Assembly: GCA_947457395.1 (NCBI GenBank)
Contig: CANGVA010000008.1
Coordinates: 1-64,000, forward strand
Reading direction: 5' to 3'
DNA: 64,000 nt
Source of the DNA: Bacteroidota bacterium
GTDB taxonomy: Bacteria > Bacteroidota > Bacteroidia > UKL13-3
The notes under the pieces were generated by a model. The model saw nothing but the letters and a program-made list of their open reading frames with translations, searched no databases and had not been told where the DNA came from. Both the position numbers and the translations under genes were made by a program. Below are positions 1 through 64,000 of the stretch, piece by piece (the first letter of the stretch is position 1; every line of letters starts with the position of its first letter).

Positions 1-221
1 TTACGGCTTTTCATTTGCTTGAGATGCTTTTCGATTCTAAGACTTTGAGTAAGGGTATCACATTCAATTGAATAAAATAACTCCCAGTCATTGGTTTTGG
101 CGGTATAAGATTGTTTGAAGAAGCTGGAATTATGCTGCATTAATCTGGCGTCCAAATCAGTGGTGCTTCCGATATAAAACTTATCGAGCGAAGAGGAGTA
201 TATGATGTATACGAAGGCCAT
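1..221 (-). CDS. GIY-YIG nuclease family protein, 3' end outside window
   Basis: Small single-domain GIY-YIG protein of the UPF0213/YhbQ kind; biochemical role in these small proteins is not settled. The first 73 codons are visible. The N-terminus starts MAFVYIIYSS and reaches FYIGST at about residue 15, which is the GIY...YIG core. An Arg at about residue 26 (DARLMQHN) fits the helix that follows the core. The ATG at 221 is the natural start because the GIY strand lies directly after it. The frame is open to the window edge, so the C-terminus is missing. The gene lies just downstream of the tRNA-Leu terminator. Confidence 0.85.
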   Translation of the reverse strand, partial: MAFVYIIYSSSLDKFYIGSTTDLDARLMQHNSSFFKQSYTAKTNDWELFYSIECDTLTQSLRIEKHLKQMKSR

Positions 222-232
222 TGTCAGTAAGT

Positions 233-261
233 AAAAATCCCCAGCAAATGCTGAGGATTTT
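233..261 (-). terminator. Intrinsic terminator of tRNA-Leu
   Basis: Twelve-base stem with one C.A mismatch and a four-base loop (arms 234-245 and 250-261), followed on the minus strand by a T run. It begins two bases past the tRNA 3' end, so it most likely ends the tRNA transcript before the GIY-YIG gene. Confidence 0.7.
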
Positions 262-262
262 G

Positions 263-347
263 TACCCGGAGCCGGGGTCGAACCGGCACGAGGGTTGAGC
301 TCACTGGTGTTTGAGACCAGCGCGTCTACCAATTCCGCCATCCGGGC
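263..347 (-). tRNA. tRNA-Leu (anticodon CAA)
   Basis: Class II tRNA of 85 bases. The acceptor arms GCCCGGA/TCCGGGT pair with one G-U. The D loop has the GGTAGACGC pattern. The anticodon stem CTGGT/ACCAG closes a seven-base loop with CAA at 34-36. A long variable arm (TGAG...CTCG) is typical of Leu, and the T arm is GCCGG-TTCGACC-CCGGC. The discriminator base is A, the leucine identity base. CCA is not encoded. Confidence 0.95.
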
Positions 348-357
348 GATAGGGCTG

Positions 358-388
358 CAAATATAAAACTAATCAGATGCTGTGCAAA
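358..388 (-). promoter_or_regulatory. Promoter of tRNA-Leu
   Basis: On the minus strand TTG at 387-385 is followed after exactly 19 bases by TATATTTG at 365-358. This matches the Bacteroidota -33/-7 consensus (TTG, 19 bases, TAnnTTTG). Transcription would begin a few bases before the mature tRNA 5' end at 347. Confidence 0.7.
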
Positions 389-390
389 TA

Positions 391-1161
391 TTAATGATCT
401 GCAGTTTTACTTTTAGTAAATTTACTTTTGAGTTTAACTGCAGGTACCCATATTTTAGAGAGCAGGTATTTTACAGGATTATTTTTCTCTACTTTCCATA
501 CAGTTGTTCTGGCACTTTCCATTTGATGGTTATGCAGGGTATATGCATATGCCGCTATAGAAGTTCTGTATTTGCCTTCAGGGAAATGAATCGGATCATA
601 ACCATGCAGCGTGTAACCCCTGCAAAGCATAATAACAAGCCTGTTAAAAGGCACGTCAACTTTGGTTTTTACACCAGTTTCGCTATGCTCAAGTTTAAGT
701 TCTCCGCCATATGATTTCTGCCAGTCTTTATTTAAATACAATAGCAGATTAAGGTTACGAAACCAGTTCTCTTTAAGCGGATGATAATTGAAATCGGCAT
801 GCATATCCAGGAAGCTGCCGGCCTTACCCTGATGTATACCACCACCATAAAATTCCGTATCAATAAATACATCTTCATTTGTTACATACTTAATCCAGTC
901 CTGAAAACGCTGGGATGTTAAATCATCATAAAGTTCTTTAAACAATCCGCCCATTTGCCAGAATTTCGATTTTTCAAATTTGTTCTTGGCAAATACATAG
1001 TCTGCACTTGGTGTTTCTATCTCAGGTATGCTTTGGTATAACTCGTTTAGCTTGCTTTCATCACAGAATCCATCAACCCCAATATGCGGGAAAGGCTTTG
1101 CATTCAGGAATTCTTCCCTGAAATTTTCCTTATGCTTTTCTATATATTCAAAATTTATCAT
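391..1161 (-). CDS. 2-oxoglutarate/Fe(II)-dependent oxygenase family protein
   Basis: Predicted non-haem iron dioxygenase of the prolyl 4-hydroxylase-like superfamily, 256 residues, no signal peptide. The iron triad is visible as H121-x-D123 (DMHADF) and H186 (TLHGY). R199 (KYRTS) is placed to bind the 2-oxoglutarate carboxylate, and the residues around 148-155 (KSYGGEL) form the usual strand between them. The substrate is unknown; relatives act on proteins, sugars or small molecules, often near cell-surface polysaccharide genes, but no such genes lie here. The gene stands alone between the tRNA and a TPR gene on the same strand. Confidence 0.8.
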   Translation of the reverse strand: MINFEYIEKHKENFREEFLNAKPFPHIGVDGFCDESKLNELYQSIPEIETPSADYVFAKNKFEKSKFWQMGGLFKELYDDLTSQRFQDWIKYVTNEDVFIDTEFYGGGIHQGKAGSFLDMHADFNYHPLKENWFRNLNLLLYLNKDWQKSYGGELKLEHSETGVKTKVDVPFNRLVIMLCRGYTLHGYDPIHFPEGKYRTSIAAYAYTLHNHQMESARTTVWKVEKNNPVKYLLSKIWVPAVKLKSKFTKSKTADH

Positions 1162-1235
1162 ACAGTACTTAATTTTTCAGTGTCAAAGTTGTTCAAACAT
1201 ACTATTTATTACCATGACTTTTATCATCCTGTTTC

Positions 1236-2735
1236 TCAATTTTCAAGCCTACTAATAGCAGCTTTTGCCTTTTGTGTAATGCTTAATTTATACTCATAAT
1301 TTTTATAAGTAACCACTTTTTTATAATAGTAAAGGGCAGTCTGTTTAAAGCCTAGTTTCTCATGTATGTATCCCAACTGGAGGCAGGAGTTTGGGGCGAA
1401 GTAATAAACATTCTCCTTTGATTGTTCAATCACATCCAGATACATGTCAACTGCCTGCGATACCTTTTTCTGCTCATGCAGCACTCGTGCATAACGATAG
1501 GTATATTCTATCTGCTGATATTGGTTAACCAGTGTTCGCTTATCAACAGCTTTAAAAATCTGTTCTGCTTGCTGGTAATAGCCACCGTCAAAAAGCAATC
1601 GGCCTTTTAATAGTTGGGGATGCGGTGTATAATCTGGCAAATCTTCTTTTAGTGCTACTTTTTCTTCATTTGAAATATCTGCACCGTATTTTTGAGCAAG
1701 ACCTTTATATATTTCATACTTTTCCTTACTGTTATGAATAAGGTAGTACCAGGAAAGGCGTTTGTATGCATCTTTTATTAATTCTTTGCCATTGTAGAAG
1801 CTAACAAATTTTTTAAAAAATACATCTGCATCATAATCCATCCGCTGCAATTTAGCTACTCCCATAAGGTAGTCAAATAGGTATACAACTGGATACAACT
1901 GGCCTTGTGGTCGTTTTTGTAATGTTGCAATTCCCTCGTCTGTATGTCCGGTTTTTAATGCAATATATGATTTGACATAAACTGATATTAAGCTTTTATT
2001 TAAGTCTTTCATTTCTGTATTGCAATATTGCCATGCATTCTCTCTGCTGCTATAATGTAATTCAGTTAATATAAGATAGTAAAGTGCGAATTGCTTTTCT
2101 ATCTGTTGTTCGGGAGGCGCGTTGCTAAAGGCAGCTTCTTTTAGCCAATTTATACCGTCAGTAGTATTGCCTTTGAATCCCGTGAGGTTTAACACCCACT
2201 TAAAATTTTCCGGCACTGCCCCAAGAACTGCTTTAATTAATCCCAGCTCCTTTTTATTAGGCAAAAAATCTGGGTGCTTCTGAATATTTGTTTGTAGTAA
2301 ATGGTAGGCATTTCTGAAATTAACTGCAGCGTTCAAATAACGCTCATGCTGGGTATAAATAATGGCCCATTGCAGGTAGTACTGTGCTTTGGCAAATAAG
2401 TGATAGGCCGAAGCCTCCGGTATTTTCTCCAGTGTTTCAAGCTTGATGTTTCGTTTTTTCTCTCTATCACTAATTATTTCAGGATCCTGATACATGAGTA
2501 TTTCCAGGAACTCCAGGTGATTTTCCAGATAAAGCCACGCAAGGTTCTCAGGATGTGCTTTCTTTTCCTGCTGAATGAGTTTGGTTGCAGCAGGCAATTT
2601 TCCTAAGATTAAATTGGTTTGTACTTCTCCTAAGGCTTCGGAGATTACAAACCGATATGATTGAGATTGAGAATTTATTGCATAAAAAAAGAGCCAGATT
2701 AACAGAATAACCCTGGCTCTTTTTAAAATACACAT
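1236..2735 (-). CDS. Secreted/periplasmic TPR-repeat protein
   Basis: Unrecognised protein of 499 residues with a signal peptide (MCILKRAR, hydrophobic LLIWLFFYA, likely cleavage after the SQS region) and helical repeats through most of its length. The clearest TPR units are near the C-terminus (for example LLFDGGYYQQAEQIFKAV and SCLQLGYIHEKLGFKQTALY), so it is probably a scaffold in the periplasm. I chose the ATG at 2735; a TTG at 2771 in the same frame would overlap the upstream gene and put extra charged residues before the signal sequence. The signal-peptide codons contain a 12-bp inverted repeat that looks like a terminator. Confidence 0.7.
   Translation of the reverse strand: MCILKRARVILLIWLFFYAINSQSQSYRFVISEALGEVQTNLILGKLPAATKLIQQEKKAHPENLAWLYLENHLEFLEILMYQDPEIISDREKKRNIKLETLEKIPEASAYHLFAKAQYYLQWAIIYTQHERYLNAAVNFRNAYHLLQTNIQKHPDFLPNKKELGLIKAVLGAVPENFKWVLNLTGFKGNTTDGINWLKEAAFSNAPPEQQIEKQFALYYLILTELHYSSRENAWQYCNTEMKDLNKSLISVYVKSYIALKTGHTDEGIATLQKRPQGQLYPVVYLFDYLMGVAKLQRMDYDADVFFKKFVSFYNGKELIKDAYKRLSWYYLIHNSKEKYEIYKGLAQKYGADISNEEKVALKEDLPDYTPHPQLLKGRLLFDGGYYQQAEQIFKAVDKRTLVNQYQQIEYTYRYARVLHEQKKVSQAVDMYLDVIEQSKENVYYFAPNSCLQLGYIHEKLGFKQTALYYYKKVVTYKNYEYKLSITQKAKAAISRLEN
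2686..2724 (-). terminator. Terminator-like inverted repeat inside signal-peptide codons
   Basis: Perfect 12-bp inverted repeat (arms 2686-2697 and 2713-2724, 15-base loop) with a GAGCCAG/CTGGCTC core flanked by A and T runs on both sides. It sits 25 bases past the zinc-ribbon stop codon, where a terminator would be expected, but also inside codons 4-17 of the TPR gene. It may terminate or attenuate read-through into that gene. Confidence 0.5.
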
Positions 2736-2748
2736 GTATACATATTTT

Positions 2749-3501
2749 TTAGATGGTAACCTCTTCTGCAAGCACAGAATCTACCAGCACGCGACCGCAA
2801 TGCTCGCATACCAGTATTTTTTTGCGCTGTTTAATGTCTAACTGACGTTGTGGAGGTATTTTGGCAAAGCAACCGCCACAACTATCACGAATAATCTGTG
2901 CCACACCAATTCCGTTTTTAACACTACCACGTATCTTATTATATGAATGTAGCAAGCGGTCTTCAATAAACTTCAATGCTTCTGCACGTTGTTTGTTTAA
3001 TTCGGTTTCTTCCTTTTCAGTTTCTTCAACAATGGTATCTAACTCCCCCTTTTTATTTTTTAAATCCACTTTACGTCCTTCAAGTTCGGTTTGGATTGAT
3101 GCCATGTTTAGATTTTTTTGCTCGATATCAAACTGAGCATTTTTAATACGTTTCTCAGCGGCAAGCACTTCTAAGCCTGCAATTTCAATCTCTTTGTTAA
3201 GTGCTTCAAACTCGCGGTTGTTTTTTACATTATCCAGTTGTTTTTCAAACTTCTTGATATTTGCCTTCGAGTCAAGAATCTTAGTTTTGTTCACTGATAT
3301 AGAATCTTCCAGACCTTTAATTTCAGTTTTTATATTCTCGATACGTGTTTCCAAGCCTGCGATATCATCTTCCAGATCTGAAACTTCCATCGGAAGCTCT
3401 CCGCGAACTGATCTAAGTTTATCAATTTTTGAGTCGATGGTCTGAAGCTTGTATAGGGCTTTCAGTTTTTGTTCAACGCTAACTTCGGTAGCTACTGCCA
3501 T
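2749..3501 (-). CDS. C4-type zinc-ribbon protein with long coiled coil
   Basis: Conserved 250-residue protein. Residues about 10-190 form a nearly continuous heptad-rich coiled coil (DLEDDIAGLETRIENIK and similar). The C-terminus holds a zinc ribbon with C208-x2-C211 and C232-x2-C235 (SCGGC, VCEHC). Family members are often called putative nucleic-acid-binding zinc-ribbon proteins; function is not established. It starts three bases after the Nif3-family gene ends, a pairing that recurs in this phylum, so the two probably share a transcript. A TACATTTG box at 3558-3551 on the minus strand, inside the Nif3 gene, could give it extra transcription. Confidence 0.85.
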   Translation of the reverse strand: MAVATEVSVEQKLKALYKLQTIDSKIDKLRSVRGELPMEVSDLEDDIAGLETRIENIKTEIKGLEDSISVNKTKILDSKANIKKFEKQLDNVKNNREFEALNKEIEIAGLEVLAAEKRIKNAQFDIEQKNLNMASIQTELEGRKVDLKNKKGELDTIVEETEKEETELNKQRAEALKFIEDRLLHSYNKIRGSVKNGIGVAQIIRDSCGGCFAKIPPQRQLDIKQRKKILVCEHCGRVLVDSVLAEEVTI

Positions 3502-3503
3502 GG

Positions 3504-4598
3504 TTAAAAATATTTAATTGGATTCGTGTTTGTTTCTGATAAAAGGACGGCAAATGTAGGGATTTTTTTTAGAATAATATCCCTAATTAGCTCTGTAGTA
3601 AAAATTTCGCTCTCATAATGGCCAATATCAGCGATGAGTAGTCTGTTTTCCGCATCAAAAAACTCATGGTATTTAAAATCTGCTGATACATAGGCATCTG
3701 CACCGCTGGCAAGAGCTTTTTTAAGTAAAAAACTACCTGCTCCACCACACACCGCAACAGTTGCTATTTGCTTGTTTAAAGGGGTATACTTTACCATGCC
3801 AATGCCCATGCATTTCCTAAGGTGGGCTAAAAAATCCATTGGATCCATTGGTTCCTTGAGCTTGCCAATGAGTCCTGATCCTGCATCTTGCCATTGGTTA
3901 TCAAGCGAATATACTTCGTATGCCACTTCTTCATATGGGTGAGCATTTTGTAAGGCCTGTATAACCATTTGCTGTAAATGTGCAGGAAAAATTGTTTCAA
4001 AGCGGGTTTCCGGCTCGGTGTGCCGTTTGCCTTTCTCTCCAATTACAGGATTGCTTTCGTCATTGCCTCTGAAGGTTCCGGAACCAATGGTTTGAAAACC
4101 GCATTCATCATAGTTGCCTACATGCCCGGCTCCCGCAGCAAATAATGCATTACTAACGGCATCCATTGCGGCATGTGGCACAAAAGTTACCAGCTTTTTC
4201 AGTAACCCTGCTTTGGGGTCTAATACTTTCGTTTGGGTAAGTTCTAGTTTCTCGGCAATCTTCTTATTTACACCATTTCTAACATTATCCAGGTTGGTAT
4301 GTATGGCATAAATGGCAATATCATGTTTAATGGCTTTTATTATGGCTCTTTCAATATATGTTTTGCCATTAATTTTCTTTAAGCCACTAAAAATAATGGG
4401 GTGATGTGCCACAATTAAATTACAGCCTTTACTAATGGCTTCATCAATCACTGCTTCTGTTGAGTCCAAACAAACCAATACGGCCTTAACGGGAGTATCC
4501 GGGTTTCCGGTAATAAGTCCGGCATTATCATAGTGCTCTTGCAACATAGGATTTGCAAAAGTCTCCAGACATCTTGTAATATCGGCTATACTAACCAT
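3504..4598 (-). CDS. Nif3-like dinuclear metal centre protein
   Basis: Member of the Nif3/YbgI (DUF34) family, 364 residues: a toroidal hexamer with two metal ions per subunit; proposed roles include GTP cyclohydrolase I type 2-like or metallochaperone activity, none firmly proven. Metal ligands are visible in LIVAHHPIIFSG near residue 64 and in the C-terminal ADIGHYESE. The length, more than 100 residues above the short E. coli form, reflects the PII-like insertion between the two halves (about 130-230, FETIFPAH...HPYEEVAYEVY). The start ATG at 4598 gives the expected MVSIADITRCLE N-terminus. It is cotranscribed with the zinc-ribbon gene. Confidence 0.9.
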   Translation of the reverse strand: MVSIADITRCLETFANPMLQEHYDNAGLITGNPDTPVKAVLVCLDSTEAVIDEAISKGCNLIVAHHPIIFSGLKKINGKTYIERAIIKAIKHDIAIYAIHTNLDNVRNGVNKKIAEKLELTQTKVLDPKAGLLKKLVTFVPHAAMDAVSNALFAAGAGHVGNYDECGFQTIGSGTFRGNDESNPVIGEKGKRHTEPETRFETIFPAHLQQMVIQALQNAHPYEEVAYEVYSLDNQWQDAGSGLIGKLKEPMDPMDFLAHLRKCMGIGMVKYTPLNKQIATVAVCGGAGSFLLKKALASGADAYVSADFKYHEFFDAENRLLIADIGHYESEIFTTELIRDIILKKIPTFAVLLSETNTNPIKYF

Positions 4599-4702
4599 AG
4601 GTCTTTGTTTTACTTGTCAATAATAATAAAGTTTTTATTCAAACTGGCTATGTCTTTATCTCAATGCTGTTTACGTAATTACTGCAGCGAATATTGATTG
4701 GA

Positions 4703-5632
4703 TTACTCAATCAGTTCTATTGAACTCTTTTCCATTCCCCACATCATCACAGTTCGGTCGTCACTACAGGTAATGAATCGCTTTGCATCAAACCAGATTG
4801 CTTTGTTTACAGAACTTAGATGGCCATCATTTCTAGCCTTATCTACAACTTTGAGTAGCTTAAAGGTATGTGCATCCCAGATTTTTATTGTTTTATCCAT
4901 GCTCCCTGTAATAAACAGATCTCCCTCTGAATTAAACTGTACAGCATTTATATGTAAGTTATGAGCCGGAATGTTTTCTGCTAATGAGTCGAACTGTTCA
5001 GCTTGCCATTTCTTTAGCATTACATCTCTGCCGCCTGATATCAGCTCTTTTCCATTCACAGAAAAAGCGAGCGCAAATACCGAGTTTTCATGGGCTTTAT
5101 TTTCATGCAGCAATATGCTTTTTTGGGTATCAAATAATCTTATATAGTGATCACTGTATCCTACTGCAAACTTTGATTGAGTGGGGTGAATGGCAATTAC
5201 ACGTGCGCTTTTGTTCGCAAAATGCAGTGTCTCAAGTAACTTAAAAGTTTCCTTGTCCCACAGCATCACTTTGCCATCTCCGCCTGAAGTAATAATGCAT
5301 GAATCTATTTCTTTGATATCATATATCCCCAACTGATGTGCTTCTATATTTCTGATTTCTTTACCCTGCGCCAAATCCACCACATGCAGATTTCCTGCTG
5401 CTGTACCACACAACAACAATTGTTTATCTTTTAACAGATGTAAGCAATAAACCGGACGTGGCACCTGAACAAGTAATTTTCCATTTTGCTTGCTTTCTAT
5501 ATCCCATTCTACCACATATCCATCAGCACCCCCACTGTAAAAGGTATTGCCCTTTGTGGAATCACTTAAAGCAAAAATAGCATCCTTATGACCACTGAAA
5601 TGTGCTATTTTTGAAACAATCAATTTATTCAT
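4703..5632 (-). CDS. WD40-repeat protein
   Basis: Cytoplasmic beta-propeller of 309 residues with no signal peptide. Around seven WD40 blades are visible, with recurring GH...V and WD endings such as DGYVVEWDIE, DGKVMLWDKE, DHYIRLFDTQ, DVMLKKWQAE, DKTIKIWDAH and DRTVMMWGME. It is probably a protein-interaction platform; no enzyme domain is attached. I chose the ATG at 5632, giving MNKLIVSKIAHFSGHKD, because blade one begins right after it; codons further upstream lie antisense inside the divergent gene and give no blade sequence. Its start codon overlaps the divergent start by two bases (CATG). Confidence 0.85.
   Translation of the reverse strand: MNKLIVSKIAHFSGHKDAIFALSDSTKGNTFYSGGADGYVVEWDIESKQNGKLLVQVPRPVYCLHLLKDKQLLLCGTAAGNLHVVDLAQGKEIRNIEAHQLGIYDIKEIDSCIITSGGDGKVMLWDKETFKLLETLHFANKSARVIAIHPTQSKFAVGYSDHYIRLFDTQKSILLHENKAHENSVFALAFSVNGKELISGGRDVMLKKWQAEQFDSLAENIPAHNLHINAVQFNSEGDLFITGSMDKTIKIWDAHTFKLLKVVDKARNDGHLSSVNKAIWFDAKRFITCSDDRTVMMWGMEKSSIELIE
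5606..5613 (+). promoter_or_regulatory. -7 promoter box for the phosphopantetheinyl transferase gene
   Basis: TATTTTTG matches TAnnTTTG exactly and ends 17 bases before the ATG at 5631. It lies inside the first codons of the opposite WD40 gene. No clear -33 TTG is present at the usual distance. Confidence 0.45.
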
Positions 5633-6278
5633 GCCTGAACATCTTTTACATTCAATTGGCAAACATACGATATTAGCCGTCTGGAAAATAACTGAATCCA
5701 AAGAAGAATTGGTGCGTTTGTTGGGAACAGATTTGGTGGACTCCGGTTCACATAACAAAGACAGCATACATTGGCTGGCAAGCAGGTTGTTGATTAAGCA
5801 GGCGTTTCCGGGTGTTGAAGTTAGGCTGATGAAAGATGCATATAATAAGCCATCACTTACAGCAGGTAGTAAAGCCTATCATATTTCTATCACACACTCA
5901 CATCAAATGGCGGCTGTGCTCATCTCTTTGGAGAAACAAGTAGCTATTGATTTGGAGCTGCTGGATAGTAGAATTGAGCGTGTGAGTAAAAAGTTTATTG
6001 GTGAGGAAGAATGGAATTATCTTACACCATTGGCATCAGTGGAAATGCTCACAACAATTTGGTCTGCCAAGGAAACACTTTACAAATTGTATGGCAAAAA
6101 AGCACTCAATTTTAAGAAGCAATTATTTATTAAGCCTTTTTTGGTTCAGACAAGTCAAATATCAGGCAGCATTAAACTCTCTGACAAAGAGCATAATTTT
6201 GATATTGAAGTAAACAGGATTGATGCGTATGTTCTTACCTATTGCTTAGCTGATAAAAGCATATGGCAGGACATCTAA
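5631..6278 (+). CDS. 4'-phosphopantetheinyl transferase superfamily protein
   Basis: Transfers the phosphopantetheine arm of coenzyme A to a serine of a carrier protein. The 215-residue length fits the Sfp/AcpT-like two-domain type. Visible motifs are the SITHS strand (about residue 85), the magnesium site IDLE (about residue 105) and WSAKETLYKLYGKK (about 145-158), the family signature. No carrier protein or synthase lies nearby, so its partner is unknown; the housekeeping acyl carrier protein is the simplest candidate. The ATG at 5631 shares two bases with the start codon of the divergent WD40 gene. Confidence 0.88.
   Translation: MPEHLLHSIGKHTILAVWKITESKEELVRLLGTDLVDSGSHNKDSIHWLASRLLIKQAFPGVEVRLMKDAYNKPSLTAGSKAYHISITHSHQMAAVLISLEKQVAIDLELLDSRIERVSKKFIGEEEWNYLTPLASVEMLTTIWSAKETLYKLYGKKALNFKKQLFIKPFLVQTSQISGSIKLSDKEHNFDIEVNRIDAYVLTYCLADKSIWQDI
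5660..5667 (-). promoter_or_regulatory. -7 promoter box for the WD40 gene
   Basis: TATGTTTG on the minus strand matches TAnnTTTG, 27 bases before the ATG at 5632. It lies inside the first codons of the phosphopantetheinyl transferase gene, so the two divergent transcripts would overlap at their 5' ends. No -33 TTG is seen. Confidence 0.45.
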
Positions 6279-6330
6279 AGTTAACTACTAGCATTAATTT
6301 AGCTAGTCATTTTATTAAAACCGTTTATGG

Positions 6331-9051
6331 TTAGAGGGTAAAACTATCTTCAATAATTTGTGTCTGTTCCTTGGTGTGCACTTTTGAGAATCCGGTTGCG
6401 GGTGATGCACTGGCTTTTCTTGAAATGAGCTTAAGTTTAAAATTTTCTTCTCTTCTGAGCAGATATGTCCATGCTCCCATGTTTTTAGGCTCTTCCTGAA
6501 CCCAGTAATAGCTTGCCTGCTTGTATTTATCCATGACGGCATCCATTTGCTTTTCCGGCATAGGGAAGAGTTGCTCTACACGAACAATGGCAATATCTTT
6601 GCGTTGGTCTTTTTGTTGTTTCTCTAACAGGTCATAATATATCTTACCTGTACAAAACAATACACGTTTAACTTTTTTAGTTTCAGCGTATGCATCATCT
6701 ATCACTTCATTAAAACCGCCTTTTACAAAATCTTCCAGTTTACTTATGCATAGTGGATGGCGTAATAAGCTTTTCGGAGTCATAATAACCAGTGGTAATC
6801 GAAACGGTCTGTGTATTTGCCTGCGCAGTAAATGAAAATAGTTTGCAGGAGTTGTGATGTTGCATACCTGCATGTTGTAATTAGCGCATAGTTGCAGAAA
6901 TCGTTCAACGCGGGCTGAAGAGTGTTCAGGTCCCTGACCCTCGTAGCCGTGAGGTAACATTAATGTTAGGCCACTATACGTTTTCCATTTGGTTTCTGCA
7001 CTGCTAAGGTATTGATCTATGATGATCTGAGCACCATTTGCAAAATCACCAAACTGAGCTTCCCAGATAGTAAGATCGTTGGGTGTAGCCATAGAGTAGC
7101 CATATTCAAAACCCAACACTGCATATTCAGAAAGTAGGGAGTTAAAGAATTCAACTTTTGCTTTTTTATCACCCTCAAGGCTATCAAAAATATTATGCTC
7201 CTTTTCTGAGTCTTCCTGTTTAATAATAGCATGTCTGTGAGAGAAGGTGCCACGTTCACAATCCTGCCCTGTCATTCTAACAGCATGTCCTTCATTACTC
7301 AAAGTAGCATAGGCAATCAGTTCTCCCATTGCCCAATCATAGCTGTCGTTTTTTATCATATTTCTGCGATCATTGAACAGCTTCTCAATTTTATTAAATG
7401 CTTTGAAACCTTCCGGTATCTGGGTTATTTTTTCTGCCAGTTTCAGAAACACTTTTTTGTCAACTGCTGTTTCCGGTGATTGGTCAAAATCTTCCGGTTT
7501 GGCAGAACGAAAGCCCTCCCAGGTATTTCTGATAAAATTGGTTACAGGTGAAGCCTCTGCAGCCTTAGCTGTTTCAAGTTTTTGCTGCAGCATACTTCTG
7601 AATTCTTTATCCATCTCCTTGGCCAAATCAGCTTCAACGCTGCCTGCTGTAATTAACTTTTGGTTATAAATCTCACGCGGATTAGCATGCGCAGCAATTG
7701 CTTTGTAAAGCATTGGCTGTGTGAAGCGAGGTTCATCACCTTCATTATGTCCATACTTTCTATATCCAAGTAGGTCAATAAATACATCACTGTTAAACTC
7801 CTGTCTATATTCCATAGCAAGCCTTATGGCAAACACCACTGCTTCCACATCATCTGCATTTACATGAAATACGGGGCATAATGTAATTTTTGCAACGTCT
7901 GTGCAATAGGTAGAGGTTCTTGCATCGGTATAATTGGTAGTAAAACCTATCTGATTATTGGTTACAATATGCATGCAACCGCCAACAGAATACGCTTCTA
8001 ATCCTGCCATTTGTAAAACCTCATATACAACACCCTGTCCGGCAACAGATGAATCTCCATGAATTAAAATGGGACAAATGCTGTCTATATCCATGTTGTG
8101 TTTTCTTTCCAGTTTGGCTCTGGTAATACCTTTTACAACAGGGTTTACAGTTTCCAGATGCGATGGATTAGGAGAAAGGCTTAAGTGTACTTTTTTCCCT
8201 TTGGCCGTAGTAATTTCACTGGAATAGCCCAGATGATATTTTACGTCACCCTCAAATAGAGCTTCCTCATATGCTTTGCCTTCAAACTCTTTAAAAATGT
8301 CCTCATATGTCTTACCTAAAATATTGGCAAGCACGTTTAAGCGGCCCCGATGCGCCATACCCAGCACAAATTCCTTTACCTGTAATTCAGCGCCATATTG
8401 TATAACTGCATCAAGCGCAGGTATGAGTGTTTCAAGACCTTCCAGTGAAAAACGTTTCTGGCCTACAAATTTGGTGTGAAGAAAGTTCTCAAAAACAGTT
8501 GCCTGATTTAGTTTCGATAATATTTGTCTTTTTTCATCAATACTCAACTGTGGGGTATTTTTGCTACCCTCCATTTTTTTCTGTAACCAATCTAATTTTT
8601 TCGGATCCCTTATATAGGCAAATTCAGCACCTATACTTTGACAATAGGTTTGTTCTAAATGCGCTACTATGTCCTTTAGTTTGGCTGGGCCAATACCCAA
8701 TTCAATCCCGGCATTAAATGTTTTGTCAAGGTCAGCCGGTACCAACCCAAAGTTTTCAATGGCTAGGGTAGGGCTGTATTTTCTGCGTTCACGTACAGGA
8801 TTTGTTTTGGTAAAAAGATGACCACGTGTTCTGTATCCTTTTATCAGATTCAACACATTAATTTCCTTCACCATATCTTCAGAAACAGCTGCAGACTTGC
8901 TGTTTCCATTAAAGCGCTGATGTCCGAGATCAAAACCTTCAAAAAACTTTTTCCAGCCAAAGTCTACTGATTCTGGGTTGGCACGGTATTGCTTGTAAAG
9001 CTCATCTATAGCAGCTACATCAGCATTTGATACGTATGAAAAATCGTCCAT
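6331..9051 (-). CDS. sucA: 2-oxoglutarate dehydrogenase E1 component
   Basis: Thiamine-diphosphate E1 subunit that decarboxylates 2-oxoglutarate in the TCA cycle and hands succinyl groups to SucB. At 906 residues it is close to the usual length. Visible are the N-terminal helix that contacts E2 (FSYVSNADVAAIDELYKQY), the ThDP motif running from IHGDSSVAGQG to NNQIGFTTNY, and the transketolase-like half with EAQFGDFANGAQ and LPHGYEGQGPEHSSAR. I chose the ATG at 9051; a TTG at 9075 would only add eight residues. sucB is not adjacent, unlike in many Proteobacteria. It converges on the phosphopantetheinyl transferase gene. Confidence 0.96.
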   Translation of the reverse strand: MDDFSYVSNADVAAIDELYKQYRANPESVDFGWKKFFEGFDLGHQRFNGNSKSAAVSEDMVKEINVLNLIKGYRTRGHLFTKTNPVRERRKYSPTLAIENFGLVPADLDKTFNAGIELGIGPAKLKDIVAHLEQTYCQSIGAEFAYIRDPKKLDWLQKKMEGSKNTPQLSIDEKRQILSKLNQATVFENFLHTKFVGQKRFSLEGLETLIPALDAVIQYGAELQVKEFVLGMAHRGRLNVLANILGKTYEDIFKEFEGKAYEEALFEGDVKYHLGYSSEITTAKGKKVHLSLSPNPSHLETVNPVVKGITRAKLERKHNMDIDSICPILIHGDSSVAGQGVVYEVLQMAGLEAYSVGGCMHIVTNNQIGFTTNYTDARTSTYCTDVAKITLCPVFHVNADDVEAVVFAIRLAMEYRQEFNSDVFIDLLGYRKYGHNEGDEPRFTQPMLYKAIAAHANPREIYNQKLITAGSVEADLAKEMDKEFRSMLQQKLETAKAAEASPVTNFIRNTWEGFRSAKPEDFDQSPETAVDKKVFLKLAEKITQIPEGFKAFNKIEKLFNDRRNMIKNDSYDWAMGELIAYATLSNEGHAVRMTGQDCERGTFSHRHAIIKQEDSEKEHNIFDSLEGDKKAKVEFFNSLLSEYAVLGFEYGYSMATPNDLTIWEAQFGDFANGAQIIIDQYLSSAETKWKTYSGLTLMLPHGYEGQGPEHSSARVERFLQLCANYNMQVCNITTPANYFHLLRRQIHRPFRLPLVIMTPKSLLRHPLCISKLEDFVKGGFNEVIDDAYAETKKVKRVLFCTGKIYYDLLEKQQKDQRKDIAIVRVEQLFPMPEKQMDAVMDKYKQASYYWVQEEPKNMGAWTYLLRREENFKLKLISRKASASPATGFSKVHTKEQTQIIEDSFTL

Positions 9052-9072
9052 ATGAGTGAATGATAATTTGCG

Positions 9073-9080
9073 CAAAGATA
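9073..9080 (-). promoter_or_regulatory. -7 promoter box of sucA
   Basis: TATCTTTG on the minus strand matches TAnnTTTG, 21 bases before the sucA ATG at 9051. No TTG is seen 19 bases upstream, so only the -7 half is supported. Confidence 0.45.
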
Positions 9081-9219
9081 GTGTTTATAGCCACATGGCA
9101 TAATTTAGAGATAAAACCTATATGTCTGCTTTTTGCAATTAAATAATTAAAATATAGAGAGAAGGTGGAGGCTACTACTCCTACAGCATAATTTGATAAA
9201 AGGTATGATTTACGCACAT

Positions 9220-9251
9220 AAAAAAAAGACGCCCGTAGGCGTCTTTTTTTT
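9220..9251 (-). terminator. Intrinsic terminator of ald
   Basis: Fourteen-base perfect stem (arms 9220-9233 and 9238-9251) with the core GACGCC/GGCGTC, a CGTA loop and seven or more T on each side. It lies 18 bases past the ald stop codon and separates ald from sucA. The symmetrical T runs allow action in both directions. Confidence 0.9.
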
Positions 9252-9268
9252 ATGTTGCGAGGAATGAA

Positions 9269-10384
9269 TTATTTCAGAACCTCTTTAACTTCTGTATATT
9301 TTAAATTAAACGCTTCAGCAACACCTTTATAAACAACCTTGCCCTGAACCACATTTAATCCCAGTTTAAGTTCTTCATTTTCCACACAAGCTTTTTTCCA
9401 GCCTTTGTTGGCAAGCTGCAGTGCATATGGCAGAGTAGCATTAGTTAGCGCCAGTGTTGAAGTACACGGAACTGCACCCGGCATGTTGGCCACACAATAA
9501 TGAATAACTCCATCAATAACATAAATAGGATCTTGATGTGTGGTAGCTTTAGATGTTTCAAAGCAACCACCTTGATCAATTGCCACGTCTACCATTACGG
9601 TACCGGGCTTCATTGATTTAAGCATATCACGTGTGATAAGTGAAGGAGCTTTAGCCCCCGGAATCAACACTGCACCAACTATTAAATCAGCATGCTTTAT
9701 GGCTTCTCTCACGTTATATTCGTTAGAGTAAACCGTTTTTACATTTGCTGGGAGCAAATCATCCAGCTGGCGCAAACGTGGAAGTGAAATGTCCATCAAG
9801 GTTACATCTGCACCAAGGCCCGCAGCCATTTTAGCGGCCTGTGTGCCAACAATGCCACCACCTAATACCAATACATTGGCTGGTCTAACACCTGGAACTC
9901 CGCCAAGCAATATGCCACGGCCTCCCATTGGTTTTTCAAGATATTTGGCTCCCTCCTGAATACTCATGCGGCCTGCCACCTCGCTCATAGGAACCAGTAA
10001 AGGCAATGAACGGTCAGGTTTTTCAACAGTTTCATAGGCCAAACAAACAGCTTTGCTTTTTATCATTGCTTTAGTAAGCGGCTCATAAGAGGCAAAGTGG
10101 AAATAGGTAAACAATAGCTGACCTTCTTTTATAAGGCTATATTCTTGTTTGATGGGTTCCTTAACTTTAATAATCATTTCAGCCTTTTTATATACCTCAT
10201 CAATGGTTTTAAGCATGGTGGCTCCGGCTTTTTTATATTCTTCGTCACTAAACCCACTTCCAAGGCCTGCAGTTGCCTGAACAAATAACTTATGGCCTGC
10301 CTTTGTAAGGGCTGAAACACCTGCAGGAGTGAGACCTACACGGTTTTCATTGTTTTTAATTTCTTTTGGAACTCCAATAATCAT
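9269..10384 (-). CDS. ald: Alanine dehydrogenase
   Basis: Catalyses reversible NAD-dependent deamination of L-alanine to pyruvate and ammonia. The 371-residue length is standard. The N-terminus MIIGVPKEIKNNENRVGLTP carries the pyruvate-binding Arg/Lys set, the nucleotide-binding GGGIVGTQAAKMAAGLGA loop is near residue 175, and the segment VDVAIDQGGCFETSK carries the conserved Asp. The HYCVANMPGAVPCTST segment follows. It is a single-gene unit with its own promoter and a strong terminator. Confidence 0.96.
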   Translation of the reverse strand: MIIGVPKEIKNNENRVGLTPAGVSALTKAGHKLFVQATAGLGSGFSDEEYKKAGATMLKTIDEVYKKAEMIIKVKEPIKQEYSLIKEGQLLFTYFHFASYEPLTKAMIKSKAVCLAYETVEKPDRSLPLLVPMSEVAGRMSIQEGAKYLEKPMGGRGILLGGVPGVRPANVLVLGGGIVGTQAAKMAAGLGADVTLMDISLPRLRQLDDLLPANVKTVYSNEYNVREAIKHADLIVGAVLIPGAKAPSLITRDMLKSMKPGTVMVDVAIDQGGCFETSKATTHQDPIYVIDGVIHYCVANMPGAVPCTSTLALTNATLPYALQLANKGWKKACVENEELKLGLNVVQGKVVYKGVAEAFNLKYTEVKEVLK

Positions 10385-10407
10385 AATGGTTTGATTTTTA
10401 AGGTTGG

Positions 10408-10436
10408 CAAAAATAATACCTCTCCGTTCAAATCAA
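10408..10436 (-). promoter_or_regulatory. Promoter of ald
   Basis: On the minus strand TTTTG ending at 10434 is followed after 18 bases by TATTTTTG at 10415-10408. This matches TAnnTTTG exactly with near-ideal spacing, 23 bases before the ald ATG. Confidence 0.6.
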
Positions 10437-10483
10437 AATTAAGTTGGTAATAATAAAAAAGTGCGCAAACTCTTAGAAAATAC

Positions 10484-10513
10484 TTGCTTCGTATTGTATT
10501 TCTTATAAATTTG
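10484..10513 (+). promoter_or_regulatory. Promoter of the HU gene
   Basis: TTG at 10484-10486, a 19-base spacer and TAAATTTG at 10506-10513 match the Bacteroidota consensus in both boxes and spacing. The predicted leader is about 30 bases long and very AT-rich, typical of highly expressed genes in this phylum. Confidence 0.7.
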
Positions 10514-10548
10514 TCTTTGTAATTAAACCCTTAAATCAATTTAATACT

Positions 10549-10824
10549 ATGAACAAAGCAGAACTCATCGATGCTATCGCAGCAGAATCGAAACTTTCTA
10601 AAGCTGACTCAGGACGTGCTTTAGATGCAACAATCAACGCTATCTCTAAATCTTTGAAAAAAGGTGACAAGGTAGTTTTAATCGGATTTGGAAGTTTCTC
10701 AGTAGCTAAGCGTAATGCTAGAACAGGACGTAATCCTCAAACAGGTAAAACAATCCAGATTAAAGCTAAGAAAGTTGCAAGATTTAAACCAGGTGCAGAG
10801 TTAGCTAAAACAGTTAACAAGTAA
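10549..10824 (+). CDS. HU-family nucleoid DNA-binding protein
   Basis: Histone-like dimer that bends and compacts DNA without sequence preference. It has 91 residues, the standard size. The N-terminal helices MNKAELIDAIAAES are followed by the beta arm with the GFGSFSV turn and the signature ARTGRNPQTGKTI, whose Pro intercalates into DNA, and by a basic C-terminus (ARFKPGAELAKTVN). Codon use looks biased to abundant codons. It has its own consensus promoter and terminator, so it is a strong single-gene unit. Confidence 0.96.
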   Translation: MNKAELIDAIAAESKLSKADSGRALDATINAISKSLKKGDKVVLIGFGSFSVAKRNARTGRNPQTGKTIQIKAKKVARFKPGAELAKTVNK

Positions 10825-10843
10825 TCAATCAACGAATGTTACG

Positions 10844-10870
10844 AAAAAGGCTGCCATTGGCAGCCTTTTT
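10844..10870 (+). terminator. Intrinsic terminator of the HU gene
   Basis: Perfect 12-base stem (arms 10844-10855 and 10859-10870) with the core GGCTGCC/GGCAGCC, a three-base loop and a T run. It is 19 bases past the HU stop. The A run on the other side could also stop transcription from the converging DUF1573 gene. Confidence 0.9.
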
Positions 10871-10892
10871 TATTAGGATATGTTTAAAAAAA

Positions 10893-11327
10893 TTAATCTG
10901 TATTTTGGTTCCTAACAGGGGAAACAGGTTCAACCGGCATGGGTGATACATTTCCCTTTATTGTTAGACTGATGTCTCCATTTTTAGCATTAGATTTTAC
11001 AGTAATGTATTTTTGAAAAGTTCCGGGTCTTCCGTGTGAGTTATATACAGCCTTCACTTTTGCTTTGGCTCCGGGCATGATGGGCTCCTTTGGCCATTCA
11101 GGTGTCGTACATCCGCAAGATGGTTGAACAGCACTCAGAATAAGGGGCGATTTACCAGCATTGCTGAAAACAAATTCATAGGTAGCAAGGGTTCCTTCTT
11201 TTATATTGCCAAAATCATATTCTGTTTTTTCAAACCTAATTTCCGAGCTATTTTCTGTTTCAGTTGATTGGGCAAAAGTTAGCAAACCTGAAAGCAGCAA
11301 TCCGGTGATTAGAAATATCTTTTTCAT
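10893..11327 (-). CDS. DUF1573 family secreted protein (copy 1)
   Basis: Secreted 144-residue protein with a signal peptide (MKKIFLITGLLLSGLLTFAQS) and one DUF1573 domain, an immunoglobulin-like/ASH-type beta sandwich. Conserved features are FEKTEYDFGNIKEGT near the start, the pair of cysteines in PSCGCTTPEW and the final strand set GDISLTIKGNV. Function is unknown; the family is very common in Bacteroidota. It lies just after a second DUF1573 gene, 57 bases downstream of it on the same strand, and the two proteins are alignable along their length, so they probably arose by tandem duplication. Confidence 0.88.
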   Translation of the reverse strand: MKKIFLITGLLLSGLLTFAQSTETENSSEIRFEKTEYDFGNIKEGTLATYEFVFSNAGKSPLILSAVQPSCGCTTPEWPKEPIMPGAKAKVKAVYNSHGRPGTFQKYITVKSNAKNGDISLTIKGNVSPMPVEPVSPVRNQNTD

Positions 11328-11384
11328 TTTTTTGCGTATAATTAATTTAATGAAACCAGCTGTTTAAAAAACTTATTCAACAAC

Positions 11385-11804
11385 TTAGTTTGGTGTTACT
11401 ACCGTTGGTACTTTTACCTCACCTTTCAATGTTAAAATTACTGTATTTCTTTTAGCATTTGAAAAAACAGTAACATTTTTATTGAATGGTCCTACAGCTG
11501 CTGCATTGTAAGTTGCTTTAATGTAACCGGTTTTTTTAGGTGGAATTGGCTCTTTACTCCATTCGGGAGTTGTGCAACCGCAAGAAGCAGACACATTACT
11601 TATAATTAAAGGCTCTTTACCTGTGTTAGTGAAATAGAACATGTAGGTTGCAGGCTGATTTTGTGGAATTACGCCAAAATCGTGAATTTCTTTTGTGAAA
11701 CTGATTTCAGCCTGATTTTTGTTCTCGGCAGGTGCCTGATTTTGAGCATTTGCCAATGATAAACCAACAAAGGCAAAGCATAAGGAGATGATTATTTTTT
11801 TCAT
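11385..11804 (-). CDS. DUF1573 family secreted protein (copy 2)
   Basis: Paralogue of the following gene: 139 residues, signal peptide MKKIIISLCFAFVGLSLANA, one DUF1573 domain with FTKEIHDFGVIPQNQPA, the cysteine pair in SASCGCTTPEW, and the EPIPPKKTGYIKATY strand. The two copies share the CGCTTPEW.KEP block exactly but differ elsewhere, so the duplication is not recent. It is probably exported to the periplasm or cell surface; no lipobox or sorting domain is present. It is transcribed away from the E1 dehydrogenase gene. Confidence 0.88.
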   Translation of the reverse strand: MKKIIISLCFAFVGLSLANAQNQAPAENKNQAEISFTKEIHDFGVIPQNQPATYMFYFTNTGKEPLIISNVSASCGCTTPEWSKEPIPPKKTGYIKATYNAAAVGPFNKNVTVFSNAKRNTVILTLKGEVKVPTVVTPN

Positions 11805-11972
11805 TTTAATTAGATGTGTTTAAATTTAGTTTAATTACGTTTCAAATATTGTTCCAATTCTCAAACAGATTTCGAAGCTATATTCCCAAACGCAATAATC
11901 CAAATAATAGCTGCATTCGCGGCAAATATTAATGAAAAATTAAGCATATTAGAGAATAATGCTGTCACATTA

Positions 11973-11980
11973 TATATTTG
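11973..11980 (+). promoter_or_regulatory. -7 promoter box of the fused E1 gene
   Basis: TATATTTG matches TAnnTTTG, 19 bases before the ATG at 12000. The -33 box is weak (TTAG in place of TTG). Confidence 0.45.
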
Positions 11981-11999
11981 ACGGGAAAATATCGCGCAT

Positions 12000-14408
12000 A
12001 TGGGGAAAAGTGAAAAGGCTAAATTAAGTATAGAAGCCTTTAAAAATGAGGTGCTAAATGATTACTCACTGGCATATCAAAGCAGACAGGCAAGTTTGCT
12101 CGGTCGTAAAGAGGTACTCACAGGCAAGGCCAAGTTTGGTATTTTTGGTGATGGTAAAGAACTGCCTCAAATTGCCATGGCCAAAGCATTTAAGCCGGGT
12201 GATTTTCGTTCAGGCTACTACAGAGACCAGACTTTTATGATGGCCATAGGCCAACATACCATTCAGGAATTTTTCGCACAACTGTATGCACATACCGATG
12301 TTGTAGCTGAGCCTGCATCTGCCGGGCGCATGATGAATGGACATTTTGGCACCCGAACAATTGATGAGCATGGCAACTGGAAAGAACTTAAAAATCTAAA
12401 AAATTCCTCGTCAGATATTTCTCCTACTGCTGGTCAGATGCTGCGTTTAGTTGGCCTGGCTCATGCGTCAAAGTATTACAGGCAACATGCATCTGTTATT
12501 GGTGACAATTTATTTTCCAATAATGGAAATGAAATAGCCTGGGGTACAATTGGCAACGCTAGCTCATCTGAGGGACATTTTTTTGAGGCAATTAATGCAG
12601 CCGGTGTTTTACAAATACCAATGATTATTTCAGTTTGGGATGATGCATATGGCATTTCTGTTCCTGCCAAATATCAAACCACCAAAGAAAGTATTTCTGA
12701 AATTTTAAAGGGATTTCAGCGCGATAAAAACGGCAATGGTTTTGAAATATTTACCGTAAATGGTTGGGATTATCCCGAGTTATGTAAGGTTTATGATAAT
12801 GCAGCAAATATAAGCAGGGAAGAGCATGTGCCGGTTTTAATTCATGTGAAAGAACTTACCCAGCCGCAGGGTCACTCTACTTCAGGTTCGCACGAAAGAT
12901 ATAAATCAAAGGAGCGCTTGGAATGGGAACAAGCGTATGATTGTGTAGCTAAGTTCAGATCCTGGATTATAGATGGTAAAATCGCTACTGAAGATGAACT
13001 AGCTGCACTGGAAAATGAATCCAAGGCTTTAGTTAATAATGCCAAGAAAGCTGCTTGGGATGCATATATTAAACCTATTAAAGCCGAATTGCTTCAGGCA
13101 TGTGAGCATCTGGAAACGCTTGCACGCGAAAGTAAAATGGGTGCAGAAATTGAAGCCCTGTCATCCAGATTAAAAGCAATTACAGAACCCATCAGAAAGG
13201 ATATCGGAATTGCATTGAATGAAGCTCTGCGTATTACATTCGGAGAGCAACTTCACTCCAGAGCACAGCTTGTAGCTTTTCGCAACAACTTTAGAACAGA
13301 TAATTCCGAGAGATACAATTCATACCTTACCAGTCAGTCGCATTTTTCTGCACTCAAAGTTGCTGAAATGCCTCCGCTTTACTCTGAGAATAGCAAGATG
13401 GTTGATGGAAGAGAAATTATGCAGGCATTTTTTGATCAGGCATTAAATAATGACCCTCGTGTATTTGCTTTTGGTGAGGACGTAGGGAAAATAGGAGATG
13501 TGAACCAAGGATTTGCCGGTTTGCAGGAGAAGTATGGCGAAACGCGCGTGTTTGATACTGGGATACGTGAACTTACTATTATCGGACAAGGTATTGGTGC
13601 TGCCATGAGAGGCCTCCGCCCAATTGCTGAAATTCAGTACCTGGATTATCTGCTATATGGTTTGCAGCCTTTGAGCGATGATTTGGCCACCTTGCAGTAC
13701 CGAACCAAAGGTGGTCAAAAGGCGCCTCTAATTATTCGCACACGCGGACATCGTTTGGAAGGAATCTGGCATTCAGGCTCACCCATGGGAATGATACTTC
13801 ATTCCCTGCGAGGCATACACGTATTAACACCACGAAATATGACACAAGCTGCAGGTTTTTATAATACGATACTGAGAAGTGATGAGCCTGCATTGATTAT
13901 TGAATGTTTGAACGGATACCGCATAAAGGAAAAAATGCCTGATAACATTGGTGAGTATACCTTAGCCCTAGGCAAACCTGAAATTTTAATTGATGGAACG
14001 GATGTAACGATTATCAGTTATGGATCTACTCTTCGAATTGCTGAAGATGCGATTCAGCAACTTTCATCTGTGGGAATCAGCTGTCAATTAATTGACGTAC
14101 AGTCGTTACTTCCATTTGATATCGAGCATAGTATAGTTGAGCAACTCAAGAAAACCAATAAGGTGGTTTTTCTGGATGAAGATGTTCCGGGTGGAGCTAG
14201 TGCATTCATGATGCAGCAAGTGTTAGAGGAACAAAACGGTTATGCTTACCTTGATGCTAAACCACTAACCATAACTGCCAAGCCGCATCGCCCTGCATAC
14301 GGAACTGATGGTGACTATTTCTCTAAGCCAAATGCCGAGGATATATTTGAAAAGATTTATCAAATGATGCATGAATATAATCCTTCAGTTTACCCCGCAT
14401 TTATTTAA
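12000..14408 (+). CDS. Fused alpha/beta E1 of a 2-oxo acid dehydrogenase complex
   Basis: Single-chain E1 of 802 residues joining the alpha subunit (about 1-440) and the beta subunit (about 465-800) of a branched-chain-type 2-oxo acid dehydrogenase. It most likely decarboxylates branched-chain 2-oxo acids with thiamine diphosphate. The alpha half contains the ThDP region, but the usual GDG reads GNA at 185-187 and the usual NN reads DD at 214-215. The beta half shows FGEDVGKIGDVNQGFAGL, the FDTGIRELTIIGQGIGAAM block, and a transketolase C domain (LDEDVPGGASAFMMQQ). No E2 or E3 gene is nearby. Fusion of this kind is frequent in Bacteroidota. Confidence 0.88.
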   Translation: MGKSEKAKLSIEAFKNEVLNDYSLAYQSRQASLLGRKEVLTGKAKFGIFGDGKELPQIAMAKAFKPGDFRSGYYRDQTFMMAIGQHTIQEFFAQLYAHTDVVAEPASAGRMMNGHFGTRTIDEHGNWKELKNLKNSSSDISPTAGQMLRLVGLAHASKYYRQHASVIGDNLFSNNGNEIAWGTIGNASSSEGHFFEAINAAGVLQIPMIISVWDDAYGISVPAKYQTTKESISEILKGFQRDKNGNGFEIFTVNGWDYPELCKVYDNAANISREEHVPVLIHVKELTQPQGHSTSGSHERYKSKERLEWEQAYDCVAKFRSWIIDGKIATEDELAALENESKALVNNAKKAAWDAYIKPIKAELLQACEHLETLARESKMGAEIEALSSRLKAITEPIRKDIGIALNEALRITFGEQLHSRAQLVAFRNNFRTDNSERYNSYLTSQSHFSALKVAEMPPLYSENSKMVDGREIMQAFFDQALNNDPRVFAFGEDVGKIGDVNQGFAGLQEKYGETRVFDTGIRELTIIGQGIGAAMRGLRPIAEIQYLDYLLYGLQPLSDDLATLQYRTKGGQKAPLIIRTRGHRLEGIWHSGSPMGMILHSLRGIHVLTPRNMTQAAGFYNTILRSDEPALIIECLNGYRIKEKMPDNIGEYTLALGKPEILIDGTDVTIISYGSTLRIAEDAIQQLSSVGISCQLIDVQSLLPFDIEHSIVEQLKKTNKVVFLDEDVPGGASAFMMQQVLEEQNGYAYLDAKPLTITAKPHRPAYGTDGDYFSKPNAEDIFEKIYQMMHEYNPSVYPAFI

Positions 14409-14486
14409 TCTGCAACTGCTGAAAGATTGATTTTAATGAAATTTAATTTAAATTACAGGCTGTTTCAGTTATGTTGATTGAATGAT

Positions 14487-15080
14487 ATGAGCAGGATAAA
14501 ACTAAATATTGTTGGTTTAAGTTCCGGACAAAGCAATGGCTCTTATACATTGATTCTGGGTGAGGCCAATGGTAAAAGAAAATTACCAATTGTAATAGGC
14601 TCTTTCGAGGCACAAGCAATAGCCATAGAGATTGAGAAGATTATTCCTTTCAGACCAATGACTCATGATCTATTTGTTACGTTTTGCCAAACATTTAATA
14701 TACTGGTTAATGAGGTTGAAATATACAATCTAATAGATGGGGTGTTTCATGCAAAACTTATATGTGAGATGGATGGGGAAATAAGAGAAATTGATGCAAG
14801 AACATCAGATTCTATAGCATTGGCTGTTAGATTCAAATGTCCTATCTACACTTATGAAGATATTATGAGTGAAGTTGGGGTTATATTTAATGACGATGGT
14901 GAAGAGATACCCGGTGAAGATATACCTGTGCAGGCTGAACCTCAACAAAAACGAGCGGGATCAGATTTTTCAAAATATACGCTTGAAGAACTGGAATCAA
15001 AATTAACTGAAGCCTTGGCTGTAGAAGACTACGATAAGGCAGCACGCATCAGAGATGAAATTACAAAACGTAAAAAATAA
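14487..15080 (+). CDS. Bifunctional nuclease family protein (DUF151) with UVR motif
   Basis: Protein of 197 residues. Residues 1-135 form the DUF151/BFN domain (IKLNIVGLSSGQSNGSYTLILGE, LPIVIGSFEAQAIAIEIE, RTSDSIALAVR). Plant and thermophile relatives have RNase/DNase activity, which is the only functional hint. A UVR motif follows at about 160-195 (YTLEELESKLTEALAVEDYDKAARIRDEI), a helical hairpin used for protein contacts in UvrB/UvrC and Clp adaptors. I chose the ATG at 14487; a TTG three codons upstream is less likely. The stop overlaps the next start by one base (TAATG), so translation is coupled to the transporter. Confidence 0.85.
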   Translation: MSRIKLNIVGLSSGQSNGSYTLILGEANGKRKLPIVIGSFEAQAIAIEIEKIIPFRPMTHDLFVTFCQTFNILVNEVEIYNLIDGVFHAKLICEMDGEIREIDARTSDSIALAVRFKCPIYTYEDIMSEVGVIFNDDGEEIPGEDIPVQAEPQQKRAGSDFSKYTLEELESKLTEALAVEDYDKAARIRDEITKRKK

Positions 15081-16366
15081 TGGATATGGAAAGATTCTCC
15101 GGATTATTGGGTATTGGTCTCATTCTTGGTTTGGCTTTTCTTTTATCCAATAATCGCAAGGCTATAAACTATCGTGTTGTTATAAGTGGTTTGTTGCTTC
15201 AGTTATTACTGGCTTTATTTATCCTTAAAACATCTTTTGGATCTTCTGTTTTTGCATGGGTAGGAGAGCGTATAAAGCAATTGCTTGAAATGGCCGACCG
15301 TGGCGGGGAATTTGTTTTTGGCGGGCTTATGAAACCTGAATTGCTTAAGCCTATTTTCGGAGATCAATACAGTTTTCTGTTCATGTTTAAAATTATGCCT
15401 ACCATCATCTTTGTTGCTGTATTGGTTAATATCGCCTATCATATTGGGCTCATGCAAATCATCGTTTCATTTTTTGCACGTATTGTTCATGCGCTTATGC
15501 GCGTTAGTGGCAGTGAGGCATTGTCTAATGTGGCAAGTGCATTTGTTGGTCAGGTTGAGGCACAAATTATGATCAAACCATATATCAACACCATGACGAT
15601 GAGTGAGCTGCTGGCATCTATGAGTGGAAGTATGGCATGTATTGCAGGTGGTGTAATGGCTGTTTATATTTCTATGGGTGTACCTGCTCCATATTTACTT
15701 GCTGCAAGCATTATGGCAGCCCCCGGTGCACTTGTGATTTCTAAAATTGTTTGGCCGGAAACAGAAGAAAGTGCCACAAAAGGTGCAGTAAAACTGGATG
15801 TAAAAAAGTCGCATGCAAATTTGCTGGACGCAATATCCCATGGAGCAGCTGATGGGTTAAAGGTTTCTTTAAATGTGATAGCCATGCTAATTGGTTTTAT
15901 TGCTCTTATCGCATTGGTAAATGTAATGCTTGGTAAAATGGGTTTGCTAATGGTATCTGGAGGACTTAACCTTACTGCAATTGGAATTGATTTAAACAAG
16001 CTTGATTTAAATAGCATCTTTGGATCTGTTTTTTCTGTGTTTGCTGCCGCAATGGGTGTGCCGGCCCAGGATACCTTTACAGTTGGATCGCTTATGGGCA
16101 CAAAAATGGTTATTAATGAGTTTGTGGCTTATTCCAATCTCTCACCCATGATTGCAAGTGGAAGTATGCATCCAAAATCATTATTGATTGCCAGTTTTGC
16201 TCTTTGCGGTTTTGCTAATTTTAGTTCCATTGCCATACAGGTGGGTGGTATAGGGGAGTTAAGTCCCGCAAGGCGCTCAGATTTGGCAAAGCTTGGATTC
16301 AGGGCCCTCATCTGCGGAACCCTTGCCTCTTATTTATCTGCAACATTAGCAGGTATACTCATGTAA
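15080..16366 (+). CDS. Concentrative nucleoside transporter (NupC/CNT family)
   Basis: Inner-membrane nucleoside symporter driven by H+ or Na+, 428 residues. N-terminal helices begin at LLGIGLILGLAFLL and LLLQLLLALFILKTSFG. The family core is visible in SNVASAFVGQVEAQIMIKPY (about 150-170), the first half of the substrate site, and in AAMGVPAQDTFTVGSLMGTKMVINEFVAY, the second half. The C-terminal helices end with SATLAGILM. The GQVEA and NEFVAY motifs are the nucleoside- and ion-binding hairpin and helix. It is translationally coupled to the DUF151 gene, which may be chance or may link nucleotide salvage with nuclease activity. Confidence 0.9.
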   Translation: MDMERFSGLLGIGLILGLAFLLSNNRKAINYRVVISGLLLQLLLALFILKTSFGSSVFAWVGERIKQLLEMADRGGEFVFGGLMKPELLKPIFGDQYSFLFMFKIMPTIIFVAVLVNIAYHIGLMQIIVSFFARIVHALMRVSGSEALSNVASAFVGQVEAQIMIKPYINTMTMSELLASMSGSMACIAGGVMAVYISMGVPAPYLLAASIMAAPGALVISKIVWPETEESATKGAVKLDVKKSHANLLDAISHGAADGLKVSLNVIAMLIGFIALIALVNVMLGKMGLLMVSGGLNLTAIGIDLNKLDLNSIFGSVFSVFAAAMGVPAQDTFTVGSLMGTKMVINEFVAYSNLSPMIASGSMHPKSLLIASFALCGFANFSSIAIQVGGIGELSPARRSDLAKLGFRALICGTLASYLSATLAGILM

Positions 16367-16440
16367 ATTAATTTTTAACAGTGTACTACTGCTAAAAAGT
16401 TCATGTAATATGATAATTCCGCAGGTTTAATCATATTGAG

Positions 16441-16677
16441 TTAGTGCTTTCTTCTGCTCTTTCGTTTTTCATCCAGCATTTGCTTCAATGAATCAGTCTC
16501 ATGCGCTGTTCCAGGTGCAGGATATACAATGAGTGAATCCTTTTTAGTAAGTATTTTTTTCTGTTCTTTTTTTCTATCTGTTACTTTACAGCTTGCAAGC
16601 AGCCATAAGCATAAAGTAACTGATGAAATAACCTTAATGCTGCACAACCACTTTGCGTGTTTCAATGGTTTTTTCAT
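16441..16677 (-). CDS. Small predicted lipoprotein, unknown function
   Basis: Protein of 78 residues not recognised as any family. The N-terminus is basic (MKKPLKHAKW) and followed by a hydrophobic stretch ending in the lipobox LASC at about 27-30, so the mature part would be a lipidated tail of under 50 residues, mostly charged (DRKKEQKK, DEKRKSRRKH). The ATG at 16677 overlaps the end of the upstream type IX cargo gene by 44 bases. Being short and charged, it could be a chance open frame, but the lipoprotein signal and position argue for a gene. Confidence 0.5.
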   Translation of the reverse strand: MKKPLKHAKWLCSIKVISSVTLCLWLLASCKVTDRKKEQKKILTKKDSLIVYPAPGTAHETDSLKQMLDEKRKSRRKH

Positions 16678-18493
16678 GGTTGTTTAGTTGTAAATAATAG
16701 ATGCCTGCATTCAGATCGTCTGTTCTGAAACTAAATTCATTGATACCTGCTTTTACTCTATCTTTCATGAGGGTAGCAACCAATTTGCCGGATGCATCAA
16801 ATAATTGAAAGCTGATGATTCCTGATTCTTTCATTTCAAATGTAACTTTAGCTACCTCCGGAACAGGGTTAGGACTTATCACAAATTGAGAATGTTGTTC
16901 TACGATTTCAGGTTGACTGAGTTTTATATCGTTGCTCTTTATTTTAGCAATCCATGTGAAGTTGCCATTTTGTTTGCCATACGATCCATTTATCCAACAA
17001 ACGCCCGGTTCGTTATATTTTCTTTGGTTGCCTGTGTAATCTCCCCAACGATCAACACTGTCGCCAAGCAGTGCAATATTGCTTAAACCCGTTTTCACAA
17101 AAACCGGTGCTGAAATATTCCCGTCTCTGTCGACAAATACCACTGATGTGCCGGGAAATTGTGTAGGAGATACATGTGAGAACGTAATCATTGCACTTTG
17201 GTCACTCACACCACCGCCAACATATGAGATAGAGGGGTAGCCGATGTCAAGAGAATCATAGCCAATAATTTTTCCTGTGATGATAGGTGTGTTTCCTTCA
17301 TACATAAAATTTCTGATACGTCCATAGTAAACTCCCGGACTGAAATGAAGCGTATCAATGCAGTTTGCTACATAATGTATCATTTCATTTTCCATCATGG
17401 CAGAAAGCACCCTTGCATCGTTGGTTTGTAATTTTTTGCCATTGGGTTGAATGGCATTGGGCTGCAACCCGTAGGTTTTATCTGTTTTTAAGATGCTTGT
17501 TTTTAACTGAGCTTCGCCTGAAGCAATGGTATTGGTAATTTCATGCAGAAAAACTGTATCATTTTGCAAATCACTTGGCCTTACGGAAAGGAAATACATT
17601 TTCGGGCCATAGAGTGACATGCCTCCTTTAACTGGGCATACGCTCCAAATGGCTCTTCCATTGAGGCGTATGTCTTTATATTGTCTTTGAACAAGCGGTT
17701 GCCCATTGTATCCTTTACTTTTTTCAACCTGCCATATCAAAGATTCCATAAAACCATCCTTCCAGCCCGTGTTATCTTTTAATCGGTTTACGGTAATAAA
17801 GAGTTCATCTTTGCTTAATGAAATAATAGGGTAGTCACTCCAGCTTGAATCACCAAATGTATTGCCGGGTATTACATATAGATTCCATTCTTTGGTTGGG
17901 TCATTGGTTTTAGAGAACGCGGTTATAATTCTTGTATCCACGCTTGTGGTTCCTTGCAGAAATACCGCGATAAACCTATCAGCAACGGGGTCATAAATAA
18001 TCCTTGGATCATAGGTTCTATTCAGTGTTCCAAGTGGTTTTGAAAAAAATGATAGTGTAGGCGCTTTTAATAGTGCACCTTGCTGGTTATACATAAAAAG
18101 ATTCTGGTTAACTACGCTCACAATCATTCCGCTATCACTAATTGCAATATCATTATCATTAGGAGTGCCTTGCGTAATATTCCCATCAAAACTGCTTAGT
18201 ACGCTAGGAGCAGGCGCAGCAGTTTTGCCAAAAGATGCAGTTTTAACAGACTGTTTTTTTTCAGCTCTTAATACATCCAGCAATTGCTTATTCTTATGCA
18301 GTGCTGTAGCAGGTGCAGGAAGTGCACTTTTAATCAGTTGCAGTTTTGGGCCAAAGTCAGGTATGCCTTCATCACTCGGATTAATGATGGCTGCTGGTTC
18401 TGTAACCAAATCTAAAGTTGTGTAGGTTAATTTATTTTGTGCTGTACCGGTTATTGTGTTGAACAAAAAAAATACTACCGCTAGTTTTCTCAT
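16634..18493 (-). CDS. Secreted protein with type IX (type A) sorting domain
   Basis: Large exported protein of 619 residues. It has a signal peptide (MRKLAVVFFLFNTITGTAQN), a middle region with repeated Asp-rich and aromatic strands (DPRIIYDPVADRFIAVFLQG, DSSWSDYPIISLSKDELFITVNR) that suggest a beta-propeller or lectin-like fold, and a C-terminal sorting domain from about 540 (FVISPNPVPEVAKVTFEM ... GIYYLQLNNHEK ... KVVVQH). The sorting domain directs outer-membrane passage by the type IX system encoded elsewhere in this window. No catalytic motif was recognised. It is last but one in a minus-strand run that includes porT. Confidence 0.82.
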   Translation of the reverse strand: MRKLAVVFFLFNTITGTAQNKLTYTTLDLVTEPAAIINPSDEGIPDFGPKLQLIKSALPAPATALHKNKQLLDVLRAEKKQSVKTASFGKTAAPAPSVLSSFDGNITQGTPNDNDIAISDSGMIVSVVNQNLFMYNQQGALLKAPTLSFFSKPLGTLNRTYDPRIIYDPVADRFIAVFLQGTTSVDTRIITAFSKTNDPTKEWNLYVIPGNTFGDSSWSDYPIISLSKDELFITVNRLKDNTGWKDGFMESLIWQVEKSKGYNGQPLVQRQYKDIRLNGRAIWSVCPVKGGMSLYGPKMYFLSVRPSDLQNDTVFLHEITNTIASGEAQLKTSILKTDKTYGLQPNAIQPNGKKLQTNDARVLSAMMENEMIHYVANCIDTLHFSPGVYYGRIRNFMYEGNTPIITGKIIGYDSLDIGYPSISYVGGGVSDQSAMITFSHVSPTQFPGTSVVFVDRDGNISAPVFVKTGLSNIALLGDSVDRWGDYTGNQRKYNEPGVCWINGSYGKQNGNFTWIAKIKSNDIKLSQPEIVEQHSQFVISPNPVPEVAKVTFEMKESGIISFQLFDASGKLVATLMKDRVKAGINEFSFRTDDLNAGIYYLQLNNHEKTIETRKVVVQH

Positions 18494-18519
18494 AACTATT
18501 CTTTTTTATTCTTACGAAT

Positions 18520-19392
18520 TTAAACTTTTAAAAATTTTTGTTGTACATAAGGATAAGTAAATACACTTAATAGGATAACAAGTGCACCTACATAAAATCC
18601 GGCCGACATTACTTCAGATTCTCCAAAAAGTAATAATGAAAATGCAACTCCATAAATAGGTTCTAAATTGTTGGTTATAATTACAGTAAGAGGGGAAAAG
18701 TCTTTTAAAATTTCAATACTCCAGGTAAATGCCAGCGTTGTACAGAATATGCTAAGGAAGGCAAGATATATAAGGTCGCTGCTTACCGGTAGCGGTATAA
18801 AGGATGGTTCATTTTGCATGATTATTTTTAATACTGTTATAAAAATAAAAGCTATCAAAAACTCAATCAGTGTAATTTTAGAGGCTTCATGTTGTGCAAT
18901 AAGTTTTCCATTATACACACCAAACAATGCGCCTGTAAAGGCAGCCAATATTCCGTAAATCACACCCATAACATAGAATCCTTCAAATTGAAGGATAATG
19001 GTTAGGCCAAGCGCAATTGTGAGGCCGTAAATGAGGTCTCCCCAAAAAAACTTTTTCTTAAGCAAGATGGGTTGCAACAAACTGGCAAAGAGCGTAATGG
19101 TTGAAAAGCCCGCAAGTGCCATTGATACATTCGATACTTTAATGGCATGGTAAAAGAAAAACCAGTGTGCACCTACAACAACACCCATAAGGCTAATCTC
19201 AATAAGTGCTTTGGCATCTGTTTTTAGATTTACATTTTTCCAAAGCATGAAGGCATAAAGACTAATTGATGCAAAAAGCAAACGATACCAAACCAAATCA
19301 TAGGAGTTGAGCGTGATGAGCTTGCCAAGAACCGGAGTGAATCCCCAAAGAAAAATAATGATGTGTAGCTGTAGGTATTTATTAAGTTTCAT
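18520..19392 (-). CDS. EamA/DMT-family transporter
   Basis: Inner-membrane protein of 290 residues built from two EamA repeats of five helices each; the second ends with GVAFSLLLFGESEVMSAGFYVGALVILLSV, a typical family ending. Members export amino acids, nucleotides or other metabolites; the substrate cannot be told from sequence. The repeat signature PLTVIITNNLEPIYGVAFSLLLFGE is clear near residue 225-255. It begins three bases after the LptF/G-type gene ends, so it is probably in the same operon. Confidence 0.88.
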   Translation of the reverse strand: MKLNKYLQLHIIIFLWGFTPVLGKLITLNSYDLVWYRLLFASISLYAFMLWKNVNLKTDAKALIEISLMGVVVGAHWFFFYHAIKVSNVSMALAGFSTITLFASLLQPILLKKKFFWGDLIYGLTIALGLTIILQFEGFYVMGVIYGILAAFTGALFGVYNGKLIAQHEASKITLIEFLIAFIFITVLKIIMQNEPSFIPLPVSSDLIYLAFLSIFCTTLAFTWSIEILKDFSPLTVIITNNLEPIYGVAFSLLLFGESEVMSAGFYVGALVILLSVFTYPYVQQKFLKV

Positions 19393-19395
19393 GAA

Positions 19396-20472
19396 TTATT
19401 TGGGTGCCTTGGCGGCAAAGTAAAGGGCAACAAACAAATAAATCATATTGGGCATCCACACGGCAATGGCAGGCGGTAAAACATTGGTAATGCCAAATGT
19501 ATTAAATACCTGCACCAGCAGGAGGAAAAATAGTGTCACAAAAATACCAAGTCCCAAAGCAAGGCCGGTTCCTCCACGGCTTTTGCGAGATGAGATAGAG
19601 ACTGCCAATAATGTTAGCACAAAAAAGGAAATCGGGGAGGCCGTTCTTCTATATAACTCTACCAGATATTTACTGATATGGGGTGACCCTTTTTCTCTTT
19701 CAATTCTGATATATTCATTTAATTCAGGATTGGTCATTGATGATATATACTGACTTTTGATTATAAATTCCGAAGGTTTAATTTTTAAAACAGTGTCCTT
19801 GAAATCTCCTTTCAGTAGTAGTTCACCTTCTTTTGTAAATATGCGTTCACGCCATCCTTCTAATCTCCACATTTCCTTATTCCTGTTCCATATTAATTTT
19901 GTTGCAGTTATACGATGCACCATACGGCTACTGTCAAACCGCTCCATTGACACGTTAAAACCTGTACTGTCCAGATAATTAAAAGTAGTCATATGTAGCA
20001 TACTTCCTGGTTCCATCTGTACATGTATATTCTGTGACTCTGTTATTTTTTTTTCTTTGATCCATTGCTCTTCAAAGGCGTACTTGTGCTTATCACTTAT
20101 AGGTATTAGGTAAGTATTAAGAAAAATAAAGGCAGCTGCAAGGATGGCCGCACCAATCATATATGGTCTTAAGAAGCGTGTAAAACTCATTCCGCTTCCA
20201 AGCATGGCTACAATCTCAGTGTTTTGGGCAAGTTTAGATGTAAAGAAAATGCAGGCTAAAAAAACAAAGATGGGGCCAAACAACCCGAAAAACCATGGTA
20301 CGAAATAAATATAGTAATCAAAAATAATAGCGTTTAGCGGTGGCTTTCTTTTTAGAAAATCATCAAGTTTCTCCGGTAAATCAATAAAAATGGCAATAAT
20401 AGAAAACAGGCCAAGAGTAAAAATAAAGGTCACTAAAAATTTTTGTATGATATATCTGTCAAGCAGTTTCAT
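19396..20472 (-). CDS. LptF/LptG-family permease
   Basis: Inner-membrane subunit of the lipopolysaccharide export ABC transporter, 358 residues. The first helix pair (LDRYIIQKFLVTFIFTLGLFSIIAIFID) is followed by two more helices near 60-120, a periplasmic beta-jellyroll (about 130-260, ITATKLIWNRNKEMWRLEGWRER) and three C-terminal helices (SPISFFVLTLLAVSISSRKSRGGTGLALGLG). LptF and LptG look alike, and Bacteroidota often encode them in separate places, so the exact letter is uncertain. Its ATG overlaps the tgt stop by one base (ATTAA on the plus strand). Confidence 0.88.
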   Translation of the reverse strand: MKLLDRYIIQKFLVTFIFTLGLFSIIAIFIDLPEKLDDFLKRKPPLNAIIFDYYIYFVPWFFGLFGPIFVFLACIFFTSKLAQNTEIVAMLGSGMSFTRFLRPYMIGAAILAAAFIFLNTYLIPISDKHKYAFEEQWIKEKKITESQNIHVQMEPGSMLHMTTFNYLDSTGFNVSMERFDSSRMVHRITATKLIWNRNKEMWRLEGWRERIFTKEGELLLKGDFKDTVLKIKPSEFIIKSQYISSMTNPELNEYIRIEREKGSPHISKYLVELYRRTASPISFFVLTLLAVSISSRKSRGGTGLALGLGIFVTLFFLLLVQVFNTFGITNVLPPAIAVWMPNMIYLFVALYFAAKAPK

Positions 20473-21590
20473 TAAAGTCTTGTGCTAATTTGTTTTAATG
20501 TTGTTGTTTTCCAGTTATCAAAATCTCCTTCTAATATATGCACTCTAGCTTGTTTTACCAGCCATAAATAAAAACTCAGGTTTTGTTTACTAGCAATATG
20601 TGCGCCAAGAATTTCACCGCAATGTATCAAATGTCTGAGGTAGGCTTTAGAATAGTGGGGGGTAAACAAATCATCCAGCGGAGAAAAATCATGCTTCCAT
20701 TTTTCATTTTTGATGTTGATGATTCCTTTAGAGGTAAAAATAAATCCATGTCTTGCATTGCGCGTTGGCATCACACAGTCAAACATATCAACGCCAAGAG
20801 CAATGCATTCTAACAGATTCTGAGGTGTGCCTACCCCCATAAGATATCTTGGCTTATCGGCAGGGAGGATTCTACATACCTCCTCAGTCATTTCATACAT
20901 TATTTCTGCAGGCTCACCAACTGATAAACCACCAATTGCATTGCCAGGCTGGTTTTGCGCAGCAATGAACTCCGCAGATTCTATTCGTAAATCCTTATAA
21001 ACACTTCCCTGAACAATTGGGAAAAGGGTTTGTTCTATGCCATAAAGCGGAGTCGTATCATTAAATTGTTTGATGCAACGCTGAAGCCATCTGTGTGTCA
21101 TATGCATCGATTTCCGAGCATAATCAAGTTCGCAAGGGTATGGGGTGCATTCATCAAAAGCCATGATAATGTCGGCACCTATTTTACGTTGCACATCAAC
21201 TGCGTTTTCCGGGCTAAAAAAATGCTTTGATCCATCAATATGACTTTGAAACCAAACGCCATCTTCACTTATTTTTCTAATATCACCTAGAGAAAAAACC
21301 TGATAGCCTCCGCTATCAGTGAGAATAGGCTTTTCCCAGTTTATAAATTGATGCAAGCCTCCTGCACGTGTAATCACATCAAGCCCAGGCCTTAGGTATA
21401 AGTGATATGTATTACCCAAAATAATTTGTGCTCCAATTTCATCAGTTAAATTTTGTTGTGTTACACCTTTTACCGTGCCTTGTGTTCCTACAGGCATAAA
21501 AATGGGTGTTTCTATTGTGCCTCTACCTGTCTCAAGGGTTCCTGCACGTGCCTTTGTTTTGTTATCTGTTTGCGCAATGGTGAACTTCAT
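20472..21590 (-). CDS. tgt: tRNA-guanine(34) transglycosylase
   Basis: Exchanges guanine-34 for the queuosine precursor preQ1 in tRNAs with GUN anticodons. The 372-residue TIM barrel has the expected blocks: PIFMPVGTQGTVKG, GNTYHLYLRPG, LTDSGGYQVFSL, AFDECTPYP, GGLSVGEPAEIM, GVDMFDCVMPTRNARHG. The structural zinc motif CxCxxC seen in E. coli is absent: residues 303-324 read SPLDDLFTPHYSKAYLRHLI and then HC, with a single Cys. From memory this loss is common in Bacteroidota enzymes, so it does not imply inactivity. It overlaps the next gene by one base. Confidence 0.95.
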   Translation of the reverse strand: MKFTIAQTDNKTKARAGTLETGRGTIETPIFMPVGTQGTVKGVTQQNLTDEIGAQIILGNTYHLYLRPGLDVITRAGGLHQFINWEKPILTDSGGYQVFSLGDIRKISEDGVWFQSHIDGSKHFFSPENAVDVQRKIGADIIMAFDECTPYPCELDYARKSMHMTHRWLQRCIKQFNDTTPLYGIEQTLFPIVQGSVYKDLRIESAEFIAAQNQPGNAIGGLSVGEPAEIMYEMTEEVCRILPADKPRYLMGVGTPQNLLECIALGVDMFDCVMPTRNARHGFIFTSKGIINIKNEKWKHDFSPLDDLFTPHYSKAYLRHLIHCGEILGAHIASKQNLSFYLWLVKQARVHILEGDFDNWKTTTLKQISTRL

Positions 21591-21612
21591 TCCGTGTATC
21601 TATGGATTAAGC

Positions 21613-22311
21613 TTATTCAAAATGTAATGAAAACATCAGCATGCTTGGTGATAATCTTTCAAGTGCATTTGTATACAAATACCCATCACTGTGCATGGCA
21701 TTGCCGAACGAATTGCATACCTTAATCTCTGGCGAAAATTTAAAGTACGGGAAATAAATATCCAGGCCAAAACCACCTTCATATCCATACGTAAGTGGCA
21801 CCAGTGAAACTACAGGAGCCTGATAGCTTCTTTTCTGCTTGACGCTCGAGGCCAGATCATAGCTCATCCTAAAACCACCAATAACATAAGCGCGTATATT
21901 TTTTCTTCTGTCAGATTTGTACTTAAGCAGCAATGAAGCATCGCAGTAGGCTGATTCAATTCTTACTTCTTTTTGTCTGGTAGGAAATTCATAAATTAAG
22001 TTGCGCTGCACGAATGAAATTACCGGAAACATAAGTCTTATGTCTAAATTATTGCCAAGATGCAAGTTTGTGATTGCACCTAAACCAATTCCGGGAAAAG
22101 AAATCTGCCTCACATTTAGTAACGAATCTGTGGGTAAAAATGCACTTTTAGCATCAGCTCTTATAGATGCATTATTAATTGAGAGTGTAAATCCAAAATG
22201 TAAAATTCTATTATCATACTGCTCCAGATTGGGTTGAGCATAAACACTCTTTAATCCGAGGCAAACAAGTATGACGGTAAAAACTATTTTATGGCTGTAT
22301 ACAAGCTGCAC
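21613..22311 (-). CDS. porT: Type IX secretion outer-membrane protein PorT
   Basis: Predicted outer-membrane beta barrel of 232 residues required for type IX secretion in Porphyromonas and Flavobacterium. It begins with a signal peptide (MQLVYSHKIVFTVILVCLGLKSVYAQ) and the conserved YDNRILHFGFTLSINNASIR start. Later strands include GIGLGAITNLHLGNNLDIRLMFPV and IESAYCDASLLLKYKSDRRKN; the protein ends in aromatic residues (MFSLHFE). The start codon is GTG at 22311, as no ATG precedes the signal peptide, and it overlaps ubiE by 28 bases. The ubiE-porT order is itself a conserved marker and supports the name. Confidence 0.85.
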   Translation of the reverse strand: MQLVYSHKIVFTVILVCLGLKSVYAQPNLEQYDNRILHFGFTLSINNASIRADAKSAFLPTDSLLNVRQISFPGIGLGAITNLHLGNNLDIRLMFPVISFVQRNLIYEFPTRQKEVRIESAYCDASLLLKYKSDRRKNIRAYVIGGFRMSYDLASSVKQKRSYQAPVVSLVPLTYGYEGGFGLDIYFPYFKFSPEIKVCNSFGNAMHSDGYLYTNALERLSPSMLMFSLHFE

Positions 22312-23015
22312 GTGCCGAATGTTAATGTTTTAACTTTAGTTTGTTTAAATCCTGCTTTGGTAATATATGCCAAAAAATCATTGCCTTCAGGGAAATATTT
22401 AACTGATTCAGGCAGGTATTCATAAGCTTTTTTGCTGCTGCTAATTAAACCTCCCCACAGTGGCAAAATGTTAGAAAAATAAAATTGATAGAACTGCTTA
22501 TAGGGAAATGACTTTGGTTTGGAAAACTCCAGAACAGCAATTTTACCCCCAGGCTTTAGCACCCTGTACATTTCGTTGATTCCATTCTGCAGGTTTTCAA
22601 AGTTCCTCACGCCAAATGCAACGGTAACTGCATCAAAATGATTATCGGCAAAAGGCAATGCTTCTGAATCGCCTTTCATTAATTGAATCTGATTATTGAA
22701 TCCTTTTTTGTCAATCTTAACCTGACCTTCAGCTAGCATCTGTGCTGAAATATCAATTCCTGTAATATGTTCAGGCTTTAGTTTCAATGCAGCAATTGCA
22801 AGATCTGCAGTGCCGGTTGCCACATCAAGAATAATTTTTGGTCTAATTTCGGCAATAGCTTTGATGGCGGCTTTTCGCCACCCTCTGTCAATGCCCAATG
22901 ACAAAAAACGATTCAGGAAATCGTATTTATGTGCTATATCATTAAACATTTGTTCAACCTGCTGTTTTTTAGAGGCTGATGAATTGTTGTCCGGTTTTAT
23001 TTCTACTACCTGCAT
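22284..23015 (-). CDS. ubiE: Demethylmenaquinone methyltransferase
   Basis: SAM-dependent methyltransferase of the UbiE/MenG family (243 residues) that performs the last step of menaquinone synthesis. Bacteroidota use menaquinone, so MenG function is most likely. Motifs: SAM-binding ILDVATGTADLAI near residue 60, GIDISAQML, the FGVRNFENLQNGINEMYRVLKPGGK block, and ALPFADNHFDAVTVAF. It is the first gene of the minus-strand run that continues to porT, tgt and LptF/G, and is divergent from a lipoprotein gene 60 bases away. Confidence 0.95.
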   Translation of the reverse strand: MQVVEIKPDNNSSASKKQQVEQMFNDIAHKYDFLNRFLSLGIDRGWRKAAIKAIAEIRPKIILDVATGTADLAIAALKLKPEHITGIDISAQMLAEGQVKIDKKGFNNQIQLMKGDSEALPFADNHFDAVTVAFGVRNFENLQNGINEMYRVLKPGGKIAVLEFSKPKSFPYKQFYQFYFSNILPLWGGLISSSKKAYEYLPESVKYFPEGNDFLAYITKAGFKQTKVKTLTFGTCSLYTAIK

Positions 23016-23075
23016 ATACTGTTGGTTGCAATATTAAGTTAATTTTAAAGTCATTCCATATTTAGCTTTATTTGC

Positions 23076-23642
23076 ATGATGCGTTTATTGTTAACAATAT
23101 TGGGTATAAGTTTATTGTGTATGGGGTGTAAACCAAACCGAGATGAGCCCTGCAGAAAAGTATTTGTTGATACAATTGCAGCTGATGCACCTCTTTTAGC
23201 CCTTACGCCTTATGCAAATGGAGACTCTGTGCTGTTTCGCTATAACCAAACTGACAGCGTTTACCTGCGTGTAAAGTTGCTTGATTCCGGTGGTAAGAGC
23301 GTGCAAACTGCAGTTAATCCTGAGTGCCCACCGGATGAATTATTTTACAAGGCTAAACTAGTACTGATTGGCGATACAATTTTTAATAGAAATTTTCATG
23401 CACAGTTGTTTTTAGACGGCTTTAGCAGGTCTTTAACGCTTAGTATAAACGGTATTACCGGTAGCTTTACCGAAAGTACAATTAATAATGGTACTCCTTT
23501 TGCTGACAGTTTATTGGTTGAAAAAATCACTTATAAGCGTGTTTTTCAACTTGTAAGCCAAACAGATACTATTTTGTTCAATAAATCAGCCGGCATCATT
23601 AAGGTTGCCTTAAAAAACAAGATCTGGCAACGTATCAAATAA
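23076..23642 (+). CDS. Predicted lipoprotein, unknown function
   Basis: Protein of 188 residues with a lipoprotein signal peptide (MMRLLLTILGISLLCMGC) whose Cys is residue 18. The mature part is beta-rich and hydrophilic (DSVLFRYNQTDSVYLRVKLLD, QLFLDGFSRSLTLSINGITG) and probably sits in the periplasm or at the cell surface. I do not recognise a family with certainty; it resembles the small beta-sandwich lipoproteins common in this phylum. It is three bases upstream of engB on the same strand, and both could share a transcript. Confidence 0.7.
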   Translation: MMRLLLTILGISLLCMGCKPNRDEPCRKVFVDTIAADAPLLALTPYANGDSVLFRYNQTDSVYLRVKLLDSGGKSVQTAVNPECPPDELFYKAKLVLIGDTIFNRNFHAQLFLDGFSRSLTLSINGITGSFTESTINNGTPFADSLLVEKITYKRVFQLVSQTDTILFNKSAGIIKVALKNKIWQRIK

Positions 23643-23645
23643 TTC

Positions 23646-24257
23646 ATGGAAATAAAAAAAGCAGTATTTGTAAAAAGTTCTTCTGTTGTTTCAGAATGTC
23701 CAAAAAGTGATAAGCCGGAGTATGCATTTATTGGTCGATCAAACGTAGGTAAATCTTCACTCATTAATATGTTGTGTAAACGAAACGAGCTTGCGCGTGT
23801 TTCTTCAAATCCCGGCAAAACCATTAATATCAATCATTACCTGATAAATGATGCTTGGTTTTTGGTTGATTTACCCGGCTATGGGTATGCCAAACGAGCT
23901 AAAACAATGCGTGAGCAGTGGAGCAAAAGTATGGTTGATTATTTTACAGAGAGAGAAAATCTGCAGGTTGTTTTTGTACTCATTGATTCTAGAATTCCTC
24001 CGCAGCAGATAGATATTGAGTTCCTAGATATGCTGGGGCACTATCAGATTCCCTTTAGTATCATTTTTACAAAGGCTGATAAAAACAGGCAGGCCGAAAC
24101 AGCAACCAATGTTCAGGCATTTAAAAATCGGATGCTTGAAAATTGGGAAGAATTGCCTTCAATCATTATTACCTCTTCAGTAAAGAAAACAGGTCGAGAG
24201 GCGTTACTTGAATTTATTGCGGAAAACAATAACCGTTTTAATAGAGAATTGCACTAA
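23646..24257 (+). CDS. engB: Ribosome-biogenesis GTPase YihA/YsxC
   Basis: Essential small GTPase (203 residues) needed for maturation of the large ribosomal subunit. All G motifs are present: G1 GRSNVGKSS (about 32-40), G2 region NPGKTININHY, G3 DLPGYG, G4 TKAD, and G5 TSSVK. The N-terminal KAVFVKSSSVVSECP and the KRAKTMREQW segment after G3 are family-specific. The last four bases overlap the 3' end of the converging hemW gene. Confidence 0.96.
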   Translation: MEIKKAVFVKSSSVVSECPKSDKPEYAFIGRSNVGKSSLINMLCKRNELARVSSNPGKTININHYLINDAWFLVDLPGYGYAKRAKTMREQWSKSMVDYFTERENLQVVFVLIDSRIPPQQIDIEFLDMLGHYQIPFSIIFTKADKNRQAETATNVQAFKNRMLENWEELPSIIITSSVKKTGREALLEFIAENNNRFNRELH

Positions 24258-25375
24258 ACAAACAAACTTGCTGAAATTCCATCGGCAAAAAAGCGTGCAT
24301 GCTTGGCAAGCCGGTAGTGTGTTTCGGTATCAATTAAATTCCCCTCCTCTATGAGTTTTTGAAGCGGTGTTCTAATTTTGTTTAATTGAGCTGTAAAATC
24401 GGTTTCAAGTTTGGTTTTCTCGCATCCCCACATGGTGCGCAAACTTGTCATGATGTATTCATTAAATCTGTTTTCAGGGCTTAGCCATTCAGTTTCAAAA
24501 GCAGTATTTCCTTCTTCCAGTTGTTTTATATACAGATGGTTGTTGTTAACATTCCAGCTGCGGGTATGGATATTATATGAATGAGCTGAAGGGCCTATAC
24601 CTAAATATGGTTGCTGTTTCCAGTAGGATGAATTGTGGATGGCATATTTTTTATTCCTGGCAAAATTTGATATTTCATATTGCTCATATCCGGCCTCAGC
24701 AAGTTTATCTATCAATACATTAAATTGATTATGCGCTACCTCATCGTCCGGTTCATTAACTGTTCCTTTGTTTATGAGTTTTTTTAGTAGTGTTTTCTCT
24801 TCAACGGTAAGGCAATAAGCAGAAATGTGATCAATATTCAACTGCAGCGCCTTATTTATATTTTCTTCCCATTTACTGGTGGTTGAAATGGGTATGCCAT
24901 ATATCAAATCAATCGTTACATTGTTAATTCCTGCATCCTGTACTCGTTTTACCGCAGCAATGGATTGTGTAGCTTGATGTGCCCTGTTCATCCACTTTAA
25001 TTCTTCATCAAAAAAGCTTTGTACCCCAATACTCAAGCGATTTACAGGGCTAGCAGCAAGCCCGGAAACATAGTTCTCATTCAAATCATCCGGGTTGGCC
25101 TCCATAGTTATCTCAGCCTCGGAATCAACCTTGAATTGTTTGTAAATGGCATTAAAAAAAAATTCCAGGTCTTCTTTATTTAACAATGATGGGGTGCCAC
25201 CTCCAAAATAGATGCTATTAATGGTTTCATCTTGCAAATACCCTTTCCTTAAGGCTATTTCACCAACCATTGCTTCCAGCATCTTATGTTTGTATGCCAC
25301 ATTTGTACTAAAATGGAAATTGCAATACACGCAAGCCTGTTTACAAAAAGGTATGTGAATGTATAAGCCGGCCAT
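24254..25375 (-). CDS. hemW: Radical SAM haem chaperone HemW
   Basis: Radical SAM protein of 373 residues, the HemW type (formerly called HemN-like), thought to insert haem into respiratory enzymes. The iron-sulphur motif is C11-x3-C15-x2-C18 (FCKQACVYCNF), followed by YFGGGTPSLL and EANPDDL. The radical SAM barrel continues to about residue 230 (SIGVQSFFDEELKWMNRAH, IDLIYGIP), and the HemN C-terminal domain carries SNFARNKKYAIHN and LGIGPSAHSY. It is divergent from the Omp85 gene with 37 bases between. Confidence 0.92.
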   Translation of the reverse strand: MAGLYIHIPFCKQACVYCNFHFSTNVAYKHKMLEAMVGEIALRKGYLQDETINSIYFGGGTPSLLNKEDLEFFFNAIYKQFKVDSEAEITMEANPDDLNENYVSGLAASPVNRLSIGVQSFFDEELKWMNRAHQATQSIAAVKRVQDAGINNVTIDLIYGIPISTTSKWEENINKALQLNIDHISAYCLTVEEKTLLKKLINKGTVNEPDDEVAHNQFNVLIDKLAEAGYEQYEISNFARNKKYAIHNSSYWKQQPYLGIGPSAHSYNIHTRSWNVNNNHLYIKQLEEGNTAFETEWLSPENRFNEYIMTSLRTMWGCEKTKLETDFTAQLNKIRTPLQKLIEEGNLIDTETHYRLAKHARFFADGISASLFV

Positions 25376-25412
25376 GATAATATTTTGAACTAAATGCGGT
25401 TAATTTGAACAG

Positions 25413-27197
25413 GTGCAAAGGTATTTGAAATTAGCGGTAATGATGCTGTGCTATTGCTTTTATGCAAAAGCAGATAATCCATTTGTTGTTAAAATACTTT
25501 GCAAAGCACCGGAAGCCCACGAGTTACAAAAGCAATTGAAAGAGTATGCGGTTATAAATGATTCAGCATCACTTCAAAAATATCTGCAGCAAAGTATACT
25601 CACGGCTAATATGTATTCTTTTTTATTGGCTGATATTAGTTATATCTCACGCGTAGGCGATACCCTGAACTATGAATTAGTTATTGGACCTTCATGCAAA
25701 TGGATTAAGGTTTTCGGGTCTAACGTAGATGAAGAGCTAATGAGTGCGGCAGGCTTCAGAGAGTCGGCATTTGAAGGAAAGCAGTTTAATCCGCTTGTAT
25801 ATACCGAAAAGGTAGGGCGTATGCTGTCTTATTTGGAAAATAATGGCTATCCATTTGCCTCATTCTTCTTGGACAGCATAGAAATTGATACAACAGGCGG
25901 ATTAATTGCCATACTTAAACTTGAAAAGGGTGAATATATGGTATTTGATTCAGTGAACATAGCAGGAGATGTTCAAATCCACAGAAACTTCGTTCAAAAG
26001 TATCTTGGGGTAAAGCCCGGAGCCCCTTATCAGGAATTGTTACTAAAGGATGCTGATAGCAGGTTGAGCCAGCTTTTATTCTTAAAGGTTGGTAAATCAA
26101 GTGGGGTTTATTTTTATGGAAACAAGGCTAAACCTTTGCTGTATCTCCAAAACAGAAAAGCCAGCAGTGTTGACGGTATTATTGGTTTTGCTCCAAATAG
26201 TGCCGAAAACAATAAGTTGCTACTTACAGGTGAAGCTAATCTGAGGCTGCAAAATTTATTTCAACGTGGTATTTCCTTCGATCTAAATTATCGGAGTTTT
26301 CTAGCAAGCTCTCAGGATTTAAAAATCAAAACGGTTCTACCATATATTTTCAATACCAATCTTGCGCTAGATTATGAGCTAAACTTACTTAAACTCGATT
26401 CAACCTTTTTGGATGTTAGAAATGAAATTGGGCTTCAATACAGGTTTATAGGTACAGATTATTTCAAGTTCTTTTATTCCATGCAAAACGCAACACTTAT
26501 CACCGTAGATACACTTGCAATCCTGAACACAAATAGTTTGCCTGAATCTTCAGATTTGTTGAATCAGCAATATGGTGTAGGTATTAAAATGACTAGGTAT
26601 GATTATTTCTTCAATCCAAGAAGAGGCTTTGCTATTGATGCGACCTTTGCCGTTGGCGTAAAAAATATCATAAGAAATCCTACAATAGATGAGCTTCGCT
26701 TTGCAGATGGGAGAGGGGGGCAGCGTTCAATTTATGATACCATTGATTTGCAACAGGTACAATATAGGTTGCAGGCTCAGGCCGACTGGTTTATTCCCTT
26801 GGGTAGATTTTTTACCCTGAGGAATCACTTGTCAGGAGGTCATAATGTAGCTGAAAATCTGTTTTTTAACGAGTTATTCAGAATTGGTGGAATAAGAACA
26901 TTAAGAGGTTTTGATGAGCAATCTATATTTGCCAGTAGCTACATAATTGCCAATACAGAGTTAAGGTACCTGCTTCAGCAAAACTCTAATGTTTTGCTGT
27001 TCTGGAATGGAGCATGGTATTACAATACCGTGAAGAGGCCTGCATTAAACGATACCCCCTATGGTTTTGGGGCCGGTTTGAATTTTGAAACAGGTGCAGG
27101 AATCTTTGCATTGTATTATGCAGTGGGTAGTGAGTTTGGTCAATCCATTCAATTTGAAAATGCAAAAATTCATTTCGGCTTTACAGCTTTATTTTAA
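25413..27197 (+). CDS. Omp85-superfamily outer-membrane protein (BamA/TamA-like)
   Basis: Outer-membrane protein of 594 residues. A short signal peptide (MQRYLKLAVMMLCYCFYAKA) precedes one or more POTRA-type segments (about 100-210, GYPFASFFLDSIEIDTTGG, DGDVQIH-like strands) and a C-terminal 16-strand barrel ending in a terminal Phe (HFGFTALF). The surface-antigen signature is near residue 480-510 (FRIGGIRTLRGFDEQSIFASSY), the lid loop motif. It is shorter than BamA, which has five POTRA units, so a TamA-like or lineage-specific transporter is likelier. The GTG at 25413 is chosen because it yields a complete signal peptide. Confidence 0.83.
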   Translation: MQRYLKLAVMMLCYCFYAKADNPFVVKILCKAPEAHELQKQLKEYAVINDSASLQKYLQQSILTANMYSFLLADISYISRVGDTLNYELVIGPSCKWIKVFGSNVDEELMSAAGFRESAFEGKQFNPLVYTEKVGRMLSYLENNGYPFASFFLDSIEIDTTGGLIAILKLEKGEYMVFDSVNIAGDVQIHRNFVQKYLGVKPGAPYQELLLKDADSRLSQLLFLKVGKSSGVYFYGNKAKPLLYLQNRKASSVDGIIGFAPNSAENNKLLLTGEANLRLQNLFQRGISFDLNYRSFLASSQDLKIKTVLPYIFNTNLALDYELNLLKLDSTFLDVRNEIGLQYRFIGTDYFKFFYSMQNATLITVDTLAILNTNSLPESSDLLNQQYGVGIKMTRYDYFFNPRRGFAIDATFAVGVKNIIRNPTIDELRFADGRGGQRSIYDTIDLQQVQYRLQAQADWFIPLGRFFTLRNHLSGGHNVAENLFFNELFRIGGIRTLRGFDEQSIFASSYIIANTELRYLLQQNSNVLLFWNGAWYYNTVKRPALNDTPYGFGAGLNFETGAGIFALYYAVGSEFGQSIQFENAKIHFGFTALF

Positions 27198-28169
27198 TTG
27201 AGAAGGTATATCTGCCATATTATTTTGCTGATGACGTTTTTGCAACATGCTGCAGCTCAGGATACAGGGGGAATGCAGCTGCGTGATACTTTTCAATTTA
27301 CACCAGACACTGCCTACATGCAAGACTCCATTGCAAGTGACAGTTTGTTTTATACGCTGCGCTACAAAGCTAAGCTCACACTGCTCGACAGCCTTAACAA
27401 TGATTCTTTACTCAATCGTATTTTTAAACCTTATTTGTTTATTCAAAACCGGTTTGTAGAGAAACTTAAGATAAGAAGAGAGCTGCCAACTGCCAAAGAA
27501 ATTATTTATCGCCCTGCACGTCCAAAAGAATGGAAGTTTTGGATTACCTTATTTATTATCCTCTATATTGCATTCATCCGTATATTTAACCCTACCAATT
27601 TTAAAACTTTTATACTTTCGGTATTCAACCTTAGGCTTAGTGAAAAAATCTGGGAGGAGCAGCGCACGGCCTTTGCTTTCATTTTTTTACAGATGTTTGC
27701 GATCTATCTCTTTATAGCATCACTTTTTATTACTTTCCAGCTTGAGTTAATAGGTGTGCAGTTTCTTGACAATAGCCTATTGCAGTTTGCAGCTATCAGC
27801 GGAGTGCTGGCACTTATTTATTTTGGCAAGTTTTTATTACATGCCATTTTAGGTTATTTACTTAAGATGAATAAATTGGCTATTGGCTTTGTTTCCAATA
27901 CGGTATCAATAAATAATTTTATAGCGCTTGTAATTTTTCCCCTCATCATTTTTATGAATTATCATTTTGATGAACTATGGAGTATTGTGCTTTCACAGTC
28001 AATCATTGCATTATTTTTTATTAGTGTTGGCTATAGGGTAATTCGTATTTTTATGCTGAGTGGAAGTTTTTTCAGTTTTCCTGTAATCTATCTAATTCTA
28101 TATCTTTGCTCCCTGGAAATTTTACCCTGGTTAGTTATTATCAAATATTTAAACAACGCACCACTTTGA
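27198..28169 (+). CDS. DUF4271 membrane protein
   Basis: Protein of 323 residues with a signal-like N-terminus, a soluble stretch to about residue 110 and five or six hydrophobic helices in the C-terminal two thirds. The DUF4271 core is recognisable at WKFWITLFIILYIAFIRIFNPTNFK and LRLSEKIWEEQRTAFAF. Function is unknown; the gene sits before hemD in many Bacteroidota. TTG at 27198, directly after the previous stop, gives the full signal sequence MRRYICHIILLMTFLQHAAAQ; an ATG at 27231 would cut it. The last bases overlap the hemD start. Confidence 0.8.
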   Translation: MRRYICHIILLMTFLQHAAAQDTGGMQLRDTFQFTPDTAYMQDSIASDSLFYTLRYKAKLTLLDSLNNDSLLNRIFKPYLFIQNRFVEKLKIRRELPTAKEIIYRPARPKEWKFWITLFIILYIAFIRIFNPTNFKTFILSVFNLRLSEKIWEEQRTAFAFIFLQMFAIYLFIASLFITFQLELIGVQFLDNSLLQFAAISGVLALIYFGKFLLHAILGYLLKMNKLAIGFVSNTVSINNFIALVIFPLIIFMNYHFDELWSIVLSQSIIALFFISVGYRVIRIFMLSGSFFSFPVIYLILYLCSLEILPWLVIIKYLNNAPL

Positions 28170-28927
28170 AAAATCAAAAGATCAAAAGCATACTGATATC
28201 TCAGCCGAAACCTGAAAGTGAAAAGTCACCGTATTTTGATCTGGCAAAAAAACATAGCCTGAAACTTGACTTCAGGCCATTCATTACCATTAGCCCGGTG
28301 CCATACAAAGAGTTCAAGACTCAGAAGATTCAAATACTGGATCATACTGCGATTATTTTGAATTCACGTAATTCAGTAGATCATTTTTTCAGGATGTGTA
28401 GCGAGCAAAAGATTGAGATGCCGCCTGAAACCAAATATTTTTGCGTAAACGATAGCATTGCCAATTATCTGGCAAAGTATATCCAGGTTCGTAAGCGTAA
28501 AGTTTTTACCGGCAAGGCAACAGAAACAGAATTATTAAACGTAATAAAGAATCATCCAACAGAAAAGTATCTGTTCCCTTGCAGTGACTGGCGTAAACCG
28601 GAAATTGAGAAATTTATGAAGAAGAATAAATTTCAGTTTAAGGAAGCTTTCTTCTATAAAATTATTTCTTCTGATTTATCTGATTTGAAAGATGTGAATT
28701 TTGACATTATCGCGTTCTTCAGCCCTGCCGATATTCGTTCCCTGTTTGAAAATTATCCAAAATACAAGCAAAACAAAACCATGATTGCCGCCTTTGGTGC
28801 CACAACCGCTAAGGCTATAAAGGAAGCCGGTTTAACGGTTAATATCTCAGCCCCCTCTCCGCAATATCCTAGCATGGTAATGGCGATAGACAAGTTTATT
28901 GAGGCAGCCAACAAAGAAAAAAAATAA
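28166..28927 (+). CDS. hemD: Uroporphyrinogen-III synthase
   Basis: Closes the linear tetrapyrrole hydroxymethylbilane into uroporphyrinogen III. The protein of 253 residues shows the usual two-lobe fold: ILISQPKPESEKSPYFDLA at the start, FRPFITISPVP, ILNSRNSVDHFF, YFCVNDSIANYL and the second-lobe IIAFFSPADIRSLFENYP and AFGATTAKAIKEAG. The start is inferred as TTG at 28166 (TTGA overlaps the DUF4271 stop), which places the conserved KSILISQPKPE ten residues in; no ATG is available nearby. Sequence conservation in this family is low, so the call leans on the phylum-typical blocks. Confidence 0.82.
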   Translation: MKNQKIKSILISQPKPESEKSPYFDLAKKHSLKLDFRPFITISPVPYKEFKTQKIQILDHTAIILNSRNSVDHFFRMCSEQKIEMPPETKYFCVNDSIANYLAKYIQVRKRKVFTGKATETELLNVIKNHPTEKYLFPCSDWRKPEIEKFMKKNKFQFKEAFFYKIISSDLSDLKDVNFDIIAFFSPADIRSLFENYPKYKQNKTMIAAFGATTAKAIKEAGLTVNISAPSPQYPSMVMAIDKFIEAANKEKK

Positions 28928-28989
28928 AACAGTTTTATTTTCACTAAGCATTTTCTATTTTTACAATGTAAATGAATTTTAGGGAGTGC

Positions 28990-29019
28990 TTGCATTCTTT
29001 ATTTTTCTTTGTATTATTG
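28990..29019 (+). promoter_or_regulatory. Promoter of porP
   Basis: TTG at 28990-28992, a 19-base spacer and TATTATTG at 29012-29019. The -7 box has one mismatch to TAnnTTTG. It lies 26 bases upstream of the porP ATG. Confidence 0.55.
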
Positions 29020-29045
29020 TTTAAATTTCACGTTAAATTATCACA

Positions 29046-30020
29046 ATGAAAAGAGCTTTACTTTGTTTGTCTTTCATTTGCCTATGGCTGTTCTCTAAGG
29101 CACAACAAGACCCTCACTACACGCAATTCTTTCTTAATCGCCTTAACTACAATCCTGCATTTGCCGGAACGGAAGAAAAAATATGTGCTTTGGGCGTTTT
29201 TCGCTCACAGTGGGTAGGTTTTGGTGGAAACGATGCAGGTAATGCGCCAACTACCTTCATGGCAAGCATTAACTCACCGCTTGGCAAGCACTTTGGTGTT
29301 GGTTTAAATGTTATGAATGACCAGCTAGGTTTTCAAAACAGCATAAATCCAATTCTTTCGCTTTCATATCGTAAGGTATTTCAAAACGCCAGCATGATTT
29401 CTGTAGGGGTGTCAGGTGGTATTATGCAGCAAAGCCTTCAAGGCTCAAAATTAAAGCCACTGCAGGATAATGATCCTAAGATTCCTAACACAGATGTAAC
29501 AGGTATGTCAACAGATTTTAATGCAGGTATTTATTATACCATGCCTAATCTGTGGAGATTTCAGAATTTTTATACTGGCATTTCGGCCACACACCTAAAT
29601 CAGGGAAATGTGCAATATAGTTGGGGAGATAACCAAGTAGATAACCAAATGAAACTGCACTACTATCTGATGACCGGTGCTCAATATGAAATAACACCCG
29701 GTACTTTGGTTGCTGAACCTAACTTGTTTTTCAAGTATGATGGAGCTAATCTATCATTTGATTTGAATGTAATGGCGGAATACAATGGCAAAATCAGAGG
29801 GGGATTAACCTATCGTGCAGGTGATGCTGTTTCAATTTTGGCCGGTTATAAATTCACACCTGTAATGCAAATTGGGTACTCATATGATCTTACAACCAGT
29901 GATATTATCAGTTATAGCACAGGTACCCATGAGATTTTGTTCAAATATTGCTTCATGCCTAAGTTTAAGGAGAAAATTCCACCTCCACCTATTCCACGCC
30001 TGACTCCCAGGTTCTTATAA
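29046..30020 (+). CDS. porP: PorP/SprF-family type IX outer-membrane protein
   Basis: Outer-membrane protein of 324 residues. A signal peptide (MKRALLCLSFICLWLFSKAQQ) precedes the family start DPHYTQFFLNRLNYNPAFAGTEEK and FRSQWVGFGG. Repeated membrane strands follow (HFGVGLNVMNDQLGFQNSI, AGIYYTMPNLWRFQNFY), with GDAVSILAGYKFTPVMQIGYSYD near the C-terminus. The 3' end is proline-rich. It is directly upstream of gldK, matching the porP-porK-L-M-N order of Porphyromonas, so it is the core-locus copy rather than a distant paralogue attached to adhesins. Its own promoter lies upstream. Confidence 0.9.
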   Translation: MKRALLCLSFICLWLFSKAQQDPHYTQFFLNRLNYNPAFAGTEEKICALGVFRSQWVGFGGNDAGNAPTTFMASINSPLGKHFGVGLNVMNDQLGFQNSINPILSLSYRKVFQNASMISVGVSGGIMQQSLQGSKLKPLQDNDPKIPNTDVTGMSTDFNAGIYYTMPNLWRFQNFYTGISATHLNQGNVQYSWGDNQVDNQMKLHYYLMTGAQYEITPGTLVAEPNLFFKYDGANLSFDLNVMAEYNGKIRGGLTYRAGDAVSILAGYKFTPVMQIGYSYDLTTSDIISYSTGTHEILFKYCFMPKFKEKIPPPPIPRLTPRFL

Positions 30021-30071
30021 TAATATTTTCACCTTTGCATACGTTTGTATGTTAAAATTTATCGCATAAAC

Positions 30072-30101
30072 TTGGAAAATACAATTTATGTTATAATTTT
30101 G
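30072..30101 (+). promoter_or_regulatory. Promoter of gldKLMN
   Basis: TTG at 30072-30074, a 19-base spacer and TAATTTTG at 30094-30101: exact consensus boxes and spacing, 30 bases upstream of gldK. It would allow gldKLMN to be expressed apart from porP. Confidence 0.7.
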
Positions 30102-30131
30102 CCTTACTTAAACTAAGTATATCGTAAGCAA

Positions 30132-31421
30132 ATGAAAAATATGCGTTTGTTTTTTTATGCCTTTGTGGCATTTGTCTTAGCTGGTTGTGGAGCTGGAGAT
30201 AGAGGAGAGTTAACTGGTGTTCAAGGCAGGCCAGCCTGGTTTCATCCGCAACCCTATGGAACAATCTATGTCCCTACAGGCTCCATTCACATCGGAGCAA
30301 ATGAGCAGGACGTTCCAATGGCTCAAATTGCGCCCAACAAGCAGGTATCTGTTGTTGCATTCTATATGGATGAAACAGAAATCACCAATAACGAATACCG
30401 ACAGTTTGTAGTTACAGTGCTGGACTCAATTGTGCGTGAGAAAATGGCCGAGGTTAATGAGGAGAAATTTACATTGAAAGATGCTGAAGGTAATCGCATT
30501 GGACTGAATTGGGACGCTAAAATTAATGATGATGATGCAAAAGCTGCTGAAGAATCATTAAGAGAGCTAGCTTATAACGAGCAAGAAACCTACTACAGAA
30601 CCAAGCAGCTTGACGTAAGAAAGATTATCTATAAATACGAAGATATCGACCTTCGTTCTGCCGCTCGTTTGCATAGAAAACCAAGTTATAAAACAACCCG
30701 CGACAAGTACAAGAAAATGCAGGAGGTTGAAATATATCCTGATACCCTTGTTTTCATGCGCGACTACACATTCTCTTATAATGAGCCAATGACTTCCGTG
30801 TATTTTTGGCACCCAAAATATGATGATTATCCGGTTGTTGGTATTAACTGGAATCAAGCAAAAGCATTTTGTCGTTGGAGAACATTGTATCTAAATGCAT
30901 TTTATTCTGATGTAGGGGATTACACTGTAACAGATCTTCGACTTCCAACAGAATACGAGTGGGAGTATGCAGCTAGGGGAGGAAGAGACCAAAACATGTA
31001 TCCATGGGGTGGACCTTATGTGAAAAATGCCAAAGGGTGCTCTCTTGCTAACTTCAAACCAATGCGCGGAGATTATATGCAGGATGGTGGTTTATATCCA
31101 ATACGTGCGGCCTCCTATTTTCCTAACGATTTCGGATTGTATGATATGTCTGGAAACGTAGCGGAATGGACAGTTTCAGCATATGCCGAGTCTGCCAACC
31201 TATTTACACACGATCTTAACCCCGATTATCAGTACGATGCTAAACCGGATGAGCCTGAAACGCTAAAACGTAAGGTTATCAGAGGTGGATCATGGAAAGA
31301 TATTGCACACTTCATAAACTGCGGTTCGCGTACATATGAATACCAAGACAGTGCAAATTCTTATACCGGTTTCCGTTGTGTAATGAGCTATATTGGTCGC
31401 TCAAACAGGGATAAGAACTAA
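30132..31421 (+). CDS. gldK: Type IX secretion/gliding lipoprotein GldK (PorK)
   Basis: Outer-membrane lipoprotein of 429 residues that forms the PorK/PorN periplasmic ring of the type IX machine. The signal peptide ends in the lipobox LAGC with Cys at residue 19. The rest has the formylglycine-generating-enzyme/sulphatase-modifying fold: TGSIHIGANEQD, FYMDETEITNNEYRQF, PVVGINWNQAKAFCRW, LRLPTEYEWEYAARGG, YDMSGNVAEWT and RKVIRGGSWKD. The fold is used structurally here. It heads gldKLMN and is 61 bases before gldL. Confidence 0.95.
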   Translation: MKNMRLFFYAFVAFVLAGCGAGDRGELTGVQGRPAWFHPQPYGTIYVPTGSIHIGANEQDVPMAQIAPNKQVSVVAFYMDETEITNNEYRQFVVTVLDSIVREKMAEVNEEKFTLKDAEGNRIGLNWDAKINDDDAKAAEESLRELAYNEQETYYRTKQLDVRKIIYKYEDIDLRSAARLHRKPSYKTTRDKYKKMQEVEIYPDTLVFMRDYTFSYNEPMTSVYFWHPKYDDYPVVGINWNQAKAFCRWRTLYLNAFYSDVGDYTVTDLRLPTEYEWEYAARGGRDQNMYPWGGPYVKNAKGCSLANFKPMRGDYMQDGGLYPIRAASYFPNDFGLYDMSGNVAEWTVSAYAESANLFTHDLNPDYQYDAKPDEPETLKRKVIRGGSWKDIAHFINCGSRTYEYQDSANSYTGFRCVMSYIGRSNRDKN

Positions 31422-31482
31422 TTTTTTATTTCACGAAAATCAATTTAATTTTTTAAAACCTCAATTTTTAAAACAAACAACT

Positions 31483-32280
31483 ATGTCAGGATCAAACAGT
31501 TTTTTCGAAAGTATGGCCTTCAAAAAAATTATGGCCAAAGTTTATGGATTTGGAGCAGCTATCGTAATCGTTGGTGCTTTGTTTAAAATTATGCACTGGC
31601 CTGGAGCAAATCCAATGCTTATAGTGGGTTTGGGTACAGAGGCGATGATTTTCTTTATTTCTGCTTTCGAACCATTACATAAAGAAATTGATTGGTCAAT
31701 TGTTTATCCTGAATTGGCAGGAATTGAGTCTGATGAAAAGAAACCTAAAGGTACAATAACACAGCAACTAGACAAGATGCTTGAAGAGGCTAAAGTTGGA
31801 CCGGATTTAATCCAAAGCCTTGGTAATGGTATTAAATCATTGAGTGATAATGTTAGTAATTTAAAGGATCTTTCATCTGCTGCTGCAGCAACTGATGAGT
31901 ATACGAAAAATGTTTCTGCTGCTACCCAATCCGTTTCTGGATTGAGCAATTCTTATGCGAAAGCTGCAGATGCAATGGGAGGATTGGTTTCTGCTTCAGA
32001 AGGTTCAAGAGAATATGGTGCACAGATAGAAAAAATGACCAAGAATCTGGCGTCACTCAATTCTGTATATGAATTGGAAATATCAGAATCAAATAATCAC
32101 TTGAAGTCAATCAACGAGTTTGTAGGCAATTTGTCTAAGGTGGCCAGCAGTCTTGCTGAAACACAAGGGCAAGCAGAGCAATTCAAAAATGAAATAGGTA
32201 AATTATCGAATAACCTAAGTGCATTAAACAGTGTTTACGGCAACATGCTTGCTGCAATGAATGTTAATGCAAGAAGTTAA
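31483..32280 (+). CDS. gldL: Type IX secretion/gliding inner-membrane protein GldL (PorL)
   Basis: Inner-membrane component of the proton-driven motor that powers type IX secretion and gliding, with GldM. Of 265 residues, the N-terminus (MSGSNSFFESMAFKKIMAKVYG) leads to two membrane helices: FGAAIVIVGALFKIMHW and MLIVGLGTEAMIFFISAF. The Glu in the second helix (TEAMIFF) is the conserved membrane-embedded charge. The cytoplasmic part is a long helical region. The start is the ATG at 31483, not the ATG at 31393 inside gldK, since the conserved N-terminus begins here. Confidence 0.94.
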   Translation: MSGSNSFFESMAFKKIMAKVYGFGAAIVIVGALFKIMHWPGANPMLIVGLGTEAMIFFISAFEPLHKEIDWSIVYPELAGIESDEKKPKGTITQQLDKMLEEAKVGPDLIQSLGNGIKSLSDNVSNLKDLSSAAAATDEYTKNVSAATQSVSGLSNSYAKAADAMGGLVSASEGSREYGAQIEKMTKNLASLNSVYELEISESNNHLKSINEFVGNLSKVASSLAETQGQAEQFKNEIGKLSNNLSALNSVYGNMLAAMNVNARS

Positions 32281-32319
32281 TTCAATTTTTTAACCATCAT
32301 ATAAAGAAGGAACAAGAAA

Positions 32320-33891
32320 ATGGCAGGAGGAAATATATCACCCAGGCAGAAAATGATTAACATGATGTATCTCGTGTTAACGGCCCTGCTGGCGCTAAAC
32401 GTATCTGCGGAGATTTTGAAAGCTTTTCACCTTGTTGAGGTGAGCTTGGAGAAATCATCGGTTAATGTTGATACCAAGAATACTCAGGTAATGAGAGGCA
32501 TCGACAAGTATCATAAGGACTTTCCAGATGATCCTAATGGTACAATGGTTTTTAACAACGCATCAAAGGCCAGACAAGTAGCCGGAGATTTAATTACTTA
32601 TATCGAAGGTTTGAAAACTGAGATTGTTGCTGGTGCTGAAGGTCGAAAAGAAGACACAAATGGAGATGGAAGGACTGAGGATGAAGAAATTCAAAAGGCA
32701 GATGACACTGAAAAGCATGCCAATCTTATGATTAATAATAAGAAGGGTGAGGAACTTAGGGCTAAGATTAATAAAGCGCGTCAAGATTTAATTGCCTTGG
32801 TTCCGAAAGACAAACAGGCTACTATCAAATCAGATTTGATTACTGATGATTTTAAGGAAGAGGGAGAGTTAAAGAAATGGGAATCAGTAATGTTTGAACA
32901 TACACCAGCTGCTGCCGTTGTAACCCTGTTAACTAAAATTCAGAATGATACCAGGAATACTGAAGCACAAGTGTTGGACATGTTAAAAGGTATGCTAACA
33001 GAAGATATTGTTGTGGTTGAAAATTTTACAGCTAAAGTAATTCCGAATAATGGAACATATATTACTCAGGGTGGTAAATATTCTGCTGACATCTTTCTGG
33101 CAGCATCCACAAGACAAGAGGCGAATATCACAGTTAATGGATCTGCTTTGAAAGTTGAAGGTGGCATAGGTAAGTATGAGCTTGTTGCTTCCGGAGAGGG
33201 TGAGAAAAAATATAAAGGTGTAATCACCACTAAACGATCTAATGGTAAAGTTGAAACTTATGATTTTGAAGGATCATATTTCGTTTTAAAACCGTTGGCT
33301 GTTATTTCTGCAACGAAAATGAATGTGGTATATATTGGTTTAGAAAATCCGATAGCAGTATCAGTTCCAGGTTATTCTGCCAATGATGTGCAGGTTTCTG
33401 TAAGTTCAGGTGCTACTTTGACCCCTGATAAGGAAAAAGGAACATACCTCTTAAAAGTTACTGGTACAGCTCGTGAAGTGATTGTTTCCGCTTCTGTAAA
33501 GGATAAAATGACCAATGCAGTTAAAAAAATGGGTGAGCAAAAGTATCGCGTAAGGGCAGTTCCTGAGCCTCTTCCTCAACTTGGATCAATAAAGGCATCT
33601 GGTCCACAACCTGCAGGAGTTGTTAAATCAGCACAATTCGTTTTGGCGATTCTAGAGAATTTCCCTTATGAAGGTATTAAATATACTCCTGTTTCATTTC
33701 AGTTAGGTTATTTCCCAAAAGTTGGTGCATTCAAAGGTATGAATGGTGCTGGGCAGGCGTTAACTGCTGAAATGAAGGCAACCTTAAGCAGGGCGCAGCC
33801 TGGAGACAGAATTATTCTTGCTAACATGAAAGCACAAGGACCTGGTGGTTTAAGAGTTTTACCAAGTGCACTTGTAATCGATATTAAATAA
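32320..33891 (+). CDS. gldM: Type IX secretion/gliding protein GldM (PorM)
   Basis: Motor stator/shaft of 523 residues. It has one N-terminal membrane helix (MINMMYLVLTALLALNVSAE) with a positive cytoplasmic end (GGNISPRQK), then a large periplasmic part of stacked beta domains. Family blocks: FHLVEVSLEKSS, AKVIPNNGTYITQGGKYSADIFLAA, VVYIGLENPIAVSVPGY and YRVRAVPEPLPQLG. The C-terminal domain FQLGYFPKVGAFKGMNGAG is expected to contact the GldKN ring. It follows gldL by 39 bases and precedes gldN by seven. Confidence 0.95.
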   Translation: MAGGNISPRQKMINMMYLVLTALLALNVSAEILKAFHLVEVSLEKSSVNVDTKNTQVMRGIDKYHKDFPDDPNGTMVFNNASKARQVAGDLITYIEGLKTEIVAGAEGRKEDTNGDGRTEDEEIQKADDTEKHANLMINNKKGEELRAKINKARQDLIALVPKDKQATIKSDLITDDFKEEGELKKWESVMFEHTPAAAVVTLLTKIQNDTRNTEAQVLDMLKGMLTEDIVVVENFTAKVIPNNGTYITQGGKYSADIFLAASTRQEANITVNGSALKVEGGIGKYELVASGEGEKKYKGVITTKRSNGKVETYDFEGSYFVLKPLAVISATKMNVVYIGLENPIAVSVPGYSANDVQVSVSSGATLTPDKEKGTYLLKVTGTAREVIVSASVKDKMTNAVKKMGEQKYRVRAVPEPLPQLGSIKASGPQPAGVVKSAQFVLAILENFPYEGIKYTPVSFQLGYFPKVGAFKGMNGAGQALTAEMKATLSRAQPGDRIILANMKAQGPGGLRVLPSALVIDIK

Positions 33892-33898
33892 TAAAACC

Positions 33899-34768
33899 AT
33901 GATAAGAAGAGTAGCTTTATTGCTCATTTCCATTCTTGCACTAACAGATTTTGTATTAGCACAAGGAGTATATGATGATTTCATATACACTAGACAAGCT
34001 GTGCAAGAGCGCAAGGTTGTACCTTGGCCATATTTGCGTGAGGCTGATGTTTTTTGGGCAAAAAGGGTACACAGAATTATTGATACACGTGAAAAACAAA
34101 ACATGTGCATGCAATGGCCTAAAAACCCATTGAGTTTAATTCTTTATAATGCTGTTGTTGATGGTAAGTTAATTCCTTACAGAGAAGACTCGTTAACATC
34201 TTCGCTAACGGTGGAAGAATTTCTAGCTTTAGGTGCAGATACTTCTTATCCTAAAAATATCATAGATCCGAATGGTGATCCTGAAGATCCTTTTAATCAG
34301 AGAATAGATACGGTGGTAGACAGGTTAGATCCAATCAGAAAAATAATAAAATTTCGTGTGGTTGAAGATTGGATATTTGATAAAAAAGAATCACGCATGT
34401 ATGTAAGAATAATTGCTATTGCACCGCAGTACCGCCCGAAATTTGCCGGACAGGAAGTGGATCAGGATCAGGATTTGTGTGTTTTAAAATACCACAGAGA
34501 TGCAAGTGACCCCGACAATTACGATATCAGAGAAATTCTTGTAAACATGGAGGTGTTTAATAGGGGTAATGATGCTGCTCGTATTACTTTCGATGATTGG
34601 TTTGAACAAAGAATGTTCAGTAGCTATATTATCAAAGAAGCCAATCAGTATGATAGAAAAATAAGTGAAATGGAGGAATTCAAAGATAATGGACTTGCAG
34701 CTTTACTAGAATCAGAGCGTATTAAGCATGACTTATTTGAAAGAGAGCACGATCTTTGGGAATATTAA
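33899..34768 (+). CDS. gldN: Type IX secretion/gliding protein GldN (PorN)
   Basis: Periplasmic ring partner of GldK, 289 residues. A signal peptide (MIRRVALLLISILALTDFVLAQ) precedes the family start YDDFIYTRQAVQERKVVPWPYLREADVFWAKRV. Later blocks: NPLSLILYNAVVDGKLIPY, VVEDWIFDKKESRMYVRIIAIAP and a helical C-terminus. It ends the operon at the bidirectional terminator. Confidence 0.95.
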   Translation: MIRRVALLLISILALTDFVLAQGVYDDFIYTRQAVQERKVVPWPYLREADVFWAKRVHRIIDTREKQNMCMQWPKNPLSLILYNAVVDGKLIPYREDSLTSSLTVEEFLALGADTSYPKNIIDPNGDPEDPFNQRIDTVVDRLDPIRKIIKFRVVEDWIFDKKESRMYVRIIAIAPQYRPKFAGQEVDQDQDLCVLKYHRDASDPDNYDIREILVNMEVFNRGNDAARITFDDWFEQRMFSSYIIKEANQYDRKISEMEEFKDNGLAALLESERIKHDLFEREHDLWEY

Positions 34769-34785
34769 GAATTAAATAATTATGT

Positions 34786-34813
34786 AAAATCCCGGCCATT
34801 TGGTCGGGATTTT
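34786..34813. terminator. Bidirectional terminator between gldN and dtd
   Basis: Twelve-base stem with one G-T pair (arms 34786-34797 and 34802-34813), loop ATTT, A run before and T run after. It lies 17 bases past the gldN stop and ends two bases before the end of dtd, so it can stop transcription from either side. Confidence 0.85.
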
Positions 34814-34814
34814 T

Positions 34815-35267
34815 TTATTCCTTCAGTTTTGAATCAATAATGATAGTAACAGGCCCATCATTGATTAAGTTAATTTGCATATCTGCCCCGAATCTGCCTG
34901 TTTTAATTACTACTTTAACTATACCTTCTAGTTTCCTAATAAAGTACTCATATAGTGGAATGGCCTTCTCTGGCCTTGCTGATTTGATAAACGAAGGCCT
35001 GTTTCCCTTTTTGGTTGATGCAAATAAAGTAAATTGACTGATAATCATTAACTCGCCTTTAGTATCATTAACCGATAAATTCATCAATCCTTGTTGGTCA
35101 GAAAAAATCCTTAATCCGGCAACCTTTGTAGCAAGCCAATCTGCATCAGATTCATTGTCATCTTCTTCAATGCCAATTAGAATACAAAGTCCAGTTCCTA
35201 TTTCGGCATACACTTTTTGTTCAATATGCACGGTCGCTTTTGTTACTCGCTGCACAACTAATCTCAT
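34815..35267 (-). CDS. dtd: D-aminoacyl-tRNA deacylase
   Basis: Removes D-amino acids mischarged to tRNA. The 150-residue length is standard. Visible are the start MRLVVQRVTKATVHI, ISQFTLFA with the active-site pocket, and the NDGPVTIII motif (the Gly-cisPro motif GP at about 137-138), which selects D-substrates. It lies three bases after rsgA ends and is probably the last gene of the minus-strand run that begins near 37.6 kb. Confidence 0.95.
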   Translation of the reverse strand: MRLVVQRVTKATVHIEQKVYAEIGTGLCILIGIEEDDNESDADWLATKVAGLRIFSDQQGLMNLSVNDTKGELMIISQFTLFASTKKGNRPSFIKSARPEKAIPLYEYFIRKLEGIVKVVIKTGRFGADMQINLINDGPVTIIIDSKLKE

Positions 35268-35269
35268 AA

Positions 35270-36187
35270 CTATGCGTATAAATCTTCGTTTGCAAGGATG
35301 CCTAGATAACTGTGATATCGCTCTGTAGTAATCATCCCTTTTTCTACTGCAGCCTGAACGGCACAGCCGGGTTCATCCTTATGTAGGCAGTTGTTAAATT
35401 TACAGGTTCCAATAAGCGGTTTCATTTCTTTGAAATAATGAGATAATTCAGCGTCTTCAATGTCAATAATGCCAAATTCCCTGATGCCCGGGGTGTCTAT
35501 TATAAAACCTCCATTGCTTAGCTCCAGCATTTCAGCAAAAGTGGTTGTATGCTGCCCTTTTAGATGGTAATTTGATAAAGCACCTGTTTTAAGATTCAGC
35601 TTTGAATCCAGTTTGTTTAATAAAGTAGATTTACCAACACCGGAATGGCCCGTTAATAGTGTGGTCTTATCTTTTAGCAAATCTCGGAGTGTCTCCAATC
35701 CTTCTCCTGTTTTTGCCGATGTTTTTATGCAGGTATAGCCAACTTTCTCATAAAGTTTAATGCTATCTTCCAGCACAGCTTCTAATTCATCTGTGCATAA
35801 ATCACACTTATTAAATACAATGATTGCAGGTATATGGTAGGCTTCTGCTGTTAGCAAAAACCGGTCAATAAAACCAAGTGAAGTTTGAGGGAAGGCAATA
35901 GTGGTAACCAATATAGCTTGATCAAGATTGCTGGCAATAATATGTGTTTGCTTAGATAGATTGCTGGCTTTGCGTATGATATAGTTCTTTCTGGGCTCAA
36001 TACTATCGATAATACCTGTTTCTTGGCCGGGTTCAATTTCAAAGTTTACATAATCTCCCACAGTAATAGGGTTAGTATGCTTTAACCCCTCTAACCTAAA
36101 TTTACCCTTTATCCGGCAGGCAATATTTTTTGCACCAAGTTTTACCTGATACCAGCTGCCTGTTGATTTTGTAACCAGTCCTTTCAT
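35270..36187 (-). CDS. rsgA: Ribosome small-subunit GTPase RsgA
   Basis: Circularly permuted GTPase (305 residues) that checks 30S subunit maturation. The N-terminal OB fold (GSWYQVKLGAKNIACRIKGKFRL) is followed by G4 FNKCDL, G5 TSAKTGEGL, G1 GHSGVGKSTLLN and G3 IDTPGIREF, in the permuted order. The C-terminal zinc motif is visible in C-x5-C-x-H-x5-C (GTCKFNNCLHKDEPGC). It overlaps crcB by four bases. Confidence 0.96.
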   Translation of the reverse strand: MKGLVTKSTGSWYQVKLGAKNIACRIKGKFRLEGLKHTNPITVGDYVNFEIEPGQETGIIDSIEPRKNYIIRKASNLSKQTHIIASNLDQAILVTTIAFPQTSLGFIDRFLLTAEAYHIPAIIVFNKCDLCTDELEAVLEDSIKLYEKVGYTCIKTSAKTGEGLETLRDLLKDKTTLLTGHSGVGKSTLLNKLDSKLNLKTGALSNYHLKGQHTTTFAEMLELSNGGFIIDTPGIREFGIIDIEDAELSHYFKEMKPLIGTCKFNNCLHKDEPGCAVQAAVEKGMITTERYHSYLGILANEDLYA

Positions 36188-36561
36188 TGTTTTGCTAATG
36201 ATATGATTTCATAACCTAGCCAAACAGATAATAAACCGATTATATTGCTTCCGGCAATATAAAGAAAGGCAATTTTGTAAGCCTGATGCTTTAAAAGCAT
36301 ATACGTTTCTGCTCCGAAACCGGAGAATGTGGTAAAACCACCGAGAAAACCTGTAGTAAGGAAAAGTTCAATGGCTGAAAACCCTTTGGATTGGCTCAAA
36401 TAACTGCAGCTGAAGCCAATTATGAAACAGCCGCTAATATTTACAAGAAACGTATGCCAAGGGAATATACCGGGATCAATTGGCTTTATCCAAAGTCCAA
36501 TCAAATAACGACAGCATGCACCCAACGCTCCGCCAATGGCTACTATTAAAAGGGGTTTCAT
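36184..36561 (-). CDS. crcB: Fluoride exporter CrcB (Fluc)
   Basis: Small dual-topology membrane channel that exports fluoride, 125 residues and four helices. The family motif GFLGGFTTFSGFGAET is at about 72-87 and the conserved Arg/Asn helix start GGALGACCRYLIG is at the N-terminus, with FLVNISGCFIIGF in the second helix. A single gene is enough for a homodimer. No fluoride riboswitch consensus is evident in the 17 bases upstream, which are only a spacer to the next gene; it is inside an operon-like run. Confidence 0.93.
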   Translation of the reverse strand: MKPLLIVAIGGALGACCRYLIGLWIKPIDPGIFPWHTFLVNISGCFIIGFSCSYLSQSKGFSAIELFLTTGFLGGFTTFSGFGAETYMLLKHQAYKIAFLYIAGSNIIGLLSVWLGYEIISLAKQ

Positions 36562-36578
36562 GGGTGCTAAGATACACT

Positions 36579-37163
36579 TTAAATATAAATTAGACCTTCA
36601 TGTAACTGTCCGAAACTTTGATTGGTTTTGTTTTTGATGCGGTAAGCAATCAGCCAACATATCAATGCATCAGCATAGTGCCAGTTAGGTATTTCAAATG
36701 CCGGTAAATTTACATCAAATTTGTGCTTGAGTATTTCAATAAATTGTGGTGTTAATTCTTTCTCCTTCTTATTATATGAATCTGTCAGTTTAAATTCTTT
36801 TACAAAACCTCCGGGGTAACCCTCATAAAACTTAATGCCATGCAACACGGGGTCGTTTTTTAGTTTGATGGCTCGGGCAGTGAGCCCGCCTAGAAACATT
36901 GGCGACATGGCATTTAAGGCCTTATCGGAATGACGATAAAAATAATCTGTGCAGTCGGGCAAATTGTAATAAATTCCTGGAAGTGTGAGCGGGGCATCAA
37001 TACAAACAAGTTCCGGCTTTATATTTAAAAGCATCAACTGAAGAAACTGATCTGCATCCTGTTTTACACGTGTGCCAACCAAATTTAGTTTCTCCGGATG
37101 ATAACCATAACAGATTACCGTTGTTCCTGCAGTTTTACTACCATAATCAATACCTGCCAGCAT
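36579..37163 (-). CDS. Predicted RNase H-fold nuclease-like protein (DUF429-like)
   Basis: Protein of 194 residues with the start LAGIDYGSKTAGTTVI, a strand with Asp as in RNase H/RuvC folds, and a second carboxylate in LVCIDAPLTLPG. The middle block FYRHSDKALNAMSPMFLGGLTARA is well defined. A third acidic residue lies in HYADALICWLIAYR near the C-terminus. I infer a metal-binding RNase H-like core; activity is not known. It starts one base from the stop of the DUF2256 gene (TAAATG), so the genes are closely coupled. Confidence 0.65.
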   Translation of the reverse strand: MLAGIDYGSKTAGTTVICYGYHPEKLNLVGTRVKQDADQFLQLMLLNIKPELVCIDAPLTLPGIYYNLPDCTDYFYRHSDKALNAMSPMFLGGLTARAIKLKNDPVLHGIKFYEGYPGGFVKEFKLTDSYNKKEKELTPQFIEILKHKFDVNLPAFEIPNWHYADALICWLIAYRIKNKTNQSFGQLHEGLIYI

Positions 37164-37307
37164 TTATTTGTTTTTATTTTTTTTACAACGTTCACTGCAA
37201 TATTTCACCTCATCCCATACCAATGACCATTTTTTTCTCCAGGTGAATGGTCTTGAACATATTTCACATGTTTTTGAGGGTAAATGCTGTTTTTTTACAC
37301 CTTTCAT
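37164..37307 (-). CDS. DUF2256 zinc-ribbon mini-protein
   Basis: Protein of only 47 residues, easy to miss because of its length. Its sequence begins MKGVKKQHLPSKTCEICSRP, continues FTWRKKWSLVWDEVKYCSERC and ends in a lysine-rich tail. Four Cys (C14, C17, C37, C41) probably bind one zinc; the LPSKTCEICSRPFTWRKKW pattern is the DUF2256 hallmark. Function is unknown; the family often lies beside cryptochrome/photolyase genes. The ATG overlaps the stop of the TIGR03643 gene by four bases (ATGA) and the TAA is followed directly by the DUF429-like ATG. Confidence 0.85.
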   Translation of the reverse strand: MKGVKKQHLPSKTCEICSRPFTWRKKWSLVWDEVKYCSERCKKNKNK

Positions 37308-37576
37308 CTTTTGCTTATCTTATTGCCGGATATGGCTCTTTGTCGGCTGCACTTAAATCTGCTAATCTCTTCACTTCTTTTGTATCTGTGTTTTTGTGAT
37401 ATACCTTGATTTACTCTCTTGCGCCAAAGCCTCCAGCTGGATGGTTTGAGTTGTTGACGCATTAATCTCACCACATCGGCCTCCGTTAATCCAAATTGCA
37501 GATGTATTGCCTCAAAGGGAGTCCTATCTTCCCAGGCCATCTCAATTACTCTGTCTATTTGTTCGGCTGAAAGCAT
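37304..37576 (-). CDS. TIGR03643-family protein
   Basis: Protein of 90 residues, helical and basic. The conserved start is SAEQIDRVIEMAWEDRTPFE, followed by QFGLTEADVVRLMRQQLKP and SSWRLWRKRV, a possible helix-turn-helix. The tail is Lys/Arg-rich (KRSEEISRFKCSRQR). Family function is unknown, but it recurs near cryptochromes. I chose the ATG at 37576; an ATG at 37618 would add 14 residues overlapping the cryptochrome start. The stop overlaps the DUF2256 start by four bases. Confidence 0.8.
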   Translation of the reverse strand: MLSAEQIDRVIEMAWEDRTPFEAIHLQFGLTEADVVRLMRQQLKPSSWRLWRKRVNQGISQKHRYKRSEEISRFKCSRQRAISGNKISKR

Positions 37577-37616
37577 GAATCCTAAACATCTTACATTTAT
37601 GAATGTTTTAAGTATC

Positions 37617-39148
37617 ATGGATAAACAAAAGGTAGTTGTGTTATGGTTTAAGCGTGACCTGCGTATAACAGATCACAGGCCTGCAGCTATGGCAATAGCT
37701 CACGGATTACCGGTTCTTTGTCTATATGTATATGAACCTGATTTATTGCAGCATCCCGATAGTGATATTAGGCATTGGCGCTTTGCACACCAAAGCATCG
37801 GGCAGTTGGATCAGTACTTACAAACATTCCATCAACGTGTGCTTGAGTGGTATGGCAATGTGCTTGATGTCCTCGAGTATATTCAGCGTCATTATTCGAT
37901 TGAAGCAATCTACAGTCATGAAGAAATTGGGGTTGGGATAAGCTTTGAAAGAGATAAAGCTGTAGCAAAATGGTGTCATCATCATGGGGCAAAATGGATT
38001 GAATCTCCTACCAATGGTATTATTCGAGGTTTAAAAAGCAGAAAGAGCTGGCAAACCAAATGGTATGATACCATGCGGGCGGAAATCGTTCATCCGGATT
38101 GGATACATATAAGGCCCGCACCAATTACTTTGCTAAACAATAAAGATTTTGAATTGCCGCCTGAATTTAAAGCAGCTGTTGCAAGGCATGAGCCACTTTT
38201 TCAATTCGGAGGGTTTCTCCATGCACGTGAGGTGTTGGCATCTTTTCTTCATAATCGCATATGGCAATACAGTTCATCCATTTCAAAACCTCATGAAAGC
38301 AGAGATGGATGCAGCAGGCTATCAGCACATTTAGCTTGGGGTAATTTGAGTATAAGGGAGGTTTATCAGGCAGCAGTTTCTGCAGCGGGGCAATACCCAC
38401 CAAAAAGCAGGCAAATACAGTTTTTTATTACCAGACTATTTTGGCACTGCCACTTTATACAAAAGTTTGAATCGCACAGCACAATGGAGTTTGAAAACGT
38501 AAATAAGGGATATGACCTGATACGGAACGATCGAAATGAATTTTATATAGAGGCTTGGCGTAATGGCCAAACCGGTTATCCGCTGGTGGATGCCAGCATG
38601 GAATGCTTGCGCCAAACAGGTTATATTAATTTCAGGATGCGGGCTATGCTCGTAAGTTTTCTCACCCATAACTTATGGCAGCACTGGGAAACCGGGGTAC
38701 ATCATCTGGCATCTCTTTTTTAGATTACGAGCCGGGTATTCATTACCCGCAATTTCAGATGCAGGCAGGTACCATGGGCGTGCACACCATCAGAACTTAT
38801 AATCCGGTGAAACAAGCGAAGGAGAAAGACCCATCGGCCGTATTTATAAAGACCTGGCTTCCTCAATTAGCAGCATTACCTTTACCATTTGTGCATGAGC
38901 CATGGGAAATGAGCATGCAGGAACAAAAAAAGTATGGTGTTTTGCTTGGGGTGGATTATCCTGAGCCAATTATTGATTATAAAATGAGTGCAGCAGAGGC
39001 TTCCAGACGCTTATGGGAAATGAAGCGGCAAAAACAAGTAAAAGCCAATAATGCTGAAGTGCTGGAGAAACTAAGTTTGCGAAAATCTGATGCTGAGCAT
39101 CCAATTAAGCGTCAAAAAAGCGTAGATTTAAATTTTAAACTCTTTTAG
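37617..39148 (+). pseudogene. Cryptochrome/photolyase-family flavoprotein, broken by a -1 frameshift
   Basis: Blue-light FAD protein. The first frame gives 368 residues with the photolyase start KVVVLWFKRDLRITDHRPAA, FQFGGFLHAREVL, and the FAD-binding region (SAHLAWGNLSIREVYQ, NEFYIEAWRNGQTGYPLVDASM). It stops at TAG 38721-38723, right after THNLWQHWETGVHHLASLF. The -1 frame continues without a gap: LDYEPGIHYPQFQMQAGT to 39148. One extra T in the six-T run at 38716-38721 would restore a 510-residue protein, the normal length. The cause may be a real deletion, a sequencing error or recoding. The start is ATG 37617 because the family begins there. Confidence 0.85.
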
Positions 39149-39150
39149 CC

Positions 39151-40062
39151 ATGAAAGCCATCATCGACTTGGGAACAAATACCTTTCATCTGTTAATTGC
39201 CAATTTAAATGGGTCGGCAATTGATATCATAGAAAAAGTTCAGATTCCTGTTAAGATTGGTGAAGGTGGGATTAATAACCAGCAAATAAGTGAAGCGGCA
39301 TTTAAAAGGGGTATGCAAGCACTAGAGTTGTTTAGCGAAGTGATCAAAAAACATGATTTAACTGAGATAAAAGCATTTGGCACTTCTGCTATTCGTGATG
39401 CAGAAAATGGAGCAAAATTTATTCAGCAGGCAGTTGATTTAGGTATTCCCATCGAAGCAATATCCGGTGATGCCGAAGCACAGTTAATTTATGAGGGAGT
39501 AAAACACTCCATGACTATGCCTGAGCAGCCTGTATTGGTAATGGATATAGGTGGAGGAAGTGTTGAGTTTATAATAGGCATGAAGGATCAGATTTTATGG
39601 AAAGAGAGTTTTAAACTGGGGGCAGCCCGTTTGATTGAACGTTTTCATTTAACCAACCCTATAACAACGGATGAAGTATTAAAACTTTCTCTTTTTATTG
39701 AGGAGTCGCTAGCATCCTTGTGGCAATCATTGAATCTGTATCCTGCATCAATTCTTATCGGATCGGCAGGTTCTTTTGAAACACTGGTTGAGGTGCTTGA
39801 AAAGGATCTGAATGAAAATTGTCCTGCCTTATCTGCACATGCGCACCTTGTCTCTACAAAGCAGCTTAATCAATTCTGTGCGCTCATGAAGCAGTGCAAT
39901 TCCAGTGAGCGTGCATCACTGAAAGGAATGGCTTCTTTCAGGGTTGATATGATAGTGGCTGCTGCTATTCTGATGGAAGTAGTTGTTGCAAAAGCCTCCA
40001 TCAGACAGGTGATCTCATCGGCTTATGCTTTAAAGGAAGGGATGCTTTTTTCTATGCGTTAA
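39151..40062 (+). CDS. Ppx/GppA phosphatase family protein
   Basis: Exopolyphosphatase/guanosine-pentaphosphate phosphohydrolase family, 303 residues, the short form without the C-terminal HD domain. The actin-like ATPase fold is visible in AIIDLGTNTFHLLIA, TSAIRDAENG, GDAEAQLIYEGV and VMDIGGGSVEFII. It may degrade polyphosphate or convert pppGpp; the two cannot be told apart here. It starts two bases after the cryptochrome frame ends, and its stop overlaps the converging RNase Z gene by four bases. Confidence 0.9.
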   Translation: MKAIIDLGTNTFHLLIANLNGSAIDIIEKVQIPVKIGEGGINNQQISEAAFKRGMQALELFSEVIKKHDLTEIKAFGTSAIRDAENGAKFIQQAVDLGIPIEAISGDAEAQLIYEGVKHSMTMPEQPVLVMDIGGGSVEFIIGMKDQILWKESFKLGAARLIERFHLTNPITTDEVLKLSLFIEESLASLWQSLNLYPASILIGSAGSFETLVEVLEKDLNENCPALSAHAHLVSTKQLNQFCALMKQCNSSERASLKGMASFRVDMIVAAAILMEVVVAKASIRQVISSAYALKEGMLFSMR

Positions 40063-40976
40063 CTCAGGATAATGGTCTTCCCTTCGGTTGCCAATTCTGT
40101 ATTTTCAAATACTGATTTTGCTTCATTCAGCAATACATTTAAGTCATCGTATCTCGAAGAGAAGTGCCCTATGAGTAATTGCTCTACTGCTGCGGCTGAG
40201 CCAATCTGTCCTGCCTGTAATGCGGTAGTATGCATGGTTTCTTCTGCCCTGTTAAGTTTTTCATGTAAGAACGTGGCTTCATGATAAAGCAATTTAACCT
40301 GCCCTACATGTTTAATTGTATCATGATGGTAGCAGGTATCAGAGCAATAAGCGTATCGTATGGGTTTACCATTGTCAAATGTAAGCTCGTGGTTAGGGAT
40401 AATTATCTTTCCTTCATTTTCAAAATAATCTTTTCCTGTCTTCAGTTCATAGTAGTATGATACAGGTATTTCATGTTTTTTACACGCCTCTGCATTCAGT
40501 TTTCTGGGTCTGTCAATTTCTTCAAATAAAAAGCCTGTGGTAGGTATGCGATGGTGCAGCGGAAAGGAACTTACACGCAGGCGTTCATTTTGAAAGATAA
40601 CTTCCTTTTCCTGGTCTTGTGTAAGGTGTTTTATAATTGCAAAATGCAGTTTGGTATCACTGCTTTTTAAGAATAAGTCAAGTATTTCAAATAATGAGGC
40701 GGGTCCGAAAATATGCAGCGGATTTGTTCTTCCGTTGAGATTCATTGAAAAGATGAGACCTGGTAAGCCTAAAATATGATCACCATGTATGTGGCTAATG
40801 AAAATATAGTCAAGTTTAGATTTTTTGATTTTGTATTTACTCATCTGCATCTGTGCGCCTTCCCCGCAATCAATAAGCATATGGTGCTCAAGAAAATGAA
40901 GGTACTGTGCAGATGGGAAACGATTCGGGGTGGGTGTAGCCGAACTACTTCCGAGAATGGTTAGTTCAAAACTCAT
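40059..40976 (-). CDS. rnz: Ribonuclease Z
   Basis: Metallo-beta-lactamase-fold endonuclease that trims tRNA 3' trailers. The 305-residue length fits the short form. The zinc motif is SHIHGDHILGLPGL, with the start ELTILGSSSATPTPNRFPSAQYL, a PxKxRG-like loop absent, ALQAGQIGSAAAVEQLLIGHFSSRY near the C-terminus, and AYCSDTCYHHDTI as the later metal-binding segment. CCA is not encoded in the tRNA-Leu of this window, so trimming before CCA addition fits. It follows the STAS gene with a four-base overlap. Confidence 0.93.
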   Translation of the reverse strand: MSFELTILGSSSATPTPNRFPSAQYLHFLEHHMLIDCGEGAQMQMSKYKIKKSKLDYIFISHIHGDHILGLPGLIFSMNLNGRTNPLHIFGPASLFEILDLFLKSSDTKLHFAIIKHLTQDQEKEVIFQNERLRVSSFPLHHRIPTTGFLFEEIDRPRKLNAEACKKHEIPVSYYYELKTGKDYFENEGKIIIPNHELTFDNGKPIRYAYCSDTCYHHDTIKHVGQVKLLYHEATFLHEKLNRAEETMHTTALQAGQIGSAAAVEQLLIGHFSSRYDDLNVLLNEAKSVFENTELATEGKTIILS

Positions 40977-41353
40977 ACTTTGGGAGAGTCATTATCCAAA
41001 TCAAGGTATTGTTTTTCCAGCTGATCCATAAAAACAAAATCAATGGCTTCCATATCTGTTGGTATAAATGTGATATCTGCTTTATTAAAAAGGCGGGTAA
41101 AATGATCATCTGCATGGGTTAAAATTAGCATCCCATCAGTATTTCTTAGATCCAGTGCCAGTTGTATTAATTCACGGGTACCCTCTGCATTGCATTCTTT
41201 AACACCTTCTATATTCACAATTACGTATTTGCTGTTACTTGCCACCTCATGCAATACTTTTTCACGAAGCTTATGACAGGTATGCTGATTCATTACCGTG
41301 AGGTCTGTTTTAATAAGCGAATAATGCTCATTTTTCTCAATTGTGTAATTCAT
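40973..41353 (-). CDS. STAS-domain protein
   Basis: Protein of 126 residues with a single STAS fold of the anti-sigma-factor-antagonist type. The strand-helix pattern is clear (YVIVNIEGVKECNAEGTRELIQLALDLRN). The usual phosphorylated Ser of SpoIIAA, in the loop after the second strand, is replaced by Ala-Glu-Gly-Thr (NAEGTREL), so Thr may be the phosphosite or there is none. The acidic tail (DNDSPKV) overlaps rnz. No kinase, phosphatase or sigma factor is nearby. Role unknown, possibly regulatory. Confidence 0.75.
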   Translation of the reverse strand: MNYTIEKNEHYSLIKTDLTVMNQHTCHKLREKVLHEVASNSKYVIVNIEGVKECNAEGTRELIQLALDLRNTDGMLILTHADDHFTRLFNKADITFIPTDMEAIDFVFMDQLEKQYLDLDNDSPKV

Positions 41354-41404
41354 AGGGTAAATTTAAGCCAGCATTTATATTTTTACAATCTTTTTTAAAT
41401 AAAA

Positions 41405-42166
41405 ATGAGCAGCAAAGTAGTATTTATTACAGGTGCTTCATCAGGTTTAGGTGAAGCAGCAGCCAGGCAACTAGCATCGGAAGGTTACACATTGATACTT
41501 GCCGCTCGCAGAATCGATAAGCTTCAACACTTAGCTGATGAGCTTTTGCAGCGATACGGTGCATTATGTTATTGTATGGAGTTGGATGTGCGGCAAAGAG
41601 ATAAAGTGAAAAAAGTGATTACCGGATTGCCTGAGAAGTGGAAGAAAATAGATGTACTAATTAATAATGCCGGACTTGCAAGTGGTTTATCATCCATTGA
41701 GAATGGGGATGTAGATGATTGGGATGTTATGATAGATACGAATATAAAGGGTTTACTTTATGTTACGCGTCAGGTACTTCCGCTGATGATTGAAAACGGT
41801 GGAAGCCATGTCATCAATATTAGTTCAATTGCAGGTAAAGAAGTGTATGCAAACGGTAATGTATATTGTGCAACAAAGCATGCTGTTGATGCCTTAAATA
41901 AGGCTATGCGTATGGAGCTGGTAAAATATCCGATTAAGGTTACTGCAATAAATCCTGGAGCAGTTGAAACAGAATTTAGTATTGTGCGCTTTCACGGAGA
42001 TGAAGAACGCGCCAAAAAGGTATATGAGGGCTTTGATAGTCTGCTAGCAGCTGATATTGCAGAGGCAATTAGCTTTGTTTTATCACGGCCGGCACATGTA
42101 AACATTAACGAACTTACAATTATGCCAACTGCACAGGCAGTAGCGGGAGTGATTCACAGAAAATAA
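41405..42166 (+). CDS. SDR-family NAD(P)-dependent oxidoreductase (YdfG-like)
   Basis: Classical short-chain dehydrogenase of 253 residues. The cofactor loop TGASSGLGEAAA is at about 8-20 and NNAGLASG at about 86. The catalytic Ser and Tyr/Lys are seen in NISSIAGKEVYANGNVYCATK. The AARRIDKL segment after the first strand favours NADP. The closest named relatives are YdfG-type 3-hydroxy acid dehydrogenases acting on serine/threonine or malonic semialdehyde. It ends one base before the converging cytochrome c gene. Confidence 0.9.
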   Translation: MSSKVVFITGASSGLGEAAARQLASEGYTLILAARRIDKLQHLADELLQRYGALCYCMELDVRQRDKVKKVITGLPEKWKKIDVLINNAGLASGLSSIENGDVDDWDVMIDTNIKGLLYVTRQVLPLMIENGGSHVINISSIAGKEVYANGNVYCATKHAVDALNKAMRMELVKYPIKVTAINPGAVETEFSIVRFHGDEERAKKVYEGFDSLLAADIAEAISFVLSRPAHVNINELTIMPTAQAVAGVIHRK

Positions 42167-43534
42167 TTATCTGGGAGTAGCATTTTCCAGGCTGATTTGT
42201 TCGTCACCTTTTTGATAAGGCACGTACGTTACAATTAACTGAAACATTTCATCTGTGGTTCTCATGCTTCCATTTCTTTCCCTAATTTCCTGAGGGGGAT
42301 GAAATGGATTGTTGGGATTGGCGGTAGTGTTATCATATACTCCTTCTACAAATATCTTTGTGCCTCTTGGTAAATGAAGTAGTTTTTTGAATTGATAAAA
42401 ATATTGCCATCTGAAATCCCAATTATGAATACGAATCAGCGGCACGGTATCTCCGCTTGGTTTAATGGCATATACCAGATAACTCTTACCAATCAAATGC
42501 ATATGCGGGACGATGCTGATAAGTGAGAGGTCTTCCGGCAAGATGGTTTTGATACGAAATGTTTTTACGCTACCTGCAGGAATAATCAATTCCGGCTCAA
42601 CCGGGGCAATACCCAAGGTGCCCAATTGGAATTCAGCAACCGGTCGGGAAGGGGGAGTTGCGCTAAAATATATTTTGTAATATGAGGAGTCAACTGCATC
42701 AACCGGTGAAGGGCCATAATGCATATCGTTTAAGTAAAATACATTTTTCTTTTTTAGTTTATAACCACCAATTTCTTTGGGATAAAAGCTAAACAATGCT
42801 CCCGGGAGGTAATTGCTTACACTTGGTGTCATAGGGGCATAACTGTCATCGTCCTGAAGCAGCCCAAGTTGATTATGTATGGTTTGACTGTTAGCCTGGT
42901 CCTGGTTGATATAATATGCACCCTCATGAAGGTTTTTCTTCTTGCCCTCATCATATTGTATCAGGTGCGTGTTAACATGGTGAACTAACTTTTTATTACC
43001 GGGCACAAATTCTATAGCGCGTACATAGGTGTCTTGAGGTAGTTCAAAAGGAATTTTCATAACAAGGAATAAATCCTTGTTATTCCCTTTAATCTTAATC
43101 TTAGGAACATTCACAATCAAATCGGGTTCGCCCAGTTGTACATATTGCTTTACAGATTCAATGGTATAAGTTTTCAGGCTATCGCCAACAGGCATACCTG
43201 AATCAACCCATTTCTCAATCAGTTTTATTTCATCATCGGATAGCACCATTTCATTGGCAAAATGGCTATAGGTTGGATCGGCAGGCCATGGTGGCATCAG
43301 TCGTTCCTTCACCATATATTTAATTAGCTTAGCTTTCTTTGCAACATCCTGATAAGTAATCAGGCTAAATGGGGCAGCCTCTTCCGGCATATGGCATTTG
43401 CTACAATATTTATGAATCACAGGGGCCACATGCTCTGAGAAGGTAATATCCTCCTTCTCACTTTTGTGTGAACCTGTATTGCAAGCTGAAACGCAAATTG
43501 ATAATATTATCAGAATACTTATTCTATAAAACAT
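42167..43534 (-). CDS. Lipoprotein with cytochrome c and copper-monooxygenase-like domains
   Basis: Predicted lipoprotein of 455 residues (lipobox VSAC, Cys at 18). Residues about 30-115 form a c-type cytochrome with the haem site C44-S-K-C47-H48 and a Met-rich stretch MPPWPAD. Residues about 140-445 match peptidylglycine alpha-hydroxylating monooxygenase: H185-H186 and H272 (MHYG) correspond to one copper site, H344-x-H346 (PHMHLIGKS) and M430 (TTDEMF) to the other. So all six copper ligands are present in the right order. Electrons from the haem may serve the copper sites. The substrate is unknown. The start overlaps the redoxin stop by 16 bases. Confidence 0.78.
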   Translation of the reverse strand: MFYRISILIILSICVSACNTGSHKSEKEDITFSEHVAPVIHKYCSKCHMPEEAAPFSLITYQDVAKKAKLIKYMVKERLMPPWPADPTYSHFANEMVLSDDEIKLIEKWVDSGMPVGDSLKTYTIESVKQYVQLGEPDLIVNVPKIKIKGNNKDLFLVMKIPFELPQDTYVRAIEFVPGNKKLVHHVNTHLIQYDEGKKKNLHEGAYYINQDQANSQTIHNQLGLLQDDDSYAPMTPSVSNYLPGALFSFYPKEIGGYKLKKKNVFYLNDMHYGPSPVDAVDSSYYKIYFSATPPSRPVAEFQLGTLGIAPVEPELIIPAGSVKTFRIKTILPEDLSLISIVPHMHLIGKSYLVYAIKPSGDTVPLIRIHNWDFRWQYFYQFKKLLHLPRGTKIFVEGVYDNTTANPNNPFHPPQEIRERNGSMRTTDEMFQLIVTYVPYQKGDEQISLENATPR

Positions 43535-44064
43535 CCTATTGCTTTTGTTTTTTTAACTTGTATGGGTTTGTTAAGAACAAGGGCTGACATTGCATCCTTT
43601 AAATCATGTGCTGTTATTACACTTCTTTTTTTGCCAAGCTCATACGCCCAGTTATCAATTCTTCCGGCATATCTCAACTGCTCGCTGTTATCTATAACAA
43701 ATACCTCAGGTGTAATTCGGGCTTTAAAATACCCTGCTAGTTTCCCTTGTCTGTCCATATATACAGGAAAGGAAATTTGATAGTTTTCTTTATAGGAACG
43801 GACTTCTTCGGGCCTAAAATCATTGCCTGGTATCACGCCAATCATTTGCACACCTTTGCTGCTAAATTCTTTGTTTAGATTGTTTAAAGTAAGCGAGTAG
43901 CTTTGGCACAGCGGGCATTCAGGTGAAAGAAAAATAAAAACAGTTGCTTTGTTTTTTTCTGATGGTTTCAGGATAACAGGCTTACCTTCAATAGTAGTTA
44001 GGGCATCTTTGGGGAAGACTCCGTTAAGCATAAAGCCAGTAAGTAGTATGAGCAGTGTTTTCAT
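43519..44064 (-). CDS. Secreted redoxin/thioredoxin-like protein
   Basis: Protein of 181 residues with a signal peptide (MKTLLILLTGFMLNGVFPKD) and a redoxin fold (ATVFIFLSPECPLCQSYSL, with C50-x2-C53). The strand FPVYMDRQGKLAGYFKARITPEVFVID has the cis-Pro loop (TPEVFV). The C-terminal tail ends GCFIE, with an extra Cys, and reaches into the start of the cytochrome/copper gene by 16 bases, so translation of the two is coupled. It may deliver copper or keep thiols reduced for the partner. The start is the ATG at 44064; a TTG at 44073 is less likely. Confidence 0.82.
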   Translation of the reverse strand: MKTLLILLTGFMLNGVFPKDALTTIEGKPVILKPSEKNKATVFIFLSPECPLCQSYSLTLNNLNKEFSSKGVQMIGVIPGNDFRPEEVRSYKENYQISFPVYMDRQGKLAGYFKARITPEVFVIDNSEQLRYAGRIDNWAYELGKKRSVITAHDLKDAMSALVLNKPIQVKKTKAIGCFIE

Positions 44065-44135
44065 ACCATGCAAATATGATAAAACTATTTTGTATCTCTG
44101 TGTGTCTTTACCTGTAAAATATATTAAATGTAATA

Positions 44136-44804
44136 ATGGTCTTAAGGAATCAAATACTGCTGTTGTTTGTTACGTTCATATGGCAGTTCTCTTGTTCGCA
44201 ACCATCTAATCCTAGCCAGACAAATACTGTTCAAATGACAAACGCAGATATAAATCAACAAATAGATACCGCTGTATTTGGTGGCGGTTGCTTCTGGTGT
44301 GTGGAAGCAGTTTATCTTCAACTAGAGGGAGTGGTCAAGGTTGAATCGGGGTATAGTGGCGGGGATGTTAAAAATCCTACCTATCGCGAAGTGTGTTATG
44401 GTAAAACAGGTCATGCCGAAGTGGTACGCATCTTCTATCATCCGCATGAAATAAGTTATAAAGATTTATTACAGGCATTTTTTCTGAGTCATGATCCAAC
44501 TACCTTAAACAGGCAGGGAAATGATATTGGTACACAATATCGATCTGTAATTTATTATTCTAACAAGCAGCAATTAGATGAAGCGGTTGCTGTAATTAAT
44601 CAATTAAACTTGTCTGGAGCATTTAGCAGTAAAATTGTTACGGAAGTTTCACCGCTGGCTGAATTTTATGTTGCAGAAGATTACCATCAGAATTATTATA
44701 ACCTGAACAAAGAGGAACCTTACTGCCAGTTTGTAATTAGGCCCAAACTTGAAAAATTTGAAAAGGTTTTTAAGAGTAAGTTAAAGAAGAAGACAGCTGA
44801 GTAA
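44136..44804 (+). CDS. msrA: Peptide-methionine (S)-S-oxide reductase
   Basis: Repairs methionine-S-sulphoxide in proteins. The 222 residues include a signal-like N-terminus (NQILLLFVTFIWQFSC) and then the catalytic domain with FGGGCFWCVEAVY, where the first Cys is the catalytic one. Other blocks: VESGYSGGDVKNPTYREVCYG, GHAEVVRIFYHP, and YRSVIYYSN. The domain is exported, so it most likely acts in the periplasm; the Cys at the end of the hydrophobic stretch is a weak lipobox (the -3 residue is Gln). It converges with metF four bases away. Confidence 0.95.
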   Translation: MVLRNQILLLFVTFIWQFSCSQPSNPSQTNTVQMTNADINQQIDTAVFGGGCFWCVEAVYLQLEGVVKVESGYSGGDVKNPTYREVCYGKTGHAEVVRIFYHPHEISYKDLLQAFFLSHDPTTLNRQGNDIGTQYRSVIYYSNKQQLDEAVAVINQLNLSGAFSSKIVTEVSPLAEFYVAEDYHQNYYNLNKEEPYCQFVIRPKLEKFEKVFKSKLKKKTAE

Positions 44805-44807
44805 AGC

Positions 44808-45764
44808 TTAAAAAACTTTACTCGCTATTGCCTTGGTTGTTTCACTTAAGCCCATGGTGTAATAGTGCAGTACAGGTACACCTATGTTTTTAAGTTCAAT
44901 GGATTGTTGAATGGCCCATTCTATGCCAACCTGTTTTACAGCCTTATCATCTTTACATTTCTCAACAGCCTCTACTAATTCTTCGGGTAAATCAATATGA
45001 AATATTTTAGGCAGGGCTGTTAATTGTTTTCTTGTAGTGAGCGGTTTAATGCCGGGTATAATGGGAATATTAATTCCCATCTCGCGACATTTAGTTACAA
45101 AATCAGTATATTTCTGATTGTTAAAAAACATTTGGGTTACGATGTAGTTTGCACCAGCATCGACCTTTGCCTTGAGCCATTTTAAATCACTCATCATATT
45201 CGGTGCTTCAAAATGTTTTTCAGGGTAGCCAGATACACCAATACAGAAGTTTGTTGGGGTAGCATTTTCCAGTTCTTCATCCAGATAACGACCACTATTC
45301 ATAATGGTAACCTGTTCAAGCAGTTCAAGAGAGTTTTTATTTCCATCAGGCTCAGGTACAAAACTGGGTTCGTTTTTAATGCCATCACCGCGCAAAGCCA
45401 ATACATTTTGTATGCCTAAGAAATTAAGGTCTATCAATGCATTTTCTGTTTCCTCTTTGTTAAAGCCACCGCAAATCAGATGTGGAACAGCTTCCACTTT
45501 GTATCGGTTCATAATTGCAGCACAAATAGCAACTGTGCCGGGTCGTTTACGTGTATACACCTTATCAAAACCACCATCTTTTCTTTTACGTAAAATGTAT
45601 TCTTCTCTATGATAGGTTACATCAATAAAAGCAGGCTTAAACTCCATTAACGGGTCTATGCCATCATACAATGATTTAATATCTTTACCCTTTAGCGGAG
45701 GTAAAATCTCTATGGAGAAAAGCGTTTCTTTTTTATGCTGATTTAAAATATCGGTTAGCTTCAT
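44808..45764 (-). CDS. metF: Methylenetetrahydrofolate reductase
   Basis: FAD enzyme that reduces 5,10-methylene-THF to 5-methyl-THF for methionine synthesis. The 318-residue TIM barrel has SIEILPPLKGKDI at the start (catalytic Glu), FIDVTYHREE, NVLALRGDGI, FCIGVSGYPEKHFEAPN and YIVTQMFFNNQKY. The IPIIPGIKPLTTRKQL block follows. No other methionine gene is in the window. It is a single-gene unit. Confidence 0.95.
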   Translation of the reverse strand: MKLTDILNQHKKETLFSIEILPPLKGKDIKSLYDGIDPLMEFKPAFIDVTYHREEYILRKRKDGGFDKVYTRKRPGTVAICAAIMNRYKVEAVPHLICGGFNKEETENALIDLNFLGIQNVLALRGDGIKNEPSFVPEPDGNKNSLELLEQVTIMNSGRYLDEELENATPTNFCIGVSGYPEKHFEAPNMMSDLKWLKAKVDAGANYIVTQMFFNNQKYTDFVTKCREMGINIPIIPGIKPLTTRKQLTALPKIFHIDLPEELVEAVEKCKDDKAVKQVGIEWAIQQSIELKNIGVPVLHYYTMGLSETTKAIASKVF

Positions 45765-45772
45765 AAGGACGG

Positions 45773-45780
45773 CAAAAGTA
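45773..45780 (-). promoter_or_regulatory. Possible -7 promoter box of metF
   Basis: TACTTTTG on the minus strand matches TAnnTTTG only eight bases before the metF ATG, so the leader would be nearly absent. No -33 TTG is seen 19 bases upstream, so this is weak. Confidence 0.35.
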
Positions 45781-45811
45781 ATGAACTTGTCTGGTTCTGA
45801 AACGAATTAGT

Positions 45812-46759
45812 TTAAAATAAAAATGAGCATCCAATATAGGGAATAAACATATCGGTTTTAGAGCTCTTGGTTTTATAGCTGATTCTATTGTTTGCATCAA
45901 ATGTTACGGACTCAGGATCTATATAGGTGGCGTTGCCCCCATATTGATAATTCAGTTTAAGTTCAAATCTAAAGTGATGCCCATTGGAGAATCCTAAACC
46001 TCCGCCAAACCCATAATATCCTACCGTAGAAGCCTCTAAAGTTCTAGATGCATTGTCGGTTGTAATATTTCCCGGAAAACCTGGTCGAGGAGTTCTGGTT
46101 ATGGTTACATTATTAGAGCCATTAAAAAATCTAAAACCTGCACTGTATTCAATAAAAGGATAGAATTTGTAGCTCAAAAATTCACACCTCCCGGACAGCC
46201 CTATGCCAAGTGCTCCGGAAGATACCCTTGATTCTATGTCATTCACGTAAAAGGCTTCTGTCTGGCTGTAATTCTCAGTTTTTGCTCCAAACCAAATGTG
46301 TTGAACTTCCAAGCCCAGCAGAAAGGGCCTCACATACTCACCAACCAACAAACTATGAAATGGATTGTATGCTAGTCTAGCCGATATACCATAGCCCCAA
46401 TTATTGCTTATTTCCTTGAATTCCCCATGAGGCAGGCCTAGAATACCGCCAAGGTTAAGAATTACATTGTTCTTAAGCGGTTCAGGGCTTGAAGTTTCGG
46501 TATTAGAAATGGAGGCTCCGGCAGCAGGTGTGGTATTTGCAGGTGCTGAATTTGCAGGAGTAGGTGTAACGCTAGCAGGAGCAGGTTTGGTTGGAGTAGG
46601 ATTGGCAGGATTGGCATTGCTGCGATTTGGGGCAGGTGTTGTTGTTCTATTGGCTGGCTTGTTTGCCCCCGGGTTTTTACTTGCCGGTTTTATCCTTGGG
46701 TTTTGGGCATTAATACATATTACACTGAAAATAAGAAAAGTAAGGATAAATATTCTCAT
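45812..46759 (-). CDS. Outer-membrane beta-barrel protein with Pro/Ala/Asn/Thr-rich linker
   Basis: Unrecognised 315-residue protein. A signal peptide (MRIFILTFLIFSVICINAQ) is followed by a low-complexity stretch to about residue 90 rich in Pro, Ala, Thr and Asn (PANRTTTPAPNRSNANPAN, TPTPANSAPANTTPAAG). The remainder has alternating hydrophobic strands (LNLGGILGLPHGEFKE, AGFRFFNGSN, YYGFGGGLGFSNGHHFRFEL) and ends in Phe, as expected for a barrel. The linker may be periplasmic and contact peptidoglycan, which is inference. Sequence repeats in the linker may shift by recombination. Confidence 0.7.
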   Translation of the reverse strand: MRIFILTFLIFSVICINAQNPRIKPASKNPGANKPANRTTTPAPNRSNANPANPTPTKPAPASVTPTPANSAPANTTPAAGASISNTETSSPEPLKNNVILNLGGILGLPHGEFKEISNNWGYGISARLAYNPFHSLLVGEYVRPFLLGLEVQHIWFGAKTENYSQTEAFYVNDIESRVSSGALGIGLSGRCEFLSYKFYPFIEYSAGFRFFNGSNNVTITRTPRPGFPGNITTDNASRTLEASTVGYYGFGGGLGFSNGHHFRFELKLNYQYGGNATYIDPESVTFDANNRISYKTKSSKTDMFIPYIGCSFLF

Positions 46760-46953
46760 ACTAGGTTATGATTGGTTGTCGAATTTAAATAAAAATCGTG
46801 CCATTATTATTTATTTCTAAAATTGAATAGCTTCAAGGTTATGGTGCCATTTTGACAAGAAACTTGTAAATGGCTTTATTTCTGCAGATAAAAAGCGCTA
46901 TAGCTATTCATAATAATGTATTATTTTTACAGCCCATAAGTCGGAATTATTAA

Positions 46954-49900
46954 ATGATTGGATCAGTATTTAAAGCACTTACAAAGGTTTTTGGAAGCAA
47001 GTCGGAGAGAGACCTGAAAGAAATAACCCCATTTGTAGCAGAAATTAATCAGGCATACGTGAACCTTCGTACGCTTACACATGATGAGTTGCGTGGCAAG
47101 ACGCTGGCATTCAAAAAGCAAATCAATGACTATTTATCTGATATTGATGCTGAGATTAATAACCTTAAGACAAAGACCGATGACGCTGAAATGGATCTTG
47201 GTGAGAAAGAAGTTGTTTTTAAGGAAATTGATGTATTGCTAAAACAACGCGATGAAGCATTAGAAAAAGTATTGATGGATATTTTGCCGGAGGCATTTGC
47301 TGTGGTTAAAGAAACAGCAAGGAGGCTAACGGAGGATAAAGAATTGGAAGTAACAGCTACTGATTTTGACAGGGAATTGAGTACCAAAACCAAGCCTAAG
47401 AAACCTGTAACTATTAATGGTGACAAGGCCATTTGGAGCAATAGTTGGGAAGCTGCAGGTAATGTTATAACCTGGAGTATGGTGCATTATGATGTGCAAC
47501 TGATTGGTGGTATTGTATTGCATCAGGGTAAGATATCAGAGATGGCAACCGGTGAAGGGAAAACCCTTGTTTCTACTTTGCCTGCATATTTAAATGCACT
47601 GGCCGGACAAGGCGTGCATCTGGTAACCGTTAATGATTATTTGGCACGAAGAGACTGTGAATGGAATGGGCCATTATTTGAATTTCATGGTTTGCGCGTA
47701 GATTGTATCGATTACCATCAGCCTAATTCTGAAGAGCGCAGGAGAGCCTACATGGCAGATATTGTATATGGTACCAATAATGAATTCGGTTTTGATTACC
47801 TGCGTGATAATATGAGTCGCGACACATCAGAACTGGTTCAGCGCAAGCACCACTTTGCCATGGTTGATGAGGTTGACTCTGTTTTGATTGATGATGCCCG
47901 CACACCACTCATTATCTCGGGACCTGTACCCAAAGGTGATGATCAGCAGTTTTATGCGCTTAAGCCAAGAATTGAGAAACTAGTACAGGCCCAAAAAACA
48001 TATTTGAATACTGCACTGGCAGATTCCAAGAAATTGATTGCCTCCGGTAACGAAAAAGACGGTGGCTTTAAGTTGCTTCAGGCATATAGAGGCTTGCCTA
48101 AGAGCAGCGCCTTAATTAAGTTCTTGGGCGAGCAGGGTATGAGAGGCGTATTAAACAAAACTGAAAATTTTTACATGCAGGATCAATCAAAGGAAATGCA
48201 CAAGGTTGATGCTGATTTGTATTTTGTAATAGATGAAAAACATAACAGTGTTGAGTTAACGGATAAAGGAGTTGAGCTGATAACTGCAAATGGAGAGGAT
48301 CAGCATTTTTTTATTATTCCTGATGTAGGCAGTGAAATAGCAGAAATAGAAAAATCTAATCTTACGGATGAGGAAAAGCTTAAACTTAAGGACCAACTTA
48401 TGCTTGATTTCTCTGTTAAATCTGAGCGTATTCATGCGGTAAACCAGCTATTAAAAGCCTATTGCCTTTATGATAGGGATGTTGAATATATTATTGCGGA
48501 TGGGAAAGTTAAGATTGTAGATGAGCAAACGGGCCGTGTATTGGAAGGCAGAAGATACAGTGATGGTTTACATCAGGCCATTGAAGCAAAAGAGAATGTT
48601 AAAGTAGAGGCAGCAACCCAAACCTATGCTACCATCACTTTACAAAATTATTTCCGCATGTACCATAAACTAGCGGGTATGACCGGAACAGCCGAAACAG
48701 AAGCAGGCGAGTTCTGGGAAATATATAAGCTCGATGTTGTTGTTATTCCTACCAATAGGGCTATATCACGTAAGGATGAGAATGATGTGATTTATAAAAC
48801 CAAGCGCGAAAAGTACAATGCAGTAATTGATGAAATTGTAAGACTGATAGAACAGGGCAGGCCGGTGTTGGTTGGAACAACTTCAGTAGAGGTTTCTGAG
48901 CTGCTAAGTCGTATGCTTACGCTCAGAAAAATTAAACACAATGTGTTAAACGCCAAACAACATCAGCGTGAAGCTGATATTGTAGCAGAGGCAGGCCAGA
49001 AAAGTGCAGTAACTATTGCGACTAATATGGCAGGTCGTGGTACGGATATAAAACTTGGTGCCGGTGTAAAAGAGGCTGGTGGTCTTGCCATAATTGGTAC
49101 AGAGCGTCATGAGTCACGTAGGGTAGATCGTCAGTTGCGCGGGCGCGCAGGTAGGCAGGGCGATCCGGGTTCTTCTAGGTTTTATGTTTCGTTGGAAGAT
49201 GATCTGATGAGGCTTTTCGGAAGCGAGCGCATATCATCTATCATGGACAGGCTGGGCATGAAGGAAGGAGAAAATATTGAGCATTCACTTATTACAAAAA
49301 ACATAGAACGTGCGCAGCGAAAAGTAGAGCAGAATAATTTTGGTATTCGTAAACGTTTGCTTGAGTATGATGATGTGATGAACTCACAGCGTGAAGTGAT
49401 TTATACCAAGAGAAGAAATGCATTATACGGAGATAAACTCGGGCTTGATATTAATAACATGCTGGCCGACTTAACACATGAGCTGGTAGAAGAATATCAG
49501 GATCAGAAAAACTATCATGAGTTTAAATTTGAATGTTTGCGTTTGTTTGCCTACGAGCCCTCAATTGATGAAACGCAATTCCTGAATGGTAAAACCGAGC
49601 AGGTAGCTGAAGCATTCTTCATTGAACTTCTTGCGCACTATCAGCACAAGAAAGAAAGTATAGCTAAGGATGCTTTTCCTGTGGTAAATGATTTGTTTAA
49701 TAACAGAGGTTCTCAAATAGAAAATATTGCTGTGCCTTTTACAGATGGTATTAGGGGTATGCAAATACCTGTGAACCTAAACAAAGCTTATGAAACGAAG
49801 GGTAAAGAGTTGTTTAAAACTTTTGAAAAATTTGCTACCCTTTGGATAATTGATGATGAGTGGAAAGAAAATCTGCGTGAAATGGATGAGCTAAAGCAGT

Positions 49901-50280
49901 CGGCACAAAATGCGGTGTTTGAGCAAAAAGATCCGTTGCTAATTTATAAACTTGAATCTTTCAACCTATTTAAGGCCATGCTTAGCAGAATAAATAGAGA
50001 TGTGTTATCGATGCTTTTTAAAGCAACGATACCGGTTGAAAGGGGAGAGAATTTGCAGGAAGCAAAGGTTCAGCAACGCAAACAGGAAAGATTGCAAACA
50101 AGCAGAACGGATGAACTCGCAGAGGTCCAAAGAGCTGCTGCACTGGCAGCAGCAGGTCAGACACAGGAAACAGCTAGGCAACAACAGATAAAAGGAGTAA
50201 TTAAAATTGGGAGAAACGACCCTTGCCCGTGCGGAAGTGGAAAGAAATATAAAGCTTGCCACGGCAAAGAAGAGGCGTAA
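46954..50280 (+). CDS. secA: Preprotein translocase ATPase SecA
   Basis: Motor of the Sec pathway, 1108 residues, about 200 more than the E. coli protein; the excess is in insertions that include a charged helical stretch near residue 60-110 and a second near 345-400. Visible motifs: [14 protein letters not shown] (Walker A), [19 protein letters not shown] (Walker B/DEAD), [23 protein letters not shown] and [14 protein letters not shown]. The C-terminal zinc site is [14 protein letters not shown]. It exports the substrates that the type IX system later takes across the outer membrane. deoC follows 15 bases downstream. Confidence 0.97.
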
Positions 50281-50295
50281 AGAAAATATTATACT

Positions 50296-50967
50296 ATGGA
50301 AACAACTGAAGTATCGACATTGGCAGGTTTTATTGAGCATACCTTACTCAGGCCTAATTGCAATCAACAGGATATTATCCTACTATGTGAGGAGGCCGTA
50401 GAGCACAAGTTTCATGCTGTTTGTGTGCCCCCTTATTATGTGCAACTGGCAAAGAAAACTATTAAGAAAGCTCCGGTTAAAATTGTAACAGTTGTTGGTT
50501 TCCCTATGGGCTACTCAACGGTAGCAGCCAAAGTTGAAGAAACCAAAAAGGCTATTATATCGGGTGCTGATGAAATAGACATGGTTATGAATATAGCAGC
50601 TTTTAAGGCTGGTGATTATGCTGCTGTGCAAAATGATATACAGGCAGTAATTACAGCTTGTCATCTGCAGAATAAACAATGTAAGGTTATTATTGAGATT
50701 GCTTATCTGACCAATGACGAAATTGAACACGCGTGCAGAATATGTGCCGATTGTCAACCTGAATTTGTTAAAACATCCACCGGCTATGCGCCCGGAGGTG
50801 CAACAGTTGATTCAGTTGCTTTGATGCGAAAAGTATTGCCTGCAAAAATTAAAATAAAGGCATCAGGTGGAATTAAGGAGAAGGATTTTGCAGAGCAATT
50901 GATTCAGGCAGGTGCATCTAGAATTGGTACTTCAGCAGGATTGCATCTGATAGGTGTTGAAGCATAA
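50296..50967 (+). CDS. deoC: Deoxyribose-phosphate aldolase
   Basis: Splits deoxyribose-5-phosphate to glyceraldehyde-3-phosphate and acetaldehyde in deoxynucleoside breakdown. The 223-residue TIM barrel has IEHTLLRPNCNQQDI, TVVGFPMGYS, EIDMVMNIAAFKAGD, the Schiff-base Lys in EFVKTSTGYAPGGAT, and a second Lys in KIKASGGIKEKDF. It lies just downstream of secA and four bases before the SPOR gene, so it may be cotranscribed with both. Confidence 0.95.
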   Translation: METTEVSTLAGFIEHTLLRPNCNQQDIILLCEEAVEHKFHAVCVPPYYVQLAKKTIKKAPVKIVTVVGFPMGYSTVAAKVEETKKAIISGADEIDMVMNIAAFKAGDYAAVQNDIQAVITACHLQNKQCKVIIEIAYLTNDEIEHACRICADCQPEFVKTSTGYAPGGATVDSVALMRKVLPAKIKIKASGGIKEKDFAEQLIQAGASRIGTSAGLHLIGVEA

Positions 50968-50970
50968 TTT

Positions 50971-51381
50971 ATGCAGCTAACATCATCATATCGCTCCACT
51001 CGGTTTGTTACAATTATTGTTGTGATGTTTTTAGTAACCAAAAGCTATGGTCAGCAGCAAACACTTGTAATTAGCGATCCTCAGGTAGATACATTGATTC
51101 AACGAAACATAGAAGAGAATAAATTGGCTGATGGTATAGCCGGTTACCGTATTCAGATTTATTCTGCTTCTGATAGGAAAGGTGCAGTTGAAGCCCGTAC
51201 AAGATTTTTACAGCTGTATCCTGATGCTGATGCTTATCTTATCTACCAGCAACCTAATTTTCGCGTTAGGGTTGGAGACTTTCGTACCAAACAGGAAGCA
51301 CACGCATTGTTTAAACTGATGTTGCAGGAGTTCCCGGAGGTTATTATCGTACCGGATAAAATTAAACTACCCAAATTGTAA
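50971..51381 (+). CDS. SPOR-domain protein
   Basis: Secreted or periplasmic protein of 136 residues. A signal peptide (ITIIV-type core in RFVTIIVVMFLVTKSYGQ) precedes a single SPOR domain of about 75 residues (GYRIQIYSASDRKGAVEARTR, NFRVRVGDFRTKQEAHALFKLM). SPOR domains bind denuded peptidoglycan at division sites. It is small for a division protein, so it may act as a stand-alone septal or cell-wall sensor. It starts three bases after deoC. Confidence 0.85.
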   Translation: MQLTSSYRSTRFVTIIVVMFLVTKSYGQQQTLVISDPQVDTLIQRNIEENKLADGIAGYRIQIYSASDRKGAVEARTRFLQLYPDADAYLIYQQPNFRVRVGDFRTKQEAHALFKLMLQEFPEVIIVPDKIKLPKL

Positions 51382-51417
51382 TCAGCATAATCAACTTATC
51401 ATTTACTCTTTATACGT

Positions 51418-52431
51418 ATGAAATTAGTTACCTATCTTCATCAAAACACAGCCCGCTTGGGGATGCTAAATTATGGTGTAATTGCAGATCTGCAAGCACT
51501 TGACAATAGTTTACCTGATAATATGCGCGATTTTTTAGTTGCAGGTCAGGAGGCTATGCATAAGGCCATGAAACTCGATGCAGACTTGAAGTCGAATAAG
51601 ATTACTTATACTGCAATTCCTGAAAATAGTACAACCTTGCTTGCACCAGTTCCGCAACCTACCTCTTGCAGAGATGGATATGCCTTTCGTCAGCATGTTG
51701 CTGCTGCTCGCAGAAACAGGGGAGTGCCTATGATTCCGGAATTTGATCAGTACCCTATATTTTATTTTACAAACCACAATGCAGTTCAAGGACCCGGAGA
51801 TATTTATTGTATGCCCGATCATTTTAATAAGCTCGACTTTGAGCTGGAGGCTGCCATTGTAGTTGGCAAAAAAGGTAGAAATATAAAAGCTGCTGAGGCA
51901 GATGCATACATTGCTGGTTATATGATTATGAACGATATGAGTGCAAGGACTCTACAAATGGAAGAAATGTTGCTCAACCTGGGCCCTGCTAAAGGTAAAG
52001 ATTTTTCTACGGTTATTGGACCCTACTTCGTAACGCCTGATGAACTGGAAGCATATAAGATACCCGCCAAGGCTGGGCATGTTGGTAATAATTATAACCT
52101 GAGTATGAAGTGTTGGGTGAATGGTAAACTTGTAAGCGAGGGTAATGTTGGAGATATGGACTGGACATTTGCAGAAATACTGGAGCGCTGTGCTTATGGA
52201 GTTGATATTTTACCCGGAGACGTTATTGGGTCTGGAACTGTTGGCACAGGATGTTTCCTTGAGCTTAATGGTACCGGTTTATTAAATGATAAAAACTTTA
52301 AACCTCAATGGTTACAAGAGGGTGATGTGGTGGAAATGGAAATAACCGGCTTGGGTCATTTAACCAATACAATTAAAAAAGAAAACACAGATTTTAGCTT
52401 ATTGGCTATGAAAAAGCCTGCACAGGTTTAG
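51418..52431 (+). CDS. Fumarylacetoacetate hydrolase family protein
   Basis: Metal-dependent C-C hydrolase/decarboxylase of 337 residues. The FAH fold is visible in DGYAFRQHVAAARRN, FNKLDFELEAAIVVG (metal-binding Glu pair), GYMIMNDMSARTLQ, AKGKDFSTVIGPYFVTPDEL and GSGTVGTGCFLELNG. The family includes fumarylacetoacetase, 2-keto-3-deoxy-acid enzymes and acylpyruvases; the substrate is not determined here. It follows the SPOR gene by 36 bases and converges with the DUF1015 gene. Confidence 0.9.
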   Translation: MKLVTYLHQNTARLGMLNYGVIADLQALDNSLPDNMRDFLVAGQEAMHKAMKLDADLKSNKITYTAIPENSTTLLAPVPQPTSCRDGYAFRQHVAAARRNRGVPMIPEFDQYPIFYFTNHNAVQGPGDIYCMPDHFNKLDFELEAAIVVGKKGRNIKAAEADAYIAGYMIMNDMSARTLQMEEMLLNLGPAKGKDFSTVIGPYFVTPDELEAYKIPAKAGHVGNNYNLSMKCWVNGKLVSEGNVGDMDWTFAEILERCAYGVDILPGDVIGSGTVGTGCFLELNGTGLLNDKNFKPQWLQEGDVVEMEITGLGHLTNTIKKENTDFSLLAMKKPAQV

Positions 52432-52448
52432 CCTTTGGGTTTACCTAA

Positions 52449-53693
52449 TTATTCTGTTTCATAAATGATTAAACCGGTGCGCAACTTAGGTTCAATCCAA
52501 GTCGATTTAGGCGGCATAATCAGATTGTTTTCTGCAATAATTTTCACCTCTTCAATGCTGGTATGATAAAGCGTTATTGCCAGATCAAATTCTTTCTTAT
52601 CTATGATTTCCTGCAAGGTAAGTATACCCTTACTGCCATCAATAAATGATAATCTCTTGTCTGTTTTACTATCTTTTATTTGAAAAACTCTATTGAGAAT
52701 AAACTCTTCTACAATACTCACATCTAGATTTTCGAGTATGCCTTCCAGCTCAGCAATATAATCCTCCTTTAATTTGAGCAAATAAGCCGAGTGATTAAAA
52801 TAAATTCCGAACTCTTTTGGTTTCAATGGCTGCACAGGAAGGTGCCCACTAGGTATGATTTCAAAGTATCTGGCAATTTCCTGCATAAATTGTGGTTGAT
52901 GCACCAATTCATCTTTAATGAGGCGGTGATACTCCAGGATATGCAATTTGCTAAAGGGTATCAAGCAAACTGGAAAAAAATTAAAACTTTCTTTCCCGTC
53001 AAATAATGGATTTATCGTTCTCTTATATTCGCAATGCGCTGCAGCACCTGCACTGCGGTGATGCCCGTCAGCAATATATAATGACGGGATATTTTCAAAC
53101 TCACTTTTAATCAGTTCTATATCCTGTTCACTGCTTACCACCCAAAGGTTATGCTTAAGTTGATCGGCACTAATAAAGTTATATTCAGGAATATGATGTT
53201 CGATATAATGATCAATCAGACTTTCTATTTTAGCGGAGTCAGGATAGGTTAATAATACGGGATTCCCTAATTGCTTGAACCATCTGATATGATCGGCAAG
53301 TTCATTTTGCTTCTCTGTTAGCGTATTTTCATGTTTGAGGATTCTGTTGTTATTATAATCATCAACACTTGCAGCAGCAATAATACCTGTATAGGCATTG
53401 CTACCTTTTATTACACGATAGATATAATAAGATTCCTTCTCATCTCTAATAAACCATCCCTGCTCTTTAAATTTATTAAGGTATTCAAGACCAAGTGGAA
53501 AATGTTTTTCAGGATTTTTCTTTTCTCCCTTAAAATGTAGATAAGGTTTAACAATATGGAGGTAGCTGTATGGATTTGTCTCCAGTTCTGTATATGCTTT
53601 ATCTCTGCCGGAAGAGTCGTAGCTAGGGGCAGAGATGAAAGCCACTTTTTCTCGGGAAGGCCGTAAGGCCTTGAAAGGTTTTACAATAGCCAT
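52449..53693 (-). CDS. DUF1015 family protein
   Basis: Protein of 414 residues, conserved with serine biosynthesis genes in Bacteroidota and other phyla, function unknown. Family blocks: VKPFKALRPSREKVAFISAPSYD at the start, NPYSYLHIVKP, YYIYRVIKGSNAYTGIIAAASVDDY, ADGHHRSAGAA (two His, a candidate metal or phosphate site) and FNFFPVCLIPF. The C-terminal MPPKSTWIEPKLRTGL is a strong block. It lies 29 bases after the serA-like gene ends; linkage suggests a role in serine or one-carbon metabolism, which is inference. Confidence 0.9.
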   Translation of the reverse strand: MAIVKPFKALRPSREKVAFISAPSYDSSGRDKAYTELETNPYSYLHIVKPYLHFKGEKKNPEKHFPLGLEYLNKFKEQGWFIRDEKESYYIYRVIKGSNAYTGIIAAASVDDYNNNRILKHENTLTEKQNELADHIRWFKQLGNPVLLTYPDSAKIESLIDHYIEHHIPEYNFISADQLKHNLWVVSSEQDIELIKSEFENIPSLYIADGHHRSAGAAAHCEYKRTINPLFDGKESFNFFPVCLIPFSKLHILEYHRLIKDELVHQPQFMQEIARYFEIIPSGHLPVQPLKPKEFGIYFNHSAYLLKLKEDYIAELEGILENLDVSIVEEFILNRVFQIKDSKTDKRLSFIDGSKGILTLQEIIDKKEFDLAITLYHTSIEEVKIIAENNLIMPPKSTWIEPKLRTGLIIYETE

Positions 53694-53722
53694 GTGTTTA
53701 TCAGATAAACTGTTGCCGAGAA

Positions 53723-54688
53723 TTATTTTTTGAAGTGTTCTATTACCTTTTCAGCCAACTCAATGCCAATTCGGTTTTGTGCTTCTACTGTGCTGCCGCC
53801 AATATGTGGGCTTAAACTTACATGCGGATGAATTAATATATCCATATTTACAGGCGGTTCCTTTTCAAATACATCTAAACCGGCAAATGCAACATGACCC
53901 TTGTTTAAATTATCCAGTAAATCTTTTTCACTAATTACCCCACCTCTTGAACAGTTAATCAAACCCACACCTTTTTTCATTTTATTCATTTTGGCGGCAT
54001 CAATAATTGCTTTATCGCCTTCATTAAACGGAACATGAAAGGTAATAAAATCAGCATGTGTTATTACGGATTCTTCACTAACGGTATGAATGGTTAATTT
54101 TATTCTTGAGTTTTGACCAAGTGCGGGTAACTCCAGGCTTAAATCAACAGCATTTACATAAGGGTCAAAAACCAGCACTTTCATTCCTAATCCCACAGCA
54201 ATTTTAGCTACTTCCTGTCCAATGCGGCCAAAACCATAAACACCCATAGTTTTACCTTTGAGTTCAATTCCGTTTGATGCTATTTTTTTAAGATTAGCAA
54301 ACTCAGTATTTCCTTTATCAGGCATTACACGATTGGTTACCTGTAGAAATCGGGTGCCCGTAAAAATATGGGCAAACACAAGCTCTGCTACTGAAATAGA
54401 TGAGGATGCAGGTGTATTGATAACGGCAATCCCTTTATTCTTAGCATAGGCTACGTCAATATTATCCATTCCTACACCACCACGGCCAATAAGCTTAAGT
54501 CCGGGACAAGTATCAATTAAATCCTTTCTTACTTTGGTTGCACTGCGCACAATAATGGCATCATAAGCCTGTAGTTTTTCTTTTAGTTCTTCCTGAGCAA
54601 TTTTATTGGTATCTACAATAAATCCTGCTGCTTCCAGCATCTTTTTCCCTGTGGCATCAATGCCATCATTTGCTAATATTTTAGTCAT
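53723..54688 (-). CDS. serA: D-3-phosphoglycerate dehydrogenase-type enzyme
   Basis: Oxidises 3-phosphoglycerate to phosphohydroxypyruvate, first step of serine synthesis. The 321 residues give the short form without the ACT domain, so no serine feedback is expected through that domain. Visible are KVRKDLIDTCPGLKLIGRGGVGMDNIDV, the nucleotide loop GVYGFGRIGQEVAKIA near residue 146, CSRGGVISEKDLLD, and the catalytic His in SPHIGGSTVEAQ. It lies with serC upstream and DUF1015 downstream, which supports SerA rather than another hydroxy-acid dehydrogenase. Confidence 0.88.
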   Translation of the reverse strand: MTKILANDGIDATGKKMLEAAGFIVDTNKIAQEELKEKLQAYDAIIVRSATKVRKDLIDTCPGLKLIGRGGVGMDNIDVAYAKNKGIAVINTPASSSISVAELVFAHIFTGTRFLQVTNRVMPDKGNTEFANLKKIASNGIELKGKTMGVYGFGRIGQEVAKIAVGLGMKVLVFDPYVNAVDLSLELPALGQNSRIKLTIHTVSEESVITHADFITFHVPFNEGDKAIIDAAKMNKMKKGVGLINCSRGGVISEKDLLDNLNKGHVAFAGLDVFEKEPPVNMDILIHPHVSLSPHIGGSTVEAQNRIGIELAEKVIEHFKK

Positions 54689-55107
54689 AGTTGATTATGC
54701 ACTTATGGTTTAATGTAATTTTTCTTTAGGTAACTTATGTAGCCAATCAATAAATTAGTTTAATAAAACCTTAAATTCAAAATAATCAAATTTACCATAT
54801 AAATATATTTTTTCGTTCAAAGCTACTACTAAATGGCCAATTAATTCATTTATGGAGGCTATAGCTATAATGCAAAATTTCATATTTTATTTCGGTAAAT
54901 CTACTCTATTCTGTTTACAGTAATTCACCCACTGGCTCTTGTAATCTTACTTGTTAATCATTATTATTCACCAGCGAGAATTATTTTTGTTAGTTTGCTA
55001 ATTTCACTTTATAGCTTCCTTGCTATTTTGTAAGCAATTAATTGTTCGAACCATTCAAAAACTCTTTTCATTTTCCACTATTATTTTATCCTTATAGAAT
55101 AAAGTTA
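54689..55107. other. 419-base non-coding, AT-rich stretch between serC and serA
   Basis: No gene was found. It is long for this dense neighbourhood, very AT-rich, and has no strong terminator or TAnnTTTG box I could confirm. The longest frame seen is 23 codons (54852-54923 plus), unsupported. It may hold regulatory sites for serA, a decayed gene or a small RNA. Confidence 0.5.
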
Positions 55108-56193
55108 TTAGGCCAGAGAAACCTTAAGGGCCTCAAATTCCTGCATGGCATTAACTAATTCTTGCACGCTTGCTAGTTCCAGTGCATTATATAAACTGGC
55201 TCTTAATCCGCCAACTGAACGATGTCCTTTTAATCCGCTAAGGTTTTTGCTCTCACAGAATTTTAAGAATTCAGCTTCATGGCCTTTATTCGTCAGAATA
55301 AAATTAACATTCATGCGACTTCTGTCCTCTTTCGCAACTGTTCCGGTAAACAGGCTGTTTCTATCTATTTCGTTATAAAGTAAATCAGCTTTGGCCTTAT
55401 TGCGTTCGCCCATTGCTTCCAGCCCTATGGATTTTATCCAGCGCAGGGTGTGCATACAAACGAAAATGGCAAATACACTTGGGGTATTATACATGCTGCC
55501 ATTTTCTACATGCACTTTATAATCAAGCATAGTTGGTATGGAGCGTTTGGCTCTTTTCTCCAGGAATGATTTCTTTATGATCACCAATGTTGTGCCTGCA
55601 GGGCCCATATTTTTTTGGGCACCTGCATAAATAAGATCAAATGCAGTGGCGTCAAAAGGCCTGCTGAAAATATCTGAACTCATATCACAAACCAGCGGTA
55701 CACCATTTGTTTCAGGGAAACTAAACATTTCAGTTCCATATATGGTATTGTTGCTGGTGCAGTGAAAATACGCTGCATCCGCAGGAATTGTATAATCTTT
55801 TGGGATATAGCTGTAGTTCTTATCCTCACTGCTTGCCAGCACATTTACATTGCCAAACATTTTTGCTTCCTTGATTGCACGACTTGCCCAAACACCAGTA
55901 TTGGTATAGGCTGCGGTTTGTTCCTCGCCCAGCCAGTTCATAGGAATCATATCAAATTGCAGGCTAGCTCCACCCTGTAAGAAAATAACGGAATAATCAT
56001 CGCCTAGTTTTAGGATATCCTTAACCAGTTGTGTAGCCTCTGCAACCACTGCTTCGTATTCCTTGCTGCGGTGCGAAACCTCAATCAGTGATAAACCTGT
56101 TCCTGCAAAATTCTGAAGTGCTTCAACGGAAGCATCGATAGCAGATTTAGGCAAAATGGCCGGACCTGCTGAGAAGTTATGAACTTTATTCAT
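55108..56193 (-). CDS. serC: Phosphoserine aminotransferase
   Basis: PLP enzyme that converts phosphohydroxypyruvate to phosphoserine, also used in pyridoxal phosphate synthesis. The 361-residue protein starts KVHNFSAGPAILPKSAI, has EVSHRSKEYEAVV, FLQGGASLQFDMIPMNW, the Schiff-base Lys in YAGAQKNMGPAGTT, and GLKGHRSVGGLRASLYNAL at the C-terminus for phosphate binding. It is followed on the same strand by serA across an unusual gap. Confidence 0.96.
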   Translation of the reverse strand: MNKVHNFSAGPAILPKSAIDASVEALQNFAGTGLSLIEVSHRSKEYEAVVAEATQLVKDILKLGDDYSVIFLQGGASLQFDMIPMNWLGEEQTAAYTNTGVWASRAIKEAKMFGNVNVLASSEDKNYSYIPKDYTIPADAAYFHCTSNNTIYGTEMFSFPETNGVPLVCDMSSDIFSRPFDATAFDLIYAGAQKNMGPAGTTLVIIKKSFLEKRAKRSIPTMLDYKVHVENGSMYNTPSVFAIFVCMHTLRWIKSIGLEAMGERNKAKADLLYNEIDRNSLFTGTVAKEDRSRMNVNFILTNKGHEAEFLKFCESKNLSGLKGHRSVGGLRASLYNALELASVQELVNAMQEFEALKVSLA

Positions 56194-56300
56194 TTTGTGC
56201 TGTTTATAAAAGCTATGCGAAATAAGGTTTATTCGGTTAATTTCGCCAATTAATAGGCTTTATTTTTTGCAAATTATTCGCCCAGTAATAGAACTTATTT

Positions 56301-56936
56301 ATGAATAAAAGACATAAGCATCTATACAAATTAATCATTATTCCTGCTATTTTACTGCTGGCAAATCCTACTATGGCACAGCGAAAGCTTAAACAACTTG
56401 ATGAGCAGAAAAAAGAGGATTCTAACAAAAAGTATGACAAGCCTGAAAGCTTTTGGGATAAAGTAAGTTTTGGTGGCAATATTGGTGGAGGATTCGGTCA
56501 AGGTGTTTCCAGTTTTTTACTTCAGCCTCAGGCATTATATCGCGTCAATGATAATCTCGGTGTGGGTATGGGATTTACTTATTTTTATTGGAGTAGAGAA
56601 ATACAATATGCAAGTGGAACAAAAAAAACCTATTCAGACAATTCTTATGGACCTAACCTTTTTGTGCGCCAGCGTTTATTCAGCGAAATATTTGGTTATG
56701 CAGAATATAATGCCATGAACTTTACCTCATTTAATGAGTTTGGTCAGTCCAGAAGATTATGGAATCAGGCTTTGTTTCTAGGTCCCAGCTATGTTCAGGA
56801 AACTGGCCGCGGTGGTGCTTATATTCTAATTTTATATGATGTGTTGTGGCGCCAGGATGACCTATCGCAGCCGGGGAGCTTTACCACAAATTTCAGGGTT
56901 TCTCCATGGGATTTTCGTATTGGATTTTTCTTTTAA
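56301..56936 (+). CDS. Predicted outer-membrane beta-barrel protein
   Basis: Protein of 211 residues, not recognised as any named family. It has a signal peptide (MNKRHKHLYKLIIIPAILLLANPTMAQ), a charged lead (RKLKQLDEQKKEDSNKK), then about eight to ten amphipathic strands (KVSFGGNIGGGFGQGVSSF, YRVNDNLGVGMGFTYFYWSREIQ) and a terminal FFF. It is likely an outer-membrane barrel of small size. It converges with the rhomboid gene, overlapping it by four bases. Confidence 0.75.
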   Translation: MNKRHKHLYKLIIIPAILLLANPTMAQRKLKQLDEQKKEDSNKKYDKPESFWDKVSFGGNIGGGFGQGVSSFLLQPQALYRVNDNLGVGMGFTYFYWSREIQYASGTKKTYSDNSYGPNLFVRQRLFSEIFGYAEYNAMNFTSFNEFGQSRRLWNQALFLGPSYVQETGRGGAYILILYDVLWRQDDLSQPGSFTTNFRVSPWDFRIGFFF

Positions 56937-57544
56937 ACAAACCAAAACAGCTGTTTAATAAAAAATATAAATAAGGCCGGTTTAAATACGATGGTATAAA
57001 GTATGCCATATATGGCACCAAAGAAATGAGCCTCATGGTTTACATGATCAGTTGCTTTCTGATTCATATACCATGAATAAAACATGTAGGCAATGCCCCA
57101 TACGATGGCAGGAAGACCCAGTAATCCGTATAGATATATTTTTTGGTAAGGTTTGAATAAAATGAATATAAATACAATAGCTGATACAGCTCCTGAAGCA
57201 CCCAGCGATCTGTAATTGCTGCTATGCATATATTTCTGATAGGTTGAAACGTTTGCTGCTCCTATGGCAGATAGGTATAATAACAGGTACATCCAGATAC
57301 TTTTAGGATACCCAAATGCCATTGCATAGTATTGCTCTACTGCCGTGCCAAAGGAGTACAATACAAACATATTTACTGCCAGATGAATAAAATCAGCATG
57401 CAACAATCCGCATGTAAAAAAGCGATACCATTGTTTATACTTGTGCACGGTGTAAGGCTCAAAAATGAGTTGATTGGTTAGTGTTTGGTTGTAAAACCCT
57501 AAAATACTAACTATGCAGGTAATGATTACAATATAAATAGTCAT
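56933..57544 (-). CDS. Rhomboid-family intramembrane serine protease
   Basis: Polytopic membrane protein of 203 residues with six predicted helices. The catalytic dyad is visible: Ser in GASGAVSA (SLGASGAVSAIVFIF) and His in NHEAHFFGAIYG. The conserved helix start YRFFTCGLLHADFIHLAVNMF contains the HxxxN motif of the second helix. The substrate is unknown. I chose the ATG at 57544 (MTIYIVIITCIVSILGF); a TTG at 57553 adds three residues only. Confidence 0.9.
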   Translation of the reverse strand: MTIYIVIITCIVSILGFYNQTLTNQLIFEPYTVHKYKQWYRFFTCGLLHADFIHLAVNMFVLYSFGTAVEQYYAMAFGYPKSIWMYLLLYLSAIGAANVSTYQKYMHSSNYRSLGASGAVSAIVFIFILFKPYQKIYLYGLLGLPAIVWGIAYMFYSWYMNQKATDHVNHEAHFFGAIYGILYTIVFKPALFIFFIKQLFWFV

Positions 57545-57550
57545 GCACGG

Positions 57551-57558
57551 CAAATATA
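57551..57558 (-). promoter_or_regulatory. Possible -7 promoter box of the rhomboid gene
   Basis: TATATTTG on the minus strand matches TAnnTTTG and ends six bases before the ATG at 57544, so the transcript would be almost leaderless. No -33 TTG is seen. Confidence 0.35.
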
Positions 57559-57564
57559 GCCTTT

Positions 57565-58074
57565 ATGAAAAGAGTTGGTATTTTATCTGATACGCATGGT
57601 TACCTGCATCCTTATCTGTTCACTTTCTTTAAAGATTGTGATGAGTTGTGGCATGCTGGCGACTGGGGTAATTTGGAAACCATTAAACAATTGGAAGCTT
57701 TTAAGCCGGTTAGGGGCGTTTGGGGAAATATTGATGACAGAGCAGTAAGGATGCATTATCCAGAGATAAATAGCTTTGAAATTGAAGGGTTCTCGGTATG
57801 CATGCTTCATATTGGTGGCTATCCGGGCAGCTATAGCCCCAAGTTTAAACAACAGTTGCAACACAAAATACCTGATATCATGGTATGCGGTCATTCCCAT
57901 ATTTTAAAAGTAATGAAAGATCCCAAAAATAGTTTGATGCATTTTAATCCCGGAGCGGCAGGAAAAAAGGGTTTTCATCAGGTATGCACTGCACTGCGAT
58001 TAACCCTTGATAGAAAAAAGATGTTTGAAATGGAGGTGTGGGAGCATAAAAGAATTGCAGATGCAACCATTTAG
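57565..58074 (+). CDS. YfcE-type metallophosphoesterase
   Basis: Small two-metal phosphodiesterase of 169 residues. The metal motifs are complete: SDTHGYLHP (Asp/His), HAGDWGN, GVWGNIDDR (Asn/Asp) and CGHSH, with a final strand HFNPGAAG. Substrates of the family include cyclic nucleotides and 2'-phosphodiesters; that of this protein is unknown. It is divergent from the rhomboid gene with 20 bases between. Confidence 0.92.
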   Translation: MKRVGILSDTHGYLHPYLFTFFKDCDELWHAGDWGNLETIKQLEAFKPVRGVWGNIDDRAVRMHYPEINSFEIEGFSVCMLHIGGYPGSYSPKFKQQLQHKIPDIMVCGHSHILKVMKDPKNSLMHFNPGAAGKKGFHQVCTALRLTLDRKKMFEMEVWEHKRIADATI

Positions 58075-58389
58075 GTATTAAATTAGACTCTCTTTTAAAA
58101 AAATGCAGTTAGGGTTAGATTTTGTGCTCTTAAAGCACCATTCAAGGAAAATCGGTCATCATTTCTGCATCGTTAAAACCTAGTTATTTATACAATTAGT
58201 AGGCTGGTATGGCTTAAAAGATTAAGCTTGGGTGTTCTTTTAATAGCGTTTTATATTTACAATCAGGTTTTTACAGGTTGTTTACATAGAAAATGCATTG
58301 GTTAATTGACTACAAACAGAATTTTATTATTTTGCCAGTCAAAATAACCGTAACAAAGGTTACTAACAACAGAATAATAAATCGTTTAT
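58075..58389. other. 315-base stretch upstream of the M43 protease gene
   Basis: No gene was found. It is AT-rich, with a weak five-base stem (GTGCT/AGCAC near 58125) that is not a convincing terminator. A promoter-like pair lies near its end. Confidence 0.5.
58306..58334 (+). promoter_or_regulatory. Possible promoter of the M43 protease gene
   Basis: TTG at 58306-58308, an 18-base spacer and TTATTTTG at 58327-58334. The -7 box has one mismatch to TAnnTTTG. The leader would be about 55 bases. Confidence 0.4.
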
Positions 58390-60654
58390 ATGAAAAAGAT
58401 AATACTTAGCATGATTGTAGCGGCAGTTTCTTTTGGAGCTTCTGCCCAAGTTAAAATGTGCGGAACTGATGAGTATCTGAGAGATCAGATGCAGTTAAAT
58501 CCTCAGCTTGCAATTGACAAGGCTCAGTTCGAGGCTGGTCTAAAGGATTTTATGAAGACCTTCAATGCTAAGGAATACAGAAAAGCTACAAGAGCCTACG
58601 GTAAAAATGCCCAGCCGAAGTACATTATTCCAGTAGTTGTGCATGTATTCCACAATAATGGCTCTGAAAATATATCCGATGCCCAAATTCAGAGTGAGAT
58701 CAATTTCCTAAATAGAGCTTTCAGAAAGGCAAATAGTGATACAGGAAGAATAAGACCATTCTTTAAAGACATTGCAGAAGATGCTCAGATTGAGTTTAGA
58801 TTAGCAAGAAAGGATCCCAATGGTAATTGCACAAACGGTATTGTAAGGGTATTTACACCATTAACTGAAAGGGGTAATGATAACTTGAAAAGACTTAGTT
58901 CATGGGATACCAAACGTTACTTTAATATGTGGGTTGTACGAACCATCAGTCGTGGTCCAGGTGTGGCCTTGGCCGGATATGCCCAGTTTCCTTTCTTTGC
59001 AGGTGGTACTTCATCCTCCATCACGGATGGTATTATGGTAATTCATAATGAATTTGGTAACATCGGAACTTCTTTGCCAGGTCAAACACCAAACGTAACA
59101 ACGGGAACACATGAAGCAGGTCATTGGTTTGGATTATATCACCCATTTCAGGGAGATAGTTGTGATAACGAAGGTGACGGTATACAAGAAACGCCTACTA
59201 CTTATAAATGGCAGGAGGGTCTAAGGCCATGCTGCCCGGCTATCAATTGCAAACAAAGCCCATGTACAACTGTAAGTAATCAGGAAGTTGTTAGAACTCC
59301 TAATACTTGTGGATCAGATAATCCTGATTTGCCTGATCAAATTGAAAATTTTATGGATTATTATACCGGGGACAGTGCCAGTAATATGTTTACCACAGAG
59401 CAGGTAGCTCGGATGCATTTTTGCCTTAATACCTACCGAAGAGAGCTTTGGCAGCCTGAAAATCTTGTTAGGACAGGGGTTGATGTTACAAGTGCACCTT
59501 CTTGCCCTCCGGTTCCTGCATTTAGCAGCACTACCGGAAACTTTGCTGTTTGCACAGGTGTTGACTTTACATTCAGAGATAACTCTTATAACGGAACCAT
59601 AACCGCGCGTGAGTGGAACTTTGGCGAAGGAGCAACTCCTGCAACGGATGTTACAACCACCCCAACTGTTAGGTGGAGCACACCAGGGTGGAAGAATATT
59701 ACGCTCAAAGTAACCAACGCTGCAGGAACAACAACCAAGGTGTTTGAGAAAGCAATATTTGTTGAGGATCCAAATAACATTCCTAAAGATGGCAATGTTT
59801 CCTATGCCGATTGGGATTATATCAATGATTTTATAAATAAAGGTTGGTACTTTGAAAATGAAACGCCAAATGCCCGATGGCTCAGAACAACCAATGCTGT
59901 TTACTCAGGTGGATATAGCATGGTTTTAGAGAGGTCTTCTCTTAGTTTTGGTTCAGCCTATTCTCTTATTTCTCCAACATACAATTTAAGTGGAGGTAGC
60001 CAGGCTTATCTTCAGTTCTTCTATTCATTTGCATCTAGTTATATTTCGCCTGCAAATACCAACGACTCAAGAGATGGTTTAGCCATATTTGTTTCAACAG
60101 ATTGCGGCAAAACATGGCTCAGAAGGCTCAATATTGAAGGCTCAGCTACAGCAACCACTCCAAATACTTTAAATACCAATCTTGCTCCGCTTCAATCTGT
60201 AGGTTACTACATACCAACTAACCTTACGCAGTGGAAGAAACTAGAAATTAAAGGACCTGAGGTTGGAACCGGTGCGCAGTTAAACAATGTTAGATTTAAG
60301 ATAACATTTACTTATCAGGGTGGTCATAATTTATATCTTGATAATTTACAGGTTGGTCTTAACAGTAGCGTGAATGAAACACTAAGACCTTCAGATATAA
60401 AATTTGAAGTCTATCCGAATCCCTTTAATCAAACAGCTAATGTGTCATTTGAAACACAAAGCAAAGGTGCTGTTAAAATTGATTTAATGGATATTGCAGG
60501 CAAGCACATCGCCACACTGAGTAATGAAGTGAAAGAATCAGGAATGCATAAATTAACTATTGATAGAAATACATTGAATCTGAAAAATGGAATGTATTTC
60601 ATCCAAGTTAAAGTGGGCGATTCTGGTTTTACACATAAAATTGTATTGCAGTAA
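58390..60654 (+). CDS. Secreted M43 zinc metalloprotease with PKD and type IX sorting domain
   Basis: Exported protease of 754 residues. A signal peptide (MKKIILSMIVAAVSFGASAQ) precedes a propeptide-like part and an M43 (pappalysin-type) catalytic domain. The zinc site is H241-E242-x2-H245-x2-G-x2-H251 (HEAGHWFGLYH), followed by a Met-turn (FMDYY). A PKD-type domain lies near 390-460 (FRDNSYNGTITAREWNFGEG). A second beta domain leads to the C-terminal type IX sorting domain from about 675 (FEVYPNPFNQTANVSFE ... GMYFIQVKVGDS). It is most likely released or anchored at the cell surface to digest protein. A strong terminator follows. Confidence 0.9.
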   Translation: MKKIILSMIVAAVSFGASAQVKMCGTDEYLRDQMQLNPQLAIDKAQFEAGLKDFMKTFNAKEYRKATRAYGKNAQPKYIIPVVVHVFHNNGSENISDAQIQSEINFLNRAFRKANSDTGRIRPFFKDIAEDAQIEFRLARKDPNGNCTNGIVRVFTPLTERGNDNLKRLSSWDTKRYFNMWVVRTISRGPGVALAGYAQFPFFAGGTSSSITDGIMVIHNEFGNIGTSLPGQTPNVTTGTHEAGHWFGLYHPFQGDSCDNEGDGIQETPTTYKWQEGLRPCCPAINCKQSPCTTVSNQEVVRTPNTCGSDNPDLPDQIENFMDYYTGDSASNMFTTEQVARMHFCLNTYRRELWQPENLVRTGVDVTSAPSCPPVPAFSSTTGNFAVCTGVDFTFRDNSYNGTITAREWNFGEGATPATDVTTTPTVRWSTPGWKNITLKVTNAAGTTTKVFEKAIFVEDPNNIPKDGNVSYADWDYINDFINKGWYFENETPNARWLRTTNAVYSGGYSMVLERSSLSFGSAYSLISPTYNLSGGSQAYLQFFYSFASSYISPANTNDSRDGLAIFVSTDCGKTWLRRLNIEGSATATTPNTLNTNLAPLQSVGYYIPTNLTQWKKLEIKGPEVGTGAQLNNVRFKITFTYQGGHNLYLDNLQVGLNSSVNETLRPSDIKFEVYPNPFNQTANVSFETQSKGAVKIDLMDIAGKHIATLSNEVKESGMHKLTIDRNTLNLKNGMYFIQVKVGDSGFTHKIVLQ

Positions 60655-60671
60655 GAATAAGACAGTTTGCG

Positions 60672-60712
60672 AAAAAAAAACGGCTGCTATCTTTGATAGC
60701 AGCCGTTTTTTT
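60672..60712. terminator. Bidirectional terminator after the M43 protease gene
   Basis: Long perfect stem: the GC core CGGCTGCTATC/GATAGCAGCCG (60681-60691 and 60695-60705) plus flanking A and T runs, three-base loop. It lies 18 bases past the protease stop and can also end the minus-strand OsmC transcript, which stops at 60731. Confidence 0.92.
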
Positions 60713-60730
60713 ATGCCCGTATTTTTGCTT

Positions 60731-61150
60731 CTAAAGATATTCAATGCTGAATTTAATCGGGAAGGCTTTGCCTAGCATAGCGCTAACTCCGCAGTATTTT
60801 TCTTTAGACAGATTTACTGCTTTTTCCATTTTCGTTCTTTCCGTCTCAGCAATTTTTATTTTATAAATAACTTCGGCTGATGCATAGACACGTGGGTGCT
60901 CATCTGTTAATTCAGCTTTTGTTTGAATACTGAATTGGTCGAAATTAACCTTCATCTTATTCAGCAAAGAAACAATATCCATACCTGTGCAGCCTGCCAA
61001 TGCCGAAAGGAGTAAAGGCTTTGGGCTAGGGCCCGAGTTATTGCCACCACCGGTTGTTTTAGTATCTAGTCTAATCGTGTGTCCGTCTATGACAGTATCA
61101 AAAGCCATTCCGCCAACAAAAGCAGTACTAATTTGGTGCAGAGTTCCCAT
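60731..61150 (-). CDS. OsmC-family peroxiredoxin-like protein
   Basis: Protein of 139 residues of the OsmC/Ohr family, which detoxifies organic hydroperoxides by paired cysteines. Both appear in context: GCTGMDIVSLL (about residue 48-58) and KYCGVSAM near 118. The start is ATG 61150 (MGTLHQIST), one base after the rhodanese stop; a TTG at 61168 would add six residues. It forms an operon with the rhodanese and thioredoxin genes, suggesting a small thiol-redox unit. Confidence 0.9.
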   Translation of the reverse strand: MGTLHQISTAFVGGMAFDTVIDGHTIRLDTKTTGGGNNSGPSPKPLLLSALAGCTGMDIVSLLNKMKVNFDQFSIQTKAELTDEHPRVYASAEVIYKIKIAETERTKMEKAVNLSKEKYCGVSAMLGKAFPIKFSIEYL

Positions 61151-61151
61151 C

Positions 61152-61478
61152 TTACCGATTAATTTCAATTAAACGCTGCAGACTTAACCATGATCCACCA
61201 TTGTATATTTCAACCCCTTTGGCAGAAAGCACAGCGGCAGCCTGCCTGCTTCTGATTCCACTTGCACAGCACACAATCACAGGTCTGCCGGAATGGATGA
61301 ATTCTCCTGCCTTTGCAACAATTTGATTCAATGGAATATTAATAGAACCAGGTATATGGTCCCCTTTGTATTCGTTCTCCGTTCTTACATCTACAATTTG
61401 CGCATCTCTGGAAATAGCTTGTAAAAGTAATTGCTCTTTTTTTTCGTTTCCGGTAAGTTTTTTTAAAAATGATAACAT
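61152..61478 (-). CDS. Rhodanese-like domain protein
   Basis: Single-domain sulphur-transfer protein, 108 residues. The start fold VDVRTENEYKGDHIPGSINIPLNQI and the active-site loop VIVCCASGIRSRQAA are clear; the second Cys of CC is the persulphide-bearing residue and Arg-rich loop binds thiosulphate or thiol. It probably works with the thioredoxin 15 bases upstream and the OsmC protein downstream. Cytoplasmic, no signal peptide. Confidence 0.92.
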   Translation of the reverse strand: MLSFLKKLTGNEKKEQLLLQAISRDAQIVDVRTENEYKGDHIPGSINIPLNQIVAKAGEFIHSGRPVIVCCASGIRSRQAAAVLSAKGVEIYNGGSWLSLQRLIEINR

Positions 61479-61493
61479 AGTTAGTTTAGTTTT

Positions 61494-61793
61494 TTACTTA
61501 ATAAATGAATGTATAATACCTTTTAGTTGAGCGGCAGGTATCACTCCAGATTGCCTCCAAAGCACTTTGCCTTCTCTAAATAACATAAATGTAGGTACAC
61601 CCCTTATTTCATAATGAGCTGCCGCTTGCTGGTTTCGGTCTATATCTACTTTAATAATTCTAATTGCTTCTCCCATATCACCGGCCACTTCCTTAAGAAT
61701 GGGTGCCATTATTTTGCATGGCTGGCACCACTCTGCTGAAAAGTCTACCAGAACAGGTGTTTTATTATTGATGATATCTTGAAAAGTTGCCAT
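61494..61793 (-). CDS. Thioredoxin-family protein
   Basis: Small thiol-disulphide protein of 99 residues, standard thioredoxin fold. The active site reads W22-C23-Q-P-C26-K, with Gln replacing the usual Gly of WCGPC, which would alter its redox potential. Other family blocks: VLVDFSAEWCQPC, VDIDRNQQAAAHYEIRGVPTFMLFREG with the cis-Pro. It starts the operon with rhodanese and OsmC. Confidence 0.93.
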   Translation of the reverse strand: MATFQDIINNKTPVLVDFSAEWCQPCKIMAPILKEVAGDMGEAIRIIKVDIDRNQQAAAHYEIRGVPTFMLFREGKVLWRQSGVIPAAQLKGIIHSFIK

Positions 61794-61965
61794 CGTTCAG
61801 TTCTCAAATCTCTATAGAGAATGAAATATTTTTTATGATATATCTCATAGATACAAAAAACTTATGACAAAGCATATCATCATACACTTACTTAAATTAT
61901 TCAACTCATGCCAGTAAATCCTGTGTACTGATTTAATATGTTATGGAGGTAGTACTTTGGTAGAA

Positions 61966-62520
61966 CTACTTGGTGCTGATTGGGATATTAACCAATGTGT
62001 GATCCCAGTGTAGGTTTAGTGATGCACTGCCTGCACTATCAGGTTGTGAAAATGTTATTAGAAATTGCTCTTGTTCCGGTGCCTGGTTATTAGCACTTAC
62101 CTCTGTACGAAGCACATCATTTTCTTCATCGGGAGCCAAAAATCCCCATCGGTCAAAATCTTTATTGATTGCAATAATCCATTTGGATTCACCGGGTATC
62201 GTATACAAGCAGTAAACACCAGCATTAAGTGGCTGGTCATTGAATAAAATATCCTTATTCACTTTTATTGTGGTTGCTTCATTGGCACCTGCTCTCCAGT
62301 ATTTGCCGTATGGTTGCAGGGCACCATTTTTCTCCTCACCAAAAATCAGGCGGTTTTTGCGGTAGGGGCTGCAATAATTTACTTCAATTTTTAAGTCGTT
62401 AAACTCATAAAGAGCGTTTGCTGCCGGACTATGTTTCTTTGTAGCGCTACGCAAGTATCCGAAAATGCCTGCAAGGGCAGCACCAACAATTAATAAAATG
62501 ATAATTAATTTCTTCTTCAT
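61966..62520 (-). CDS. DUF2911 family secreted protein
   Basis: Protein of 184 residues with a signal anchor or signal peptide (MKKKLIIILLIVGAALAGIFGYL) and one DUF2911 domain, a beta-sandwich of unknown function. Typical blocks: IEVNYCSPYRKNRLIFG, LQPYGKYWRAGANEATTI, AGVYCLYTIPGESKWIIAINKD and the strand FLITFSQPDSAGSASLNLHWD. It appears in many Bacteroidota secreted or outer-membrane contexts. It stands alone, divergent from mlaE. Confidence 0.85.
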   Translation of the reverse strand: MKKKLIIILLIVGAALAGIFGYLRSATKKHSPAANALYEFNDLKIEVNYCSPYRKNRLIFGEEKNGALQPYGKYWRAGANEATTIKVNKDILFNDQPLNAGVYCLYTIPGESKWIIAINKDFDRWGFLAPDEENDVLRTEVSANNQAPEQEQFLITFSQPDSAGSASLNLHWDHTLVNIPISTK

Positions 62521-62618
62521 GAGTGTAATAGTTGTTCAAATATAGTAAATAAAGTTTTAATAGGGCTGATATCGCTCATATTTACTACCTAGTTTAAGCC
62601 ATATTTTTACCGACATAT

Positions 62619-63401
62619 ATGTTGATGATGAACCTTATTCCAAAGGCATTGTTGTTCATTTTTTCTGAAACTGCCAGTCTCACGCTATTCTTTTTCCGTT
62701 TTATCAGAAAGGGCATGATACCTGCTGGGGAATGGAGGGAGTTTTTTAAGCAATGTTTTATTGTTGGTAACCAATCTTTGCCATTGGTTGGCACCACTGC
62801 TTTTATAATCGGTCTGGTACTTACCATGCAATCACGGCCAACCTTGCAGTTGTTTGGTGCCGAATCCTGGTTGCCCGCCATGGTGGGCATATCTATTGTA
62901 AGAGAAATCGGACCTGTATTAACTGCATTAATATGTGCAGGTAAAGTTGGTTCAAGTATAGGTGCTGAGTTAGGATCCATGAAGGTAACAGAACAGATTG
63001 ATGCCATGGAGGTATCTGCTGTGAATCCCATGCGATACTTGGTTTCCACACGTATCTGGGCCTGCACACTTATGCTGCCATTGCTGGTTATATTGGGAGA
63101 TGCGATTGCGCTTACCGGATCTTGGATTGCGGTGAACATTAATGGAACAGTTACATTTGCTTTATTCTTTAAAAAGGTGTTTGCCAACGTGGCCTTCGGA
63201 GACTTGATTCCTTCCATACTTAAATCATTTTTCTTTGGATTTAGTATTGGTTTAATTGGTTGCTATAAAGGCTATATGGCCGAGAAGGGCACAGAAGGAG
63301 TGGGGCAGGCTGCAAATAGTGCCGTTGTAATGTCTTCCTTGTTGGTTTTTATCATTGATTTAATTGCCGTTCAAATTTCACAAATACTAGGCTTTATATA
63401 A
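62619..63401 (+). CDS. mlaE: MlaE-family ABC transporter permease
   Basis: Inner-membrane permease of 260 residues that moves phospholipids between the two membranes. The MlaE core is visible in GTTAFIIGLVLTMQSRPTLQLFGAESWLPA, SIVREIGPVLTALICAGKVGSSIGAELGSMKVTEQIDAMEVSAVNPMRYLVSTR and FFGFSIGLIGCYKGYMAEKGTEGVG. The following ATP-binding gene completes the pair. In Gram-negatives it maintains outer-membrane asymmetry. Confidence 0.93.
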   Translation: MLMMNLIPKALLFIFSETASLTLFFFRFIRKGMIPAGEWREFFKQCFIVGNQSLPLVGTTAFIIGLVLTMQSRPTLQLFGAESWLPAMVGISIVREIGPVLTALICAGKVGSSIGAELGSMKVTEQIDAMEVSAVNPMRYLVSTRIWACTLMLPLLVILGDAIALTGSWIAVNINGTVTFALFFKKVFANVAFGDLIPSILKSFFFGFSIGLIGCYKGYMAEKGTEGVGQAANSAVVMSSLLVFIIDLIAVQISQILGFI

Positions 63402-63414
63402 ATAGCAGCTACCT

Positions 63415-64000
63415 ATGCATGCAGCAGATATACTAGTTAACATGAGCAACGTTTATAAGGCCTTTGGCAGCAATCAGGTGTTAAAAGGTTTATCGCTTGA
63501 GTTATACCGAGGTGAAAACTTGGTGGTATTGGGTAAGTCGGGCAGCGGTAAATCTGTTTTAATAAAGTGTTTGGTGCGCCTTATTAACCATGATAGCGGG
63601 AATATAGCGGTTTTAAATAATGATGTTGAAAGCTTATCTGAACGAGCGTTAGATGTATTGCGCACCAGAATTGGCTTTCTTTTTCAAGGAAGTGCGTTAT
63701 ATGATTCTATGACGGTTGAAGAAAATATGGGCTTTGCGATGAATAGACTCCGGAAGCAGGTAACCGGTGTAGCATTAACTAAACTTATTGATGAGGCATT
63801 AGAGAATGTTGGATTGAAACAAACAGGTAAACTCATGCCATCCGAACTTTCCGGTGGGATGAAAAAGCGTGTTGCGCTTGCGCGTACTATTATCATGAAA
63901 CCTGAAATTATGTTATATGATGAGCCTACAACCGGGCTAGATCCAATAACATCAAGAGAAATAAGCAAGCTCATTGTAGATTTGCAGAGCCAATATCACA
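63415..64000 (+). CDS. mlaF: MlaF-family ABC transporter ATP-binding protein, 3' end outside window
   Basis: ATPase partner of MlaE; 195 residues are visible and the frame is open to the window end. The motifs are Walker A GKSGSGKSV (about 41-49), Q-loop FLFQGSALYDSMTVEEN, signature LSGGMKKR (about 147), and Walker B MLYDEPTTGLDP (about 167-178). The start is ATG at 63415, 13 bases after mlaE. The C-terminus and any MlaD partner lie beyond the window. Confidence 0.93.
   Translation, partial: MHAADILVNMSNVYKAFGSNQVLKGLSLELYRGENLVVLGKSGSGKSVLIKCLVRLINHDSGNIAVLNNDVESLSERALDVLRTRIGFLFQGSALYDSMTVEENMGFAMNRLRKQVTGVALTKLIDEALENVGLKQTGKLMPSELSGGMKKRVALARTIIMKPEIMLYDEPTTGLDPITSREISKLIVDLQSQYH

Follow-up and report, generated by a model that had tools for sequence, protein, structure and literature searches.

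A bacterial PHM/DBH-like dicopper domain joined to a putative cytochrome c and recurrently encoded beside a redoxin

Results

A redoxin gene overlaps a gene for a cytochrome/copper lipoprotein

The window, by which we mean the whole 64,000-nucleotide stretch of DNA analysed, belongs to a freshwater Bacteroidota genome (2.5 Mb, 34 contigs). It carries two overlapping genes, encoding a secreted redoxin and a lipoprotein with haem-c and copper regions, next to a divergent gene for MsrA:

42167..43534, reverse strand: cytochrome/copper lipoprotein gene, 455 aa, with signal/lipobox, haem-c, and PHM/DBH-like domains
43519..44064, reverse strand: secreted redoxin gene, 181 aa, ATG at 44064 and stop at 43519; product of AhpC/TSA-Redoxin fold, TlpA/PRX-like type (Pfam, solved relatives)
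43519..43534, reverse strand: gene overlap of exactly 16 bases
43481..43483, reverse strand: lipobox Cys18, invariant in 38 orthologues
43391..43405, reverse strand: haem-c attachment motif C44-S-K-C47-H48
43295..43297, reverse strand: M80 of MPPW, likely distal haem ligand
42977..42982, reverse strand: H185-H186, CuH (CuA) ligands, aligned to DBH H262/H263
42719..42721, reverse strand: H272, third CuH ligand, aligned to DBH H333
42497..42505, reverse strand: H344-M-H346, CuM (CuB) ligands, aligned to DBH H412/H414
42245..42247, reverse strand: M430 of (T)DEM, CuM Met ligand, placed by order and EM motif
43906..43917, reverse strand: C50-P-L-C53 motif of the redoxin
43531..43533, reverse strand: redoxin Cys178, in the GCFIE tail
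44136..44804, forward strand: MsrA, secreted lipoprotein, divergent to the redoxin gene (Pfam PMSR, 9e-65)

Both genes and their overlap are as described in the first-pass annotation, to which we add the strand; its lipobox is also present, with C18 as the cysteine, and its residue numbers (C44-S-K-C47-H48, H185, H186, H272, H344, H346, and M430) are correct. A longer redoxin ORF, starting with TTG and reaching to 44073, is not needed, and the ATG at 44064 was taken as the start; the redoxin N-terminus is a hydrophobic segment. The ATG of the lipoprotein gene spans the redoxin Gly177-Cys178 codons, and the 16-base overlap suggests translational coupling of the two genes. Within the lipoprotein, the haem-c domain covers residues ~29–126 and the PHM/DBH-like dicopper domain residues ~134–445. 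Searches of the locus for RNA families found none, and promoter and terminator scans there gave chance-level matches only.

Elsewhere in the window, a photolyase/cryptochrome-like gene (37575–39148, forward strand) is broken into two ORFs (382 and 157 aa) that lie in different frames. In one close relative (locus L003) this gene is a single 516-aa ORF (10386–11936), and we ascribe the split in the window to a frameshift or an assembly error.

The copper domain has the fold of PHM and DBH

PHM (peptidylglycine alpha-hydroxylating monooxygenase) and DBH (dopamine beta-hydroxylase) are copper enzymes of animals that serve in hormone amidation and noradrenaline synthesis, respectively, and hold two separate copper sites ~11 Å apart. 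We built a structural model of the 455-aa lipoprotein from seven sequences, with middling confidence (pLDDT 62, pTM 0.59). A Foldseek search with this model placed PHM entries on top (E-values of 1e-10 to 1e-8), with DBH among them, and VIA-align gave Z-scores of 17.6 to DBH and ~15–17 to PHM over ~255 residues, compared to 8.1 for the best unrelated fold. The model has the two-jelly-roll arrangement of PHM, and a predicted structure, which the first-pass annotation had proposed as a check of its monooxygenase reading, thus agrees with that reading at the level of fold, with PHM and DBH above all other matches.

Detecting this relationship from sequence required a profile of diverse members, because a search of solved structures with the single lipoprotein sequence gave no match and a profile of 38 close orthologues gave chance matches only. 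The profile of 28 diverse members matched human DBH (4zel) in the Protein Data Bank with an E-value of 1.1e-8. A profile restricted to the copper domain again found DBH among solved structures but missed PHM, and the likeness to PHM is therefore reached by fold only. Pfam Cu2_monoox_C matched 38 of 38 orthologues and 28 of 28 diverse members, all with E <1 and the best at 1e-9; the score of the window lipoprotein (17.9 bits) lies under the curated cut-off of 23, whereas a paralogue in the same genome scores above it (26.6 bits). Searches of plasmid and viral collections found no relative of the lipoprotein.

The copper ligands are invariant

The copper ligands of DBH are H262, H263, H333, H412, and H414 (PMC3197665). 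In the profile alignment, the HH, HY, and HxH motifs of the lipoprotein pair with chain-index positions 223/224, 294, and 373/375 of DBH 4zel, and the offset of +39 that we infer between chain index and residue number fits all five ligands. The alignment ends before DBH M487, and M430 is therefore equated with DBH M487 and PHM M314 by order and the EM motif only.

Conservation was assessed among 117 homologues (median pairwise identity, 36%). All five copper histidines are invariant (117/117), as is M430 (116/116), and all six ligands are invariant in the 38 orthologues; the HH, H, HxH, M pattern that had been read from the window copy holds throughout these homologues. Every other histidine and methionine of the lipoprotein varies (for example, H190 is kept in 52/117, H220 in 21/114, and H412 in 18/116), apart from those of the haem domain described below; only the six copper ligands, CxxCH, and M80 stand out as invariant. 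W372, W376, Q377, Y380, and N402 are near-invariant in the copper domain. By its modelled fold and aligned ligands, the lipoprotein belongs, as a bacterial member, to the superfamily of type II copper monooxygenases that includes PHM and DBH (Pfam Cu2_monooxygen and Cu2_monoox_C), and the PHM/DBH-type domain proposed in the first-pass annotation is supported by fold matches, a DBH profile match, and ligands in register.

The lipoprotein is distinct from PHM and DBH

The peptide carboxylate in PHM is bound by residues that we take to be R240, N316, and Y318. By spacing from the ligands, the equivalent positions lie two residues ahead of the first CuM histidine and two and four residues past the methionine; the lipoprotein has V342, Q432, and I434 there. 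The R/N/Y triad occurs in 0 of 117 homologues, and arginine is never found at position 342. In the copper domain, no alignment column has cysteine in >30% of the 117 homologues, and 56 have no cysteine there at all; the disulfide bonds known from PHM and DBH (those of DBH are listed in PMC3197665) are therefore absent. Because both the peptide-binding triad and the disulfides are lacking, the lipoprotein is, on sequence grounds, neither PHM nor DBH and should not be named a peptide-amidating PHM; its substrate is probably not a peptidyl-glycine.

The lipoprotein thus shares with PHM (1phm, 1sdw) and DBH (4zel; Pfam PF01082 and PF03712) the two-jelly-roll fold and has its CuH and CuM ligands in matching order and register, with sequence homology detectable to DBH. 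In contrast to these animal enzymes, it is bacterial and exported, has no conserved cysteines or disulfides, lacks the peptide-binding triad of PHM, and carries a fused haem-c domain in place of the DOMON domain of DBH.

The N-terminal domain is a putative cytochrome c

The CSKCH motif reported in the first-pass annotation is of the CxxCH type, which stands without exception in the 107–108 homologues that have the N-terminus. M80, which that annotation did not include, is invariant (117/117). Pfam Cytochrome_CBB3 matched 36 of 38 orthologues (best 8.9e-5), with the window copy under the cut-off. A model of this domain (98 residues, pLDDT 70) has the order helix-CxxCH-helix-Met-helix; a fold search with it matched no solved cytochrome. 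The haem-c assignment is a prediction from the CxxCH motif, the Cytochrome_CBB3 matches, and the invariance of these residues.

The redoxin has a conserved C-terminal cysteine

The redoxin matched Pfam AhpC-TSA (6.5e-16; 58.9 bits, cut-off 26) and Redoxin (3.2e-14), and its closest solved relatives, 2ywi (5e-23), 3u5r, and 2cvb, align from end to end, C-terminal Gly-Cys included; the redoxin fold assigned earlier is supported. A CxxC motif had also been noted. It is present in the window copy, but its second cysteine varies: C50 and C178 are each found in 28 of 28 partner redoxins, whereas C53 is found in 23 and is serine in the other five. A homologue in which redoxin and enzyme are fused has valine at the C53 position and keeps the equivalent of C178. 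As neither the fused form nor several of the partners retain C53, the redox pair is likely to be C50/C178 rather than CxxC. We rejected the possibility that the GCFIE tail is a mere by-product of the gene overlap, as the tail is kept where genes do not overlap, in the fusion, and in 2ywi, 3u5r, and 2cvb.

These solved proteins (PRX-like/TlpA-type, GC-I motif) share with the redoxin a nucleophilic cysteine and the C-terminal Gly-Cys. Unlike them, redoxins of the window type are exported, share a locus or a single polypeptide with the cytochrome/copper enzyme, and often have CxxC, where the solved proteins have CPxV. Best NCBIfam matches were to ResA/StoA/DsbE thiol reductases, with ResA at 36 bits against a cut-off of 170; the CxxC that is expected to be invariant in a ResA/CcmG-type thiol reductase is not kept throughout the 28 partner redoxins. 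The redoxin profile also reaches the thioredoxin domain of the MsrA/B proteins 2jzr, 2fy6, and 2h30. The genome itself has four members, so the redoxin family at large is not bound to the copper enzyme; redoxins are also very common across the phylum.

A redoxin gene recurs upstream of the copper enzyme gene

In 58 of 117 surveyed loci (57 by script, plus L010, whose redoxin the ORF filter missed), a redoxin gene adjoins the copper enzyme gene, always upstream and, in 56 of the scripted 57, on the same strand. Genes overlap by 16 bases in 17 loci and by four bases in ten. Redoxin presence is scattered across the homologue tree, changing 18 times, gains and losses counted alike, compared to ~39 times in shuffles. 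One relative of the window's own class (G324; loci L066 and L151) encodes redoxin, cytochrome, and copper domain in a single 599-aa chain; a search of 395 genomes with this chain gave no further fusion among the matches listed. Redoxin-cytochrome-PHM fusions may also occur in Planctomycetes. This recurrent adjacency, the overlaps, and the fusion show that the coupling of the two genes noticed in the window is real. The redoxin-cytochrome order suggested for survey recurs, always with the redoxin upstream, but need not be present: no redoxin gene adjoins about half of the homologues, among them a clade of 21 members, and we therefore rejected the redoxin as an essential partner.

The MsrA gene is the sole PMSR-family member of the genome. 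It lies divergently beside the redoxin gene in 9 of 18 members of the window clade, even though the outer neighbours differ. MsrA may be a lineage-specific third member of the system; as a general partner it was rejected because this adjacency is limited to one clade.

Paralogues and relatives occupy other neighbourhoods

The genome has a second copy of the cytochrome/copper enzyme (C3:18265-19518), within a paralogous cluster at 3816–11147 of locus L080 (G000:C3:13000-25000). This cluster contains genes for a PhoX-like protein with a type IX tail, a MauG/MbnH-like di-haem protein, a Rieske protein, and a metallo-beta-lactamase-rhodanese protein, and relatives have similar clusters (L081, L117, L118, L122, and L130). 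The PhoX-MbnH arrangement is common to six loci, two of which also have a Rieske gene that directly abuts or overlaps the copper gene on its upstream side; in the genome's own paralogous cluster, the Rieske protein fills the place of the redoxin. Thus, MauG/MbnH di-haem clusters neighbour the cytochrome/copper paralogue in six loci, whereas none is present at the window locus.

Another clade has SusC-SusD-redoxin-copper enzyme-UnbV clusters; at L085, L090, L116, and L119, SusC-SusD clusters include an FG-GAP/UnbV protein of ~1,100 aa. From the SusC-SusD context, the enzyme may be connected with the uptake of a substrate across the outer membrane. A type IX sorting tail is present on longer members, 9 of the 28 diverse ones. 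The cell-surface location first proposed for the window system is supported for these relatives only; the window lipoprotein may face the periplasm or the outside. Tandem duplicates of the cytochrome/copper enzyme gene are present at L125, L145, and L146. Across the class, 108 of 198 sampled genomes encode the enzyme.

Discussion

We favour, as the more probable account, an O2-dependent copper hydroxylase that is fed electrons by its own fused cytochrome c, with the product of the upstream gene supplying or maintaining the reductant. Homology, fold, invariant ligands, haem residues, and a recurrent upstream redoxin are observed; the electron flow and the redoxin role are proposed. Electrons would enter singly at the haem from a periplasmic donor and would pass to CuH (H185/H186/H272) and then to CuM (H344/H346/M430), which would bind O2 and hydroxylate a C-H bond of an exported substrate. 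That the haem feeds the copper sites is plausible from the fusion. Animal PHM and DBH use ascorbate; in the proposed model the haem would stand in for it, and no ascorbate would be needed. The product of the upstream slot (the redoxin here, and a Rieske and/or MauG/MbnH-like di-haem protein in the paralogous cluster) would supply or maintain reducing power, a role supported by the finding that this slot holds a redoxin, Rieske, or di-haem protein. A thiol donor gives up two electrons and a haem accepts one, so the two would not make a textbook pair. Cellobiose dehydrogenase with LPMO is a cytochrome-linked oxidative system in which a cytochrome domain likewise feeds electrons to a copper O2 enzyme, but its folds are unrelated and its haem b acts in trans, whereas the lipoprotein would use haem c in cis.

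The redoxin might instead be a maturation or repair factor that maintains CxxCH thiols or Cu(I) in the reduced state during assembly, or that feeds MsrA in the repair of M80 and M430 when these Met ligands are oxidised. Its best NCBIfam matches, the reach of its profile to MsrA/B thioredoxin domains, the position of the genome's only MsrA beside it in half of the clade, and the many homologues without an adjacent redoxin are in keeping with such a role. However, the MsrA adjacency is restricted to that one clade, CcmG and ResA depend on a CxxC that is CxxS or CxxV in several partner redoxins, and the fused form of one relative points to a stoichiometric partner more than to a transient one; on balance, we regard maturation or repair as rather unlikely.

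Three other readings concern the enzyme itself. Electrons could flow outward, with the dicopper domain oxidising a substrate as a dehydrogenase and the haem passing electrons to the respiratory chain. A fused cytochrome would serve either direction and gene order alone does not decide, but the invariant Met-type CuM site and the HH/H CuH site are those of the O2-activating hydroxylases PHM and DBH, and we know of no PHM-fold dehydrogenase, making this arrangement improbable. A non-catalytic lipoprotein that binds or stores copper with its ligands kept would be in line with the MbnH-like di-haem proteins of the paralogous clusters, as the MbnH family is associated with copper-binding partners in methanobactin loci; storage does not need a fused haem, however, and two full copper sites with near-invariant W372, W376, Q377, Y380, and N402 are expected of an active enzyme, so that we consider storage very improbable. 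A genuine PHM, hydroxylating the C-terminal glycine of peptides for amidation, would have the same fold and ligands, yet the absence of the triad from every homologue, the lack of a lyase (PAL) domain in the lipoprotein, and the failure to recognise one among the neighbour genes examined make this identity extremely improbable.

For the family as a whole, we tentatively propose, at a little under an even chance, that the hydroxylase described for the window typifies widespread bacterial exported dicopper hydroxylases that use an on-board cytochrome c rather than ascorbate, have an upstream plug-in slot for a redox partner, and act on several separate substrates. Several substrates are suggested by the distinct neighbourhoods, which include SusC/SusD-UnbV, PhoX-MbnH-Rieske, MsrA, and type IX secreted forms.

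PHM and DBH have been studied almost wholly as animal enzymes. The domains of the lipoprotein were already known; their combination and its breadth appear to be new. According to a structural survey (PMC8812541), the PHM family is widespread in eukaryotes and its clan partner PNGase F in bacteria. The bacterial branch described here has the full catalytic ligand set, physically joined to a haem domain. We found no description of this enzyme family in the limited open-access literature searched, which is weak evidence of absence. The cytochrome-fused copper enzyme may be a widespread, unstudied O2-using enzyme that is powered via a cytochrome and not by vitamin C. If active, it would represent a new way of powering PHM/DBH-type chemistry, would be a C-H oxidation of a new, exported kind among environmental Bacteroidota, and would offer a simpler system for the long-standing question of how electrons get to the two coppers of PHM and from one to the other.
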